The position numbers and the translations under genes are program-made. The notes under the pieces were generated by a model that saw nothing but the letters and a program-made list of their open reading frames with translations, was not told the origin of the DNA and ran no database searches. 64,000 nucleotides of DNA from Thioalkalivibrio versutus. Its GTDB lineage: Bacteria; Pseudomonadota; Gammaproteobacteria; Ectothiorhodospirales; Ectothiorhodospiraceae. The DNA is taken from positions 62,001 through 126,000 of the forward strand of contig NZ_MVAR01000018.1 of the NCBI RefSeq assembly GCF_001999325.1. The letters run 5' to 3'. Positions 1 to 64,000 of the stretch are shown here, one piece after another (the first letter of the stretch is position 1; each line of letters opens with the position of its first letter).

Positions 1-28
1 GCTCCGCGTCTCCTGGGGCGCCCATCGG

Positions 29-90
29 GTGTAAAGCTTTCCGACGGGGTTTCGGGCCGGTTTCCCGAAAAATGTCGGAATGGTTTACAC
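29..90. promoter_or_regulatory. Nested inverted repeat, likely enhancer site of the exosortase target gene
   Basis: Two 17-base arms (29-45 and 74-90, starting GTGTAAAGC and ending TTTACAC) are inverted copies with 15 of 17 positions matching. A second pair (TTTCGGG at 50-56, CCCGAAA at 64-70) is nested almost concentrically. The block ends about 64 bases before the GG element of a sigma-54 promoter, the usual position of an enhancer-binding-protein site. Exosortase-type genomes often carry a PrsK/PrsR two-component pair in which PrsR is a sigma-54 activator. Assigning this site to PrsR is inference. No T-run follows, so it is not a terminator. Confidence 0.6.
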
Positions 91-153
91 GAGGTCCTTC
101 GCGGCGAATCGGGTTTGCGAAAAACTCGCGATCAAACAGGTCTTTAGCGGCTT

Positions 154-169
154 TGGCGCGTGTCTTGCT
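154..169 (+). promoter_or_regulatory. Sigma-54 (RpoN) -24/-12 promoter
   Basis: TGGCGCG-N4-TTGCT matches the sigma-54 consensus TGGCACG-N4-TTGCW, with GG at 155-156 and GC at 167-168 separated by exactly ten bases. Transcription would begin near 180, about 58 bases before the start codon of the secreted protein. The inverted repeat at 29-90 would be the activator site. Confidence 0.75.
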
Positions 170-237
170 TCGTAGTTGCTCGAGAGGGCGAAAGGCGCCC
201 TGAGCGGTCAACAGGCCGGGAGCCGGAGGTGAGTGTG

Positions 238-1128
238 ATGCGCAAGTGGTGGAGTAAACAGGTGGTGGTGCTAGCGGGCGTAATGCTCGCAGGCTCGGTG
301 GCGAACGCGGCCATTATCGAGCTTCCGGACGTCGACGAGACCTATGACGGGATCCCGGTCGCCATTCAGTACAACGATTTCTATTCTTACTCCGGCTCGT
401 TGCTGAACCAGTGGGGTTTCCTGTCCAATGACCAGTTTACCGGGCAGGGCACCGGCACGCTGGATCTGATTGTGGGCACGGGTGCTGGTGGCGCGGATAA
501 CCAGGGTATCGGGCCCGGCGGCAGCTACAATTTCGAGGACCCCATGCCCTTGCCGGGTGGCGGTACGACCGACTTCACTGGTGACTGGGGGCTGGGCACC
601 CAGGCCAACGGGCCTGTGCTGGTGGACAACCTCCTGGCGTACCTGGATGCGATTAACCCGGGGGCCACAATCCCCACGTTCATCTTCGATCACAACCAGA
701 CAGGCTCAGCCCCCGATCTGTGGGTCCAGGCCGAGGTCTTTATCTACGACCCCGTCACCGGGGAACGCGTGGCTCGCTGGATCTTTGACGACGGCAATGG
801 CGGCCCGGTTCTCTCGCCCGGCGAGGTCGAGGTGATTGGCGATTCGGGCGAGGTGTACGAGGCCGATGCCAACAAGGGAAGCGGCAAGCTGGACTACATC
901 GTGTTTGCCCCGACCATGGATCTCGGCCTGTTCTCCGGCGAAGGCTATCTGTTCGGGATCGATTTCTTTATGGACGACCTGAACAATGGCTTCGAGGAGC
1001 TTTATCTCAGCGGTCGGTTCGCCACCACGACCGAGGTTCCGCTCCCTGGGCCGGTCTGGTTGATCGGGCTTGGGCTCGTGATGCTGGGGGCCTTCCGCCG
1101 CTATCGGCATTCGGCCCCGGGCCTGTAG
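238..1128 (+). CDS. VPLPA-CTERM sorting domain protein (exosortase substrate)
   Basis: A secreted protein of 296 residues. It starts with a basic/hydrophobic signal peptide ending near ANA (about residue 24) and ends with VPLPGPVWL (from residue 267), a hydrophobic helix and an arginine-rich tail (RRYR). That tripartite tail is the VPLPA variant of PEP-CTERM signals, which exosortases cleave after export so the protein reaches the cell surface or extracellular matrix. The middle is rich in Gly, Asp and aromatic residues and matches no family I recognise. The chosen ATG has GGAGG eight bases upstream (225-229); an in-frame start further upstream would begin inside the sigma-54 promoter. The gene stands alone between that promoter and a strong terminator. 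The cognate exosortase is not in this window. Confidence 0.85.
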   Translation: MRKWWSKQVVVLAGVMLAGSVANAAIIELPDVDETYDGIPVAIQYNDFYSYSGSLLNQWGFLSNDQFTGQGTGTLDLIVGTGAGGADNQGIGPGGSYNFEDPMPLPGGGTTDFTGDWGLGTQANGPVLVDNLLAYLDAINPGATIPTFIFDHNQTGSAPDLWVQAEVFIYDPVTGERVARWIFDDGNGGPVLSPGEVEVIGDSGEVYEADANKGSGKLDYIVFAPTMDLGLFSGEGYLFGIDFFMDDLNNGFEELYLSGRFATTTEVPLPGPVWLIGLGLVMLGAFRRYRHSAPGL

Positions 1129-1183
1129 CCTCCGCTGCTTTCCTCTGCCGCCCCCTGGCTTCCGGCTCGGGTCGGCCTCTGCC

Positions 1184-1219
1184 CCGCGCCCTGGCACATG
1201 CCAGGGCGCGGCTGTTTGT
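1184..1219 (+). terminator. Rho-independent terminator of the VPLPA-CTERM gene
   Basis: A perfect 13-bp stem (1184-1196 with 1199-1211, arm CCGCGCCCTGGCA) with a two-base loop is followed by CTGTTTGT. It lies 55 bases after the stop codon. Confidence 0.8.
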
Positions 1220-1374
1220 GCGGCCGTACAATGCCGCCGGTAGTGGCCCGCTCGCGTTGCGGGTTTTCGCAAATCCCGTCCGCTGACGTACGATTCTCCC
1301 CCTCATCGGGTGGGTGAGGGTTCGGGGCTTCCCTGAGTCCGTCACCAGGGACCCGCGACCAATCGAGGAGACGC

Positions 1375-2541
1375 ATGCAGCCCGTGCAGAAACTGATACC
1401 CGGATACGCCAATGCCAAGGCGACGCGTCGTTACGCAGAGCAGTTCGTGTCCGAGGGCAAGGCCGCCGAGGGGCATTACAGCGAGTTCTCGCGCGCGAAG
1501 ATGCGCCTGTCGAGCCTCGGGATCGGCACCTTCGGCGGGGCAGCCACCGCCGAGGTCGACGCGCAGATCTCCGCGATCGTTGCGCGTGGCCTGGCCGAGG
1601 GCGTCAACGTGGTCGATACCGGCGCGCACTACCGCTACGGCCGGTCGCTGGCCGCGGTGGGGGCTGGCGTGCGTACCGCGCTGGAGGCCGGGGTTCCGCG
1701 CGAGGCGATGTTCCTGATCTCCAAGGGCGGCTTCCTGACCCTGCGCGGTGGGCCTCCGGAGGACATGGAGGCCTGGTTCCAGCGCGAGATCGAGGCCCAG
1801 GGCATGGGCACGAAGGATGATCTGGCCAAGGGCGCGCATCTGCTGACGCCGGAATACCTCCACTACCAGATGGAGCTGTCACGCTCGCTGATGGGGGTGG
1901 AGACGCTGGACGCGTTCCTGATCGACCAGCCCGAGGTGCACATCCACGAGATCGGCAAGGAGCCGACCAACCGCAAGCTGGAGCCCGTGTTCGAGATGCT
2001 GGAGCGGGCGGTACTCGAAAAGAAGATCCGCACCTACGGCATCTCCACCTTCGAGGGCTTCCGCGAGGAGACCGACGCGGCGGTGTTCCAGTCGCTCACC
2101 TCCATGCAGGGCCTGGCCGAACGCGCCGCGCAGACGGTGACCGGCGACGACCATGCGCGGCACCACTTCAAGATCGCCATGCTGCCGTTCAACCAGGTGA
2201 TGCTGGAAGGCTTTACCCGCTTCAACACCGCGACCGGGCAGGGCAATGTGGCCAGCCCGCTGCAGGCCGCGCACCAGCTGGAGGTGTACATGATCGCCTC
2301 GCATTCCATGCTGAAGGGGCATCTGGCGAAACAGTCGGTGGAGGTGGTCGAGCAGCAACTGGCGAGCCTGCCCAACCCGGCGCAGCGCGCGTTGCAGTTC
2401 AACCGCTCCACGCCGGGTCTGGGCACCTCGCTGGTCGGCATGAGCACGCCGGAACACCTGGACGACATGCTGGCGGTGATGCGCGAGCCGATGATGGACA
2501 AGAAGGCCTATCTCGGCATGTTCAAGAAGGCCGAGGAGTAA
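1375..2541 (+). CDS. Aldo/keto reductase family protein
   Basis: 388 residues with an aldo/keto reductase (beta/alpha)8 layout. The N-terminal strand reads LGIGTFGG, the active-site Asp lies in VVDTGAHY (Asp81), a Tyr follows five or seven residues later (Tyr86 or Tyr88) and the Lys is in LISKGG (Lys117). At the fourth tetrad position, where family members usually have His in a YLLHxPE-like strand, this protein has LIDQPE (Asp184), so activity may be altered. It is longer than a standard reductase because of an N-terminal extension of about 45 residues and inserts in the middle. GAGGAG lies four bases before the ATG. No operon partner; substrate unknown. Confidence 0.8.
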   Translation: MQPVQKLIPGYANAKATRRYAEQFVSEGKAAEGHYSEFSRAKMRLSSLGIGTFGGAATAEVDAQISAIVARGLAEGVNVVDTGAHYRYGRSLAAVGAGVRTALEAGVPREAMFLISKGGFLTLRGGPPEDMEAWFQREIEAQGMGTKDDLAKGAHLLTPEYLHYQMELSRSLMGVETLDAFLIDQPEVHIHEIGKEPTNRKLEPVFEMLERAVLEKKIRTYGISTFEGFREETDAAVFQSLTSMQGLAERAAQTVTGDDHARHHFKIAMLPFNQVMLEGFTRFNTATGQGNVASPLQAAHQLEVYMIASHSMLKGHLAKQSVEVVEQQLASLPNPAQRALQFNRSTPGLGTSLVGMSTPEHLDDMLAVMREPMMDKKAYLGMFKKAEE

Positions 2542-2561
2542 CCAGGATCCTCGCCCTTCCT

Positions 2562-2640
2562 TGTAGGAGCGTGCTTGCACGCGAAGCCCCTGCCAAAGCC
2601 GGATGCGGGCAGGGGCTTCGCCGGAAAGCCGGTTCCCACA
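2562..2640. repeat. REP doublet (REPIN-like palindrome)
   Basis: A 25-base unit starting TGTAGGAGCGTGCTTGCACG (2562-2586) is followed by an inverted relative (2616-2640) ending GGTTCCCACA; about 18 of 25 positions agree. Each unit holds its own small palindrome (GCGTGC-TT-GCACGC in the left one). The inner arms GAAGCCCCTGCC and GGCAGGGGCTTC form a perfect 12-bp stem. The unit closely resembles the REP family described in Pseudomonas. It sits between two tandem genes and would be read into the next protein only if an implausible upstream start were used. Confidence 0.75.
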
Positions 2641-2676
2641 AGGTTCCGGCAGAGATTTCATGTACAAGGGTATGCC

Positions 2677-4260
2677 ATGCAGGTTGATCTGAAGGCCCTC
2701 GAATTCCCCGCGATCCAGCGTCTGCTGGAGCGCCTGACTGCCACGCCCTATGGCGCCGACGCCGCGCGCGGGCTGGAACCGGCGCCGAATCTGGATGCGG
2801 CGCGGGCGCTGCAAAAGGCGGTGACCGTCGCACGCCAGCGTCTGGATGCCGGCACGCTGCCCCGGCTGGGCCAGCTGCCGGATGTGCGTGCCGCGCTGCG
2901 CCAGGCGGCCAACCCCGGTTCGGCCTTGCCGGTACAGGCCCTGCACAATCTCCAGGTCATCATGCGCCAGGCTCGTGAACTGGCGGATCAGTTGGCCGAC
3001 ACCCCGGAGATCTATCCGGCGGATCTGAACAAGCTGTACCCACCCGAGGCGCTGGAACAGCGCCTGGCTGCCTGCCTGAACCCCGGCGGCTCGCTGCGCG
3101 AAGACGCCAGCGCCGAGCTGGTCGAGGCCTTCGGGCAGCGCGGGCGGCTGCGTGACGAGGTCGAGGCGGTGGTGAAAAAGCGCCTGGCGGACTCCGATCT
3201 TGCGCAGAAGGGCGAGGATGCGCTGAAGGTGCAGTGGCACCAGGAGCGCGCAGTCATGGTGCTGCGCGGCGACGCGGCCGGGGCGGTCAAGGGTGTGCGT
3301 CGGGGCACCGCGATGGGTGGGCGCGACCAGATCGTGGAGCCGATCGAGGCGGTCCCGTTGAACAACCAGCTCGATACGGTCAACAGTCAGATCAACACCG
3401 AACAGCAGCGTCTGTTGCGCGAGCTGACCGATGGGGTGCGCCAGCATGGCGAGCCGTTGGACCTGATGCTGACCGCGCTGACCTGGATTGATCTGGCCTC
3501 GGCCGCCGCACAGCTTTCGGCGCAGATGAATGCCCACGCCCCGAGGCTGGAGCCCGAGGCCGGCGTGGAGCTGATCGAGGCCTACCACCCGCTGCTGCTG
3601 TTGCAGTTCGCCGAGGGGAACGGCCCGCAGCCGGTTCCCCTGTCGATCCGGCTGGATGGCGAACAGCCGCTGTTGCTGATTACCGGGCCGAACACCGGCG
3701 GCAAGACGGTCGCGCTGAAGACCCTGGGCCTGCTGGTCACCATGGCCTGGTGCGGGCTGCATATCCCGGCCGAGCAGGACTGCCGCATCGGCCGTTTTGA
3801 TCGGGTCATGGTCGATGTCGGTGACCACCAGAGCCTGTTCCACCATCTGTCGACCTTCGCCGGGCATGTGGAGGTGCTCAAGCGGATCCTCGACCATGCT
3901 GGCTCCGAAAGCCTGATCCTGCTGGACGAGCTGGGTACCGGTACCGACCCCGACGAAGGTGCAGCCCTCGCCATGGCGATGCTGGACGAGCTGCGCGCCC
4001 GCGGTACGCGCGGGATCGTGAATACCCACCTGGCACCGCTGAAGGACTACGCGGCGCAGCATGCGGGCATCGTGAATGCCTCGATGCAGTTCGACGCGGA
4101 GACCCTCTCGCCCACCTATCGGTTGCTGATCGGCGAGCCGGGGGTCTCCTTCGGGTTGACCATCGCCGAGAAGAACGGCCTGCCACCGCAGCTGGTGGCG
4201 CGGGCCCGCGAGCATTTCGCCGAGCTGCCCACCGCGCAGGCCGGGGGCGAGCACAGCTGA
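2677..4260 (+). CDS. MutS2-like DNA-binding ATPase without Smr domain
   Basis: 527 residues. The N-terminal half resembles the helical core/clamp region of MutS2. The C-terminal half is the MutS ATPase with Walker A GPNTGGKT (337-344), Walker B LILLDELGTGTDP (from 413) and the downstream NTHLAPL switch. Canonical MutS2 is about 780 residues and continues with a KOW-like segment and an Smr nuclease domain; here the protein stops about 40 residues after the ATPase core. The N-terminal mismatch-recognition domain of MutS is also absent. I chose ATG 2677 (AAGGG upstream) because an in-frame ATG further upstream would translate the REP doublet. It could act on recombination intermediates or collided ribosomes like MutS2, but this is inference. 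Confidence 0.8.
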   Translation: MQVDLKALEFPAIQRLLERLTATPYGADAARGLEPAPNLDAARALQKAVTVARQRLDAGTLPRLGQLPDVRAALRQAANPGSALPVQALHNLQVIMRQARELADQLADTPEIYPADLNKLYPPEALEQRLAACLNPGGSLREDASAELVEAFGQRGRLRDEVEAVVKKRLADSDLAQKGEDALKVQWHQERAVMVLRGDAAGAVKGVRRGTAMGGRDQIVEPIEAVPLNNQLDTVNSQINTEQQRLLRELTDGVRQHGEPLDLMLTALTWIDLASAAAQLSAQMNAHAPRLEPEAGVELIEAYHPLLLLQFAEGNGPQPVPLSIRLDGEQPLLLITGPNTGGKTVALKTLGLLVTMAWCGLHIPAEQDCRIGRFDRVMVDVGDHQSLFHHLSTFAGHVEVLKRILDHAGSESLILLDELGTGTDPDEGAALAMAMLDELRARGTRGIVNTHLAPLKDYAAQHAGIVNASMQFDAETLSPTYRLLIGEPGVSFGLTIAEKNGLPPQLVARAREHFAELPTAQAGGEHS

Positions 4261-4303
4261 CCTTGCCGCGCCCGCTCGGTTTGACGTCGGGGCCGCCCAA
4301 AAA

Positions 4304-4390
4304 GATCGCCACGTCGCTGCGCTCCTCGCGATGACGGTGCTCGCAACCCCGTCATTGCGAGGCCCCGCCAGGGGCCGTGGCAATCTCGCG
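4304..4390. repeat. CGTCATTGCGAGG palindromic repeat, copy A
   Basis: Two diverging units: 4304-4337 is the reverse complement of a unit starting CCGTCATCGCGAGGAGCG, and 4349-4390 starts CCGTCATTGCGAGGCCCC. Both end in GTGGC(G/A)ATC. Copy B at 13569-13678 carries the same head. No open reading frame or terminal inverted repeat of an insertion sequence is associated. Confidence 0.7.
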
Positions 4391-4590
4391 GGACCGGCAG
4401 GCCGGCGGGGTCAGCCAGCCCCGTTTGCAGGTGGCTACATCGCTGGCTCCTCGCGACGTCTGCCGCGTGCCCATCCGCTTTATGGCGTGAAATGGGGGCG
4501 ATTTCATATTAGGATGGTGGGCTATTTTGATTTGTGGTGCGTGATCACCCGACGATCGTGCACAAGCCCCCGGTAAGGAAGTCGACCACC
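4391..4590 (+). other. ilvB leader region, no gene seen
   Basis: Two hundred bases between the palindromic repeat and ilvB. It turns AT-richer near 4500-4530 (TTTCATATTAG, GCTATTTTGATTTG), where the ilvB promoter probably lies, and contains a short inverted repeat GAAAT/ATTTC at 4489-4504. I see no leader peptide rich in branched-chain codons and no recognisable riboswitch. Confidence 0.4.
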
Positions 4591-6309
4591 ATGTCCGAGT
4601 CCGCAAGCTCCGCCACCGCCATCACCGGCGCCGAAATCTTCTGTCGCAGCCTCCAGGCCGAGGGCGTCGAAGTCGTATTCGGGTATCCCGGTGGTGCGGT
4701 ACTGCACATCTATGATGCGCTGTACCGGCAGGACAAGGTCTCCCACGTGCTGGTGCGCCACGAGCAGGGTGCGGTGCACGCGGCCGAGGGCTATGCCAAG
4801 TCCTCCTACAAGCCGGGCGTGGCCCTGGTCACCTCGGGCCCCGGCGCGACCAACGCGATTACCGGGATTGCCGATGCCTACATGGATTCGGTTCCGCTGG
4901 TGGTGTTCACCGGCCAGGTGCCGACCAGCATGATCGGCAACGACGCCTTCCAGGAAGTGGATACCGTGGGGATCACGCGTCCCTGCGTGAAGCACAACTT
5001 CCTGGTCAAGGACGTGAAGGACTTGGCGACCACGATCAAGAAGGCCTTCTACGTGGCGACCACCGGGCGCCCCGGCCCGGTGGTGGTCGATATCCCGAAG
5101 GACGTGACGGCCGATACCTGCGTGTTCGAGTACCCGGAGAGCATCCACATGCGCTCCTACAACCCGACCACGAAGGGGCATACCGGCCAGATCCGCAAGG
5201 CGGTGGACCTAATCCTGTCGGCCAAGCAGCCGATGATCTACACCGGCGGCGGCGTGATCCTGGGGCGTGGCTCCGAGGCCCTGACCGAGTTCACCCGCCA
5301 GCTTGGCTATCCGATCACCAACACCCTGATGGGGCTGGGTGGCTATCCGGCGTCGGACAAGCAGTTCCTGGGCATGCTGGGCATGCACGGCACCTACGAG
5401 GCCAACATGGCCATGCACCACGCGGATGTGCTGATCGCCATTGGCGCGCGCTTCGATGACCGCGTGACCGGCAACATCGAGAAGTTCTGTCCGCATGCGA
5501 AGATCGTGCATGTGGACGTCGATCCGTCCTCCATCTCCAAGAACGTGAAGGTGGATGTGCCGATCGTCGGCGAGGTGGAGCCGGTGCTGCGCGAACTGAT
5601 CAAGGGCCTGAACGAGGCCGGCAGCAAGCCGGACGCCGAGGCCCTGGCCACCTGGTGGAAACAGATCGCGGAATGGCAGGCGCAGGACTGCCTGAAGTAC
5701 GACCAGACCTCCGGGCTGATCAAGCCGCAGTACGTGGTGCAGAAGTTCTGGGAGCTGACCGAGGGCGATGCCTACGTGACCTCCGATGTCGGCCAGCACC
5801 AGATGTGGGCGGCGCAGTTCTATCGCTTCGACAAGCCCAATCGCTGGATCAACTCTGGTGGCCTGGGCACGATGGGCGTGGGTCTGCCGTTTGCGATGGG
5901 CGTGCAGTTCGCGCATCCGGAGGCGACGGTGGGCTGCATTACCGGCGAGGCCAGCATCCAGATGTGTATCCAGGAGCTGTCGACCTGCTTCCAGTACCAG
6001 CTGCCGCTGAAGATCCTGAACCTGAACAACCGCTACCTGGGCATGGTCCGGCAGTGGCAGGAGTTCTTCTATCAGGGCCGCTACGCCATGTCCTACATGG
6101 ATGCGCTGCCGGACTTCGTGAAGCTGGCCGAGGCCTATGGCCACGTCGGTATCCAGATCACCCAGCCGGGCGACGTCGAGGGCGCGATCAAGGAGGCCCT
6201 GGCGCAGAAGGACCGCCTGGTGTTCATGGACTTCATTACCGACCAGTCCGAGAACGTGTATCCGATGATCCCGGCCGGTGCCGGCCAGAACGAAATGATC
6301 CTGGTCTGA
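4591..6309 (+). CDS. ilvB: Acetolactate synthase large (catalytic) subunit
   Basis: 572 residues. With the small subunit it joins two pyruvates, or pyruvate and 2-oxobutyrate, in the first committed step of valine, leucine and isoleucine synthesis, using ThDP, Mg2+ and FAD. The catalytic Glu is in RHEQGA in the N-terminal PYR domain; the C-terminal PP domain has ITGEASIQ followed by NLNNRYLGM. The Mg/ThDP motif is usually GDGS or GEGS, so GEAS is a minor oddity. Closest in sequence to the IlvI branch (isozyme III). TAAGGAAG lies nine bases before the ATG. First gene of ilvB-ilvN-ilvC. Confidence 0.95.
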   Translation: MSESASSATAITGAEIFCRSLQAEGVEVVFGYPGGAVLHIYDALYRQDKVSHVLVRHEQGAVHAAEGYAKSSYKPGVALVTSGPGATNAITGIADAYMDSVPLVVFTGQVPTSMIGNDAFQEVDTVGITRPCVKHNFLVKDVKDLATTIKKAFYVATTGRPGPVVVDIPKDVTADTCVFEYPESIHMRSYNPTTKGHTGQIRKAVDLILSAKQPMIYTGGGVILGRGSEALTEFTRQLGYPITNTLMGLGGYPASDKQFLGMLGMHGTYEANMAMHHADVLIAIGARFDDRVTGNIEKFCPHAKIVHVDVDPSSISKNVKVDVPIVGEVEPVLRELIKGLNEAGSKPDAEALATWWKQIAEWQAQDCLKYDQTSGLIKPQYVVQKFWELTEGDAYVTSDVGQHQMWAAQFYRFDKPNRWINSGGLGTMGVGLPFAMGVQFAHPEATVGCITGEASIQMCIQELSTCFQYQLPLKILNLNNRYLGMVRQWQEFFYQGRYAMSYMDALPDFVKLAEAYGHVGIQITQPGDVEGAIKEALAQKDRLVFMDFITDQSENVYPMIPAGAGQNEMILV

Positions 6310-6331
6310 GCCGGGTACAGGGAAGAGCCGT

Positions 6332-7928
<1,597 letters not shown>

Positions 7929-7934
7929 TGCGAG

Positions 7935-7968
7935 GCCCTGCGATGGACATTCCGGTCTGTCGCAGGGC
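7935..7968 (+). terminator. Stem-loop after ilvC
   Basis: A nine-bp stem (GCCCTGCGA at 7935-7943, TCGCAGGGC at 7960-7968) with a 16-base loop is followed by the pyrimidine run GTCCTCTCTCTC. It may terminate the ilv message before the phospholipid genes. There is no clean T-run. Confidence 0.4.
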
Positions 7969-7989
7969 GTCCTCTCTCTCGAGCACCCG

Positions 7990-8664
7990 ATGCTGTTTCC
8001 GCTAGCTCCCGAAGGCCGTCTGTTCGTCATCATCGCCGCGTGGATGACGGTGATTACGCTGCTGGTCGGGGAGGCGGAGCTGGGCCTGTTCATGGTGATC
8101 CTCACCGTGGCCCTGATGGGGCTGTTCCGGAACGTGCGGCGCAAGGCCCCGGCACCGGCCCTGGGCGTGATCGCCCCGGCCGATGGCACCATCGAGTCGA
8201 TTACCGAGACCCGGGATCCGTTTACGAAAAAGCCGGCGGTCTGCATCCGCCTGCGTCAGCGCCGCCTGGGCGAATACAACGTGCACGCCCCGCAGGAGGC
8301 CGAAATTCGCGAACGGGTCTGGCCCGGCAAGGAGACCGACGAGGCGCCGGATGCCCAGTTGGAGGGGCGTCTGGCCTATGCGCTGGAGACCGACGAGGGC
8401 ACCCGGCTGACCCTGGCACTCAGCGTCGATCACTGGCCCCGCATGGTGCGCATGCAGAACAACGTCCCTGGCAACCGCCTGGGACGCGGCAAGCGCATGG
8501 GCTTCGCCGGCTTTGGTGGTACCTTCGAGGTCTGGCTGCCGGTCGGCGCGCAGGTGATGGTCGAGCCGGGGCAGCGGGTCCTGGCGGGTTCGGCCTTGCT
8601 CGGCGGGTTACCCGAATCCGAGGCGACCGGGGACGACGAGAGCGCGGCGGAGGTGCTGCAATGA
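7990..8664 (+). CDS. Phosphatidylserine decarboxylase-like protein lacking the autocleavage serine
   Basis: 224 residues in the layout of short (type II) Psd proenzymes: two N-terminal hydrophobic segments, then the PSD beta domain (VIAPADGTIESI, EYNVHAPQEAE) and a C-terminal RMGFAGFGGTFEVWLP. Active enzymes self-cleave at a serine in LGST, LGSS or FGS to make the pyruvoyl group. Here the corresponding position reads FGGT, with Gly177 in place of Ser, so I expect no self-processing and no decarboxylase activity. It overlaps pssA by four bases (ATGA). A genuine psd with LGSS lies at 20348-21202. It may be a structural or regulatory partner of PssA, which is inference. Ribosome binding site is weak. 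Confidence 0.75.
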   Translation: MLFPLAPEGRLFVIIAAWMTVITLLVGEAELGLFMVILTVALMGLFRNVRRKAPAPALGVIAPADGTIESITETRDPFTKKPAVCIRLRQRRLGEYNVHAPQEAEIRERVWPGKETDEAPDAQLEGRLAYALETDEGTRLTLALSVDHWPRMVRMQNNVPGNRLGRGKRMGFAGFGGTFEVWLPVGAQVMVEPGQRVLAGSALLGGLPESEATGDDESAAEVLQ

Positions 8665-9491
8665 GTGCAGGGGACGAAGGCGACCGACGGACGGATCCCG
8701 AGCCGGACTACATCGAGGGCGAGGATACCGTCGCTGACGACCAGCCGCCCCATCGCCGGCGCCGGCGCGGGGTGTATCTGCTGCCCAACCTGTTCACCAC
8801 CGGGGTGCTGTTCTCCGGGTTCTTCGCCATCGTCTCCGCGATCAACGGCGAATACATCACCGCCGCCATCGCGATTTTCGTGGCCATGGTGCTGGACACC
8901 CTGGATGGCCGCGTCGCGCGCATGACCGATACCCAGAGCGAGTTCGGCGCGCAGTACGACTCGCTGTCGGATCTGGTGTCCTTCGGTGTGGCCCCGGCGC
9001 TGGTGGTCTACCTCTGGCAACTGCACGACCTCGGCAACTTCGGCTGGGTGGCGGCGTTCTTCTTTGCCACCGCCGCGGCGCTACGGCTGGCGCGCTTCAA
9101 CAGCCGGCTCGCGGTCAGCGACAAGCGTTTTTTCCAGGGGCTGCCAAGCCCCGCCAGCGCCGCGATCCTGGTGGGCATGGTCTGGGTGCTGGAGGACTGG
9201 GGCATCCCGGCGGAGCTGGCCGACCCCTATCTGGTGGGCATCCTGGTGGTCACCGTGCTCGCCGGGGCGGCAATGGTCAGCAACCTGACCTACTTCAGCT
9301 TCAAGGACATGGACTTCAAGCACCGGGTGCCTTTCCTGGCGATTGTCGGGGTGGTGCTGGCGCTGATGCTGCTGGCCCTGGATCCGCCCAAGGTCCTGCT
9401 GGCGGCCTTCGTCATCTATGCCCTGTCCGGACCGTTGCTGACCCTGGAGCGCTGGCGCCGGCATCGTCGCCGGGCGCCGTCGGGGGAGTAG
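8661..9491 (+). CDS. pssA: CDP-diacylglycerol-serine O-phosphatidyltransferase
   Basis: 276 residues of the membrane CDP-alcohol phosphatidyltransferase family. The signature D-x2-DG-x2-AR-x8-G-x3-D-x3-D is complete ([10 protein letters not shown] followed by [10 protein letters not shown]). It makes phosphatidylserine from CDP-diacylglycerol and serine, the precursor of phosphatidylethanolamine. An acidic and then arginine-rich cytosolic N-terminus (about 35 residues) precedes several transmembrane helices. This is the integral-membrane enzyme of Bacillus or Helicobacter type, not the soluble PLD-type enzyme of E. coli. Translation is coupled to the PSD-like gene by ATGA overlap. Confidence 0.93.
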
Positions 9492-9495
9492 CCGC

Positions 9496-10239
9496 GTGTT
9501 GCTGTCGGTGCGCCAGCGCCGCATCCTCGCGGACATGGGCATTCCGGTGTGGCGCTCGCGCATCGCGCTGGAGGACAAGACCGAGGCCGCGGCGCTTCCG
9601 GCGGAATCCGCCCTTGTGGCGGGCGAGCACGCCGAGGTCGTGGATGCCGGGGCGCCGGGCGCCGCGGTCGATACCCTGGACTGGGAGGCCCTGGAGGCGC
9701 GGGTGCGTGGCTGCCATGCCTGCGTCGAGCTGGCCCGCGAACGCACGCAGACCGTGTTCGGGGTGGGCGACCCGCGCGCGCGCTGGCTGTTCGTCGGCGA
9801 GGCCCCGGGTGCGGAAGAGGACCGCCGTGGCGAGCCCTTCGTGGGTCGTGCGGGGCAGCTGCTGGACAACATGCTGCTGGCGCTGGGCCTGGACCGGAGC
9901 CGCGATGTCTTCATCGCTAATCTGCTGAAGTGCCGCCCGCCCGGAAACCGTGACCCGAAACCCCAGGAGTCCGCGGCCTGCCGCGGGTTTCTCGATCGCC
10001 AGATCGAACTGATCCAGCCGGAGGTCATTGTGGCGCTGGGGCGTGTAGCGGCCCACGCCTTGCTGGCGACGGACGAGCCTCTCGGTCGGCTGCGTGGCAC
10101 GGAGCAGCGCTACCAGGGCGTTCCTCTGATCGTGACCTACCATCCGGCCTACCTGCTGCGAAAGCCGGGTGACAAGGCCCGTGCCTGGCAGGACCTGCAG
10201 CGCGCCCGGACCTGTCTGTCAGAACCGCTCACTGATTGA
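9496..10239 (+). CDS. Family 4 uracil-DNA glycosylase (Fe-S)
   Basis: 247 residues. The glycosylase core begins near residue 75 with a CHAC iron-sulfur pair, followed by motif A ([20 protein letters not shown]), the CRPPGNRDP loop and the C-terminal motif TYHPAYLLR, all typical of family 4 (UDGa) enzymes that excise uracil from DNA. The N-terminal 70 residues ([17 protein letters not shown]) match the extension seen in proteobacterial members. A GTG start at 9496 lies five bases after the pssA stop; ATG 9535 is an alternative. Downstream is rimI, a common proteobacterial neighbour. Confidence 0.85.
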
Positions 10240-10330
10240 GGGATTGGGAACCTTGGCCGAGTCGCCGGGTTCCGAACCAACGACACCTCGCCCCGTCCTT
10301 TCCTTCACTGCTGCTGGAGAAGCCTGCGTC

Positions 10331-10810
10331 ATGAGTGCCGAACCCCGCGTCCAGCCCGAGTTGCGCCGCATGCAGGTGGCCGATGTGGAAGGCGTGATGC
10401 GCGTGGAGCGCGAGGCCTATGTGTACCCCTGGACCGCCCGCATCTTCGAGGACTGCCTGCGGGTGGGTTACGACTGCTGGGTGCTGGCGGTGGATGGTCG
10501 CCAGGTGGGGCATAGTGTGCTGACGGTGGCCGCCGGCGAGGCCCACCTGCTCAACCTTACGGTGGACCCGCGCTGGCAGGGCAACGGGCTTGGCCGTTTC
10601 ATGGTCCGTCGCCTGTTTGACTATGTGTGCAGTCAGGACGCAGAGGCGTTGTTCCTCGAGGTGCGCCCATCCAATGTGGCGGCGGTGCAGCTCTACCGCT
10701 CCGAGGGTTTTGAGCATATCGGCACCCGTCCGCGCTATTACCCGCTCCCCAGCGGCCGCGAGGATGCCTGGGTGCTGACGCGTCGCTGCGCCGCGCCCGC
10801 CGGGTCTTGA
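10331..10810 (+). CDS. rimI: Ribosomal protein S18-alanine N-acetyltransferase
   Basis: 159-residue GNAT acetyltransferase. The acetyl-CoA pyrophosphate loop is PRWQGNGLGRFMVRRL. The segment ALFLEVRPSNVAAVQLYRSE and the C-terminal GFEHIGTRPRYYP are characteristic of RimI, which acetylates the N-terminus of ribosomal protein S18. The ATG has GGAG 12 bases upstream. It follows the glycosylase gene by 91 bases and is probably co-transcribed with it. Confidence 0.88.
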   Translation: MSAEPRVQPELRRMQVADVEGVMRVEREAYVYPWTARIFEDCLRVGYDCWVLAVDGRQVGHSVLTVAAGEAHLLNLTVDPRWQGNGLGRFMVRRLFDYVCSQDAEALFLEVRPSNVAAVQLYRSEGFEHIGTRPRYYPLPSGREDAWVLTRRCAAPAGS

Positions 10811-10916
10811 CTCGTCGGTTCAGCGCCGGAGTGTGAAGTCAGTCACAGCGTCGGGTGCAAAATCCGTAACCCGGTCGGGTTTTGCCGCCTTGGGTTCTCG
10901 TCCCGGGACCTCCGCG

Positions 10917-10945
10917 TTGTGACGGTCACCCCCCGGGTCTATGAT
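10917..10945 (+). promoter_or_regulatory. Sigma-70 promoter of the Sel1 gene
   Basis: TTGTGA (10917-10922) and TATGAT (10940-10945) are separated by exactly 17 bases. Transcription would start near 10952, about 33 bases before the ATG at 10985, which has GAGGTAA upstream. Confidence 0.7.
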
Positions 10946-10984
10946 CGAACTCGGTATTGGCCCCGACTCCGGATGAGGTAACCC

Positions 10985-11791
10985 ATGTCCCGATCCCTAC
11001 GTGCATTGTTTGTTTCGCTCCCCCTGGCGCTGCCGCTCCTGGCTACCGGAGGGCTTGCCCATGCCCAGCAGGCCTTCGGCTACGACGAGGCCGAGCGCCA
11101 GCAGGAGCTGCTGGAAGTCTGGTACGAGATCCGTGAAAGCAACGCACAGAAGGGCAATACGGCGGCGATGTTCGACGTGGGCATGGCGAACTACGCCGGG
11201 CGCGGCACGGCGGTGGACTACGATCAGGCCCTGCGCTGGTTTGCTCGCGCTGCGGATGCCGACCACGCCAGTGCGCATTACTATCTGGGTTACCTCTTCG
11301 CGACCGGCAAGGGCACCTCGGCCGACGCCGAACGCAGTCACGAACATTACTCACGCGCGGCGGAACTGGGTCATGCCGATGCCCAGTACTGGCTGGGCAG
11401 CCATCTGGCCAATGGCGAGCAGGATCCGGCCGCCGCACTCGAGTGGCTGGGCAAGGCGGCAGATCAGGGACTGCCTGCCGCGCAGTATTATGTGGGGCTG
11501 ATGCACGAGAATGGTCAGGGCACCACGCGTGATCCGGCCGCCGCCGCGCGCTGGTATACCGCTGCAGCGGAGCAGGGCTACCGGCATGCCCAGATCGGGC
11601 TGGGTCGCCTGCACCAGAACGGTCGCGGGGTCGAACGTGATCTGGTGCAGGCGCATGTCTGGTACAGCATGGCGGACGACCGGGAACGCCTGGCCTCGCT
11701 GGAGACCCGCATGAACAACCGTGACCTGGTGACTGCCCAGGGGCGCCTCAAGGAACAGAACGCCGCGCTTCAGGCGGCCTCGGCGCGCTGA
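10985..11791 (+). CDS. Secreted Sel1-repeat protein
   Basis: 268 residues. A signal peptide ends at AHA-QQ (about residue 27). Four to five Sel1-like TPR repeats follow (for example DYDQALRWFARAADADHASA and DPAAAARWYTAAAEQGYRHA), each with the A-x-YYLG or AQ-x-GLG helix typical of the family, then a short charged tail. Sel1 repeats form a solenoid scaffold for protein-protein contacts, here in the periplasm. The partner is unknown. It is a single-gene unit with its own promoter and terminator. Confidence 0.85.
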   Translation: MSRSLRALFVSLPLALPLLATGGLAHAQQAFGYDEAERQQELLEVWYEIRESNAQKGNTAAMFDVGMANYAGRGTAVDYDQALRWFARAADADHASAHYYLGYLFATGKGTSADAERSHEHYSRAAELGHADAQYWLGSHLANGEQDPAAALEWLGKAADQGLPAAQYYVGLMHENGQGTTRDPAAAARWYTAAAEQGYRHAQIGLGRLHQNGRGVERDLVQAHVWYSMADDRERLASLETRMNNRDLVTAQGRLKEQNAALQAASAR

Positions 11792-11810
11792 TCGGGCAGC
11801 GCCGGAACCC

Positions 11811-11845
11811 ATGCAAACGGCCCCGTTTTTCGGGGCCGTTTGCAT
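11811..11845. terminator. Strong hairpin after the Sel1 gene
   Basis: A perfect 15-bp stem (11811-11825 with 11831-11845, arm ATGCAAACGGCCCCG) encloses a TTTTT loop. T-rich bases lie inside the 3' arm rather than after it, so termination efficiency is uncertain. It separates the Sel1 gene from prfC. Confidence 0.65.
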
Positions 11846-11921
11846 GTTGGGCCCCCGGAAAGATGAACCGGACCCGCGCTTTCGCGTTAAACTTACGGGC
11901 TGATTCAAGCGGCCCGTATTC

Positions 11922-13514
<1,593 letters not shown>

Positions 13515-13568
13515 CCTCTGCGCTCCTGACTACTCCTAACTACTCCCTCGGCGCGCGGGACATTGGCC

Positions 13569-13678
13569 CGTCATTGCGCGGAGCGAAGCGACGAAGCAAT
13601 CTCCCGTGGGCTATCGGATCTAGCTGGGGTGCGAGCTTCTGGAGGGTGCCGCGGCGCCTTCGGCGCCTCGCAATGACG
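13569..13678. repeat. CGTCATTGCGAGG palindromic repeat, copy B
   Basis: Two converging units: 13569-13605 starts CGTCATTGCGCGGAGCGAAG and ends GAAGCAATCTCCC; 13642-13678 is the reverse complement of a unit starting CGTCATTGCGAGGCGCCG. They have the same head as copy A at 4304-4390 but opposite mutual orientation. It fills most of the space between prfC and the next gene. Confidence 0.7.
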
Positions 13679-13706
13679 TTGCATCTGGCCTGCGCAGGAG
13701 GTTTGC

Positions 13707-14021
13707 ATGGCGTTGAATTTCCGATGGACCCCGGCCCTGGTGGTTGTAGTGCTGGCGCTGGGCGTTGGTGCCTGTTCGGTGCACAAGACCGAGACCCGGG
13801 GTGATGGGCCCGAGCCGCGTCCGGGCACGGTCGAGCAGATGAACCCGTTCCTGCATTTTCTCGAGAGCCGCCCGACACCCGCGGAATTCGGGCGCGTCTA
13901 CCCCGACGTGATGCTGGTGCTGCCCGGCGACATCGTGACCCAGGAATACCGCACCGATCACAGCCGGTTCTTCGCCGATCTGGACGACGAAAATCGTATC
14001 CGTGGCGGCGAGTTTCGCTGA
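13707..14021 (+). CDS. Small lipoprotein of unknown function
   Basis: 104 residues. The N-terminal signal ends in a lipobox (ALGVGAC, Cys about residue 23), so it should be a lipidated envelope protein. The mature part is polar and ends with [19 protein letters not shown] recognise no family. A near-perfect AGGAGGT lies five bases before the ATG. It is translated in the same unit as arfB, which starts seven bases after its stop. Confidence 0.75.
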
Positions 14022-14028
14022 TCCCGCG

Positions 14029-14445
14029 ATGCTGCAAATCTCCAACAGCGTGAGCGTCCCCGAGCACGAGATCGAGCTGATTCCGATCCGTGCCCAGGGG
14101 GCTGGCGGCCAGAACGTCAACAAGGTCGCCTCGGCCATTCACCTGCGCTTCGATATCCGCGCCTCCGGCCTGCCCGATGTCTACAAGGAACGCCTGCTGC
14201 GCCGCCGCGATCAGCGCATCAGCAAGGAGGGCGTGATCGTCATCAAGGCGCAGCAGTACCGTACCCAGGAGGCCAATCGCGAGGACGCGCTCGAACGCCT
14301 GGCGGAGCTGCTGCGCGAGGCCGGCCGCCCGATCAAGGCGCGCAAGGCCACGCGGCCGACCCGCGCCTCCAAGCTGCGCCGCCTGGAGGGCAAGACCCAG
14401 CGCGGCCGCAAGAAGGCCCTGCGCGGCCGCGTCGACCCGGACTGA
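14029..14445 (+). CDS. arfB: Alternative ribosome-rescue factor / peptidyl-tRNA hydrolase ArfB
   Basis: 138 residues, like E. coli ArfB (YaeJ, 140). The catalytic GGQ loop is [20 protein letters not shown]. The C-terminus is lysine/arginine-rich ([20 protein letters not shown]), the tail that enters the empty mRNA channel of stalled ribosomes. It hydrolyses peptidyl-tRNA on ribosomes lacking a stop codon. I chose ATG 14029 because it aligns with E. coli ArfB; a GTG at 14002 would add nine residues and overlap the lipoprotein gene. Its closeness to prfC groups two release-related functions. Confidence 0.92.
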
Positions 14446-14458
14446 TTCACTTTTCGGT

Positions 14459-14684
14459 TTACCACGAAGCGCACGAAGAAATGACGGAATTCAAGGGCGT
14501 ATTCAGCACGGAGGACACGGAGAAATTCGAAAGGCTCTGATGTGAACGATCCGTCAAGGGTGCGGGGTGCCGCCAAGCGCACGAAGCAGCGGCGGTTAAC
14601 CGGCAGTAACCCAGGCTGCAATCAATACCCGTATCTCACTCCCACTTCCCTGTTTTCTCTGCCCCCTCCGTGGTGAACAAGGGT
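14459..14684. repeat. ACCACGAAG-type dispersed repeat, copy 1
   Basis: The block opens with TTACCACGAAGCGCACGAAG, contains CACGGAGGACACGGAG, and closes with the inverted form CTCCGTGGTGAACAA. The part after the head (GAATTCAAGGGCG, ATTCA) recurs in inverted orientation at 20281-20340. It lies between arfB and the convergent ABC exporter gene. No coding potential is evident. Confidence 0.55.
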
Positions 14685-16505
14685 TTAGTCCCCGGCGTTC
14701 GGGCTTGCGTTGGCGGTGGTGGGTTCGTGTTCCTGCTGGTGTTGCCACAGGCGGGCGTAGGCGCCGTTCCTGGCGAGGAGTTCGCGATGGGTGCCACGTT
14801 CGACCACGCGGCCCTGGTCCAGCACCACGATCTGCTCGGCGTCCTTCACGGTGGACAGGCGGTGGGCAATGACCAGCGTGGTGCGCCGCGCCGAGACCTC
14901 GTTCAGGGCCTGCAGGATGGCCTTTTCTGAGCCCGAATCCAGTGACGAGGTGGCCTCGTCGAACACTAGGATCGGCGGGTCCTTCAGCAGCATGCGGGCG
15001 ATGGCGATGCGCTGTTTCTCGCCGCCGGAGACCTTGAGCCCGCGTTCGCCGACCACCGTGTCCAGGCCGTCCGGCAGGCGCTCGATGAAGTCGTCCAGGT
15101 GCGCCAGGTGGACCGCGCGCAAGATCGCCTCTTCGGACGCTTCCGGGTCCCCGTAGGCGATGTTGTAGCGAATGCTGGAGTTGAACAGCACGGTGTCCTG
15201 CGGGACCACACCGATCGCGCGGCGCAGGCTCTGCTGGGTCACCTCGCGGATGTCCTGTCCGTCGATGGTGATGCGCCCGTCGGTCACGTCAAAGAAGCGG
15301 AACAGCAGCCGGGCGAGCGTCGACTTGCCGGCCCCGCTGGGCCCGACCACCGCGAGCTTGTGCCCGGCGGGGATCTCGAGCGAGACGTCCGCGAGGATCG
15401 GGCGCTCCGGCTGGTAGTGGAAGGCGACCTGTTCGAAGCGCACCTGCCCGCTGGTGACCTCGAGATCCGGTGCGTCCGGGCGGTCCTCGACCTGCACGGG
15501 CTTCTCCAGCAGCCCGAACAGGCGCTCGATGTTCGCCAGCGACTGGCGGATCTCGCGATAGACGAAGCCGAGGAAGTTCAACGGCATGAACAGCTGGATC
15601 ATGTAGGCGTTGACCATGACCAGGTCGCCCAGCGACATCTGCCCCGAGGCCACGCGGCTGGCGGCCAGCAGCATCATCACGGTGATCGCGCCGGCGATGA
15701 TCAGGGCCTGCCCCGAGTTCAGCAGCACCAGCGACAGCACGTTCTTGGTGCGCGCCTGTTCCCAGGTGGCCAGGCCCTCGTCGTAGCGCCGGGCCTCGAA
15801 GCCCTCGTTGCCGAAGTACTTGACCGTCTCGTAGTTCAGCAGGCTGTCGATCGCGCGGGTGTTGGACTCGTTGTCGCGTTGATTCGCCTCGCGCACGAAG
15901 CGGGTGCGCCACTCGGTAATCCACACCGACCAGGCAATGTAGGCCGCCACCGCGATGATCACCGTCAGGGTGAATACCGGGCCCACCGCGATCAGCAGGA
16001 TGACCGCGACCATCGCGATCTCGATGATCGTCGGCAGGATATTGAACACCATGAAGCGCAGCAGGAAGCTGATACCGCTGGTGCCGCGCTCGATGTCCCG
16101 GGCCAGGCCGCCGGTCTCGCGCGCCAGATGAAAGCTCAGCTCCAGCCGATGCAGATGTTCGAACACGCGCAGGGCCGCGCGCCGCATGGCGCGCTCGGCC
16201 ACCCGCACGAAGACCGCGTCGCGCAACTCCCCGAACAGGGTGCCGCCAAAGCGCAACAGGCCATAGGCCACCACCAGTGCCACCGGTACTGCCACCAGCG
16301 CGTCGGTGCCGGAATCCTCGAAGTGATCGACGATGTATTTCAGTGCCAGCGGGACCAGCACGGTCGCCAGCTTGGCCAGGCCCATCAGCCCGAGGGCGAG
16401 GAACAGCCGCCCGCGGAACTCCGCGAGATAGGGGAACAGGGAGCGAACGATGCGCCAGTTAATCGCCTCGTCGGGCGCATCGTGCACGCTGGAATGACCG
16501 CGCAT
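14685..16505 (-). CDS. Atm1-type ABC exporter (fused membrane and ATPase domains)
   Basis: 606 residues. An N-terminal type IV exporter domain has six transmembrane helices (residues about 25-320), followed by an ATPase domain with Walker A GPSGAGKST, Q-loop VPQDT, signature VSGGEKQR, Walker B ILVFDEAT and switch His in IAHRLST. The NYETVKYFGNE segment is characteristic of the ABCB7/Atm1 group, which exports glutathione-linked sulfur or heavy-metal conjugates. It works as a homodimer in the inner membrane. It runs convergent to arfB; the cytochrome c gene upstream on the same strand is 246 bases away. Confidence 0.88.
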   Translation of the reverse strand: MRGHSSVHDAPDEAINWRIVRSLFPYLAEFRGRLFLALGLMGLAKLATVLVPLALKYIVDHFEDSGTDALVAVPVALVVAYGLLRFGGTLFGELRDAVFVRVAERAMRRAALRVFEHLHRLELSFHLARETGGLARDIERGTSGISFLLRFMVFNILPTIIEIAMVAVILLIAVGPVFTLTVIIAVAAYIAWSVWITEWRTRFVREANQRDNESNTRAIDSLLNYETVKYFGNEGFEARRYDEGLATWEQARTKNVLSLVLLNSGQALIIAGAITVMMLLAASRVASGQMSLGDLVMVNAYMIQLFMPLNFLGFVYREIRQSLANIERLFGLLEKPVQVEDRPDAPDLEVTSGQVRFEQVAFHYQPERPILADVSLEIPAGHKLAVVGPSGAGKSTLARLLFRFFDVTDGRITIDGQDIREVTQQSLRRAIGVVPQDTVLFNSSIRYNIAYGDPEASEEAILRAVHLAHLDDFIERLPDGLDTVVGERGLKVSGGEKQRIAIARMLLKDPPILVFDEATSSLDSGSEKAILQALNEVSARRTTLVIAHRLSTVKDAEQIVVLDQGRVVERGTHRELLARNGAYARLWQHQQEHEPTTANASPNAGD

Positions 16506-16751
16506 GGGGGAATCCGGGGCTGGGTAGGTCGCCTACCTTAGAGGCTTGCCGCTGGCTTCGCACGTGGGCGCGCGTTCGGTAGCGGCTTCCGGCCCCGGCG
16601 GGATCTGCTACGTCGCCGGAACTATCAGCGATGGATACGGTAACCCGCCCCGGTCCTGCTCGAGGTCGTGGTGGCGCAGCCTGGCGTCCAGGCAGGCGCA
16701 CACCGTCTGGCGGACCGCATCCGAGCGAGGGGATGCATGTGCCGGCTCCGC

Positions 16752-17213
16752 TCAGTCGATGCCGACGGCGCGCTGTTCCTGGCGGATCCAGGCGATGATG
16801 TGGGCGGTCTCCTCGCCGGTGACGCCCGCCACCGGCGGCATGTCGCCGAACTCCCAGTGATGCTGGTGCACGCCCAGGGCCACCGCGCGATGGAAGGTGA
16901 TGTCCGGGTGGTGCGAGGGCTCGTAGATGCGGTGGATCAGCGGCGGCCCCTGGTCGGTGCCGCGGGCATCCTCGCCGTGGCACTCCATGCAGTTGGACCG
17001 GAACAGCGAGCGCCCGGCTTCGGGGTCAGCGGCGAAACCCTCCGGCGGCAGGCTGTAGTCGAGCTGGGCCGTGGAGCCCGAGGCCGCGTTCGACTCGCTG
17101 GCGGGTGCCTGCGCGGCCGCGTCCCCGGTGTCCGAATCCGGGGCCTCGGAGCAGGCGGCGAGCGTCAGGAGCGCGAGACAGACAACGGGCAGGAGGCGGG
17201 TGGATGTCGGCAT
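16752..17213 (-). CDS. Lipoprotein cytochrome c, single haem
   Basis: 153 residues. The signal ends in a lipobox (LTLAAC, Cys about 21), followed by a low-complexity Ala/Ser/Asp linker of about 30 residues and a class I cytochrome c domain with CMECH as the haem site and a Met ligand in GDMPP. The protein should be anchored in the membrane facing the periplasm and carry electrons there. I saw no partner oxidase or sulfur-oxidation gene next to it. Start at 17213 with GGAA upstream. The 246 bases between this gene and the ABC exporter hold nothing I recognise. Confidence 0.82.
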   Translation of the reverse strand: MPTSTRLLPVVCLALLTLAACSEAPDSDTGDAAAQAPASESNAASGSTAQLDYSLPPEGFAADPEAGRSLFRSNCMECHGEDARGTDQGPPLIHRIYEPSHHPDITFHRAVALGVHQHHWEFGDMPPVAGVTGEETAHIIAWIRQEQRAVGID

Positions 17214-17403
17214 TGGGATTCCGGAAAAGGAGGGCTGGATCGGCAGTTTAGCGTGGCGAGTGTTATCGCGGAAAGGCGCAAAAGCCCGAATCAGCGTCTT
17301 CTTGCAGGTGTCGGTTGCGGGCGGCGCAGGGTGATTCCGACGCCTGTCGCTTGCAGCGGTGCCGGGCATTCGGCAGTCTTGCCCGCCTGTCATATTGTTT
17401 GGA

Positions 17404-19302
<1,899 letters not shown>

Positions 19303-19345
19303 TGGTGCGAAAAACCACACCAAATGATGCGTTCGGGGAGACCGC

Positions 19346-20101
19346 GTGACCGATACCCGCTTCCTTGAGGATTTCTACCGCCTTCGCGACGGTCAGCTGG
19401 TCGTAACCCCGGAGCAGGGCAGCGACTTCGCCAAGACCCTCGCGGGCGACTTCAATCCGATCCACGATGCCGACAACCGGCGCTTCTGTGTCCCGGGGGA
19501 TCTACTGTTTGCCCTGGTGCTGGACACCTACGGCGCGAGCGCGGACATGCTCTTCCGTTTCACCGGCATGGTGGGAGGCAATGTGCCCCTGATCTTTCCG
19601 GAAAACCCGGGCGCGGCCTTTGCCATTACCGACGAGAGTGGCAAGAGCGTAATCGAGGTCGAGCGTTCGGGGGCGGTGATCGACGAGCCCAGTGCGATCG
19701 GATCCCTGATCCGCAGCTATGTCGGCTTTTCCGGGCAGAATTTCCCGCACGTGCTGGTGCCGCTGATGGAGGAGCACGGCGTGATGGTGAACCCCAAGCG
19801 CCCACTGGTGATGTATGAGCGCATGGGTTTTCATCTGCCCGAGCCGCTGGCAGCCAGCGCCGGGGTGCCGGAGCCCCGTCTGAAGGATGCGGTGATGACG
19901 GTCAATGGCAAGCGCGGAGAGATTCGCCTGGACTACGAACTGGTCATCGACCAGTCGGTGGTTGCCGACGGCAGCAAGCACCTCGTGCTGAGCGGGCTGC
20001 GCGCGTTCGATGCCGCCGATGTCGAGCGGCTCGTCGCCGACTACGAAAGCTGGAAGGCCGCCTACTTCAATCAGCAGGGCGGGGCCCACGCCCAGGCCTG
20101 A
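19346..20101 (+). CDS. DUF3581-type conserved protein, hotdog-like
   Basis: 251 residues. The N-terminal part carries AGDFNPIHDADNRRFCVPGD, which resembles the active-site loop of MaoC-type hotdog hydratases (GDFNPIH), and the whole protein fits the gammaproteobacterial family I recall as DUF3581. Function unknown; a thioester or lipid substrate is only a guess from the loop. GTG start at 19346 with GGGGAGA upstream. It follows recQ by 43 bases and may share its transcript. Confidence 0.7.
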   Translation: MTDTRFLEDFYRLRDGQLVVTPEQGSDFAKTLAGDFNPIHDADNRRFCVPGDLLFALVLDTYGASADMLFRFTGMVGGNVPLIFPENPGAAFAITDESGKSVIEVERSGAVIDEPSAIGSLIRSYVGFSGQNFPHVLVPLMEEHGVMVNPKRPLVMYERMGFHLPEPLAASAGVPEPRLKDAVMTVNGKRGEIRLDYELVIDQSVVADGSKHLVLSGLRAFDAADVERLVADYESWKAAYFNQQGGAHAQA

Positions 20102-20107
20102 GGTGCC

Positions 20108-20340
20108 TTGTTCACCACCACGCGCACGAAGACATGAAGAAGGGCCAGGTCCAAAGCGAAAAGCCTTTCCAGGTCGGCGGGAAGGCGGGGCGTTTTTGCT
20201 CCGGGGGCATTGAGGAGAACTGCGGACGACAGCGTCGCGCCAGGCACTGGGGCTGGGTGTGAGCGTTCAAGAACTCTTCTGATTTCCCGTCTTCCTGTGA
20301 ATCGCCCTTGAACTTCTTCCTGTCTGCGTGTGCTTCGTAC
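20108..20340. repeat. ACCACGAAG-type dispersed repeat, copy 2
   Basis: The left end reads CTTGTTCACCACCACGCGCA. The right part (20281-20340), read in reverse, gives GTACGAAGCACACGCAGA and then GTTCAAGGGCGATTCA, matching the copy at 14459-14684. It fills the gap between two convergent genes. Confidence 0.55.
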
Positions 20341-20347
20341 TGAAAAC

Positions 20348-21202
20348 TCAGTAGAACTGGCCGAGCGCCGCGCGGACCTGGACTTCGGTCTCGGGCGTCA
20401 GGTGTTCCGCGAGTTTTAGTGGGTGATCGGGCAGTAGCAGCACGACCGATGAGCCCAAGTTGAAGCGACCCATCTCCGCGCCGCGCTCCAGGGTGACGGC
20501 ACGGTCCGGATACTCGCTGACGCTGATCTCGCGACCATGGGGCGGGGTAACCTCGCCAGCCCATACGGTCTCGATGGAACCGACGTTCTGGGCGCCGATC
20601 AAGGCCATGGCCATCGGCCCCACCGGGGTGTCGAAAAAGGCGATCACCCGTTCGTTGCGCGCGTACAGCCGCGGCACGTGACGCACGATGCGCGGGGCGA
20701 CCGAGAACAGCCGTCCGGGCACATGGATCATGTGGGTCAGGGTGCCGGTCAGCGGCATGTGCAGTCGGTGGTAGTGACGCGGTGACAGATACAGGGTCAC
20801 GAAGTGCCCGTGACGGAAGGCCTCCGCGAGCTCGTCCTCCCCGCCCAGCAGTTCCCGGACCGTGTAGTGATGTCCCTTGGCCTGGAAGATCTGCCCGCCC
20901 TCGATGCGCCCGGCGGCGCTGACCCGGGAATCGGCCGGGCTGACCAGGGTATTTGCGTCCCCCTCCAGTGGCCGTGCGTCCTCGCGCAGGGCGCGGGTGA
21001 ACAGCGCGTTGAAGCTGGGGTAGGTGGTCAGGTCCGGTTCCGCGGCCTCGTCCATGTTCAGGCCGAAGCGGCGCACGAAGGCGCGCAGCAGCGGTTGCAG
21101 CTGCGGCGACTCGATGCGCGCCAGACGATGCACCACGCGCGACAGGGCGTGCTGTGGCAGCAGGTGCGACAGGCGCGCCAGCCAGGGGTCGATCTTGCTC
21201 AT
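20348..21202 (-). CDS. psd: Phosphatidylserine decarboxylase proenzyme
   Basis: 284 residues, type I bacterial enzyme. It has the conserved PADSRVSAAGRI, LYLSPRHYHRLHMP and FNLGSSVVLL segments. Self-cleavage at LGSS (between Gly250 and Ser251) makes the pyruvoyl-containing alpha chain, which converts phosphatidylserine to phosphatidylethanolamine at the inner membrane. The His in SPRHYHR is the usual processing/catalytic His. This is the functional partner of pssA 11 kb away. ATG 21202 was chosen from alignment (MSKIDPW). It is divergent from prmB with 78 bases between. Confidence 0.93.
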   Translation of the reverse strand: MSKIDPWLARLSHLLPQHALSRVVHRLARIESPQLQPLLRAFVRRFGLNMDEAAEPDLTTYPSFNALFTRALREDARPLEGDANTLVSPADSRVSAAGRIEGGQIFQAKGHHYTVRELLGGEDELAEAFRHGHFVTLYLSPRHYHRLHMPLTGTLTHMIHVPGRLFSVAPRIVRHVPRLYARNERVIAFFDTPVGPMAMALIGAQNVGSIETVWAGEVTPPHGREISVSEYPDRAVTLERGAEMGRFNLGSSVVLLLPDHPLKLAEHLTPETEVQVRAALGQFY

Positions 21203-21280
21203 GCGGGATCTCGTTCGGGCGTACACAGTGACATCGAGGCGGTATGATGACCGCCCCCGCACGCAACGGAAAGACCGGGC

Positions 21281-22177
21281 ATGGATTCAACCACCGGATT
21301 GCGCACCTTGCGCGACTTCATTCGCTTCGGCGCCAGCCAGTTTCGCGGCGCCGGGCTGACCTTCGGCCATGGCACCGACAACGCCTTTGACGAGGCGGCC
21401 TGGCTGGTGCTGCACACCCTCCACCTGCCGCTGGATCTACCCGAGTCGTGGTGGGATTCGCGCCTGAGCGAGGCCGAGCGCACGCGGGTCGTGGCGGTGT
21501 TGCGCGAGCGCATCGCCACCCGCAAGCCGGCGGCGTACCTGACCCGCGAGGCCTGGTTTGCCGGGTTGCCGTTCTATGTCGACGAGCGCGTGCTGGTGCC
21601 GCGCTCGCCCCTGGCGGAGTTGATCGCCGCGGGCTTCGAGCCGTGGCTGGATCCCGATGGGGTGACTCGGGCCCTGGATCTTTGCACCGGGGGTGGCTGC
21701 ATCGGTATCGCGATGGCGCTGGCCCTGCCGCAGGCGCAGGTGGACCTGGCGGATGTCTCGCCGGATGCGCTGGCGGTGGCTCGGATCAACATCGAGCGCC
21801 ACCAGATGAGCGAACAAGTCCGCGCATTGCAGTCCGACGTGTTCGATGGGCTGCAAGCCGGTGACCGCTATGACCTGATCGTGTCCAATCCGCCGTACGT
21901 GGATGCCGAGGACATGGCGGCCTTGCCGGAGGAGTACCGCCACGAGCCGGCATTGGGACTGGCTGCCGGGGGCGACGGGCTGGATATCGTGCGCCGCATC
22001 CTGGACGGGGCCCGCGAGCACCTGACCGAGGACGGCGCGCTGATCGTGGAGGTCGGCAACAGCCAGGCCGCGGTGGAGGCGGCCTTCCCGGACCTGCCAA
22101 TGATCTGGCTGGAGTTCGAGGCCGGCGGGCATGGCGTGTTCCTGGTCTACGCCCGCGACTTGCCCGCCAGCGCCTGA
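21281..22177 (+). CDS. prmB: 50S ribosomal protein L3 glutamine methyltransferase
   Basis: 298 residues. It has the PrmB/HemK fold: an N-terminal helical domain, SAM-binding motif [12 protein letters not shown], and the NPPY catalytic motif ([13 protein letters not shown]) that binds the glutamine side chain. It methylates Gln of ribosomal protein L3. PrmB is favoured over PrmC by length and by the [20 protein letters not shown] stretch. ATG 21281. Confidence 0.92.
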
Positions 22178-22264
22178 CCACGCCGACCCGCGCCCGGACC
22201 CCGGTCCGAAAACCCGGCAGCAGGCCCTGTAAACGGCGCCGGTGGCGATGCATACTGCGAGGCT

Positions 22265-23308
22265 ATGGAATCACGTCTGGTGGATATGCAGAGTCGGTCC
22301 GAGGAAGAGCGGGCGGAGGTCAGCCTGCGCCCGAAACGGCTCGCGGACTACACCGGTCAGCCGCGCGTGGTCGAGCAGCTGGGGCTGTTCATCGAGGCCG
22401 CCCGCGGGCGTGACGAGGCCCTGGACCATACGCTGGTCGCCGGCCCGCCCGGGCTGGGCAAGACGACCCTCGCGCATATCATTGCCAACGAACTGGGGGT
22501 GGGCCTGCGTCAGACCTCCGGCCCGGTGCTGGAGCGCGCCGGCGACCTGGCGGCGATCCTCACCGCGCTGGAGCCGCGCGATGTCCTGTTCGTCGACGAG
22601 ATCCACCGCCTGCCGACGGTGGTGGAAGAGATCCTGTATCCCGCCCTGGAGGATGGCCAGCTGGATATCGTGATCGGCGAGGGTCCGGCCGCGCGTTCAA
22701 TCAAGGTGGACCTGCCGCCGTTCACGCTGGTGGGGGCCACCACCCGCGCCGGGCTGCTCTCGGCCCCGTTACGTGACCGGTTCGGTATCGTCCAGCGCCT
22801 CGATCATTACACTGTCCCCGATCTCGCGCATATCGTGAATCGCGCCGCCGGCTTGCTGGGCGTGGGGATCGAGGCCGAGGGCGCGACCGAGATCGCGCGC
22901 CGCGGGCGCGGCACGCCGCGTCTGGCCAATCGTCTGTTGCGGCGGGTGCGCGATTTCGCCCAGGTGCGGGCCGATGGCGTGGTGACGCTCGATGTGGCCG
23001 CGCAGGCGCTGGACCTGCTGGCGATCGATGCCTCGGGGCTGGATGCCCAGGATCGCCGTCTGCTGGAGGTGCTGGTGGAGAAGTTTGATGGCGGCCCGGT
23101 CGGGGTCGAGAGTCTGGCCACCGCGATGAACGAGGACCGCGGCACGCTGGAGGATGTGGTCGAGCCGTTCCTGATCCAGCAGGGCTATCTGCAGCGCACC
23201 CCGCGCGGGCGCCAGGCGACTCGCCGCACGCTGGCCATGTTTGGTCTGGCGCGCACGGAGGAGGGTGACCTGCTGACGCCGATGGCCGAGGGCGCGCGCC
23301 AGCCATGA
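22265..23308 (+). CDS. ruvB: Holliday junction branch-migration ATPase RuvB
   Basis: 347 residues. AAA+ motor with Walker [13 protein letters not shown], Walker [11 protein letters not shown], sensor/arginine-finger region [19 protein letters not shown] and the C-terminal winged helix ([14 protein letters not shown]). As a hexamer with RuvA it drives branch migration of Holliday junctions. In most proteobacteria ruvC and ruvA lie directly upstream; here prmB does, so they must be elsewhere or missing. It overlaps ybgC by four bases and leads the tol-pal cluster. Confidence 0.96.
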
Positions 23309-23724
23309 CGACGGATTTCGCATGGCCGGTGCGGGTGTATTACGAGGACACCGATGCCGGTGGCGTGGTCTACCACGCGAATTATCTGAAATTCATGGAG
23401 CGCGCGCGGACCGAATGGCTGCGTGCGCTGGGCTTCGAGCAGGACCGGCTGCGCGCCGAGTACGGAATTGTGTTCGCCGTGCGGCGTCTGTCTGTGGAGA
23501 TGCAGCGCCCCGCCCATTTCAACGAGGCCCTGACGGTGACCTGCCGGGTGCAGCGTCTGCGCCGCGCCAGCATCGAATTCGCGCAGGCGGTGCAGCGTGA
23601 CGCGGCGGTGCTGGTGACCGGCGAGGTCGGCATTGCCTGTGTGGACGTGGCCCGGCAGGCGCCGGTGGCAATCCCCGATGAAGTGACGCACGCGCTGCGT
23701 GCGGCGGATGGAACAAAGGCATAA
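23305..23724 (+). CDS. ybgC: Acyl-CoA thioesterase of the tol-pal cluster
   Basis: 139-residue hotdog-fold thioesterase. The catalytic motif [19 protein letters not shown] contains the conserved Asp and the acyl-pocket region; the family hydrolyses acyl-CoA or acyl-ACP and is linked to envelope lipid metabolism. Start codon overlaps the ruvB stop (ATGA), so it is translationally coupled. First of the cpoB-terminated tol-pal genes. Confidence 0.93.
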
Positions 23725-23738
23725 CGGGAGATGGACAA

Positions 23739-24431
23739 GTGACAGTCGACTTTTCAATGTACCAGCTGATCATGGACGCGAGTCTGATCGTGCAGCTGGT
23801 CATGGTGATCCTGGTGGTCGCCTCGGTGCTCTCCTGGCTGGTGATTATCATCAAGGCGCGTTCCCTCAACGCGGCCCACCGCGCCAGCGATGAATTCGAG
23901 GAGCGCTTCTGGTCCGGCGCCGATCTGTCGCATCTGTACGAGGGGGTGCGGCGCAAGTCGGAGATGTCCGGCATGGAGCATGTCTTCTCCTCGGGCTTCA
24001 AGGAATTCCTGCGGGCCCGCCAGCACGGCATGGCGCCCGGCGAGCCCGCGCACCGCGCGATGCGTGTGGCCATCGCGCGCGAGACCGACGAGATGGAGCG
24101 CTACCTGCAGTTCCTCGCCACGGTCGGTTCGACCAGCCCGTACATCGGCCTGTTCGGGACGGTGTGGGGCATCATGCATGCCTTCCTGGGGCTGTCCGGG
24201 GTGCAGCAGGCCACACTGGCGATGGTGGCCCCCGGGATTGCCGAGGCCCTGATCGCGACCGCGCTTGGCCTGTTCGCCGCCATCCCGGCGGTGATCGCCT
24301 ACAATCGCTTCGCCGGGGATGTTGACCGCGTGGCCTCGCGCCTGGAGAACTTCGGCGACGAGTTCGTAGCCCTGCTGAATCGCCAGGGGGCGGGCAAGCC
24401 TGCCGAGGGTGCCGCCGGGGCGCCGGCCTAA
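23739..24431 (+). CDS. tolQ: Tol-Pal proton channel protein TolQ
   Basis: 230 residues, MotA/TolQ/ExbB family. Three membrane segments: one near residues 10-40 (VIQLVMVILVVASVLSWLVII), and two in the C-terminal half around GSTSPYIGLFGTVWGIMHAF and IAEALIATALGLFAAIPAVI. With TolR it forms the proton-driven stator that energises TolA at the division site. GTG 23739 has CGGGAG upstream; ATG 23757 is an alternative start. Fourteen bases separate it from ybgC. Confidence 0.95.
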   Translation: MTVDFSMYQLIMDASLIVQLVMVILVVASVLSWLVIIIKARSLNAAHRASDEFEERFWSGADLSHLYEGVRRKSEMSGMEHVFSSGFKEFLRARQHGMAPGEPAHRAMRVAIARETDEMERYLQFLATVGSTSPYIGLFGTVWGIMHAFLGLSGVQQATLAMVAPGIAEALIATALGLFAAIPAVIAYNRFAGDVDRVASRLENFGDEFVALLNRQGAGKPAEGAAGAPA

Positions 24432-24434
24432 GCC

Positions 24435-24887
24435 ATGGCCGAGTCGCGTCGCAACAGTCGCCGCCTGCGGCGGCCCATGTCGCAGATCAACGTCGTGCCG
24501 TTCATCGACGTGATGCTCGTTCTGCTGATCATCTTCATGATCACCGCGCCCATGCTGCAGCAGGGCGTGGAGGTCGACCTCCCGGAGGCCGATGCCGAGG
24601 CCATGGAAGAGGACCCGCAGGCGGCCGAGCCGCTGGTGGTCACGGTGGATGCCGGCGGCGCCATGAGCCTGAACCAGGGGCCCTATGTGAACGAGCCGCT
24701 GGCGCCGCAGGAGATGACCGAGATCGTGCGCGAGTTCCTCGCCGAGAATCCGGGTACCCAGACCTTCGTGCGCGGTGACCGCAATGTCGATTACGGCCGC
24801 GTGATCGATGCCATGGTTGCCCTGCAGCGTGCCGGAGGCGGCCGGGTCGGGCTGATCACCGAGCCGCCGCGCGACAACCAGGACTGA
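24435..24887 (+). CDS. tolR: Tol-Pal stator protein TolR
   Basis: 150 residues. A cytosolic basic N-terminus, one transmembrane helix with the proton-carrying Asp (VPFIDVMLVLLIIFMITAP), and a periplasmic ExbD-like domain. It works with TolQ to convert proton flow into movement of TolA. The start follows the tolQ stop by three bases. Confidence 0.95.
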   Translation: MAESRRNSRRLRRPMSQINVVPFIDVMLVLLIIFMITAPMLQQGVEVDLPEADAEAMEEDPQAAEPLVVTVDAGGAMSLNQGPYVNEPLAPQEMTEIVREFLAENPGTQTFVRGDRNVDYGRVIDAMVALQRAGGGRVGLITEPPRDNQD

Positions 24888-24898
24888 GCCGCCCCGCC

Positions 24899-25912
24899 GT
24901 GTTCGAGCTCCTGCGCCGTCATCCCTTGAGCCTGGTCCTCGTCCTGCTTCTGCATGGCGTGTTGTTCGCGGCGTTGTTGCTGAATGTCAGCCTCGTCTCG
25001 CCGACCTCCACCCGTGCCGCTGTCGAGATCGCGGTGCAGGAGGATATCGAGGTGATCGACGCGGTCGCGGTGGATGCCGAGACCTTCGATCGTATCGAAC
25101 ACCAGCGCGAAGTCGCCGAGCAGGAGCAGGTCGCCGAACAGCTGCGCGCCGAAGAGGAACGCCGCCGCGCCGAGGAACAGGCCCGGCGCGAGGAAGAGCG
25201 CCGCCAGGCCGAGGAGCAACGCCGCCGCGAGGAACAGGAGCGCGCGCGCCAGCAGGCCCTGGAGGATGCCGAACAGGCCCGCCGCGAGGCCGAGGAGGAG
25301 CGGCGCCAGGCGCGCGAGGAGGCCGAGGCCGAACGCGAGCGTATCCGCCAGGAGCGCGAGGCTGCGGAACAGGCCCGGCGTGAGGCCGAGGAGGCGCGCG
25401 AGCGTGAGGCGGCGGAACGGCGGGAGCGCGAGGAAGCGGAGCGTCAGGCGCAGGAAGAGGCGGAGCGCCGCGAGCGCGAGGCGGCCGAACGCCGCGAACG
25501 GGAAGAGGCCGAGCGTCGCGCCGAGCAGGAGCGCGAACTGGAAGAGCAGCGCCGCCGCGAGGCGATGGAGCGCGAGCAGGAGCGCATGGCCGAGGCGCAG
25601 GCCCGGCGCGAGGCCGCGGAACGCCAGGCACAGGCGGATCGCGAGCTGAACGAATGGCGCGCGCAGGTGCAGTCAGTGGTGCAGCGACGCTGGCGCCAGC
25701 CATCGGGGCTGGATGCCTCGGATCGTGCCATCGTTCTCGTGCGCGTCAACGAGACCGGGCGTATCATCAATTTCGACATCGAGAGCTGCTCCGGCGGGCC
25801 CGCCTTCTGCGACTCGGTCCGTCAGACCATGGATCGCCTGTCGTCGCTGCCGCGCCCACCGGATGCGGATGCCGTGCGCGGCGGGGTGCTCATCCGCTTC
25901 GAGCCCGACTGA
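24899..25912 (+). CDS. tolA: Tol-Pal periplasm-spanning protein TolA
   Basis: 337 residues. An N-terminal membrane anchor (LVLVLLLHGVLFAALLL), a long charged helix (about residues 60-245) made of repeated Glu/Arg/Ala blocks such as RREEERRQAEEQ, and a C-terminal globular domain III beginning near LNEWRAQVQSVVQRRW with a cysteine pair (CSGGPAFC). It reaches across the periplasm to contact Pal and TolB. The GTG start is 12 bases after tolR. The helix-coding DNA is highly repetitive, so it is prone to in-frame length change. Confidence 0.93.
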   Translation: MFELLRRHPLSLVLVLLLHGVLFAALLLNVSLVSPTSTRAAVEIAVQEDIEVIDAVAVDAETFDRIEHQREVAEQEQVAEQLRAEEERRRAEEQARREEERRQAEEQRRREEQERARQQALEDAEQARREAEEERRQAREEAEAERERIRQEREAAEQARREAEEAREREAAERREREEAERQAQEEAERREREAAERREREEAERRAEQERELEEQRRREAMEREQERMAEAQARREAAERQAQADRELNEWRAQVQSVVQRRWRQPSGLDASDRAIVLVRVNETGRIINFDIESCSGGPAFCDSVRQTMDRLSSLPRPPDADAVRGGVLIRFEPD

Positions 25913-25946
25913 CCGGGCCGGCGCAAGCCGGTCCACGAGGAAACAC

Positions 25947-27233
25947 ATGCAACGAATGATTCATACGATGCTGCTGGGGTTGGCGCTGCTTTGGTCGGCG
26001 CAGGCCCAGGCGGTACTGGAAGTGACGGTAACCGAGGGGGTGACGGGTGCGATCCCGGTGGCCGTGGCTCCGTTCACCTGGGATGGCGACGGGCGTCCGG
26101 GCGAGGATGTGGACCAGATCCTGGCCGCGAACCTGACCCGGAGCGGGCTGTTTGACGTCGAACGCGACGGTTTGCCCCAAGCACCCTCGGGCCCAGCCGA
26201 CTTCCTTGCTCAGCCCTGGGCCGAGGCGGGTCTGGAGTATCTGGTGGTCGGCTCGATGCGCCCCGACGGCGACAACGTGATGGTCGAGTTCCACGTGTTC
26301 GACGTGCTGGCCGAGGAACGCCTGGGCGGCTGGCGTATCCCGGTGCCGGCGGACATGCTGCGCCGCGGCGCGCATCGCGTGTCGGATATCGTCTACGAGC
26401 AGATCACCGGAGACCCGGGTGCCTTCAGTGCGCGTATCGCGTTTGTCAGCGTCGAGCGCCGCAACGACTCGCGCGAGTTTCGCCTGGAGGTCGCGGACTC
26501 CGACGGCGCCAATCCGCGTACCCTGTTCCGGTCTGAGGATCCGATCATGTCGCCGGACTGGTCGCCGGACGGTCGTGAGCTGGTCTACGTCTCCTTTGAG
26601 AATCGCCGCTCCGAGGTGTTCCGTCAGAATGTGGAGACCGGCGAGCGCAACCGGATCGCGAGTTTTACCGGCATTAACAGCGCCCCGGCCTGGTCCCCGG
26701 ACGGCCGCCAGCTGGCGCTGAGCCTTTCGCGCGACGGCTCGCCGAATATCTACGTGATGGATCTGGCCTCAGGCGATCTGCGTCAACTGACGCGCTCCAG
26801 CGCGATCGAGACCGAGCCGGTCTGGTCGCCCGACGGCGACACCATCTACTTCACCTCGGATCGTGCGGGCGCGCCGCAAATCTATGCCCAGCCGGCCAGC
26901 GGTGGCAATGCGCGCCGTCTCACCTTCGAGAGCGGCTACGCGGCGGCGGCCACGATTTCCCCGGATGGCCGCTCATTGGTGTACGTCCATGGGGGCGATG
27001 GCGGATTTCAGCTGGCGCGTCTCGATCTGGATGATCGCCGTGTGACGCGCCTCACGGACGGGCGCGATGCAGAGTCGCCAAGCTTTGCACCCAATGGCAG
27101 CATGATCCTGTATGCCATGACGGATGGGGGGCGAGGCGTGCTCGGCTCGGTCAGTCGCGACGGCCAGGTGCACCAGCGGTTGGCCGCCCGCGAAGGCGAG
27201 GTGCGCGAACCTGCCTGGTCGCCCCTGAACTGA
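25947..27233 (+). CDS. tolB: Tol-Pal periplasmic beta-propeller TolB
   Basis: 428 residues. A signal peptide (cleavage near AQA, residue 21-22), an N-terminal alpha/beta domain and a C-terminal six-bladed propeller with repeated WSPDGR motifs ([39 protein letters not shown]). TolB shuttles between Pal and TolA in the periplasm. ATG 25947 has CGAGGAAAC upstream; it follows tolA by 34 bases. Confidence 0.95.
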
Positions 27234-27279
27234 TGTCCCCGGACCTATTTACTGTCCCTTTTTCGAGGAAACGAAAGCC

Positions 27280-27834
27280 ATGAATAACCTGTTTCGCCTG
27301 GCCCTTGCGGCTGTCGTCATTGCGGCCCTGTCGGCCTGTGCCACACCAACGCGCGATGCCGAGGATGCCGAACGAGCCGCCGAGCGCGAGGCGGCCGCCG
27401 AACAGGCGCGTGCCGAACGCGAGGCCGCCGAGGCCCGCGGCCTGGGTCGAGATCGCGATTTCGACGCGGCGGCCCTGGACGACCCGGAAAGCCCGCTGGC
27501 CGAACGCCTGGTGTATTTCGAGTTCGACCGCGACGAGGTCAAGTCCGAATACATGCCGATGCTGGAGGCGCATGCCGCCTATCTCTCGCAGAATTCGGGT
27601 GCGCGCCTGCGTCTGGAAGGGCATACCGACGAGCGCGGTACGCGCGAGTACAACCTGGCTCTGGGCGAACGCCGGGCGCAGTCGGTGCGCCGGGTGCTGA
27701 ATCTGAACGGCGCCTCGGATGACCAGCTCGAGGTCATCAGTTATGGTGAAGAGATGCCGGTGGCCTTCCAGCAGAACGAGGAGGCCTGGGCCAAGAATCG
27801 CCGGGTCGAGCTGGTCTACGAATCCCGGCGCTAA
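27280..27834 (+). CDS. pal: Peptidoglycan-associated lipoprotein Pal
   Basis: 184 residues. Lipobox LSAC (Cys about 20), an Ala/Glu/Arg-rich linker of about 40 residues, then an OmpA-like peptidoglycan-binding domain: [11 protein letters not shown] and [20 protein letters not shown] with the Asp and Arg that hold diaminopimelate. It anchors the outer membrane to the cell wall and binds TolB and TolA. TTTTTCGAGGAAACG upstream supplies the ribosome binding site. Confidence 0.95.
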
Positions 27835-27849
27835 GCGACGGGAAGCCAG

Positions 27850-28692
27850 ATGCAATCAAAGCTCGACAAGTCTTGCGGAAATGCCCCCTCGGGGGCATTT
27901 CTGTTTCGGTGCCCGGGACGTCCGGGCCTTCTTCTTGGCGCCATTCTGGCCGTAACCTTTGCCCTGGCCCCGCTGGCCCTGGTGCCGGGCACGGCCGGGG
28001 CCCAGGACGGTACGGTGTTCGCCACCCAGTCGCAGATCCGCCAGCTCGAACGCCGCCTCGAGCGCGTCGAGCGGGTGCTGGATTCCAGTGCGATGAACGA
28101 ATTGTTGCAGGTCTCCGAGTCGCTGAGTCGGGATCTGCGCGAACTGCGCGGCGAGGTGGAAACCCTGCGCCACGAGGTGAACCGTCTCAGCACCCGCCAG
28201 CGTGATCAGTTCCGTCACCTGGATGAGCGGGTGGGCGCGTTCGAGAGCGGGGCGGTAGCCACGGATGCCGCGCCGCGGGAGGAGGTGGTTGAACTGGACC
28301 TGCCGGAAGCGGACGAGCAGGCCGCCTATCAGTCGGCGTTTGACGACCTGATGGCCGGGGATTACACCACGGCCATGCGCAAGCTGGAACAGTTCATCGA
28401 GGACTACCCCGAGGGCAACTTCACCGCCAATGCCTGGTACTGGCTGGCCGAGGCGAAATACGCCAGCGGCGAGTTCGAAGCAGCGCTGGAGGATTTCGAG
28501 CGGCTGCGCGAGGATTTCCCCGAAAGCGACAAGGGTGGCGATGCCCTGCTGAAGATTGGCTACGCCCACTACGAACTGCAGAACTTCGACGCGGCGCGCG
28601 AGGCGCTGGAGGCGGTACGGGCCGACTACGGCGGGACCACCCTGGATCGCCTGGCCCGTGAGCGCCTGCGGCGGATCGAAGACAGCCAATGA
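27850..28692 (+). CDS. cpoB: Cell division coordinator CpoB (YbgF)
   Basis: 280 residues. A long basic N-region (about 25 residues) precedes the signal peptide core, which ends at GTAGA-Q. Then come a coiled-coil trimerisation segment (residues about 55-130, IRQLERRLERVERVL) and a C-terminal TPR domain (AYQSAFDDLMAGDYTTAMRK and two further repeats). CpoB coordinates Tol activity with septal peptidoglycan synthesis in the periplasm. The first 17 codons contain a terminator-like hairpin (27878-27901); no better downstream start exists in frame, so I keep ATG 27850. Confidence 0.9.
   Translation: MQSKLDKSCGNAPSGAFLFRCPGRPGLLLGAILAVTFALAPLALVPGTAGAQDGTVFATQSQIRQLERRLERVERVLDSSAMNELLQVSESLSRDLRELRGEVETLRHEVNRLSTRQRDQFRHLDERVGAFESGAVATDAAPREEVVELDLPEADEQAAYQSAFDDLMAGDYTTAMRKLEQFIEDYPEGNFTANAWYWLAEAKYASGEFEAALEDFERLREDFPESDKGGDALLKIGYAHYELQNFDAAREALEAVRADYGGTTLDRLARERLRRIEDSQ
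27878..27906 (+). terminator. Terminator-like hairpin inside the start of cpoB
   Basis: An 11-bp perfect stem (GAAATGCCCCC at 27878-27888, GGGGGCATTTC at 27891-27901) with a two-base loop is followed by TGTTTCGG. It lies 43 bases after the pal stop yet within the cpoB reading frame (codons 10-18). It could partly terminate the tol-pal message and reduce cpoB and queEC expression. Confidence 0.6.
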
Positions 28693-29384
28693 CCACGGAC
28701 ACGCTGCGCGATGCCCGGGGCGCCGGGGTGATCGATCCGGCCGCGGTGCGGCTGAGGATCACCGAGATGTTCGTCTCCCTGCAGGGGGAGGCGGCGCAGG
28801 TGGGCTGGCCCACCGCCTTCGTGCGCCTGACCGGTTGCCCGCTGCGCTGTCGCTGGTGTGACAGCGAATACGCCTTCGAGGGTGGCGAGGCCCTGATGCT
28901 GGCGACGATCCTCGACTGGGTCGGGCGCGCCGGGGTTCGGCATGTCTGCGTGACGGGCGGCGAGCCGCTCGCGCAGCCGGGCTGCCTGCCGCTGCTGGAG
29001 GGCCTGTGCGATGCCGGTTTCAGCGTTTCGCTGGAGACCAGCGGGGCGATGGCGATCGCGGGTGTCGATCCGCGGGTGGCCATCGTGATGGACTGGAAGG
29101 CGCCAGCGTCGCAGGAATCCGCTCGCAACCACCCCGAGAACATCCCTCGACTGAGGGCCGGCGACCAGCTGAAGTTCGTGCTGGCCGGGCGCGAGGACTT
29201 TGACTGGGCGCGAGCCGAGCTGGAGCGTCTGGGGCTGGCCCCGGAGGTCGAGGTCCTGTTCTCGCCGGTGTACGGCGAACTGGAACCGAGGGCCCTGGCC
29301 GACTGGATCATCGCGGAACGTCTCCCGGTTCGCTTTCAGATGCAGCTGCACAAGCTCCTCTGGGGCGACCAGCCGGGGCGCTGA
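28689..29384 (+). CDS. queE: 7-carboxy-7-deazaguanine synthase
   Basis: 231-residue radical SAM enzyme. The Fe-S motif C-x3-C-x2-C is in [16 protein letters not shown], and the glycine-rich SAM segment is [11 protein letters not shown]. It contracts the pterin ring of 6-carboxytetrahydropterin to form 7-carboxy-7-deazaguanine on the way to queuosine in tRNA. Start overlaps the cpoB stop by four bases, and queC follows two bases after its stop. Confidence 0.94.
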
Positions 29385-29385
29385 C

Positions 29386-30072
29386 ATGAGTGAGCGCGCG
29401 GAGAAGGCCGTGGTGCTGCTCTCGGGCGGGCTTGACTCGGCGACTTGCCTGGCCATGGCCCGCGCCGAGGGGCTGGACTGTCACGCCCTGTCGATCGACT
29501 ACGGTCAACGCCATCACACGGAGCTGGACGCTGCGCGGCGCGTAGCCGCCGCCCAGGGCGTGACGGATCACCGCGTAGTGGCGGTGGATCTGAGCGCGAT
29601 TGGTGGGTCCGCACTGACGGACGCCGCGATCGCCGTGCCCACGGCACCGACCGAGGGCATCCCCGTGACCTACGTGCCGGCACGCAACACGGTGTTTCTG
29701 GCGCTCGCCCTGGGGTTTGCCGAGACCCTGGACGCGCGCCTGCTGTATGTGGGGGCCAATGCGGTGGACTACTCCGGCTACCCGGATTGTCGTCCGGCCT
29801 TCATCGAGGCCTTCCGCGACCTCGCCCGGGTGGCGACCCGCAGCGGGGTGGAGGGCACGCCCTGGGAGGTGCGGGCGCCGCTGATGCACTGGTCCAAGGC
29901 CGAGATCATCCAGGCCGGGGTCCGCCTCGGGGTCGACTACAGCCAGACGGTCAGCTGCTACCAGGCCGACGCCGACGGCCGCGCATGCGGGCGCTGCGAC
30001 AGCTGCCGCATCCGCCGCGAGGGCTTCGCGGCCGCCGGTGTCCCCGACCCGACTCGCTATGTCCCCGACTGA
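29386..30072 (+). CDS. queC: 7-cyano-7-deazaguanine synthase
   Basis: 228 residues. PP-loop ATPase with [15 protein letters not shown], and the C-terminal zinc site made by CYQ plus CGRCDSC. It turns the QueE product into preQ0 with ammonia and ATP. Last gene of the tol-pal-que run; the 121 bases after it contain the promoter and leader of the sulfur transporter gene. Confidence 0.95.
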
Positions 30073-30196
30073 GCCGCGGCCCCGGAATGCCTCGGGCAGG
30101 AATGAAAGCGGGCTCGATCTCGTCTAGCGTCCGATGTATGCTGCGCACCCCATGGGTGCAGGCGTGCCCTGAAATCTTTCATCGAGAGGATACGTG

Positions 30197-31465
30197 ATGG
30201 AATTCTCCAGTTTTTCGACTGCCGCAATGGCGTTCCTGGGTGGGGCGTTCATCCTCGCCTTCATCATGGGAGCCGTGGCGAACAAGACCAACTTCTGCAC
30301 CATGGGCGCCGTGTCCGACTGGGTGAACATGGGCGATACCGGACGCATGCGTTCCTGGTTGCTGGCGATTGCCGTGGCCATGCTGGGCGTGGCGATCCTC
30401 GAGTTCTTCGGCGTGCTGAGCGCGGATGGCTCCTTCCCCAACTATCGCATGACCGAATTCCAGTGGGTCGAGCACGCCTTGGGCGGCTTCCTGTTCGGGA
30501 TCGGCATGACCTATGCCTCCGGCTGCGGTAACAAGACCCTGGTGCGCGTGGGCGGCGGCAACATCAAGTCGCTGATGGTACTGATCGTGATCGCGATCAT
30601 CGCCTTCTACATGGTTCGCCCGCTGCCGGGTACCTCCGACACCCTGTACTCCCTGCTGTTCATGGACTGGACCACCGCGCTGGCGATCTCCACCCCGGCG
30701 GGCCAGGATCTGGGCACGCTGGTGGCCGGTGAAGAGAACGGCCTGACCGCGCGCCTGGTGCTGGGTCTCGTGATCGGCGTGCTGCTGCTGGCCCTGATCT
30801 TCAAGGCCGCGGACTTCCGTCGCAGCTTTGACAATATCCTGGGGGGGCTGGTGATCGGTCTGGTGGTGCTGGGCGCCTGGTGGCTGACCAGCAACATCCA
30901 GGTCGATGACGGCATGGACACCTACACCCCGCAAGCCTATGTCTCGGACTGGGACTTCGTGGCGGATGCCGACGCGGGTGAGCGCCCGGCCGAGAGTGCC
31001 CCCTGGGCCAACCAGTCGTTCACCTTCATCAACCCGATGGGACAGAGCTTGCGCTACGTGTCGACCGGCTTCGACAGCACCGTCCTGTACTTCGGCGTGA
31101 TGGCGCTGGCCGGCGTGATCCTGGGTTCCTTCTTCTGGGCCCTGGTCACGCGTGCCTTCCGCTTCGAGTGGTTCGCTTCGGTGCGCGACTTCGTGAACCA
31201 CTTCATCGGCGGGATCCTGATGGGCTTCGGCGGCGTTCTGGCGATGGGCTGCACCATCGGCCAGGGCATCACCGGGATCTCCACGCTGGCCCTGGGCGGC
31301 TTCCTGACGTTCGTCATGATCGTCTTCGGCGCGGCGCTGACCATGAAGATCCAGTACTACAAGATGGTCTACGAAGACGAGGCCAGCTTCGGCAAGGCGC
31401 TGATCACCTCGCTGGTGGACATGAAGCTGCTGCCGGGCGGCATGCGCAAGCTGGAAGCCATCTGA
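30197..31465 (+). CDS. YeeE/YedE family sulfur-compound transporter
   Basis: 422 residues with about ten transmembrane helices in two homologous halves. Each half carries the conserved cysteine region of YeeE/YedE (DUF395) proteins: MTYASGCGNKTLVRVGGGN and LAMGCTIGQGITG. A third Cys occurs near the N-terminus (NKTNFCTMGAV). YeeE takes up thiosulfate through a relay of such cysteines; the substrate here is probably thiosulfate or another reduced sulfur compound, which would suit a sulfur oxidiser. ATG 30197 is preferred over the adjacent GTG 30194 because GAGAGGA is then six bases away. Monocistronic. Confidence 0.85.
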   Translation: MEFSSFSTAAMAFLGGAFILAFIMGAVANKTNFCTMGAVSDWVNMGDTGRMRSWLLAIAVAMLGVAILEFFGVLSADGSFPNYRMTEFQWVEHALGGFLFGIGMTYASGCGNKTLVRVGGGNIKSLMVLIVIAIIAFYMVRPLPGTSDTLYSLLFMDWTTALAISTPAGQDLGTLVAGEENGLTARLVLGLVIGVLLLALIFKAADFRRSFDNILGGLVIGLVVLGAWWLTSNIQVDDGMDTYTPQAYVSDWDFVADADAGERPAESAPWANQSFTFINPMGQSLRYVSTGFDSTVLYFGVMALAGVILGSFFWALVTRAFRFEWFASVRDFVNHFIGGILMGFGGVLAMGCTIGQGITGISTLALGGFLTFVMIVFGAALTMKIQYYKMVYEDEASFGKALITSLVDMKLLPGGMRKLEAI

Positions 31466-31488
31466 TGGCATAGCGACGGGGGCGCGTC

Positions 31489-31516
31489 TTGCGTTTTCCC
31501 CGTCGCGCCGTAAACT
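31489..31516 (+). promoter_or_regulatory. Probable tRNA-Lys promoter
   Basis: TTGCGT (31489-31494) and TAAACT (31511-31516) are 16 bases apart; transcription would begin about 80 bases before the tRNA. A short hairpin AGGCCCGG/CCCGGGCCT follows in the leader. Confidence 0.5.
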
Positions 31517-31604
31517 ACGCGGCACTGGAGGCCCGGCGATCCCGGGCCTTCGACTTTGCAACGGCCAGGGCGATCCAGATGTTCGCTCCGGGCCGAACCG
31601 AAAA

Positions 31605-31680
31605 GGGTCGTTAGCTCAGTTGGTAGAGCAGTTGGCTTTTAACCAATTGGTCGTAGGTTCGAATCCTACACGACCCACCA
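31605..31680 (+). tRNA. tRNA-Lys (anticodon TTT)
   Basis: 76 bases with the CCA end encoded. Acceptor arms GGGTCGT and ACGACCC pair fully; D-loop AGCTCAGTTGGTAGAGC; seven-base anticodon loop CTTTTAA; T-loop GGTTCGAATCC. Reads AAA and AAG. Confidence 0.98.
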
Positions 31681-31705
31681 TTTTCTCCGGTCCCCGCACC
31701 GGCAC

Positions 31706-31734
31706 AAGGGCCCGTCTATACGGGCTCTTTGTGT
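31706..31734 (+). terminator. Terminator after tRNA-Lys
   Basis: A ten-bp stem with one mismatch (AAGGGCCCGT at 31706-31715, ACGGGCTCTT at 31720-31729) and a four-base loop is followed by TGTGTTTG. Confidence 0.65.
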
Positions 31735-31753
31735 TTGTGGGTGGGGAACACGC

Positions 31754-31759
31754 TAGAAT
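31754..31759 (+). promoter_or_regulatory. Possible -10 box for tRNA-Leu
   Basis: TAGAAT lies 43 bases before the tRNA start. The only -35 candidate, TTGTGT at 31729-31734, is 19 bases upstream, so the pair is weak. Confidence 0.35.
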
Positions 31760-31802
31760 GCGCGGCTAACGCGCGAACGCAACAAGAGTTTTCTGCAAGA
31801 TC

Positions 31803-31889
31803 GCGAAAGTGGCGGAACTGGTAGACGCGCTGGGTTTAGGTCCCAGTGGGGTAAAACCCGTGAGAGTTCGAGTCTCTCCTTTCGCACCA
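31803..31889 (+). tRNA. tRNA-Leu (anticodon TAG)
   Basis: 87 bases with encoded CCA and a long variable arm (GGGGTAAAACCC region), typical of class II leucine tRNA. Acceptor arms GCGAAAG and CTTTCGC pair; anticodon stem CTGGG/CCCAG with loop TTTAGGT; T-arm GAGAGTTCGAGTCTCTC. Reads CUA and CUG. Confidence 0.97.
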
Positions 31890-31971
31890 CTGTCTGCATT
31901 CCGACCAGCCATGAAGGTTACCACTGCGATCGGCAGGGATGACCGATTACCGAACTATGACGAGGCCCTCC

Positions 31972-33279
31972 ATGCAAGTTTCTGTTGAAGCCACCGGCAA
32001 CCTGGAACGCAAGATGACCATCCAGGTCCCCTCCGAGCGGATCGATACCGAGGTCGACAATCGCCTAAAGTCCCTCGCCAAAAGGGTCAAGCTGGACGGC
32101 TTCCGCCCGGGCAAGGTCCCGCTGAAGGTCGTGCGCCAGCGCTACGGCTCCGGGGTGTACCAGGAGGTGATGAGCGAGGTCCTGCAGGAAAGCTACCGCG
32201 AGGCGGTGCAGCAGGAGGGCCTGGAGCCGGCCGGTAACCCGAGCATCGAGCCGACCAATCTGGAAGGCGACGACGCGATCGAGTTCACCGCCAGCTTTCA
32301 GGTGTTCCCGGAAGTGGCCGTGGCTGACTTCAGCGGCGTCGAGATCGAACGCCCGGTGGCCGAGGTCGGGGACGAGGACATCGATCGCGTGATCGACTCC
32401 CTGCGCGAGCAGAACAAGGAGTGGGCCGAGGTCAAGCGCAAGGCCAAGAAAGGCGACCGGGTGACGCTGGACTTCGTCGGCAGCCTGAACGGCGAGGAGT
32501 TCGAGGGCGGCAAGGCCGAAGACTTCCAGATCGAGCTCGGCGCCGGGCGCCTGATCGAGGGCTTCGAGAAGCAGCTCACGGGCGTGAAGGCCGGCGAGGA
32601 GCCGACCATTGATGTGACCTTCCCCGATGACTACCCGGCGGAGAACCTGAAGGGCCAGACCGCGCAGTTCGCGCTGACCATCAAGCAGGTCGAGGGGCCG
32701 AAGCTGCCGGAGGTGGATGAGGAGTTCGCCAAGAAATTCGGGATCGAGGACGGCTCGGTCGAGAAACTTCGCGCCGATGTGCGGTCCAATATGGAGCGGG
32801 AACTGCGCCAGGCCCTGAAGGGCCGGGTCAAGCAGCAGGTACTGGAGGCCGTGGTCGACAAGCACGACTTCGATCTTCCGGATGCCCTGGTGAAGTCGGA
32901 GGTCAACCGCCTGCGCGAAGAGGCCGAGAAGCGCTTCGGCGGCGCCGAGCAGACGCAGCCGCTGCCGGACAGCCTGTTCGAGGAAGAGGCGAAGCGTCGC
33001 GTGCGTCTGGGTCTGGCGCTGCGTGCCATCATCGAACAGAAGGGGTTCGAGGTGGACGCCGAGCGGGTCGAACGCGATCTCGAGGAGATGGCGGCGACCT
33101 ACGAGGATCCGGAAGAGGTGAAGCAGTATTACCGCTCCAATCCCCAGGCGAAGAGCAACCTGGAGTCACTGGTGCTGGAAGATCAGGTGGTTGACTGGGT
33201 GCTCGAGCAGGGCAAGGTCACCGAGAAGGAAACCAGCTTCCAGGACGTGATGAATCCGAACAAGGAGTCGACTGAATGA
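31972..33279 (+). CDS. tig: Trigger factor
   Basis: 435 residues. N-terminal ribosome-binding domain with the GFRPGKVP signature that docks on L23, a central FKBP-type prolyl isomerase domain ([30 protein letters not shown]), and the C-terminal helical chaperone arms. It is the first chaperone met by nascent chains. ATG 31972 was chosen from alignment (MQVSVEATG) with GAGG six bases upstream; in-frame ATGs at 31939 and 31957 would add 11 or 5 residues. Overlaps clpP by four bases. Confidence 0.95.
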
Positions 33280-33917
33280 GCCACGATATGGCCGACCAGG
33301 GCGCACAACACGCCCAGGGGCTGAACCTGGTACCGATGGTGGTCGAGCAGACCGCCCGCGGCGAGCGCGCCTACGACATCTACTCCCGCCTGCTGAAGGA
33401 TCGAGTGATCTTCTGCGTGGGTCCGGTCGAGGACTATATGGCCAACGTGATCGTGGCCCAGCTGCTGTTCCTCGAGTCGGAAAACCCGGACAAGGAAATC
33501 AGCCTGTACATCAACTCTCCGGGTGGCGCGGTGACCGCCGGCATGGCGATCTACGACACCATGCAGTTCATCAAGCCCGAGGTCAGCACCCTGTGTGTCG
33601 GCCAGGCGGCCAGCATGGGCGCGTTGCTGCTGGCGGGCGGTGCCGCCGGCAAGCGGCATGCCCTGCCGCATTCGCGCGTGATGATCCATCAGCCGCTGGG
33701 CGGCTTCCAGGGCCAGGCCTCGGATATCGACATCCACGCTCGCGAGATCCTGAAGATCCGCGATGAGCTGAACCGCGTGCTGGCCCATCATACCGGCCAG
33801 TCGATCGACAAGATCGCGGAGGACACCGATCGTGACCGTTTCCTGACCGCGGTCGACGCGAAGGAATATGGCCTGATCGACCACGTGCTGACCCATCGCG
33901 ACTCCGCGAGCGATTGA
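33276..33917 (+). CDS. clpP: ATP-dependent Clp protease proteolytic subunit
   Basis: 213 residues. Catalytic triad Ser in [11 protein letters not shown] (about 113), His in MIHQPLGG (about 138) and Asp in the TDRDRF region. The N-terminus probably includes a short propeptide before [10 protein letters not shown]. It forms tetradecameric chambers fed by ClpX or ClpA. Start overlaps the tig stop (ATGA), so the two are translationally coupled. Confidence 0.97.
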
Positions 33918-33935
33918 GTCCGCGTTGTTCGCAAG

Positions 33936-33967
33936 CCCGCCCCCGAGCACCGTTTCGGGGCGGGGGC
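33936..33967 (+). terminator. Imperfect GC hairpin after clpP
   Basis: CCCGCCCCCGA (33936-33946) and TCGGGGCGGGGGC (33955-33967) pair with a bulge. No T-run follows, so it is a weak or partial terminator between clpP and clpX. Confidence 0.4.
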
Positions 33968-34059
33968 GTCAATACCGGACTTCCGCTTGGCTCGTTTGCA
34001 ACTGCCAGGCAAACGGGGCATGTTCTGAAGAACACTGAAATCGCAACCGAGGCAAACGG

Positions 34060-35340
34060 ATGAGCGACGAAACCACCCCCCCCGCCGACGGCAAGCTCCT
34101 GTACTGTTCTTTCTGCGGAAAGAGCCAGCACGAGGTGCGCAAGCTGATCGCCGGGCCATCCGTATTCATCTGCGACGAGTGCGTCGAGCTGTGCAACGAC
34201 ATCATCCGTGAGGAGATGCAGGAAGTGGGTCACGCCGAGCGTGATTCCCTGCCGACCCCGCACGAGATCCGCGCGATCCTCGACGACTACGTGATCGGCC
34301 AGAACTCCGCGAAGAAGATCCTCTCGGTCGCGGTTTACAACCATTACAAGCGCCTGCAGGCCCGGGCCGGCAAGGACGATGTCGAGCTGTCCAAGTCGAA
34401 CATCATGCTCATCGGACCGACCGGCTCCGGCAAGACGCTGCTGGCCGAGACCCTGGCGCGGGTGCTGAATGTCCCGTTCACCATCGCCGATGCCACCACG
34501 CTGACCGAGGCCGGCTACGTGGGCGAGGATGTCGAGAACATCATCCAGAAGCTGTTGCAGAAGTGCGACTACGACGTCGAGAAGGCCGAGAACGGCATTG
34601 TCTACATCGACGAGATCGACAAGGTCTCGCGCAAGTCGGACAACCCGTCCATCACCCGTGACGTCTCGGGCGAGGGCGTGCAGCAGGCCCTGCTGAAGCT
34701 GATCGAGGGCACCACCGCCTCGGTGCCGCCGCAGGGCGGGCGCAAGCACCCGCAGCAGGAATTCCTGCAGGTCGATACCAGCAATATCCTGTTCATCTGT
34801 GGCGGTGCTTTCTCCGGGCTGGAGAAGGTGATCCAGCAGCGCGCCGAGAAGGGCGGGATCGGCTTTGGCGCCGAGCTGCGCACCACCGAGGCGGCCAAGT
34901 CCGGTGGCCAGTGGTTGAAGCAGCTGGAGGCCGATGACCTGGTGCGCTATGGCCTGATCCCCGAGTTCGTCGGCCGTCTGCCGGTGCAGGCGACGCTGGA
35001 CGAGCTGGACGAGGACGCACTGATCACGATCCTGACCCAGCCGAAGAACGCCCTGATCAAGCAGTATGCGCGTCTGTTCGAGATGGAGGGCGTGGAGCTC
35101 GAGTTCCGCGACGATGCCCTGTCCGCGATCGCCCACAAGGCGATGGCCCGCAAGACCGGTGCGCGCGGTCTGCGCACCATCATGGAGAACATCCTGCTCG
35201 ACACCATGTACGAGCTGCCTTCCATGGAGGGGGTCAGCAAGGTGGTGATCGACGAGGCGGTGATCCGTGGCGATGCCGAGCCGTACCTGGTCTACGAGAA
35301 CGACTCGTTCGCCAAGAAGCAGGCTGCCGCGGATTCCTGA
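34060..35340 (+). CDS. clpX: Clp protease ATPase ClpX
   Basis: 426 residues. N-terminal zinc-binding dimer domain (YCSFCGK and CDECVELC), AAA+ module with Walker [12 protein letters not shown] and Walker [11 protein letters not shown], pore loop GYVGEDVE and the ClpP-docking loop region around IGFG. It unfolds tagged substrates and feeds ClpP. GAGGC lies upstream of the ATG. A perfect 14-base palindrome (34021-34034, TGTTCTGAAGAACA) 25 bases before the start might be an operator. Confidence 0.97.
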
Positions 35341-35351
35341 GCGGAAGTGTC

Positions 35352-35387
35352 GCGGCGCCCTTGAAACGGGCGCCGCCGCCCCCACTT
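35352..35387 (+). promoter_or_regulatory. Probable sigma-32 heat-shock promoter of lon, over a hairpin
   Basis: CTTGAAA (35360-35366) and CCCCACTT (35380-35387) are 13 bases apart, matching the sigma-32 consensus CTTGAAA-N13/14-CCCCATNT. Transcription would begin about 30 bases before the lon ATG. The -35 box lies in the loop of a perfect nine-bp hairpin (GCGGCGCCC at 35352-35360, GGGCGCCGC at 35368-35376) after clpX; no T-run follows. Confidence 0.7.
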
Positions 35388-35422
35388 CCTCCTGTACATT
35401 CGTCCAGCCCTTAGGGGGCAAC

Positions 35423-37888
<2,466 letters not shown>

Positions 37889-37906
37889 GCATCTGTAATT
37901 GGTGCG

Positions 37907-37946
37907 AAACCGCGGCCGCTGGATTCATCGGCGCCCGCGGTTTTTT
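37907..37946 (+). terminator. Rho-independent terminator of lon
   Basis: AAACCGCGG (37907-37915) pairs with CCGCGGTTT (37935-37943), with inner GC pairing, followed by a run of six T. Confidence 0.8.
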
Positions 37947-37990
37947 GTGTGTTGGTTCAAGCCGGCCCGAGGGCCCCGCCGGGCGGGCGT

Positions 37991-38020
37991 TTGACACTTT
38001 TTCGGGGGGCTTGCTATAAC
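37991..38020 (+). promoter_or_regulatory. Sigma-70 promoter of hupB
   Basis: TTGACA (37991-37996, perfect -35) and TATAAC (38015-38020) with an 18-base spacer. It predicts a leader of about 120 bases before the hupB ATG, containing a short hairpin GGGGCC/GGTCCCC near 38060-38082. Confidence 0.75.
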
Positions 38021-38148
38021 CCCATGCGCATCATCTGATTTCGTGCCGAGGGCAGTCGCGGGGCCATGGAGAAAAGGTCCCCGGCTGGTGTAAGCTAGGC
38101 CCCGTCCGGCAGAAAGCCTGAGTCACCACTGAGATAAGGAAGCGCTTC

Positions 38149-38421
38149 ATGAATAAATCCGAATTGATCGACGCGATCGCGGCGGAAGCCGATGTTCCCA
38201 AGGCCCAGGCCGGCAACATCGTGGATGCCTTGGTGAGTGTGGTCGGCGATACCCTCGCCAAGGGTGACCAGGTCTCCCTCGTGGGCTTTGGTACCTTCCT
38301 GGTGCGCGAGCGCGAAGCCCGCACCGGCCGTAACCCGCGTACCGGTGAGAGCATTCAGATTGCCGCGTCGAAAACGCCTTCGTTCAAGGCTGGTAAAGCG
38401 CTCAAGGATCGAGTAAACTAG
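38149..38421 (+). CDS. hupB: DNA-binding protein HU-beta
   Basis: 90 residues, complete. N-terminal helix-turn-helix dimer core and the beta-arm region with [22 protein letters not shown], containing the conserved RNP that intercalates at DNA kinks. A nucleoid-bending protein. AAGGA lies ten bases upstream of the ATG. Only 11 bases separate its stop from tRNA-Val, so the tRNAs probably share its transcript. Confidence 0.97.
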
Positions 38422-38432
38422 CGCGCTTTATG

Positions 38433-38508
38433 GGGTGCTTAGCTCAGTTGGTAGAGCGTCGCCTTTACACGGCGAATGTCGGCGGTTCGAACCCGTCAGC
38501 ACCCACCA
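38433..38508 (+). tRNA. tRNA-Val (anticodon TAC)
   Basis: 76 bases with encoded CCA. Acceptor arms GGGTGCT and AGCACCC; anticodon stem TCGCC/GGCGA with loop TTTACAC; T-loop GGTTCGAACCC. Reads GUA, GUG and GUU. Confidence 0.97.
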
Positions 38509-38544
38509 AGTGCAACCCTGACCCTGGTTGCGCTGCACGAATAC

Positions 38545-38621
38545 GGAGCGGTAGTTCAGCTGGTTAGAATACCGGCCTGTCACGCCGGGGGTCGCGGGTT
38601 CGAGTCCCGTCCGCTCCGCCA
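38545..38621 (+). tRNA. tRNA-Asp (anticodon GTC)
   Basis: 77 bases with encoded CCA. Acceptor arms GGAGCGG and CCGCTCC; anticodon stem CCGGC/GCCGG with loop CTGTCAC; T-loop GGTTCGAGTCC. Reads GAU and GAC. Confidence 0.98.
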
Positions 38622-38627
38622 TCTTTG

Positions 38628-38659
38628 AGAAAGGCGCCCTTGTGGCGCCTTTTTCTTTG
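38628..38659 (+). terminator. Terminator of the hupB-tRNA transcript
   Basis: AAGAAAGGCGCC-type stem: AAAGGCGCC (38630-38638) pairs with GGCGCCTTT (38644-38652) and is followed by TTCTTTG. Confidence 0.8.
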
Positions 38660-39095
38660 TTGGCTACCACGGAGCGCTCGAAGCCACGTCTTTGGGCCAG
38701 ACCAAGGTCCACAGTAGTCGATCGGAACGTGGGAAGGGCGGAACAAAGCCCGAGAGGCATTTCCGGGAGTCCGGGGCCGGGCACTGTCATCGCGCGAGCG
38801 CATCGAATGCGAGGTCCGATCCTCCGGGCCGACGGCTCCGAGGTATGTCCCCAGCGATCGGCGCCGGCACGAGAGTGCGCAAGGCTTCATGCGAGGAGAC
38901 CAGTCCAGTTTCGCCCCGCCTCCCATCGAGTCTTCTGATCTTCCGGTAGACGCTCTTGGTCGGGCCCTTCTTCTTGCCAGCGCGCGCTGCGTGGCAGACA
39001 CCCGAGCCCAGGCGCAGACGCGCGCGGGCGTGCCTGCTACCATCGGCCGCTGATTCCCGTTTTCCTCCTAATTGCCGGAGTGAGCAGAGACCATC
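38660..39095. other. Intergenic region before ppiD, no gene seen
   Basis: About 435 bases without a credible gene. It starts with a fragment of the ACCACGGAG-type repeat (GGCTACCACGGAGCGCTCGA). Reading frames through it are arginine/proline-rich and lack a ribosome binding site; the antisense ones run into the tRNA-Asp complement. The last 40 bases before ppiD are AT-richer (TTTTCCTCCTAATTGCC) and may hold its promoter. Being next to a tRNA, it could be a degraded insertion, but I see no integrase or repeat of the tRNA end. Confidence 0.5.
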
Positions 39096-40985
39096 ATGTT
39101 GCAAGCGATTCGTGACCGGGCGAGCGGCTGGCTCGCCTATGTGATCATTGGCCTGATCACCATCCCCTTTGCCCTGTGGGGCCTGGGCGAGTATTTCGGC
39201 GGGGCGGGCCCGCTGGTCGCCGCCGAGGTGAACGGCACGGATATCGCGGTGCGCGACGTGCACCAGGAGGCCCGCGCCCAGCGCGACGAGATGGCGCGCA
39301 TGTTTGGCGGCGAGATCCCGGATGACGTCCTGGACGAGCAGGGCATCCGCCTGCAGGCGATGGAGACCCTGATCCGCCAGGAACTGCTGCGCCAGGCGGC
39401 CGATTCCGCCGGCTTCAAGGCGGCGGGCGACAGCGTGTTGCGCGAGATCCGCGGCATGCCGGTGTTTCAGGAGGAGGGCCGCTTCAGCCGCGAACGCTAC
39501 AGCCAGTTGTTGAATGCCCAGCGCATCAGCCCGGCCGACTTCGAGCAGGACATCGCCCGCAGTATTGTGATGTCGCAAATTCAGCGTGGCATCCAGGCCA
39601 CGGGCGTGGTGCCGGAAGCCCTGGTGGAGGATTACAGCCGCCTGCGCAACCAGACGCGGGTTGCGAGCTGGAAGGTCTTCGCCGCAGACGACTTTGATCG
39701 TCCGGATGTGGTGGATGACGACGCGATCCGCGACTACTACGACGCCAATCCGGAAGACTTCACGACCACGGAACGGGTGCGGGTGAGCTATCTGCGCCTG
39801 GACCCGGAAGGCCTGGAGGCCGGGGTCGATGTCACCGAGGATCAGGTGCGCGAACACTACCGGGTCAATCGCAGTCGCTACGAAGAGCCGGAACTGCGCG
39901 AGGTGCGCCAGATCCGCATCCAGGATACCGACGAGGATGGCGAGGCGCGTATCCGTGAACTGCGTAGTCGCCTGGATGATGGCGAGGACTTCGGCGACCT
40001 GGCGGAGGAATACTCCGAAGACAGCCTGACGGCCGACCGTGGTGGCAGCCTGGGCGAGGTCGCCCGGGGCGATCTGGATTCCACCCTGGAGACCGTCATT
40101 TTCACCCTGCCGAAGGACCTCATCAGTCAGCCGGTACGAACGGATCGTGGCTGGTTCATCCTTGAGGTGACCGCGATCCAGGAATCCCGGGCGCAGCCGT
40201 TCGAAGAGGTGCGCGAGGAGGTCGAGCAGGATCTGCGCGACCGGACGGCCGAACAGCTGCAGATCGACGCTCTGGACGACCTGATGGCACTGGCAATCGA
40301 GTTTCCGGACACTCTGGAGCCGGCCGCCGACGCAACGGGCCTGGAGGTCCAGACCAGCGACTGGTTCTCCCGCGGCTCGGGCGATGGCATCGCCCGCCAT
40401 CGTTCCATCCGCGATGCGGCGTTTGACCCGCGGGTACTGGAAGACGGCAACAACAGCGAGGCGATCGACCTGCAGGACCGTTCCACCGTGATCCTGCGTG
40501 TCGATGAGCACGAGCCGGCCGAGGTGCGCCCGCTGGCGGAGGTGGAGGACGAGATCCGCGAGCGCCTGCAGCGTCAGGCCGCCGCGGATGCCGCGCGTGA
40601 GGCGGGAGAGGCCCTGATCGAGCAACTGCGCGAAGCCGATGACTGGACCGCCGAGGCCGTGGAGAACGGAGAATGGAGTCGGTCGGTCGAGATCACCCGT
40701 GAACGGACGGGCGATCTGCCAACCGGGTTGCAGGACCACCTGTTCCGGCTGCCGGCGCCAGGCGAGGGCGCGGTGGAGATTGCCGGCGCCCGGGTCGGGG
40801 ATGGTGACTTCGCGGTGACCGTGCTGGAAGCCGTACGCATGGGCGAGGACGCAGTGGATGCCGCGGCGCGCCAGCAGGCGCGCGACCAGATTGGCAACGC
40901 CTACGGGAGTGCCGAATTCCGGTCCTATCTCGCATGGCTGGAAGAGCAGGCGGAGATCAAGCGCTTCCCCGACGCGCTGGACTAG
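39096..40985 (+). CDS. ppiD: Periplasmic chaperone/foldase PpiD (SurA N-terminal and parvulin domains)
   Basis: 629 residues. N-terminal membrane anchor (LAYVIIGLITIPFALWGLGEYF), SurA-like chaperone domain with the early NGTDIAVRDV strand, a parvulin-type domain (residues about 250-350: VRQIRIQDTDEDGEARI, GDLAEEYSEDS, GGSLGEV) and a C-terminal helical part. PpiD sits at the SecYEG exit and helps secreted proteins fold. The order lon-hupB-ppiD is the classical proteobacterial one, here with two tRNAs inserted. Confidence 0.94.
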   Translation: MLQAIRDRASGWLAYVIIGLITIPFALWGLGEYFGGAGPLVAAEVNGTDIAVRDVHQEARAQRDEMARMFGGEIPDDVLDEQGIRLQAMETLIRQELLRQAADSAGFKAAGDSVLREIRGMPVFQEEGRFSRERYSQLLNAQRISPADFEQDIARSIVMSQIQRGIQATGVVPEALVEDYSRLRNQTRVASWKVFAADDFDRPDVVDDDAIRDYYDANPEDFTTTERVRVSYLRLDPEGLEAGVDVTEDQVREHYRVNRSRYEEPELREVRQIRIQDTDEDGEARIRELRSRLDDGEDFGDLAEEYSEDSLTADRGGSLGEVARGDLDSTLETVIFTLPKDLISQPVRTDRGWFILEVTAIQESRAQPFEEVREEVEQDLRDRTAEQLQIDALDDLMALAIEFPDTLEPAADATGLEVQTSDWFSRGSGDGIARHRSIRDAAFDPRVLEDGNNSEAIDLQDRSTVILRVDEHEPAEVRPLAEVEDEIRERLQRQAAADAAREAGEALIEQLREADDWTAEAVENGEWSRSVEITRERTGDLPTGLQDHLFRLPAPGEGAVEIAGARVGDGDFAVTVLEAVRMGEDAVDAAARQQARDQIGNAYGSAEFRSYLAWLEEQAEIKRFPDALD

Positions 40986-41030
40986 TCGCCGCAGAACCGT
41001 GAGGGGGCGCTTGGTGCGCTCCCGACCACG

Positions 41031-41068
41031 AAAAAGCCCGGCCCGCTTGCGCGGTGCCGGGCTTTTTT
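41031..41068. terminator. Bidirectional terminator between ppiD and fabI
   Basis: AAAAAGCCCGGC (41031-41042) and GCCGGGCTTTTT (41056-41067) form a 12-bp stem with a nested CCGC/GCGG; A-run and T-run on the two sides serve both convergent genes. Confidence 0.9.
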
Positions 41069-41070
41069 CT

Positions 41071-41094
41071 GGTACCCGGGATCGCCCGGGTACC
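41071..41094. other. Second perfect hairpin downstream of fabI
   Basis: GGTACCCGGG and CCCGGGTACC (10 bp) with an ATCG loop, two bases from the bidirectional terminator and 12 bases from the fabI stop. It may stabilise the fabI 3' end. Confidence 0.5.
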
Positions 41095-41105
41095 GCAGGG
41101 TCGCC

Positions 41106-41906
41106 TTATGTTTCGAGGCCGATCTCGGCGGCGCCCAGGCCGACCGTGTTGTAGCCGGAGTCGACGTACATCACTTCGCCGGTGATCCCGGAGGCAAGGT
41201 CGGAGCAGAGGAAGGCGCCGGCGTTGCCGACCTGATCCGTGGTGACGTTACGGCGCAGCGGCGCGTTGGCCTGGACGTGATCCAGGATGCGCTTGAAGTC
41301 GCCGATGCCGGAGGCCGCCAGGGTGCGGATCGGACCCGCGGAGATCGCGTTCACCCGGGTGCTTTCCGGCCCCAGGGTGTAGGCCAGGTAACGCACATTG
41401 GCCTCCAGGCTCGCCTTGGCCAGGCCCATCACGTTGTAGTTGGGCATCGAGCGCTCGGCACCCAGATAGCTGAGGGTGAGGATGGAGGCGTCGCGGTCCT
41501 TCATCATGCCGCGCCCGGCCTTGGCCAGCGCGGCCAGGCTGTACGAGCTGACATCGTGCGCGATGCGGAAGCCGTCGCGGGTCATGTTGTCGAGGAAGTC
41601 CCCCTCCAGCTGCTCCTTGGGCGCGAAAGCGACCGAGTGCACCAGGATGTCGACGCCGTCCCAGTAATTGTCCAGGTGCTCGAAGACCTGTTCGATCTCG
41701 CGATCGTCCTCGACGTTACAGGGCACGAGGATGTCGGAATCGAAATCCGCAACCAGCTTCTCGACGCGATCGCGCAGGCGTTCGTTCTGGTAGGTGAAGG
41801 CGAGTTCGGCGCCCTCGCGATGCATGGCCGCGGCAATGCCGTAGGCGATGGAACGGTTGCTGGCCACGCCGACGATCAGTGCGCGTTTGCCCTTGAGAAA
41901 ACCCAT
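41106..41906 (-). CDS. fabI: Enoyl-[acyl-carrier-protein] reductase (NADH)
   Basis: 266 residues. Short-chain dehydrogenase of the FabI type: [13 protein letters not shown] nucleotide loop, HSVAFAPK, and the catalytic Tyr-x6-Lys in [12 protein letters not shown]. It carries out the last reduction of fatty-acid elongation. The ATG has AAGGAG seven bases upstream. It is transcribed divergently from the peptide transporter operon with 253 bases between. Confidence 0.96.
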
Positions 41907-42067
41907 GTAAAACTCCTTGATTCTGATCCGTGCCGACGCACCCGGGCGGGTCGTCTCGACGGCGCCCGACCGCGAGCGGAACCGGGGACGGACGCGACTG
42001 TCTTCGGGATCATACCGATGTGCCGCAAGTGCGGCCAGCACCCGATGAGCCGGAGGGAGCGGCTTGC

Positions 42068-42073
42068 TATAGT
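42068..42073 (+). promoter_or_regulatory. Extended -10 promoter of the peptide ABC operon
   Basis: TATAGT preceded by TTGC forms an extended -10 element about 87 bases before the GTG start at 42160. The -35 region (ATGAGC) is poor. Confidence 0.4.
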
Positions 42074-42159
42074 GCGAACACTTGCGGTCTTCAGGGCCGC
42101 CCACCCGGCGCCCCGGAATCGGGCCTGCCGGACTGCCACCGCAGCAACCCGGAGGCCTT

Positions 42160-44019
42160 GTGAGTCGTCATTTTGGTTGGATCGTGACCCTGATCGTGCT
42201 GGGTATCCTGCTGTTGCTGGTGATGGTCCAGATCGACCGCCAGTGGCAACGCATGGCCTCCATGCAGAGCACCATGACCGAGCAGGCCCGGGATCTCCGT
42301 GCATTGCGGCGCAGCCTGCAGGGCCTGGAATCCGACCTTGCCTCCGGGCGCTTCGCCGGGATGGATGGCGAGCGTGCCGCGCGGGCGGACGATGTCCCCT
42401 CGGCGTTCCGGCGAGCGGCGCGGGCGGCCGAGCAGGAGGACTACGCCGAGGGTGACTGGCTGGTGCAGGCCTTTGGCACGGGCCTGGCGACCATCACGCC
42501 GTATGTCTCCTCCGATGCCTATGCCTCCGAGGTGCAGAACTACGTGCTGGAGTCGCTGGTGGTGCGCGACCCGGAGACGCTGGAGTGGCAGGGGTTGCTG
42601 GCCGAATCCTGGGAGTTCGACGATACCGGTACCGAGCTGACCTTCCGCCTGCGCCCGGGGCTGCAGTTCTCCGATGGGGAGCCGCTGACGGCCGAGGATA
42701 TCCGCTTCACCTTCGATTTCCTGATGACCGACGCCATCGCGGTGCCGAGGGCGAGGGCCTTCCTGGAGAAGATCGAGGCGGTCGAGGCCGTCGACGAGCG
42801 CACGGTGCGGTTCGTGTTCGAGGAGCCATACTTCGACGCCATGCGGGTGGCGGGTGGCCTGGATGTCCTGCCGGAACACTTCTATGGGCGCTACCTGGAG
42901 GATCCGGAGACCTTCAACGAGTCGCGCGGCATCCTGCTGGGGTCCGGACCCTACCGCATGGAGGATCCGACCGGCTGGACCCCGGATGCCGGCCGTATCG
43001 AACTGGAGCGCAACCCGCGTTACTGGGGGCCGGTGGAGCCGCCGCTGGATCGTTTGGTGTGGCGGGTCATTCAGAATGACAGTGCGCGTCTGACCACCTT
43101 CCGCAATCGGGATATCGACGTCTACGGGGCGCGCCCGCGCGAGTATGCCCGGTTGCGCGACGACGAGGCCCTGCGCGAGCGCGCGGATACCCACGAGTAC
43201 ATGAGCCCCACGGCCGGCTATTCGTACATTGCCTGGAACCAGCAGCGCGATGGCGAGCCGACGCGTTTCGCCGATCCGCGGGTGCGCCAGGCGATGAGCT
43301 ACCTGACCGACGTTGACCGGCTGATCGAGGAGGTCATGCTGGGGTATGCGGAGCGCGCGATCTCCCCGTTTTCACCGCGCAGCGATCAGCACAATCCGGA
43401 TCTCGATCCGATCCCCTATGATGTCGAGCGCGCCCTGGAGCTGCTGGCCGAGGCCGGCTTCCGCGAACGCAATCGCGATGGCGTTCTGGTCAACGAGGAC
43501 GGCGAGCCGTTCTCCTTCGAGTTGTCGTATTTCCAGGACAACGAGGACACCCGCCGCATCGCGCTGTTCCTGCGCGACCTCTTTGCGCGGGCCGGGATCG
43601 AGATGCGCCCGTCGCCGACCGAGTGGTCGGTGATGCTGGAACAACTCACCCGCCAGGATTTCGATGCCATCACCCTGGGCTGGACCAGCGGTGTGGAGGT
43701 GGATATCTACCAGATGTTCCACTCCAGTCAGGTGGTTTCCGGTGGCGACAACTTCATCCACTACCAGAATCCCGAGCTGGATGCGGTGATCGAGGCGGCG
43801 CGTGGCGAGGTGGACGAGCCCGCGCGCATGGAGCTTTGGCGCGAGGCCGAGCGCATCCTGCACGAGGACCAGCCGTATACCTTCCTGATGCGGCGCCAGA
43901 CCCTGGCCTTCATCGACCGACGCATCCAGAACCTGGAGCAGACCGCGCTGGGGCTCAACCTGGGGGCGGTGCCGCTGGAGATCTACGTCCCGTTCGAATC
44001 GCAACGGTACGGGCAGTAG
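42160..44019 (+). CDS. Membrane-anchored peptide-type ABC substrate-binding protein
   Basis: 619 residues. One N-terminal transmembrane helix ([17 protein letters not shown]) without a cleavage or lipid site, a short coiled coil (residues 30-70), then a family 5 solute-binding domain ([42 protein letters not shown]). Closest in general plan to YejA and other oligopeptide binders. It would bind peptides in the periplasm while tethered to the inner membrane. GTG start at 42160 with GGAGG four bases upstream; earlier in-frame starts lack a ribosome binding site. Confidence 0.85.
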
Positions 44020-44066
44020 CCGGCGATGCCCATGGAAGCTGAAGCGGCAGGGGAGCGCCGCACGCG

Positions 44067-45446
44067 ATGCTGACCTACATCCTGCGCCGCATGCTGCTGA
44101 TGGTGCCGACCCTGTTCGGGATCACCGTGGTCGTGTTTGCGGTGATGGCGGCCGCACCCGGTGGGATCAGCGCCCTGACGCTGGTCGAAGGCCAGGGCCT
44201 GGAGCCCCAGGCACAGAAGGCGATGGAGGACTACTACAACCAGCTCTACGGGCTGGATCAGCCGGCCCCGGTGCAGTTCGGGCGCTGGCTGAACAACATC
44301 TCGCCGATCGGATTTGCCCAGGACGCGGACGGCTCGCTCACCGGCTGGCCACACTTCAAGGTCCCCAATCTGGGCACCAGTTTCCGCTATGGCCGGCCGG
44401 TGATCGATCTGGTGGCCGAACGCTTGCCGATCACGTTGCTGCTGAACGTGCTCTCCATCCCGCTGATCTACATCGTCGCGGTTGCGGTGGGGGTGCGCGC
44501 GGCCACCCAGCATGGCCAGGCCTTCGATTCGCAGTCTGGCGTCGTGCTGCTGGCCCTGTGGTCGGTGCCGACCATGCTGGCCGGCGTGTTGCTGATCGGC
44601 TTCTTTGCCTCCGACCAGTTCTGGCAGTGGTTCCCCACCGGGGGGCTCAGCCAGCGCGCGGCGCTGGACATGACTTTCCTGCCCACGGTGGAGGTGGTCT
44701 GGGCGTTGCCGTTGTTGCTGATACTGCCGTTTCTGGGGGTGGCGCTGGGGATCTACCTTGCGCGCTACCTGCCCGCCCGTATCCGCGGCGGGGTCGGGGC
44801 AGCACTCGGGGCCGTCTGCGGCTGGCTGATGTTCCGCGATCTGGCACCGGCCGGGATGGTCAGTACCGCAGTGGCCGTGCTTCTCGGGGGCGGAGTGGGC
44901 TGGATGATGGCGCACAGTGATTGGGGCGTCCTGCGCGGGTTTTATCTGGGCACCCTGGGGCTGGGTGCCGGGCTGGCGCTGGCGCTGGGCCTGGCGCCGG
45001 GCCATATGGTGCCGGGCTTCCTGCTGGACCGGGCCTGGCACCTGGTGTTGCCAGTGCTGTGCCTGTCCTACGGCGGGCTGGCATTCCTGGCCAAGCTTTC
45101 GCGTTCGGCGGTGCTGGAGAACCTGACCTCGGATTACGCGCGTACGGCGCGCGCCAAGGGGGTGGCCGAGCACGACGTGCTGTGGCGTCACGTGTTCCGC
45201 AATTCCCTGCTGCCCCTGATCACCGTGTCGGCCACGCTGCTGCCCTCGCTGCTGGCCGGCTCGGTGATCGTGGAGGCGATCTTCTCCATTGATGGCATGG
45301 GCAAGCTGGCGGTGGAGGCCGTGCAGACGCGCGACCGCGAGCTGGTGCTGTCGATTACCCTGATCTCGGGCGTGCTGACCCTGGTGGGCTATCTGCTGGC
45401 GGATCTGGCCTACGCCATCGTCGATCCGCGGGTGAGCTATGACTGA
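44067..45446 (+). CDS. Peptide ABC transporter permease with extra membrane segments (YejB-like)
   Basis: 459 residues, versus about 360 for E. coli YejB. The N-terminus (ILRRMLLMVPTLFGITVVVF) and the EAA coupling loop (ARAKGVAEHDVLWRHVFRNS) are standard for dipeptide-type permeases. Between the family motifs PTGGL and HLVLPVLCLS there is an insert of roughly 100 residues holding about four extra hydrophobic helices. It forms the channel with the next permease. Overlaps the next gene by eight bases. Confidence 0.87.
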   Translation: MLTYILRRMLLMVPTLFGITVVVFAVMAAAPGGISALTLVEGQGLEPQAQKAMEDYYNQLYGLDQPAPVQFGRWLNNISPIGFAQDADGSLTGWPHFKVPNLGTSFRYGRPVIDLVAERLPITLLLNVLSIPLIYIVAVAVGVRAATQHGQAFDSQSGVVLLALWSVPTMLAGVLLIGFFASDQFWQWFPTGGLSQRAALDMTFLPTVEVVWALPLLLILPFLGVALGIYLARYLPARIRGGVGAALGAVCGWLMFRDLAPAGMVSTAVAVLLGGGVGWMMAHSDWGVLRGFYLGTLGLGAGLALALGLAPGHMVPGFLLDRAWHLVLPVLCLSYGGLAFLAKLSRSAVLENLTSDYARTARAKGVAEHDVLWRHVFRNSLLPLITVSATLLPSLLAGSVIVEAIFSIDGMGKLAVEAVQTRDRELVLSITLISGVLTLVGYLLADLAYAIVDPRVSYD

Positions 45447-46707
45447 GACCGCGCACAACGCGCAGCAGGCGGATCGCCGCAGCCGTTCCTGGGCCCGGCG
45501 CGTGGTGGGCGAGATCCTGCTGCGCTGGGGTGCCCGCCTCGGGATTGGCTGGATCGCGCTGCTGACCCTGGTCGCGGTCCTTGCGCCAGTGCTGGCGAAT
45601 TCCCACCCGCTGCTGGTGCAGACCGCCGACGGCACGTGGGCGCTGCCGTTTCTGCGCTACCTGACGGCGGCGGACGTCACCCTGTTTGGTTTGCTGGTGC
45701 TGGCTCTGATCTTCTGGCGTCTGCCTGGGCGGCCGTGGCGGCGCTTCGGTCTCTGGGCGGTGCTGGGCGCGGTGCTGGGCGTGGTGGCCTGGCAGACGGT
45801 GTCGCCGCCGTCGCTGGTGATTCACGAGCAGTACCGCGAGGCCGAGGTGATGGGCGAGTATCAGCGGGTAATCCGTGCGCCGATCCCGTACTCGCCGCGC
45901 GACTACCTGCGCGATTACGCCGATACCGGGCTGGAGGCCCCGCGCGAGTCCCCGGATCGGGTGCACTGGTTCGGTACGGACGATACCGGCGCCGACGTGC
46001 TCTCGCGCATGATCCACGCCACGCGCATCGCGCTGTCCATAGGCTTCATCGCGACCGGGATTGCGCTGGGGATCGGGGTGATCCTGGGTGGGCTGATGGG
46101 CTATTTCTCGGGGATCGTGGACATGATCGGGATGCGCCTGGTGGAGATCTTCGAGGCCATCCCGACGCTGTTCCTGCTGTTGACCTTCGTCGCCTTCTTC
46201 GGCCGTTCGCTGTACCTGATGATGCTGATCATCGGCCTGACCTCATGGTCCGGCTACGCCCGTTATGTGCGTGCCGAGTTCCTGCGCCTGCGCCAGCAGG
46301 ACTTCGTGCAGGGGGCCATCGCCTCGGGGCTGTCGCTGCCGTCCATCCTGTTCCGGCACATGCTGCCGAACGGCATCGCCCCGATCCTGGTCGCGGCCAG
46401 TTTTGGCGTCGCCTCCGCGATCCTCGCCGAGGCGACCCTGTCGTTCCTCGGCCTCGGACTGGTGGATGACCCCTCCTGGGGCCAGATGCTGAACCAGGCG
46501 GTGCAGAGCTCCACCTTCAACTGGTGGATGGCGGCCTTCCCCGGGGGCGCGATCTTCCTGACCGTGTTCGCCTACAACCTCATCGGCGAGGCCCTGCGTG
46601 ACGCAGTGGACCCGCATGCCCGCTCCGCGGCGCGCACCGCCAATCGCGATGATGGTGCACGCCCGGCGGCCGGTGCCACCAGCGCCACCAGTGGCGGGGT
46701 GCGTTGA
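45439..46707 (+). CDS. Peptide ABC transporter permease with extra membrane segments (YejE-like)
   Basis: 422 residues, versus about 340 for E. coli YejE. After the ANSHPLLVQTADGTWALPFL segment typical of YejE comes an extra hydrophobic pair (VTLFGLLVLALIFWRLPG, FGLWAVLGAVLGVVAWQTV). The rest is normal: WFGTDDTGADVLSRMIHATR, the EAA loop (GLSLPSILFRHMLPNGI) and GEALRDAVDPHAR at the C-terminus. Second channel half of the importer. Confidence 0.88.
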   Translation: MTETAHNAQQADRRSRSWARRVVGEILLRWGARLGIGWIALLTLVAVLAPVLANSHPLLVQTADGTWALPFLRYLTAADVTLFGLLVLALIFWRLPGRPWRRFGLWAVLGAVLGVVAWQTVSPPSLVIHEQYREAEVMGEYQRVIRAPIPYSPRDYLRDYADTGLEAPRESPDRVHWFGTDDTGADVLSRMIHATRIALSIGFIATGIALGIGVILGGLMGYFSGIVDMIGMRLVEIFEAIPTLFLLLTFVAFFGRSLYLMMLIIGLTSWSGYARYVRAEFLRLRQQDFVQGAIASGLSLPSILFRHMLPNGIAPILVAASFGVASAILAEATLSFLGLGLVDDPSWGQMLNQAVQSSTFNWWMAAFPGGAIFLTVFAYNLIGEALRDAVDPHARSAARTANRDDGARPAAGATSATSGGVR

Positions 46708-46709
46708 CC

Positions 46710-48326
46710 ATGCTGGAGGTGCGCAATCTGCAGATTCGCCACCGCGACGGCGAGGCGGCGCTGGTGGAGGATGTGAGCTTCGCCATCCGCGAGGGCGAGC
46801 TGTTTGCCCTGGTCGGGGAGTCGGGCTCCGGCAAGTCGATCACGGCGCTGGCCATCATGCGTCTGCTGGATGCGGGCTTCGAAAGGCCCTCGGGCGAGGC
46901 CTGGCTGGCCGGACGCGAAGGCCGCCAGGAGTTGCTGGGGCTTCCCAGCGCGGTGATGCAGCATGTGCGCGGCGACCGCGTCGGCATGATCTTCCAGGAG
47001 CCGATGACCTCCCTGAACCCGGTGCTGAAGGTGGGCGATCAGATCGAGGAGGTGCTGCGCCTGCATCGCCCGCAGATGAGTCCGGAGCAGCGCGCGGCGC
47101 GCACCCTCGAGGTCTTGAGCGAGGTGCAGTTGCCGAACCCCGAACAGCGCCGCGACGAGTACCCGCACAAGCTCTCCGGCGGCCAGCGCCAGCGGGTGAT
47201 GATTGCCATGGCCCTGGTCGCCGAACCGGATCTGCTGATCGCGGACGAGCCGACCACCGCGCTGGACGTAACCATTCAGGCCGAGATCCTGAAGCTGATC
47301 GACCACCTGCGCGAGAAGAACGGCATGGCGGTCCTGCTGATCACCCACGACTTCGGCGTGGTGGCCTCGGTGGCTGATCGCGTGGCGGTGATGCGCCAGG
47401 GGCGCCTGGTGGAGCAGGGGGAGTGCCTGCCGCTGTTGCGCGCTCCGCAGGACGCCTACACCCGCAAGCTGATCCAGGCGCTGCCGGAGAACCTGCCACC
47501 GCTGCCGCCGGTGCCGGGCGCGGGGCGCGAAGCGCTGTTGCAGGTGTCCGGCCTGCAGGTGCACTTCCCGGTGCTGAAGGGCCTAATGCGTCGCCAGGTG
47601 GATGTGGTGCGGGCGGTGGATGACGTCAGTTTCGAGCTGGAGAATGGCGAGGTGCTGGCCGTGGTGGGGGAGTCCGGCTGTGGCAAGACCACCCTGGGCC
47701 GCGCGATCCTGCGCCTGATCGAGCCGACCGGTGGCGAGATCCGCTACCGGGGCGAGTCGTTGACCCACATGGCACGCAAGCCGTTGCGCCGGCTGCGGCG
47801 GCACCTGCAGGTGGTGTTCCAGGACCCGGCCTCGTCGCTGAACCCGCGCCTGAACGTGCTGACGCTGCTGACCGAGCCGATGGCGGTGCATGGCATCGGC
47901 GCCAATCAGGACGAGCGAATCGCCCTGGCCGGGAAGGTGCTGGATCAGGTGGCGTTGCCGGAGGACACCCTGTGGCGCTATCCGCACGAGTTCTCCGGTG
48001 GTCAGCGCCAGCGTATCGCGATCGCGCGGGCCCTGGTGCTGGACCCGGACGTAATCATCTGCGACGAGGTGACCAGCGCGCTGGACGTATCCGTCCAGGC
48101 AGAGGTGCTGCAGATCCTGGGCCGGCTACGCGCGGAGCGACGTCTGGCGATGATCTTCATCACCCACGACATGGGCGTGGTCGAGTACTTCTCCGACCGC
48201 ATGCTGGTGATGCACGACGGGCGCATGGAGGAGATCGGCGCTACCGCCGAGGTGCTGGCCAATCCGCAGGCCGACTACACCCGCCACCTGCTGGATGCCG
48301 TGCCGCGCGTCTCGCGTTATCTGTAA
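46710..48326 (+). CDS. Peptide ABC transporter ATP-binding protein, two ATPase domains (YejF-like)
   Basis: 538 residues made of two OppD/OppF-like ATPases in tandem. Domain 1: Walker [12 protein letters not shown], signature [13 protein letters not shown], Walker [13 protein letters not shown]. Domain 2: [35 protein letters not shown]. Both appear intact, so two ATP sites are expected. The single-chain arrangement is typical of YejF. I chose ATG 46710; a TTG at 46704 overlaps the stop of the preceding permease gene. Confidence 0.92.
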
Positions 48327-48387
48327 GCCCGCCCGCGCTGTGCGGTGCATGGCCGCCGTCTGGCGGTTGCGGGTCGCTTACCGTAGC

Positions 48388-48445
48388 GAATCCTTTCCTG
48401 GTGTTCTCTGCGTGTGTTCCGTGCCCTGTGCGGTGAACAACGGCC
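48388..48445. repeat. ACCACGAAG-type dispersed repeat, short copy
   Basis: GGTGTTCTCTGCGTGTGTTC and GTGCGGTGAACAACGG are the inverted form of the repeat seen at 14459 and 20108 (TTGTTCACC, CACGGAACACACGCAGAGAA). It lies between the convergent transporter and mutM genes. Confidence 0.45.
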
Positions 48446-48476
48446 TTTCCGCTCTGCTGACCCGTGTGGGGTCGAT

Positions 48477-49292
48477 CTACTTCTGGCAGGCGGGGCAGTA
48501 GCTACTGGCGCGCTGGCCGATGCGGCGCGTGCGCAATACCTCGGCGCAGACCGGGCAAGGCTCGCCGGCGCGGCCGTAGACGCGCAGCGACTGGCGGAAG
48601 TAGCCGTGGGTGCCGTCCTCGTGCAGGAAGTCGCGCAGGGTGGTCCCGCCCTGTTCAATGGCCGCCGCCAGCACCGCCTTGATGTGGCTTGCCAGGCGCT
48701 CGTATTCGGCGCGCGTGACGCGTCCGGCCGCGCGCCCGGGCCGAACGCCGGCGAGGAACAGGGCCTCGGTGGCGTAAATGTTGCCTACTCCCACTACGAT
48801 GGCCTGGTCCATGATGAAGGCTTTGACCGGGCCCCGGCGGCCGCGGCTGCGGCGGGACAGATAGTCGCCGTTAAATTCGGGGTCCAGGGGCTCCGGGCCG
48901 AGGTTGGCCAGCAAGGTGTGGGATAAGCCGCCCTCGGGGAGCGGCAGGCAACAGCCGAAGCGGCGCGGGTCGTGCAGGCGAACCTGGTAGCCGTTGTCCA
49001 GGTGCAGGGTCAGGTGATCGTGCCGGCGCAGCGGCGTCTCGGGCGTGCAGTGGCGCAGGCTCCCGGACATCCCGAGATGCAGCAGGAGGCCCGTACGATC
49101 GGTCTCCAGCAACAGGTACTTGGCGCGCCGGGTCAGGCTGCGGACCCGGGCGCCGGCCAGTTGCTGCACCAGCTCCGGCGGCACCGGCCAGCGCAGGCGC
49201 GGCTCGCGGACCTCGAAGGCCGTGATGCGGCGCCCGGCCAGCAGGGGGGCGAGCCCGCGCCGGGTGGTCTCGACCTCGGGCAGTTCAGGCAT
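48477..49292 (-). CDS. mutM: Formamidopyrimidine-DNA glycosylase
   Basis: 271 residues. The mature N-terminus PELPEVETTRRGL gives the catalytic Pro and Glu; the H2TH domain includes GVGNIYATEALF; the zinc finger is CPVCAEVL followed by YCPACQ. It removes 8-oxoguanine and formamidopyrimidines. Start ATG 49292 lies inside the last codons of the upstream chorismatase gene (eight-base overlap), so translation is coupled. Third gene of a minus-strand unit. Confidence 0.95.
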   Translation of the reverse strand: MPELPEVETTRRGLAPLLAGRRITAFEVREPRLRWPVPPELVQQLAGARVRSLTRRAKYLLLETDRTGLLLHLGMSGSLRHCTPETPLRRHDHLTLHLDNGYQVRLHDPRRFGCCLPLPEGGLSHTLLANLGPEPLDPEFNGDYLSRRSRGRRGPVKAFIMDQAIVVGVGNIYATEALFLAGVRPGRAAGRVTRAEYERLASHIKAVLAAAIEQGGTTLRDFLHEDGTHGYFRQSLRVYGRAGEPCPVCAEVLRTRRIGQRASSYCPACQK

Positions 49293-50235
49293 GCACGCCC
49301 TCGATTTCCAGCAGCAGCTCGCGCCGGCAGACGTCGCCGCGGACCCACTGGACGATCGGCCCCGGATGGGCGTCGTGGTAGTGCTCGGCGAGGACCGCGG
49401 CGACCTTGGGCCGGTCTTCCGGATGTCGCAGGTAGACGCGCAGCCAGGCCGGGCGTGGCAGTTCGTGGCCGGCGGTGTCATGCAGGGACCGCAAGTTGGC
49501 CAGGGTCTCGCGTGTCTGGGCGACGACGTCGTCGGGGTGACGGCTCTCGTGGCCGACGATGCTGGCGGTGCCGGAGAGCAGGATGAGTGGGCCGTCCGCG
49601 GTTTCCAGGCGGGTCGCGCGGGCGAAGGTCGGGCTCTTCGGGCTGTAGCGCGCCGGGTAATGATAGGCGCTGACCTGACGCGGGTTCTCCAGGGACTCGG
49701 CCGGGGTGCGAGTGGCGATCAGGTAGATGACCAGCTGGCGCTGGTCGCTCCCGATGGCCGTGGCGGCGGGCATGCTGGCCAGCGGGATCTCCAGGGTCTC
49801 AAGCGCGGTGGCGCGGCCCATGCAGAAGGCCTGATAGCGTTCCAGCCCGTCCTCCTCGGCATGGATGTCGCCAAAGTAGTTCCATACGCGTGCCAAATGC
49901 TCGAAGCCGCGCGCTCGGCAGGCGGCCAGCAGTGCGCGGTAGGCGTGTTCGGTCTGCTCCCGGAGGCCGTTATCCGGTCCGCTCCAGGTCGCGAAGAGGA
50001 CGTCCTTGTGCTCCAGCAGGCGGACGGGCCCCTCGTGGATCGGCGTTGGCGTGCCGCTGGCGGTCCAGTACTCGACATAGTGATCCGGCGCCAGGGGGCG
50101 CAGGCCCGGGCGGATCTCCAGGTGGCCGGGCCCGCTGTCGATCCCGGCGGGTTCGCGCAGCCGGATGTGCATTCCCGTTTCGGGGCCGGCGGCGGCTTCC
50201 GGCATGAGCTGGCTGCGCAGGGTAAGGGGGGGCAT
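49285..50235 (-). CDS. Chorismatase-like protein (XanB2/FkbO/Hyg5 family)
   Basis: 316 residues with two weakly similar RidA-like halves. Family features: ARVWNYFGDIHAEEDGLERY, the QAFCMGRATAL stretch, PAATAIGS, and QVSAYHYPARYSPKSPTFAR. Family members hydrolyse chorismate to 3-hydroxybenzoate, 4-hydroxybenzoate or a dihydroxy-cyclohexadiene acid; XanB2 supplies the head group of xanthomonadin-type aryl polyenes as well as 4-hydroxybenzoate for ubiquinone. Here it may serve a similar yellow pigment or the quinone pathway. GGAGAA lies before the ATG, and its start codon directly follows the stop of the EAL-HDOD gene. Confidence 0.8.
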   Translation of the reverse strand: MPPLTLRSQLMPEAAAGPETGMHIRLREPAGIDSGPGHLEIRPGLRPLAPDHYVEYWTASGTPTPIHEGPVRLLEHKDVLFATWSGPDNGLREQTEHAYRALLAACRARGFEHLARVWNYFGDIHAEEDGLERYQAFCMGRATALETLEIPLASMPAATAIGSDQRQLVIYLIATRTPAESLENPRQVSAYHYPARYSPKSPTFARATRLETADGPLILLSGTASIVGHESRHPDDVVAQTRETLANLRSLHDTAGHELPRPAWLRVYLRHPEDRPKVAAVLAEHYHDAHPGPIVQWVRGDVCRRELLLEIEGVHA

Positions 50236-51450
50236 CTAGTTCTCCGCCAGCGAGGCGAGCAAATCTTCGGTCCAGCGTACGGCCTCCAGGTAAAGGCGGC
50301 TGGAGACCGGCGCCGGGACCGGGGCATTCGTGTTGTCCAGCGGGGGTGTCGGGCCTTCGAAGGCGGCGATGGTCGCCAGCAGCGGTGCCAGCGGTCCTGC
50401 GCCTTCCATCAGGGCCTGTTCCATTTCGGTGGACAGGTGGAGTTCGCCCAGGATGTGTCGCAGCGGTACCCCCAGCACGCGATCCATCCCGGAGAGCATG
50501 CCGAGGGTGAAGTAGCGTTCGCACTCCTCGGGGTGCAGGCCCAGGGCGCGCGCCATCAGCATGCCCATACGGGCACGGATCATGACCTGCTCGAGCCCGT
50601 GGGTGGGATTGCCGGTACCACGCAGTACCATCAGCATCGCCAGGCGTTTGATGCGCCCCTGGCCCAGGCGCAGGATCGCGTTGTAGAGCGAATCGGTCGG
50701 GCGAGAGCCGCGATAGGCCGGGCTGTTGGCGATGCGCAGCAGCTGGATCGCGAGCCCGGGCTCGGCGGCGATCAGTTCCTCCAGCTCGGCCGGCGTCGGA
50801 TCCGGCGCCTGTAGCGCCCGCAGGAGGCGCAGCAGGGCCACTTCCAGGCTCTCCAGGCGCTGCCCCTCGATCACGTGGGGGAAGGACAGGTGAAAGCCCT
50901 GGAACAGGCTGAAGCCAAGGGCCTGGCAGCGAGCATAGGCCTCGGCCGTTTCGACCTTCTCGGCCAGCAGTTCCACGTCGAAGGCGCCCAGGGTGGTGAC
51001 TTCCTGTTCCAGGCGCTGGCCGCCCAGGGCGAGCACATCGAGCTTGACCAGATCCGCCAGTTCGACCAGCTCGGAATGGCTCTCCTGAAACTGGTAGTCA
51101 TCCAGTGCGATGCGAAAGCCCCGGCCCTTCAGTCGGCGTACCGCGGCGATGACCTCGGCGTCGATCTCGATATCCTCGAGGATCTCCAGCACTACCTGTT
51201 CCGGTGGCAGGCTGGTGATGACCTCGTGTTCGAGAAAGCCGCGGGTGAGATTGACGAAGGCCAGGTGTTCGCCGACCAGGTGTTGGAGACCGATGTCGAT
51301 GAAGGCGCTGCGCAGGAGATCGGAGGTGGCCAGGTCGCCGTCGGTGACCGAAGCGGCATCCAGGTGCCCAGCGCGAAACAGGAGCTCGAAGCCGACCAGA
51401 TTCTCCTGATCGTCAAAGATGGGTTGCCGGCCGACAAAAATTGGTTGCAT
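50236..51450 (-). CDS. EAL-HDOD signalling protein
   Basis: 404 residues. N-terminal EAL-type barrel beginning MQPIFVGRQPIFDDQ, with FELLFR in place of the catalytic EAL motif and QGFHLSFP near its end; the Mg-binding residues look degenerate, so it is probably a non-catalytic or c-di-GMP-sensing domain. The C-terminal HDOD domain (ELEELIAAEPGLAIQLLRIANSPAY) lacks HD phosphohydrolase residues, as usual for HDOD. YuxH-type architecture. The ATG at 51450 has no clear ribosome binding site and lies only ten bases from the MITE-like element. Confidence 0.85.
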   Translation of the reverse strand: MQPIFVGRQPIFDDQENLVGFELLFRAGHLDAASVTDGDLATSDLLRSAFIDIGLQHLVGEHLAFVNLTRGFLEHEVITSLPPEQVVLEILEDIEIDAEVIAAVRRLKGRGFRIALDDYQFQESHSELVELADLVKLDVLALGGQRLEQEVTTLGAFDVELLAEKVETAEAYARCQALGFSLFQGFHLSFPHVIEGQRLESLEVALLRLLRALQAPDPTPAELEELIAAEPGLAIQLLRIANSPAYRGSRPTDSLYNAILRLGQGRIKRLAMLMVLRGTGNPTHGLEQVMIRARMGMLMARALGLHPEECERYFTLGMLSGMDRVLGVPLRHILGELHLSTEMEQALMEGAGPLAPLLATIAAFEGPTPPLDNTNAPVPAPVSSRLYLEAVRWTEDLLASLAEN

Positions 51451-51459
51451 GCTTGCGCT

Positions 51460-51758
51460 AGGGAAACACTGATTAATGTACACGCTCGCGCTCGAGTCGC
51501 TTTGGTGTGCGAACAAGACGCGGCGACTGCCGTGCGGTCACTCTGCACAAGGGAGCCGCAACGCCGTGCGCACGCCCGTTTTCGTCAACAACGGGCGTGC
51601 GAGCCTCGGCGTTCAATAACTTGCGGGGTTGGCGCCCCAGGTTCCCCGATCCTGCGTTGCGCCGCTTGCGGGTGGAGTCACTCCCCGCTGCACGACGCGC
51701 CGGGTCTCGGAAAACCTGGGGTACCAACGCGAGCGTGTACATTAATCAGTGTTTCCCT
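51460..51758. mobile_element. MITE-like element with 31-bp perfect terminal inverted repeats
   Basis: 299 bases bounded by perfect 31-bp inverted repeats (51460-51490 and 51728-51758; outer end AGGGAAACACTGATTAATGT). The interior has further palindromes: GCACGCCCGTT and AACGGGCGTGC near 51570-51600, and CCCCAGGTT/AACCTGGGG at about 51640 and 51713. It holds no transposase-sized gene. I see no clear target-site duplication. It lies between the divergent EAL-HDOD gene and the small protein gene, and would replace or alter the native promoter and ribosome binding site of the former. Confidence 0.85.
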
Positions 51759-51824
51759 TGGTCAAAAACGGATGGGCGGCCACGACTGCGTGCGGCAGGC
51801 CGGCTCGGGAGGGACATAAGCACC

Positions 51825-52055
51825 ATGGATTCGATTGATGCGCCATTTGGAGAAGTCGTGGAGTTGCGCCAGATCCTGCACGACTCGGGGGTCCCGCTGC
51901 TGCGGGTTATTATCCGCGATGGCGGGCGTTATACCAAGATCGAACTGGACCCGGCGACGGCTCACCGCTGGGGCCGCGTGATGACGCGCTGGGCAGAAAC
52001 CGCCGCCGAGGGGGCCGCGACGCCAGGGGATGGCGGGCAGCCGGATCCGGTCTGA
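51825..52055 (+). CDS. Small conserved hypothetical protein, 76 residues
   Basis: 76 residues: VVELRQILHDSGVPLLRVI, RDGGRYTKIELDPATAHRWG, then an Ala/Gly/Pro tail. The middle looks like a small beta-alpha domain; I recall related short proteins in sulfur-oxidising gammaproteobacteria but cannot name a function. GGGAGGG lies 11 bases before the ATG. It has a perfect hairpin 36 bases after its stop and stands alone. Confidence 0.65.
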   Translation: MDSIDAPFGEVVELRQILHDSGVPLLRVIIRDGGRYTKIELDPATAHRWGRVMTRWAETAAEGAATPGDGGQPDPV

Positions 52056-52090
52056 GCCCGCGTCAACGGGGGATATGGCTGGATGCAGAC

Positions 52091-52113
52091 GCGCTCGAGA
52101 TGATCTCGAGCGC
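52091..52113 (+). terminator. Perfect hairpin after the 76-residue gene
   Basis: GCGCTCGAGA and TCTCGAGCGC (10 bp) with a TGA loop, 36 bases after the stop codon. No T-run follows, so termination is uncertain. The remaining bases to 52224 contain nothing I recognise. Confidence 0.45.
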
Positions 52114-52224
52114 CGACCGGGCGCGTTGAGCGAGGCGTGGCCGAGCCCCATGAGCCGAGTGGCAAGTGGGAAACGGTGCGTTAACGCGAATGCGTTTTCC
52201 GGTACGGACCGCGCGCGCCAACAC

Positions 52225-52265
52225 AAAAAAGGCCCGGAACCGCGTTGGCGGGCCGGGCCTTTTTT
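52225..52265. terminator. Bidirectional terminator downstream of rpmG
   Basis: AAAAAAGGCCCGG (52225-52237) and CCGGGCCTTTTTT (52253-52265) form a 13-bp stem with A-run and T-run. It ends the rpmB-rpmG transcript on the minus strand and any plus-strand transcript from the small gene. Confidence 0.9.
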
Positions 52266-52300
52266 CGCCTGTTGTCAGGCAATCGAGCCGATGGGCGCGA

Positions 52301-52471
52301 TTACTTGATCTTGGCTTCTTTGTACATCACGTGTTTGCGGACGACGGGATCAAACTTCTTGATCTCCATCTTCTCGGGCATGTTCCGCTTGTTCTTGGAC
52401 GTGGTGTAGAAGTGCCCGGTGCCGGCGGAGGACACCAGGCGGATCTTGTCGCGTGCGGACTTGGCAGCCAT
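52301..52471 (-). CDS. rpmG: 50S ribosomal protein L33
   Basis: 56 residues ([17 protein letters not shown] at the N-terminus, [17 protein letters not shown] at the C-terminus), complete. It lacks the CxxC zinc ribbons of zinc-type L33, so it is the zinc-independent form usual in gammaproteobacteria. GGAGG lies before the ATG. It follows rpmB by 12 bases and shares its promoter. Confidence 0.96.
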
Positions 52472-52483
52472 CGTGAAGCCTCC

Positions 52484-52720
52484 TTAGACCTTTTCACCGC
52501 GGGCACGGCAGTCCGCCAGGACCGCGTCGATGCCGCGCTTGTCGATAATTCGCATGCCCTTGCAGCTAAGGCGCAGGCGTACGAAGCGGTTCTCGCTCTC
52601 CACCCAGAAACGGTGGAAATGCAGATTGGGCAGGAAGCGCCGCCGCGTCTTGCGGTGAGCGTGAGAAACGTTGTTACCGGTCGCCGGGCGTTTGCCGGTC
52701 ACCTGACATACTCGGGCCAT
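52484..52720 (-). CDS. rpmB: 50S ribosomal protein L28
   Basis: 78 residues, the same length as E. coli L28. Begins [20 protein letters not shown] and contains [14 protein letters not shown] large-subunit protein near the E site. Start at 52720 with CGGAGT upstream. First gene of rpmB-rpmG. Confidence 0.96.
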
Positions 52721-52760
52721 CGGGGGACTCCGGAATTTGGGTCTACCAGAAAGACGGCGG

Positions 52761-52789
52761 ACTATAGCGTAGCCCCGGGGCGGGTGCAA
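52761..52789 (-). promoter_or_regulatory. Sigma-70 promoter of rpmB-rpmG
   Basis: On the minus strand TTGCAC (52784-52789) and TATAGT (52761-52766) are separated by exactly 17 bases; transcription starts about 35 bases before the rpmB ATG. Confidence 0.75.
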
Positions 52790-52852
52790 GGGAGGCGCTG
52801 ATCAATTCGGGAACATTCGCGGCGGCTTTGGAGCAGGACGCCGCGTCCCGAA
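52790..52852. other. MITE-end-like sequence and hairpin between rpmB and the EAL gene
   Basis: GGGAGGCGCTGATCAATTC (52790-52808) agrees with the outer end of the MITE at 13 of 19 positions. It overlaps a long hairpin (TTCGGGA..CGCGGCG at 52806-52824 with CGCCGCGTCCCGAA at 52839-52852), which lies just after the EAL gene stop on the minus strand and may terminate it. The MITE relationship is weak. Confidence 0.35.
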
Positions 52853-52889
52853 AGGCCAATCGGTTCGAGTGTGAACGTGAACGATCCGG

Positions 52890-54635
52890 TTAGCGGTTGT
52901 TTGCTCGCTTGAGGGCCGCTCGCTCATCGGTCTCCGGGCACAGGCCGGGAACGAGGCCTCGGTCGTGGGCCCAGGCGATAATCTCCTCCAGCGGCATCGG
53001 GCGGGCGATGCCGTAGCCCTGAGCCGCGTTGCATCCGTAGTCGCGCAGCCGCGCCAGGGTGGCCGCGTCCTCGGCCCCCTCGGCGACCACCTTGAGGCCC
53101 AGATCCCGGGCCAGGCTGATGCTGGCGCGGGTAATCTGCTCGTCGACCGGGTGCTCCAGCATTTGCCGTACAAAGGCCTGATCGATCTTGAGAGTCGTCA
53201 CCGGCATACGTTTGAGGTATGCCAGCGACGAATAGCCGGTGCCGAAGTCGTCGATGGCGAGTTCCAGTCCGGACTCGGTCAGGCGACGCAGGGCCCGGAT
53301 CACCTCGTCCGGGTCCGCCATCAGGGCGGTCTCGGTGAACTCGAGTTCCAGGGCGCAGGGTGGAAGCCCCGAGACGCGAACCTTCTCCAGCAGGCGATCG
53401 GCAAATCCGGGGTCGAGGAAGTTGCGCGCCGAGATGTTCACGCTGACCGGCATGTCCAGGCCTTCGACGCGCAGGCGGGCGATGTCGGCCAGTGCGAGAT
53501 CAAGGACCCGGTCGGTGAGGCTGTGGATCAGTCCGGTGCGCTCGGCCGGCGGGATGAACTGGTCGGGAGCGATGCGGCCGCGAACCGGGTGTTTCCAGCG
53601 TAGCAGGGCCTCCAGGCCCATCACCTGATCGCTCGCGAGATTGACCTTCGGCTGGTAGTGCAGGCTTAGCTGGCCGTCGTCCAGTGCGCTTTGCAACTCG
53701 CCCAGGAGTTCCACGGTGTACAGGCTGTGCTCGTTGCTGCGGCGGTTGTAGCTGCGATAGCGGCGCCCCGAGTGACTGGCCTCGTGCATCGCCATCCAGG
53801 CCTTGGTCAGCAGTCGGGAGGGTTCATCCTGTTCGTGAAAGGGGAAGGAGGAGACGCCCGCGTGGGCCCCGAGGTAGACCGGGATCTCGAAGACCTCGAA
53901 AGGTGTTTGCAGGCATTCGATTGCGGCGCGTGTGACGGCGAGTGTCTCTTTGCGGCTGCGGTGGGGCAGGATCAGGGCGAAGTGATCGTCGTGGATGTGG
54001 AACACGGACGCCCCGGCGGGCTCGGCCACTGCCTGCAGGCGCTCGGCAATGGACCGCAGCAGGGGGCGCTCGGCGGCGAAGCCCAGGGCGCCAATGCTGT
54101 CCGGGTAGTTGTCCATCTGCAGGCTGATGACGAACACGCGGGTGGCCGCGGCGTGCGGGGCGTCGGCCTGGGTCATCAGTTGCCGGGCATACTGCTCGAG
54201 CGACTCGCGATTGGGCAGGCCGGTCACGGGGTTGTTGTAGGCCTGTTCCAGAAGCCGTTCCGAGTGGCGGCGCAGGGTGTCGAACAGCCAGCCGGAGAAT
54301 CCCCCGAGGACGATGTAGATGCCGGTGCGCGTGAGCCAGTTCAATGCGGGTTGAGCCGCCCCGGTGGCGGTATCCAGGGGCATGAACGGACCCAGGAGCA
54401 ACCCCGCCAGCAGCCCGAAGGCCAGCCCGCCCCACAGCCCGAACAGGGCGGCCCCCAGCAGCACCGGGATGAGGATGAAGTTGAGGTAGGCAGTGGAGGT
54501 GCCGCCGGTCTCGTATACGATCAGCGCGACCAGCGCCATCAGGAGCGGGACGGCAGCGGCCCCGGCGAGTCGCCAGCCTCCGGGGATCCCCTGTGAGCGG
54601 GCATGTGACCAGGTGGAAAACGGGGTCGGCGCCAT
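52890..54635 (-). CDS. Membrane GGDEF-EAL protein, probable c-di-GMP phosphodiesterase
   Basis: 581 residues. Four or so N-terminal transmembrane helices (LMALVALIVYETGG, LIPVLLGAALFGLWGG, IYIVLGGFSGWLF), then a GGDEF-like domain whose motif is degenerate (HDDHF), then a complete EAL domain: GLEALLRWKHP, NISARNF, DDFGTGYSSLAYLK, KIDQAFV, EGAED and AQGYGIARPM. I expect hydrolysis of cyclic di-GMP and no synthesis. ATG 54635 has AAGGA six bases upstream; ATG 54659 would add eight residues. Confidence 0.88.
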   Translation of the reverse strand: MAPTPFSTWSHARSQGIPGGWRLAGAAAVPLLMALVALIVYETGGTSTAYLNFILIPVLLGAALFGLWGGLAFGLLAGLLLGPFMPLDTATGAAQPALNWLTRTGIYIVLGGFSGWLFDTLRRHSERLLEQAYNNPVTGLPNRESLEQYARQLMTQADAPHAAATRVFVISLQMDNYPDSIGALGFAAERPLLRSIAERLQAVAEPAGASVFHIHDDHFALILPHRSRKETLAVTRAAIECLQTPFEVFEIPVYLGAHAGVSSFPFHEQDEPSRLLTKAWMAMHEASHSGRRYRSYNRRSNEHSLYTVELLGELQSALDDGQLSLHYQPKVNLASDQVMGLEALLRWKHPVRGRIAPDQFIPPAERTGLIHSLTDRVLDLALADIARLRVEGLDMPVSVNISARNFLDPGFADRLLEKVRVSGLPPCALELEFTETALMADPDEVIRALRRLTESGLELAIDDFGTGYSSLAYLKRMPVTTLKIDQAFVRQMLEHPVDEQITRASISLARDLGLKVVAEGAEDAATLARLRDYGCNAAQGYGIARPMPLEEIIAWAHDRGLVPGLCPETDERAALKRANNR

Positions 54636-54822
54636 TCCGGTTCCTTCGGTTTGTGCCATTCGGGTGCCGCCACGGTTATCGACGTAGTGGGCCGGTTTGC
54701 GTGCAGGGTCGGGAATCGCCGCGTCGCGAGAAGTGGTCGCTGTTGCCGGTCGCGGGGGCTTGGTAGCATTCCTCGACCAGGGTTTCCCTGATTGTCTGGA
54801 ACCTTCTACTTGGCGGAGCGGC

Positions 54823-55755
54823 ATGGCCGATCGGCGTTTGCAGGTCTTTCTTACGGTGGCACGGTTGCTGTCCTTCACCCGCGCCGCCGAGGTGCTGCAT
54901 ATGACGCAGCCCGCGGTCACCTTTCAGGTGCGCCAGTTGGAGGAACAGCTGGATACCCGACTGTTCGACCGCAACCACAATCGAGTCACCCTGACTGATG
55001 CCGGACGGCTGGTACAACGATATGCCGAACGCATCTTTGACACCTATGGCGAGATGGAGGCCGCGCTACGCGAGTTGAAGGGCGCGGACGGCGGGGCGTT
55101 GGTGATCGGCGCCAGTACCACGGTGGCGGAATACATGCTGCCGGCGCTGCTGGGTGCATTCCGCCGCGAGCATCCGGATATCGGCATTCGCCTGCGGGTG
55201 GGCAATACCGAGAATGTCGTGGTGATGGTCGAGGAGGGCAGTGTCGATCTCGGCATCGTCGAGGCCCCGGTGACCCACCGTAGCTTGCAGGTCCAGCCCT
55301 GTCTGGTGGACCAGCTGCGGCTGATCGTGCCGCCGGAACACGAGCTGGCCCGGCGCGACACGGTGACCGTCGCCGACTTCATCGAACGCCCATTCATATG
55401 CCGCGAGGAGGGTTCCGGGACCCGCGAGGTCATCATGGAGTACCTTGGGCGCGCCGGATACGACCGCAGCAGTCTGCGCGGCTGCATGGAACTGGGCAGC
55501 CCGGAGGCGATCAAGGGCGCGGTGGTGGCCGGCATGGGGGTCTCGGTGCTGTCCGAGGCGGTGGTGGCGAAGGAGCTGGCCCTTGGCGAGCTGGTGGCGT
55601 TGCCGCTGTCGCCGCCGCTGGAACGGCCGATCTCGCTGGTGCACGCGCGGCAGAAGTTCCGCGTACCCACGCTGGAGGTGCTGATGCAGTTCCTGCGCGG
55701 GTACTGCACCGGTCAGCGTCCGCTCGCCCCCGCATCAGAACTCAAACAGGATTGA
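54823..55755 (+). CDS. LysR-family transcriptional regulator
   Basis: 310 residues. N-terminal winged helix (LQVFLTVARLLSFTRAAEVL, MTQPAVTFQVRQLEEQL, LFDRNHNRVTLTDAG), linker helix, then a two-lobed effector domain (LVIGASTTVAEYMLPALL, VDLGIVEAP). Overall it is nearest to the CysL/CbbR-like group. The effector is unknown. The next gene follows after six bases, so it is probably the first gene of the unit rather than a divergent regulator. GGAG upstream of ATG 54823. Confidence 0.9.
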   Translation: MADRRLQVFLTVARLLSFTRAAEVLHMTQPAVTFQVRQLEEQLDTRLFDRNHNRVTLTDAGRLVQRYAERIFDTYGEMEAALRELKGADGGALVIGASTTVAEYMLPALLGAFRREHPDIGIRLRVGNTENVVVMVEEGSVDLGIVEAPVTHRSLQVQPCLVDQLRLIVPPEHELARRDTVTVADFIERPFICREEGSGTREVIMEYLGRAGYDRSSLRGCMELGSPEAIKGAVVAGMGVSVLSEAVVAKELALGELVALPLSPPLERPISLVHARQKFRVPTLEVLMQFLRGYCTGQRPLAPASELKQD

Positions 55756-55761
55756 CGTGAC

Positions 55762-56508
55762 ATGAAGAACTACTGCGTGGTGCAGCATACCTATTCCGAG
55801 TTTCTCGGCCTGATCGAGTCGCAGCTGGAGAAGCGCGACATCGGCTTCTCCTACTACCGACCGTTCGTGGGTCAGGACCTGCCGGGCTCCGCGGCCCAGT
55901 TCGACGGGCTGTGGCTGCTGGGCGGCGCCTGGCCGACGGCGGATCACGAGGAGAATCCGCAGGTCCCGGACGAGCTGTCGCTGATCGATATCTTCCGCCG
56001 CTCGAAGCGTCCGGTGGTGGGCGTCGGTATGGGCGGGCTGCTGGTGGCCGAGCAGGCCGGTGGCACGGCGCACGAGGACCCGATGTACCGCGCCCGTTTC
56101 GTGACCGCGCACAAGACCGCGGCCGGGGAAGGCGACGCACTGGCCGAGGCACTGGATGGCCGGCGGGTGCTGCAGCTGGTCAACGGCCGCGTCGACCTGC
56201 CGGAGGACGTGCAGCCGATCCTGGTGGACGACGACGGCGACTGGCTGGCGATCCGGCCGGACGAGCTGACCTATGGCATGCTGTTCCGACCCGAGGTGAA
56301 GCCCGGGATGCTCGAGGACATCATCATGGAGGCGCGGCACAATCCGCCGCCGAACATGGGCGAGCTCCTGGGCGAGGCGCGCATGGAATGGGGCGAGATG
56401 CAGAAGGTGACCGAGGACGTGCTGGTGGCCCTGGTAAAGACGCTGGGGCTGATGCAGGAACGCCGCAAGATGCCGGTGTTCAGCCTGAAGATCGAGGACG
56501 AGGGATGA
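55762..56508 (+). CDS. Class I glutamine amidotransferase-like protein without nucleophile
   Basis: 248 residues with a GATase fold: FDGLWLLGGAWPTAD, KRPVVGVGMGGLLVAEQAGG and LTYGMLFRPEV align with the conserved strands of amidotransferases. The elbow normally reads GxCxG; here it is GVGMGG, with Gly89 in place of Cys. The usual catalytic His in QFHPE is Arg176 (LFRPE), while Glu178 is kept. Glutaminase activity is therefore unlikely; it may bind a ligand or partner. Its stop codon overlaps the start of the next gene. Confidence 0.75.
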   Translation: MKNYCVVQHTYSEFLGLIESQLEKRDIGFSYYRPFVGQDLPGSAAQFDGLWLLGGAWPTADHEENPQVPDELSLIDIFRRSKRPVVGVGMGGLLVAEQAGGTAHEDPMYRARFVTAHKTAAGEGDALAEALDGRRVLQLVNGRVDLPEDVQPILVDDDGDWLAIRPDELTYGMLFRPEVKPGMLEDIIMEARHNPPPNMGELLGEARMEWGEMQKVTEDVLVALVKTLGLMQERRKMPVFSLKIEDEG

Positions 56509-56993
56509 TCCCACCCCTGGGCATGGGCAACGAGGGGGGCCTGTCCGGGGGCGATCTCGGGTCGGTGCGCGGCGGTGCGCGCAAGAAGGGCCGGGAGGAC
56601 CCGGCCAAGGCGATCGCCGAGATCGCCGCGCGGCTGTCGACCGAGGATCAGGCCAGCCTGCTGAAATTTGCCCGTTTTCTGGAGCAGGAGTCGCCGGCCC
56701 CCGCGCCGGAACCGGTTCCCGAGCCGGAGCCGATCCCGCGTCCGGAGAGCGAGTCCGTCATCAAGGCGATGCGCCGGCTTTCCGCGACCTATCCCATGCT
56801 GGATCGCTCCAAGCTGCTGAACGAGACCTCGGCCCTGATGGGCCAGCACGTGATGCAGGGGCGCCCGGCGGTGGAGGTGATCGACGAGCTGGAGGTGGTC
56901 TTTCGGACTCACTACGAGAAGGCCGTCGTCCAGGATCCGACCCGACAGACGGATGCCGACCATGACGAGGCGCCGGGAGGGGCCTCGCAATGA
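56505..56993 (+). CDS. Uncharacterised protein with Pro/Glu linker, 162 residues
   Basis: Not recognised. A Gly-rich N-terminus, a helical segment (AIAEIAARLSTEDQASLLKF), a low-complexity proline/glutamate linker (PAPAPEPVPEPEPIPRPE) and a helical C-terminal domain (IKAMRRLSATYPMLDRSKLL, VEVIDELEVVF). No signal peptide or membrane helix. Its start and stop codons overlap the genes on both sides (four bases each), so it is translated together with the amidotransferase-like protein and PerM and probably works with one of them. Confidence 0.7.
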   Translation: MIPPLGMGNEGGLSGGDLGSVRGGARKKGREDPAKAIAEIAARLSTEDQASLLKFARFLEQESPAPAPEPVPEPEPIPRPESESVIKAMRRLSATYPMLDRSKLLNETSALMGQHVMQGRPAVEVIDELEVVFRTHYEKAVVQDPTRQTDADHDEAPGGASQ

Positions 56994-58099
56994 TCGATAT
57001 CCTGCGCCAGTGGTACCAGCGTCATTTCACCGACCCGCAGGTGGTGATCCTGGCGTTTCTGCTGCTCGCGGGATTCCTGATCATCGTTTTTGCCGGGCGC
57101 ATCCTGGCGCCGCTGCTGGCCTCGCTGATCATTGCCTACCTGCTGGAGGGGGCGGTGCGCAAGCTGGTCTTTTTGCACATCCCGCGCATCCTCGCGGTCA
57201 CCATTGTGCTGCTGGCCTTCCTGGCGCTGACGGTGGCGGCGCTGTTCAGCGTGGTGCCGCTGATGTCGGCCCAGGTGACCCAGCTGGTGCGCGAGCTGCC
57301 GGGGATGATCTCCGAGGGCCAGAACCTGCTGCTGCAGTTGCCCGAGCGTTACCCGCAACTGATCAGTGACGATCAGGTGTTCGAGCTGATGGGGGCCATT
57401 CGCGCCGAGGCGACCCTGCTGGGGCAACGTGTGGTGTCGTTCTCGCTGTCCTCGGCACGGCACCTGGTGGACGTGGTGATCTACCTGATCGTGGTCCCGC
57501 TGATGGTGTTCTTCATGTTGAAGGACCGCGATCTGATCCTGAACTGGATCCGCGGCTTTATGCCCCAGGACACCCACCTGGCCAGCGAGGTCTGGACCGA
57601 GGTGAACCTGAAGATCGCCAGCTACGTGCGCGGCAAATTCATCGAGATCGTGATCGTCTGGGCGGTCACCTTCCTTACCTTCAACTGGTTCGGGCTGGAA
57701 TACGCCGTGCTGTTGTCGTTCATGGTGGGCATCTCGGTGATCATTCCGTACATCGGCGCGGCCGTGGTGACCATCCCGGTGGCGGCGGTCGCATACTTCC
57801 AGTTCGGCCTGAGCTCCGAGTTCGCCTGGGTACTGATTGCCTACGGGGTGATCCAGTTTATCGACGGCAACGTGCTGGTGCCGCTGCTGTTTTCGGAGGT
57901 CGTCAACCTGCACCCGGTGGCGATCATCGCCGCGGTGTTCGTGTTCGGCGGCATCTGGGGGCTTTGGGGGGTATTCTTTGCCATCCCGCTGGCGACGCTG
58001 GTACATGCGGTGATCAAGTCCTGGCCGCGCGCCCAGCGGCTGCCGCCGGAGTCCTCTGGAGAGCCGGCGGCCGCCGCGGCCGAAGCCGCCACCAAGTAG
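56990..58099 (+). CDS. AI-2E family transporter PerM
   Basis: 369 residues with about eight transmembrane helices. Family landmarks: the pair FLLLAGFLIIVFAGRILAPL and LIIAYLLEGAVRKLV at the N-terminus, a periplasmic or cytosolic middle (LISDDQVFELMGAIRAEATL), and the C-terminal GISVIIPYIGAAVVTIP, QFIDGNVLVPLLFSE and GIWGLWGVFFAIPLAT. This superfamily includes the AI-2 exporter TqsA and Na+/H+ antiporters of haloalkaliphiles; the substrate here is unknown. ATGA overlap with the preceding gene. Confidence 0.88.
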   Translation: MIDILRQWYQRHFTDPQVVILAFLLLAGFLIIVFAGRILAPLLASLIIAYLLEGAVRKLVFLHIPRILAVTIVLLAFLALTVAALFSVVPLMSAQVTQLVRELPGMISEGQNLLLQLPERYPQLISDDQVFELMGAIRAEATLLGQRVVSFSLSSARHLVDVVIYLIVVPLMVFFMLKDRDLILNWIRGFMPQDTHLASEVWTEVNLKIASYVRGKFIEIVIVWAVTFLTFNWFGLEYAVLLSFMVGISVIIPYIGAAVVTIPVAAVAYFQFGLSSEFAWVLIAYGVIQFIDGNVLVPLLFSEVVNLHPVAIIAAVFVFGGIWGLWGVFFAIPLATLVHAVIKSWPRAQRLPPESSGEPAAAAAEAATK

Positions 58100-58176
58100 C
58101 CCGACATCCCTGATCGCCGGCCCGCCCGTGTGCGGGTTCGGCGGTCTGCCCGTGACATCAAGAACAAGAAGAACGC

Positions 58177-59718
58177 ATGACCGGAACCGAGATCCTGATG
58201 AACGTGACGCCCCAGGAGAGCCGAGTGGCCCTGGTGGAAAATGGCGTCCTGACCGAGCTGCACCTGGAGCGCGCCCGCCGCCGCGGGATCGTGGGGAACA
58301 TCTACAAGGGCCGGGTGGTGCGGGTACTGCCGGGCATGGATGCAGCCTTCGTCGATATCGGGCTGGAGCGCACGGCCTTTCTGCATGCCTCCGACGTGGC
58401 CCCGGTGGAGCGCGAGGAGCTCAATGGCAACGGCCCGTCTGCCAGCGACGCCCCTGCGGCGCCCGTGGCCGGCGGCAATGGCACCGGCACGCCGGCCCCG
58501 GTGGTGCGCGAGGGTATCCGCGAGCTGCTGCGCGAGGGGCAGGAGGTCCTGGTGCAGGCAGTCAAGGACCCACTGGGCTCCAAGGGCGCGCGGCTTACCA
58601 CCTATATCACCCTGCCGTCGCGCAATCTGGTGCTGATGCCGAACCAGTCCAATGTCGGTGTGAGTACGCGCATCGAGGACGAGGGCGTGCGCGCACGGCT
58701 GCGTGCATCCATTGAGCAGTTGCGTGACGAGTTGGCGCCGCAGCACGGCTTTATCGTGCGCACGGCCGCGGAGCTGGCCGACCACGAGGCCATGTATAAC
58801 GACACGGCGTTCCTGAAGAAGGTCTGGGATACCCTGCAGGAGCAGGCTGTCGGGGCCCCGCCGGGGACCGAGGTCTACGCCGACCTGCCGCTGGTGGAGC
58901 GCATCCTGCGCGACATGGTGGGGGGCGATATCGAGCGTATCCGCATCGATTCGCGCGAGACCTATCAGAAGGTCTGCGGCTTCGTCGAGCGCTACCTGCC
59001 GGAGCTGATCGGCCGGATCGAACACTATCCGGGCGAGCGCCCGATCTTCGACCTGTTCAACGTCGAGGAGGAGATCCACCGTGCCCTGGAGCGCAAGGTG
59101 GAACTGAAATCCGGTGGCTACCTGATCTTCGACCAGACCGAGGCGATGACCACGGTGGACATCAACACCGGCGGTTTCGTCGGCCATCGCAAGCTCGAAG
59201 AGACCATCTTCAAGACCAATCTGGAGGCCGCGCAGGCGATCGGTCGCCAGCTGCGCCTGCGCAATCTCGGCGGGATCATCATTATCGATTTCATCGACAT
59301 GCAGGACGACGAGCACAAGCGCCAGGTGATCCGCGCGCTGGAAAAGGCCCTGGAACGCGATCATGTGAAGACCCAGACCTGCGACGTGTCGCCGCTGGGC
59401 CTGGTGGAGATGACCCGCAAGCGCACCCGCGAGAGCCTGGAGCACCAGATGTGCGAGCCCTGCCAGGTGTGCAGCGGGCGTGGCTATCTGAAGTCGGCCG
59501 AGACGGTGTGCTACGAGCTGTTCCGCGAGATCCTGCGCGAGGTGCGCCAGTACGACGCGCGCGAGCTGCGCGTGCTGGCCTCGCAGAACGTGATCGACCT
59601 GCTGCTGGACGAGGAATCCGCCAGCCTGGCCGAGCTGCAGAGCTTTGTCGGCATCCCGATCCGCTTCCAGGTGGAGACGCTGTACACCCAGGAACAGTTC
59701 GACGTGGTCTTCGTCTGA
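58177..59718 (+). CDS. rng: Ribonuclease G
   Basis: 513 residues, RNase E/G family without the long scaffold of RNase E. An S1 domain (residues about 38-125) contains a Gly/Ala/Pro insert (about 84-112, for example SASDAPAAPVAGGNG). Then the RNase H-like domain (EAMTTVDINTGGFVG with the Mg-binding Asp, IIIIDFIDMQDD with the second) and the zinc-link CEPCQVCSGRGY. It trims the 5' end of 16S rRNA and degrades some mRNAs. The ATG at 58177 aligns with the E. coli start. Confidence 0.95.
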   Translation: MTGTEILMNVTPQESRVALVENGVLTELHLERARRRGIVGNIYKGRVVRVLPGMDAAFVDIGLERTAFLHASDVAPVEREELNGNGPSASDAPAAPVAGGNGTGTPAPVVREGIRELLREGQEVLVQAVKDPLGSKGARLTTYITLPSRNLVLMPNQSNVGVSTRIEDEGVRARLRASIEQLRDELAPQHGFIVRTAAELADHEAMYNDTAFLKKVWDTLQEQAVGAPPGTEVYADLPLVERILRDMVGGDIERIRIDSRETYQKVCGFVERYLPELIGRIEHYPGERPIFDLFNVEEEIHRALERKVELKSGGYLIFDQTEAMTTVDINTGGFVGHRKLEETIFKTNLEAAQAIGRQLRLRNLGGIIIIDFIDMQDDEHKRQVIRALEKALERDHVKTQTCDVSPLGLVEMTRKRTRESLEHQMCEPCQVCSGRGYLKSAETVCYELFREILREVRQYDARELRVLASQNVIDLLLDEESASLAELQSFVGIPIRFQVETLYTQEQFDVVFV

Positions 59719-59862
59719 TCTACAAGTAGTATGTAGACAGGCACCCGGTCCCCGTCTCCGTCAGGGAGGAAGAGGCGCGAAGATGAATCGCCAGTGCGGA
59801 CCCAGCACGGATACGGGTCCCGGTCGGCCGGGCGGGTCGGATTGCGCCTCCCCGGTGGAGAA

Positions 59863-62800
59863 ATGAGACGCCGGTCACAAATCCTGAGGGTGGCGCTGGG
59901 CGCCTTCCTGGCGCTGGTCATCGTGATCGTGCTGCTGCGCCTGGCGCTTCCGCACTGGGATGGTCTGCACGCCTGGGTCGAGACCACCGCCAGCGAGCAG
60001 CTCGAGCGCGAGGTCACGGCCGCAGGGATCGAGCTCGGCTGGACCGGCTGGTCGCCGGCGCTGGTGGCGCGCGATGTCCGCGTGGCGATGCCGGATGGTG
60101 AGCCGGTCGCCATCGACCACCTCGGGGTCGCGCTGAGCGTTGGGGCCAGTCTGCGTAGTCGCCATCCATCCTTCGCAGTGCGTGTTCGGGGCGTCGAGCT
60201 GCGCTTGGTACGCCACGCCGACGGACGCTTTTCCCTGCACGGTCGCGAGCTTGGCATGGGCGAGGGCCGCTTGTTCACGCTCCCCGTGGAGCAGTGGCCG
60301 GATGTCGAGGCCGAGGCCATCCGGTTGGTCTGGGACGATCGCAGCGCCGGCCTGGAGTCCGATGCGTGGCTGGACCGGGCCGCCCTGCGCACGGCGCATG
60401 ACGGGTCGCTGCGGATGCACCTCGAAGGGGTGCTGGATGGCGAGGCCGCGGGCGGGCACTTCGAATTGGGGCTGAAGGCCCCCGCAGCGGATTTGCGTGA
60501 TGCGCGCTTCTTCCTGCGGGCCGATGCGGTCGACCTGACCGCCTGGCAGCCGTGGCTGGCCTACCTCGGCTGGCCCGCGCCCGAGGGCACGGCCGCGCTG
60601 CGTCTGTGGGGCGCGCTCGACGAGGGGCGCATGGCCTGGCTGCGTGGGGAGCACGAAACCACCCTCAATCTGGCCGGGGAACCGGTCGGCCCGGCCATCG
60701 GACATCGTTTCGACTGGCGGGTGCAGGAGGATCGCCACCGCTCGTCCTGGAGCGGGACCCAGCCCGGGTCCGGCGATCTGCGCCTTGCCTACCGCCTGGA
60801 GGGCAAGCCGGAGGGGCTGGTGGTGGACGCGGTGGAAATGGCCGCGCGCGATCTCGAAGTGGAACCTTACGCGCCGCTGCTCACGCTGCTTCAGGATGCG
60901 GCGCCCGAGTTGGCGGAGCGGATCGCGGACCTGCATCCGCGCGGCACCCTGGACTTCGCCCGGCTGGAGGCCCGCCGCGCGGATGGCCGTCTGCAGCCTG
61001 TCTGGGCGGAGGCCGATGTGCACGACCTTGGCTGGCGCGCGGGGGATCACGGGCTTGGGGTGCAGGGTGCCTCGGGGTATATGCAATGGCGCCGTGGCGG
61101 TGTGGAATTGCTGCTGGACAGCCGCGACCTGCAGATCGACCTGCCGCGTGTGCTGGCCGATCCGGTGCCGCTGGATACGGTGCGTGGACGGCTGCGTGCC
61201 GAGCGCGATGATGCCGGACACTGGCGCCTGGCGGGCGAGGGCCTGAATGCCGCCAATGCCCATGCCGCGGTTCGCGGCCGCCTGCGGGTACTGCTGGATG
61301 GTCACGCGGCCGGACCCCGGGTCGATATTGCGATGGACATTCTGCGTGCCGACGGTGATCACACCGCGCGCTACCTGCCGCTTTACCACCTGCCGGACAA
61401 CACCTACCAGTGGCTGGTGGACAGCATCGTTACGGGCACGTCCTCCGGCGGCGGCATGGCCTATCGCGGGCGCGGGAAAGACTTCCCGTTCGCCGGCGAC
61501 GAGGGTGTGTTTGATCTCTGGGCGGATGTCGAGGCGGGCATCCTCGACTATCAGGAGGGCTGGCCGCGGGCCGAGGACCTCAGTGGCCGGCTCCTGTTCC
61601 ACAACGCGAGCTTCCGCGCCGAGGGTGCGCGCGGGCGCATTCTGGACACCGAGGTGCGCGACACCCGGATCGGGATCGAGGACATGGAGCATGCGGTCCT
61701 CGAACTGGAAGGCACGGCAGAGGGCGATGCGGCGGATCTTCTGGCCTACCTGCGCCAGGCCGAGTTGCTGGAGGAGGCGGCCGAACTCCGTGACCAGGCG
61801 CGGCTGGACGGGCCGACCCGGCTGGGTCTGTCCCTGAACCTCCCGCTGCAGGCGGGCCGAATGGCCGCGACCCGCGTCGCCGGTGAGCTGGACCTGCGGG
61901 GTATCCGCGCCGAGGTCTCGGGCTGGCCGACCATTCTCGAGGCCGTGGAGGGACGGGTCCAGTTCGATACCGGGGATCGCGTGACGGCCGATGGGGTCAC
62001 CGCGCGGGTCCACGGCGAGACGGTGACGCTGGGGGCGGACTGGCCGCTGGATGGCGAGACGGCGCGGTTGACGGCGCGCGGTCCGCAACCCCTGGCCCCG
62101 TGGCTGGAGGATTTCCCGGAGCTTGCGCCCTATCTCGACGGGGCGGCGCACTGGGATGCCCAGCTGCGCTTGGGGCCGGCGGTGGACGGGGTTCGTCTGG
62201 AGTTGCGCTCGGACCTGGTCGGGGTCGCGATCGACTGGCCGGAGCCGATCGGCAAGTCCGCGGCGGCGGCCCGCGAGCTGGAGCTGGTGCTGCCGCTCGG
62301 GCATGACGGCGCCGGTATCGGCCACCTGACGCTGGGGCAGGTCCTGCGCGCACACCTGCGCCTGTCACCGGCGGCCGCGCCGGAGGACCCGGCCGCACGG
62401 GGTGCCGAGCCGCGTACGGCCGCGCGCGGGATCGGGTTGCAGGCCATGGCGCTGGAGATCGGTGCGCCCCGCGCCAGTGCCCTGGCCTTGCCGGGGGCGG
62501 GGGTCTCGGTGCGGGCGCGTCTGCCGGAGTTGACGGTCGACCCTTGGCTCAAGGCCCTGAGCGAGGCCCCCTGGGGTGGTGATGTGGATCTGGGCGCGGC
62601 CAGCGAGGGCGCCGGGGAAGCCGCGGGAGCGGTCGCGTTGACCCGCCTGGAACTGGATATCCGCGACCGCATCCGCTGGGGCGAGCAGGACCTGCCCGGT
62701 GCGCGCTTCCTTGGCCGACGCGGGGATGCGGGCTGGGATCTGGAGGCCACTTCCGACTGGCTGGCGGGCGAGGCCCGCTGGCGCCCGATGGGAGCGGGCG

Positions 62801-63774
62801 GGCGCGACCGCTGGGAGGCGCATGTGCGCCACCTGGTCCTGGAGGAGCTTGAGTGGGGCGGAGAAGCGGACCCCGATCCCGGGGTGAACCCTGTCGCAGT
62901 CGGGGGCTTCGAAGACCCGCGCGTATGGCCGGCCGTGGACTTGACCCTCGACAGCCTGGCGCTGGGGGATTACCGTTTCGCGGACATCGAGCTGGGGCTG
63001 GAGCCGCAGCCGAACGGACTGGTCGTCCGGGACCTGGAGCTGCGGACCCCGGAAGGTGACCTGCACGCAGACGCCGTCGGGGCCTGGCGGGTGACCACCG
63101 GTGGTCTGCCGGAGACACGCCTGGACGTGAGCCTCTCCGGCGGTGATTGGGGCCGGGCGCTCGAGTCGGCGGGGTTGTCGCGTGCGATGGTCGGGGGGAG
63201 CGGTGACGGTTCGCTGTCGCTGACCTGGCCGGGGCCGCTGTATGCCCCGCGCCTCGCGCAGCTGGCGGGCTCCATGGAACTCTCCCTGGAGGACGGGCGT
63301 CTGGCGGATGTCGAGCCGGGCGCCGGCCGCCTGCTCGGCCTGGTGAGCCTGGACGTGTTGCCGCGGCGGCTGCGGCTGGATTTCCGCGACGTGTTCACCG
63401 AAGGCCTGACCTTCAGCGAACTGACCGCGGAGGCGACACTGCGCGATGGTGATCTCTACGTGCCGGCTCTGCGCATGGAGGGTCCCTCGGCGCGCGTGCG
63501 CCTGAGTGGCCGCACCGGGCTGGTGGCGCGCGACTACGATCACGAGATCGTGGTCGTGCCCAGCCTGCGTACCGCGCTGCCGATTGTCGGGGCGCTGGTG
63601 GGCGGACCGGTGACCGGGGTCGTGGTGCTGCTTGCGGAACGCGTGCTGGGGATTGGGGATCAGATAGAAGAGGCGGCCCGTGTCGAATATTCGGTGACGG
63701 GCCCCTGGGACGACCCGCAGGTGCGCGTGCTGGTGCAACCGGCCGCAGGTGCCGAAGGGACTGATAACGACTAA
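59863..63774 (+). CDS. yhdP: AsmA-like protein YhdP
   Basis: 1303 residues. One N-terminal transmembrane helix (FLALVIVIVLLRLAL), then a very long repeating beta-strand periplasmic region, DUF3971 and the AsmA C-terminal domain (RLLGLVSLDVLPRRLRLDF, VVVPSLRTALPIVGALVGGP). YhdP, with TamB and YdbH, forms a bridge for phospholipid transport from the inner to the outer membrane. GGTGGAGAA precedes the ATG. The order rng-yhdP-nitrilase is the standard gammaproteobacterial one. Confidence 0.93.
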   Translation: MRRRSQILRVALGAFLALVIVIVLLRLALPHWDGLHAWVETTASEQLEREVTAAGIELGWTGWSPALVARDVRVAMPDGEPVAIDHLGVALSVGASLRSRHPSFAVRVRGVELRLVRHADGRFSLHGRELGMGEGRLFTLPVEQWPDVEAEAIRLVWDDRSAGLESDAWLDRAALRTAHDGSLRMHLEGVLDGEAAGGHFELGLKAPAADLRDARFFLRADAVDLTAWQPWLAYLGWPAPEGTAALRLWGALDEGRMAWLRGEHETTLNLAGEPVGPAIGHRFDWRVQEDRHRSSWSGTQPGSGDLRLAYRLEGKPEGLVVDAVEMAARDLEVEPYAPLLTLLQDAAPELAERIADLHPRGTLDFARLEARRADGRLQPVWAEADVHDLGWRAGDHGLGVQGASGYMQWRRGGVELLLDSRDLQIDLPRVLADPVPLDTVRGRLRAERDDAGHWRLAGEGLNAANAHAAVRGRLRVLLDGHAAGPRVDIAMDILRADGDHTARYLPLYHLPDNTYQWLVDSIVTGTSSGGGMAYRGRGKDFPFAGDEGVFDLWADVEAGILDYQEGWPRAEDLSGRLLFHNASFRAEGARGRILDTEVRDTRIGIEDMEHAVLELEGTAEGDAADLLAYLRQAELLEEAAELRDQARLDGPTRLGLSLNLPLQAGRMAATRVAGELDLRGIRAEVSGWPTILEAVEGRVQFDTGDRVTADGVTARVHGETVTLGADWPLDGETARLTARGPQPLAPWLEDFPELAPYLDGAAHWDAQLRLGPAVDGVRLELRSDLVGVAIDWPEPIGKSAAAARELELVLPLGHDGAGIGHLTLGQVLRAHLRLSPAAAPEDPAARGAEPRTAARGIGLQAMALEIGAPRASALALPGAGVSVRARLPELTVDPWLKALSEAPWGGDVDLGAASEGAGEAAGAVALTRLELDIRDRIRWGEQDLPGARFLGRRGDAGWDLEATSDWLAGEARWRPMGAGGRDRWEAHVRHLVLEELEWGGEADPDPGVNPVAVGGFEDPRVWPAVDLTLDSLALGDYRFADIELGLEPQPNGLVVRDLELRTPEGDLHADAVGAWRVTTGGLPETRLDVSLSGGDWGRALESAGLSRAMVGGSGDGSLSLTWPGPLYAPRLAQLAGSMELSLEDGRLADVEPGAGRLLGLVSLDVLPRRLRLDFRDVFTEGLTFSELTAEATLRDGDLYVPALRMEGPSARVRLSGRTGLVARDYDHEIVVVPSLRTALPIVGALVGGPVTGVVVLLAERVLGIGDQIEEAARVEYSVTGPWDDPQVRVLVQPAAGAEGTDND

Positions 63775-63838
63775 CGCCGGCAGGGATCGGCGTTACGGGC
63801 GCCATAACCGGCCCCGGTAACCAGATGATCGGAGCGAC

Positions 63839-64000
63839 ATGACTCAGGTAGCGGCCATCCAGATGGCCTCCGGACCCCAGCCCCAGGCGAACCTTCTGGA
63901 GGCGAAACGACTGCTGCAGGAGGCCGCCGACAAGGGCGCCCGCCTGGCCGTCCTGCCGGAGAACTTTGCCTTCATGGGCATGCAGGAGACGGACATCCTC
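63839..64000 (+). CDS. Nitrilase-family amidohydrolase, 5' part
   Basis: Only the first 54 codons are in the window. MTQVAAIQMASGPQPQANL and LAVLPENFAFMG are the first strands of carbon-nitrogen hydrolases; Glu in LPENF is the first residue of the Glu-Lys-Cys triad. Neighbours of yhdP are usually deaminated-glutathione amidase or omega-amidase type enzymes, so that is the likely role. GGAG lies five bases before the ATG. Confidence 0.85.
   Translation, partial: MTQVAAIQMASGPQPQANLLEAKRLLQEAADKGARLAVLPENFAFMGMQETDIL

Follow-up and report, generated by a model that had tools for sequence, protein, structure and literature searches.

The window, the whole 64-kb stretch of DNA that was analysed (G000:C18:62001-126000, in a genome of 2.83 Mb), opens with two inverted arms that lie ahead of a sigma-54-type promoter and of a gene for a predicted exosortase substrate. 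The question raised by this locus is what the arms do. A related layout was described by Haft et al. in 2006 in the upstream regions of 99 of 167 PEP-CTERM genes from Proteobacteria (PMC1569441). It consists of a 17-nt motif 1, which ends in TTTACA and is sometimes repeated, a spacer of 62.8±10.6 nt (range 32-92 nt) and a sigma-54 motif 2, located on average 71 nt from the start codon. In that study, PrsR was predicted by phylogenetic profiling to bind motif 1, and a few additional sites before other genes were noted (PMC1569441). Since the motif in the window is this motif 1, the idea of an operator is not new. Here, we describe the element, which is very probably a PrsK/PrsR-dependent sigma-54 promoter of the XrtA/PEP-CTERM system, and the geometry that it appears to share with its counterparts in Gammaproteobacteria.

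The features of the locus are collected in Table 1. The promoter TGGCGCG-N4-TTGCT has, as the preliminary description stated, the exact GG-N10-GC spacing (GG at 155-156, GC at 167-168), and it is the sole exact match within the 64 kb. The 17-nt motif 1, TGTCGGAATGGTTTACA, occupies positions 73-89, with TTTACA at its end. A spacer of 64 nt separates the box from TGGCGCGTGTCTTGCT, and a leader of 68 nt connects the promoter to the start codon. The arrangement thus resembles that of Haft et al. in the motif ending in TTTACA (compared by its description, the logo being a figure), in the spacer (~63 nt there), in the -24/-12 promoter, in the leader (~71 nt there), in the PEP-CTERM-like gene and in the presence of PrsR and PrsK in the genome. 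It differs in having two boxes, in inverted orientation. A PEP-CTERM gene with a promoter of this type is the RpoN1-dependent pepA of Aquincola tertiaricarbonis, which has a predicted enhancer upstream; its -24/-12 promoter was mapped experimentally (PMC9850573), while that of the window is predicted.

Table 1 Features of the locus, in window coordinates.
Feature	Position	Strand	Remarks
Left arm: putative second PrsR box (motif 1), opposite orientation, GTCGGAAAGCTTTACAC	29..45	-	Kept in orthologues ALMg11 (16/17) and AKL19 (13/17)
Palindrome TTTCGGG-N7-CCCGAAA in the loop of the inverted repeat, probably incidental	50..70	.	Loop 50% and 39% identical in orthologues
Right arm: putative promoter-proximal PrsR box (Haft motif 1), predicted main enhancer, GTCGGAATGGTTTACAC	74..90	+	Motif as in PMC1569441
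Degenerate IHF-like site AAACAGGTCTTTA, 2 mismatches to WATCAANNNNTTR	134..146	+	Register -20 from TGG, as in other PrsR promoters
Predicted sigma-54 -24/-12 promoter TGGCGCGTGTCTTGCT (Haft motif 2)	154..169	+	
Expected transcription start, ~12 nt past the -12 GC	178..182	+	Inferred from sigma-54 promoter geometry
Predicted secreted 296-aa exosortase substrate; PEP-CTERM-like tail (VPLPGP, TM segment, RRYR; ~1018-1107)	238..1128	+	Orthologues in Thioalkalivibrio sp. AKL19, ALJ24 and ALMg11

The downstream open reading frame starts with an ATG preceded by the Shine-Dalgarno sequence GGAGGTGA at 225-232, and the protein ends in ...TEVPLPGPVWLIGLGLVMLGAFRRYRHSAPGL. It is 86%, 91% and 70% identical to its orthologues in AKL19, ALMg11 and ALJ24, respectively, which makes a Thioalkalivibrio the most likely source of the DNA. 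Its tail has the VPxPG-TM-RR layout and gave partial C-terminal matches to PEP-CTERM families (6.6e-7), none of which reached the cut-off. The tail had been described as a VPLPA-type sorting signal. A sorting-signal-like tail is indeed present, but its motif is VPLPG, and the only exosortase in the genome is XrtA (362 bits, cut-off 208). The VPLPA-specific XrtD (TIGR04152) scored 159.5 bits against a cut-off of 400, and a VPLPA-CTERM/XrtD system was rejected on these grounds. By its motif and by the exosortase available, the sorting signal is probably an XrtA-type PEP-CTERM variant.

The arms themselves, GTGTAAAGCTTTCCGAC and GTCGGAATGGTTTACAC, are complementary at 15 of 17 positions and 28 nt apart, in agreement with the preliminary description, and the second palindrome that it placed between them is also found, with halves at 50-56 and 64-70. 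When window positions 1-237 were shuffled 400 times with dinucleotides preserved, an inverted repeat of equal quality (17 nt, loop of at most 60 nt) arose only once. In ALMg11 and AKL19 the arms are conserved (76-94% identity) and their 28-nt separation is unchanged, while the loop has diverged. The inner palindrome was therefore rejected as a conserved element. Judged by motif content, the arms are two opposed copies of the single box GTCGG-N5-TTTACA and form no undivided operator. The operator unit is, by the same comparison, one arm (GTCNG-N5-TTTACA) and not the pair, most sites having a single box, and doubling in inverted orientation is peculiar to the window gene and its orthologues, as a local variant. 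The proposal that the arms are the operator of the activator thus holds in part: an operator of PrsK/PrsR type is supported by the encoded PrsR, PrsK and RpoN and by the PEP-CTERM genes that the motif marks, but its unit is half of what was proposed.

Beyond the orthologues of the window gene, an inverted pair was seen in one of 368 other genomes of the class (G182), in an uncertain context, and the pair was rejected as a general operator. Direct second copies of the box (0-1 mismatch) are commoner than inverted ones, occurring at 4 of 28 sites within 120 nt. The pair in G182 (L095:1501-1549) has a 17-nt loop and lies 12 nt past a gene on the same strand. A sigma-54-like site that precedes a gene with a VPLPP tail is about 250 nt away; the pair could alternatively be a terminator.

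Exosortase genomes had been said often to encode the PrsK/PrsR pair, and a PrsR homologue was sought in this genome. It was found with 717 bits (cut-off 502.6), along with PrsK (734 bits, cut-off 300) and RpoN (489 bits, cut-off 277). Contig C44 carries PrsR and PrsK together with an EpsB-type glycosyltransferase and an XrtA-type export protein. RpoN is located on C14, and XrtA on C1, near XrtA chain-length, tyrosine-kinase and FemAB genes. The composite motif, box plus promoter, has four matches in the genome and its reversed pattern has none. Three of the matches are real, at the window gene, on C16 and on C1, and the fourth is a spurious one from the left arm. The strict motif at C16:24855-24957 lies upstream of a PEP-CTERM gene with a VPTPGS signal. 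At C1:93537-93643, next to the XrtA chain-length gene, the motif precedes two genes, the first encoding a PilZ-domain protein and the second an exosortase-system acyltransferase. The sequence-level conditions that had been named as refuting thus do not overturn the proposal: PrsR is encoded, and the suggested genome search succeeded for boxes with a promoter, found ahead of a further PEP-CTERM gene and of the PilZ/acyltransferase unit, but the inverted pair is not repeated at these sites. Motif-1-like matches at C1:39034 and on C33 and C36 lacked a good sigma-54 site at the required distance, and a simple pattern test revealed no convincing PEP-CTERM reading frame at the TIGR02595 matches on C38, C22 and C15.

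The unit of the PilZ gene and the TIGR03694 acyltransferase gene (C1:93537-95124; L043:7711-9125) is divergent from the XrtA chain-length gene, and its PilZ promoter is found again in relatives (L062, L071, L073, L074). At the end of the same contig, there are two floc-PepA-like paralogous PEP-CTERM genes (L043:16070-17388 and 18340-19513) with the near-consensus sigma-54 promoters TGGCACGGCATCTGC and TGGCACGTTGTCTGC. A variant box, GTCGA-N5-TTTACA, is found 126 and 125 nt upstream, with another copy further up each. The first paralogue scored 43.8 bits with the floc_PepA profile (cut-off 80), and the second, which is cut by the contig end, gave no match to it.

Across 47 genomes of the family, the composite motif occurs in 22 of the 28 that encode PrsR and in 4 of the 19 lacking it (Fisher p=1.2e-4, uncorrected for the kinship of these related genomes); the six remaining PrsR-positive relatives lack the strict motif. 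A scan of the class with spacings of 50-80 nt yielded 75 sites in 54 of 369 gammaproteobacterial genomes and one match for the control, counts that are lower bounds because strict patterns were used. The reading frame downstream of these sites has a PEP-CTERM-like tail in 41 cases, runs off the retrieved sequence in 9 and was classed as other in 25, the last group being called by a crude automatic method. The motif thus serves, as anticipated, as a search tool for the regulon, marking further PEP-CTERM genes in this genome and in its relatives. Among the family and class sites that were checked, PilZ proteins are recurrent targets other than PEP-CTERM proteins (L031, L062, L071, L073, L074). 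In two genomes, a GGDEF diguanylate cyclase follows a PrsR-type promoter (L119:1676-3088(+) and L121). Such promoters also precede members of a protein family with the motif SPGYWGN, at L057:581-1354(-), L081:1758-2528(+) and L107:1709-2329(+). The members at L081 and L107 had no Pfam or NCBIfam match, and two direct boxes are found at each of the loci L057 and L081.

The distance between box and promoter falls into distinct classes. Of the 75 sites, 7 have spacers of 51-53 nt, 49 of 60-65 nt and 18 of 72-76 nt, with one site at 69 nt; spacers of 54-59, 66-68 and 77-80 nt were absent from this set. The modes are one helical turn apart, and the window promoter belongs to the 64-nt class. With one site counted per genome the periodicity persists (n=54, R=0.77), and jittering the spacers by ±5 nt gave no equally periodic set in 10,000 trials. 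In 19 family sites found with a looser motif, 3 of which are common to the class scan, the spacers were 63-65 and 74-76 nt only. Such trimodal spacing fits an activator and a polymerase that would meet, always in the same rotational orientation, by way of a short DNA loop.

The spacers also contain sites that resemble the binding site of IHF, the consensus of which is WATCAANNNNTTR. At most one mismatch to this sequence was found in 42 of 75 spacers, compared with about 8 in Markov resamplings. Matches of this quality concentrate at two registers relative to TGG, -19/-20 on the plus strand and -31 to -34 on the minus strand; one or the other is occupied at 34 of 75 sites, where about 0.5 would be expected, the registers having been picked from the same data. 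Several sites of the 74-nt class, including the PilZ site, have no good IHF match. In the window and in two orthologues, the best match lies at the same plus-strand register. It has two mismatches, and a role of IHF at the window promoter is therefore only suggested.

The arms could instead be read at the level of RNA, as a hairpin or terminator of the upstream deacetylase-family gene or as a structure at the 5' end of the transcript. A gene on the same strand does end upstream of them, before the window begins, and a long nested stem with a minimum free energy of -42.8 kcal/mol is possible in the transcript. Folding is, however, unremarkable against shuffles (z=-1.47), which led to the rejection of this reading. 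The arms are followed by no T-run and are located upstream of the predicted start. Furthermore, most sites across the class have a single arm, with which a stem is impossible, and the changes in orthologues preserve the letters of the motif and not the base pairing. An RNA element is thus highly improbable. Even more improbable is a divergent enhancer, in which the inverted boxes would serve promoters on both strands. There is a minus-strand GG-N10-GC beyond the left arm, but its best version, CGGTATCGTCTGTGCC, is poor and lacks TTGC, and the upstream gene is on the same strand. With a poor -12 element and no divergent gene, this reading was rejected.

An unlikely alternative, though less so than these two, is that the arms serve another sigma-54 activator or a repressor and that PrsR acts at other sites. 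The genome has 12 NtrC-like matches of at least 250 bits, PrsR included, which leaves about 11 other candidates, and PrsR is a predicted binder of the box. Nevertheless, the motif tracks PrsR across the family and marks genes of the XrtA system, and phylogenetic profiling in 13 species led to its assignment to PrsR (PMC1569441).

The PrsK/PrsR-dependent promoter would operate as follows. PrsR, an enhancer-binding protein of NtrC type, would be phosphorylated by PrsK and would bind the promoter-proximal box, the centre of which is ~98 nt upstream of the expected start. At the window gene, it would also occupy the opposed box, centred ~143 nt upstream. PrsR would keep to a single helical face with respect to the promoter. 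With the intervening DNA bent, in many relatives apparently by IHF, it would contact the RNA polymerase-sigma-54 complex at the promoter, and its hydrolysis of ATP would drive formation of the open complex. The product would be a secreted surface protein, the tail of which would be processed by XrtA, the one exosortase of the genome. Its gene would be regulated together with another PEP-CTERM gene and with the PilZ/acyltransferase unit beside exopolysaccharide genes. Binding by PrsR, phosphorylation by PrsK, the action of IHF, looping and processing by XrtA are steps that we infer from sequence.

The proposed arrangement resembles NtrC-type enhancers such as those of glnALG and Klebsiella nifLA, where two upstream sites at about -90/-140 activate sigma-54 polymerase by looping. 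At nifLA, activation by NtrC depends on the face of the helix (PMC7408454). The box and the activator are different, and for PrsR the phasing shows in the classes of spacing that occur naturally in different genomes. Haft et al. give the mean and standard deviation of the spacer, without helical phasing, IHF-like registers or PilZ and GGDEF targets (PMC1569441). We found no published report of helical phasing or IHF registers in PrsR promoters, most subscription journals lying outside the search.

Taken at the scale of the class, we lean towards the view that PrsR promoters are phase-locked enhancers, in which, across Gammaproteobacteria, the distance from box to promoter comes in steps of one helical turn (~52, 63 and 74 nt) and IHF, placed at either of two fixed registers, bends the DNA. 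The PEP-CTERM surface programme would then depend on DNA architecture, and the regulon would extend to the c-di-GMP proteins PilZ and GGDEF. The spacing classes and the fixed IHF-like registers make the looping model directly testable. For the exosortase system, the sites provide a searchable candidate consensus of the regulon, GTCNG-N5-TTTACA followed at 52, 63 or 74 nt by TGG-N8-YTGC, and they would tie the sorting of surface proteins to c-di-GMP proteins and exopolysaccharide.
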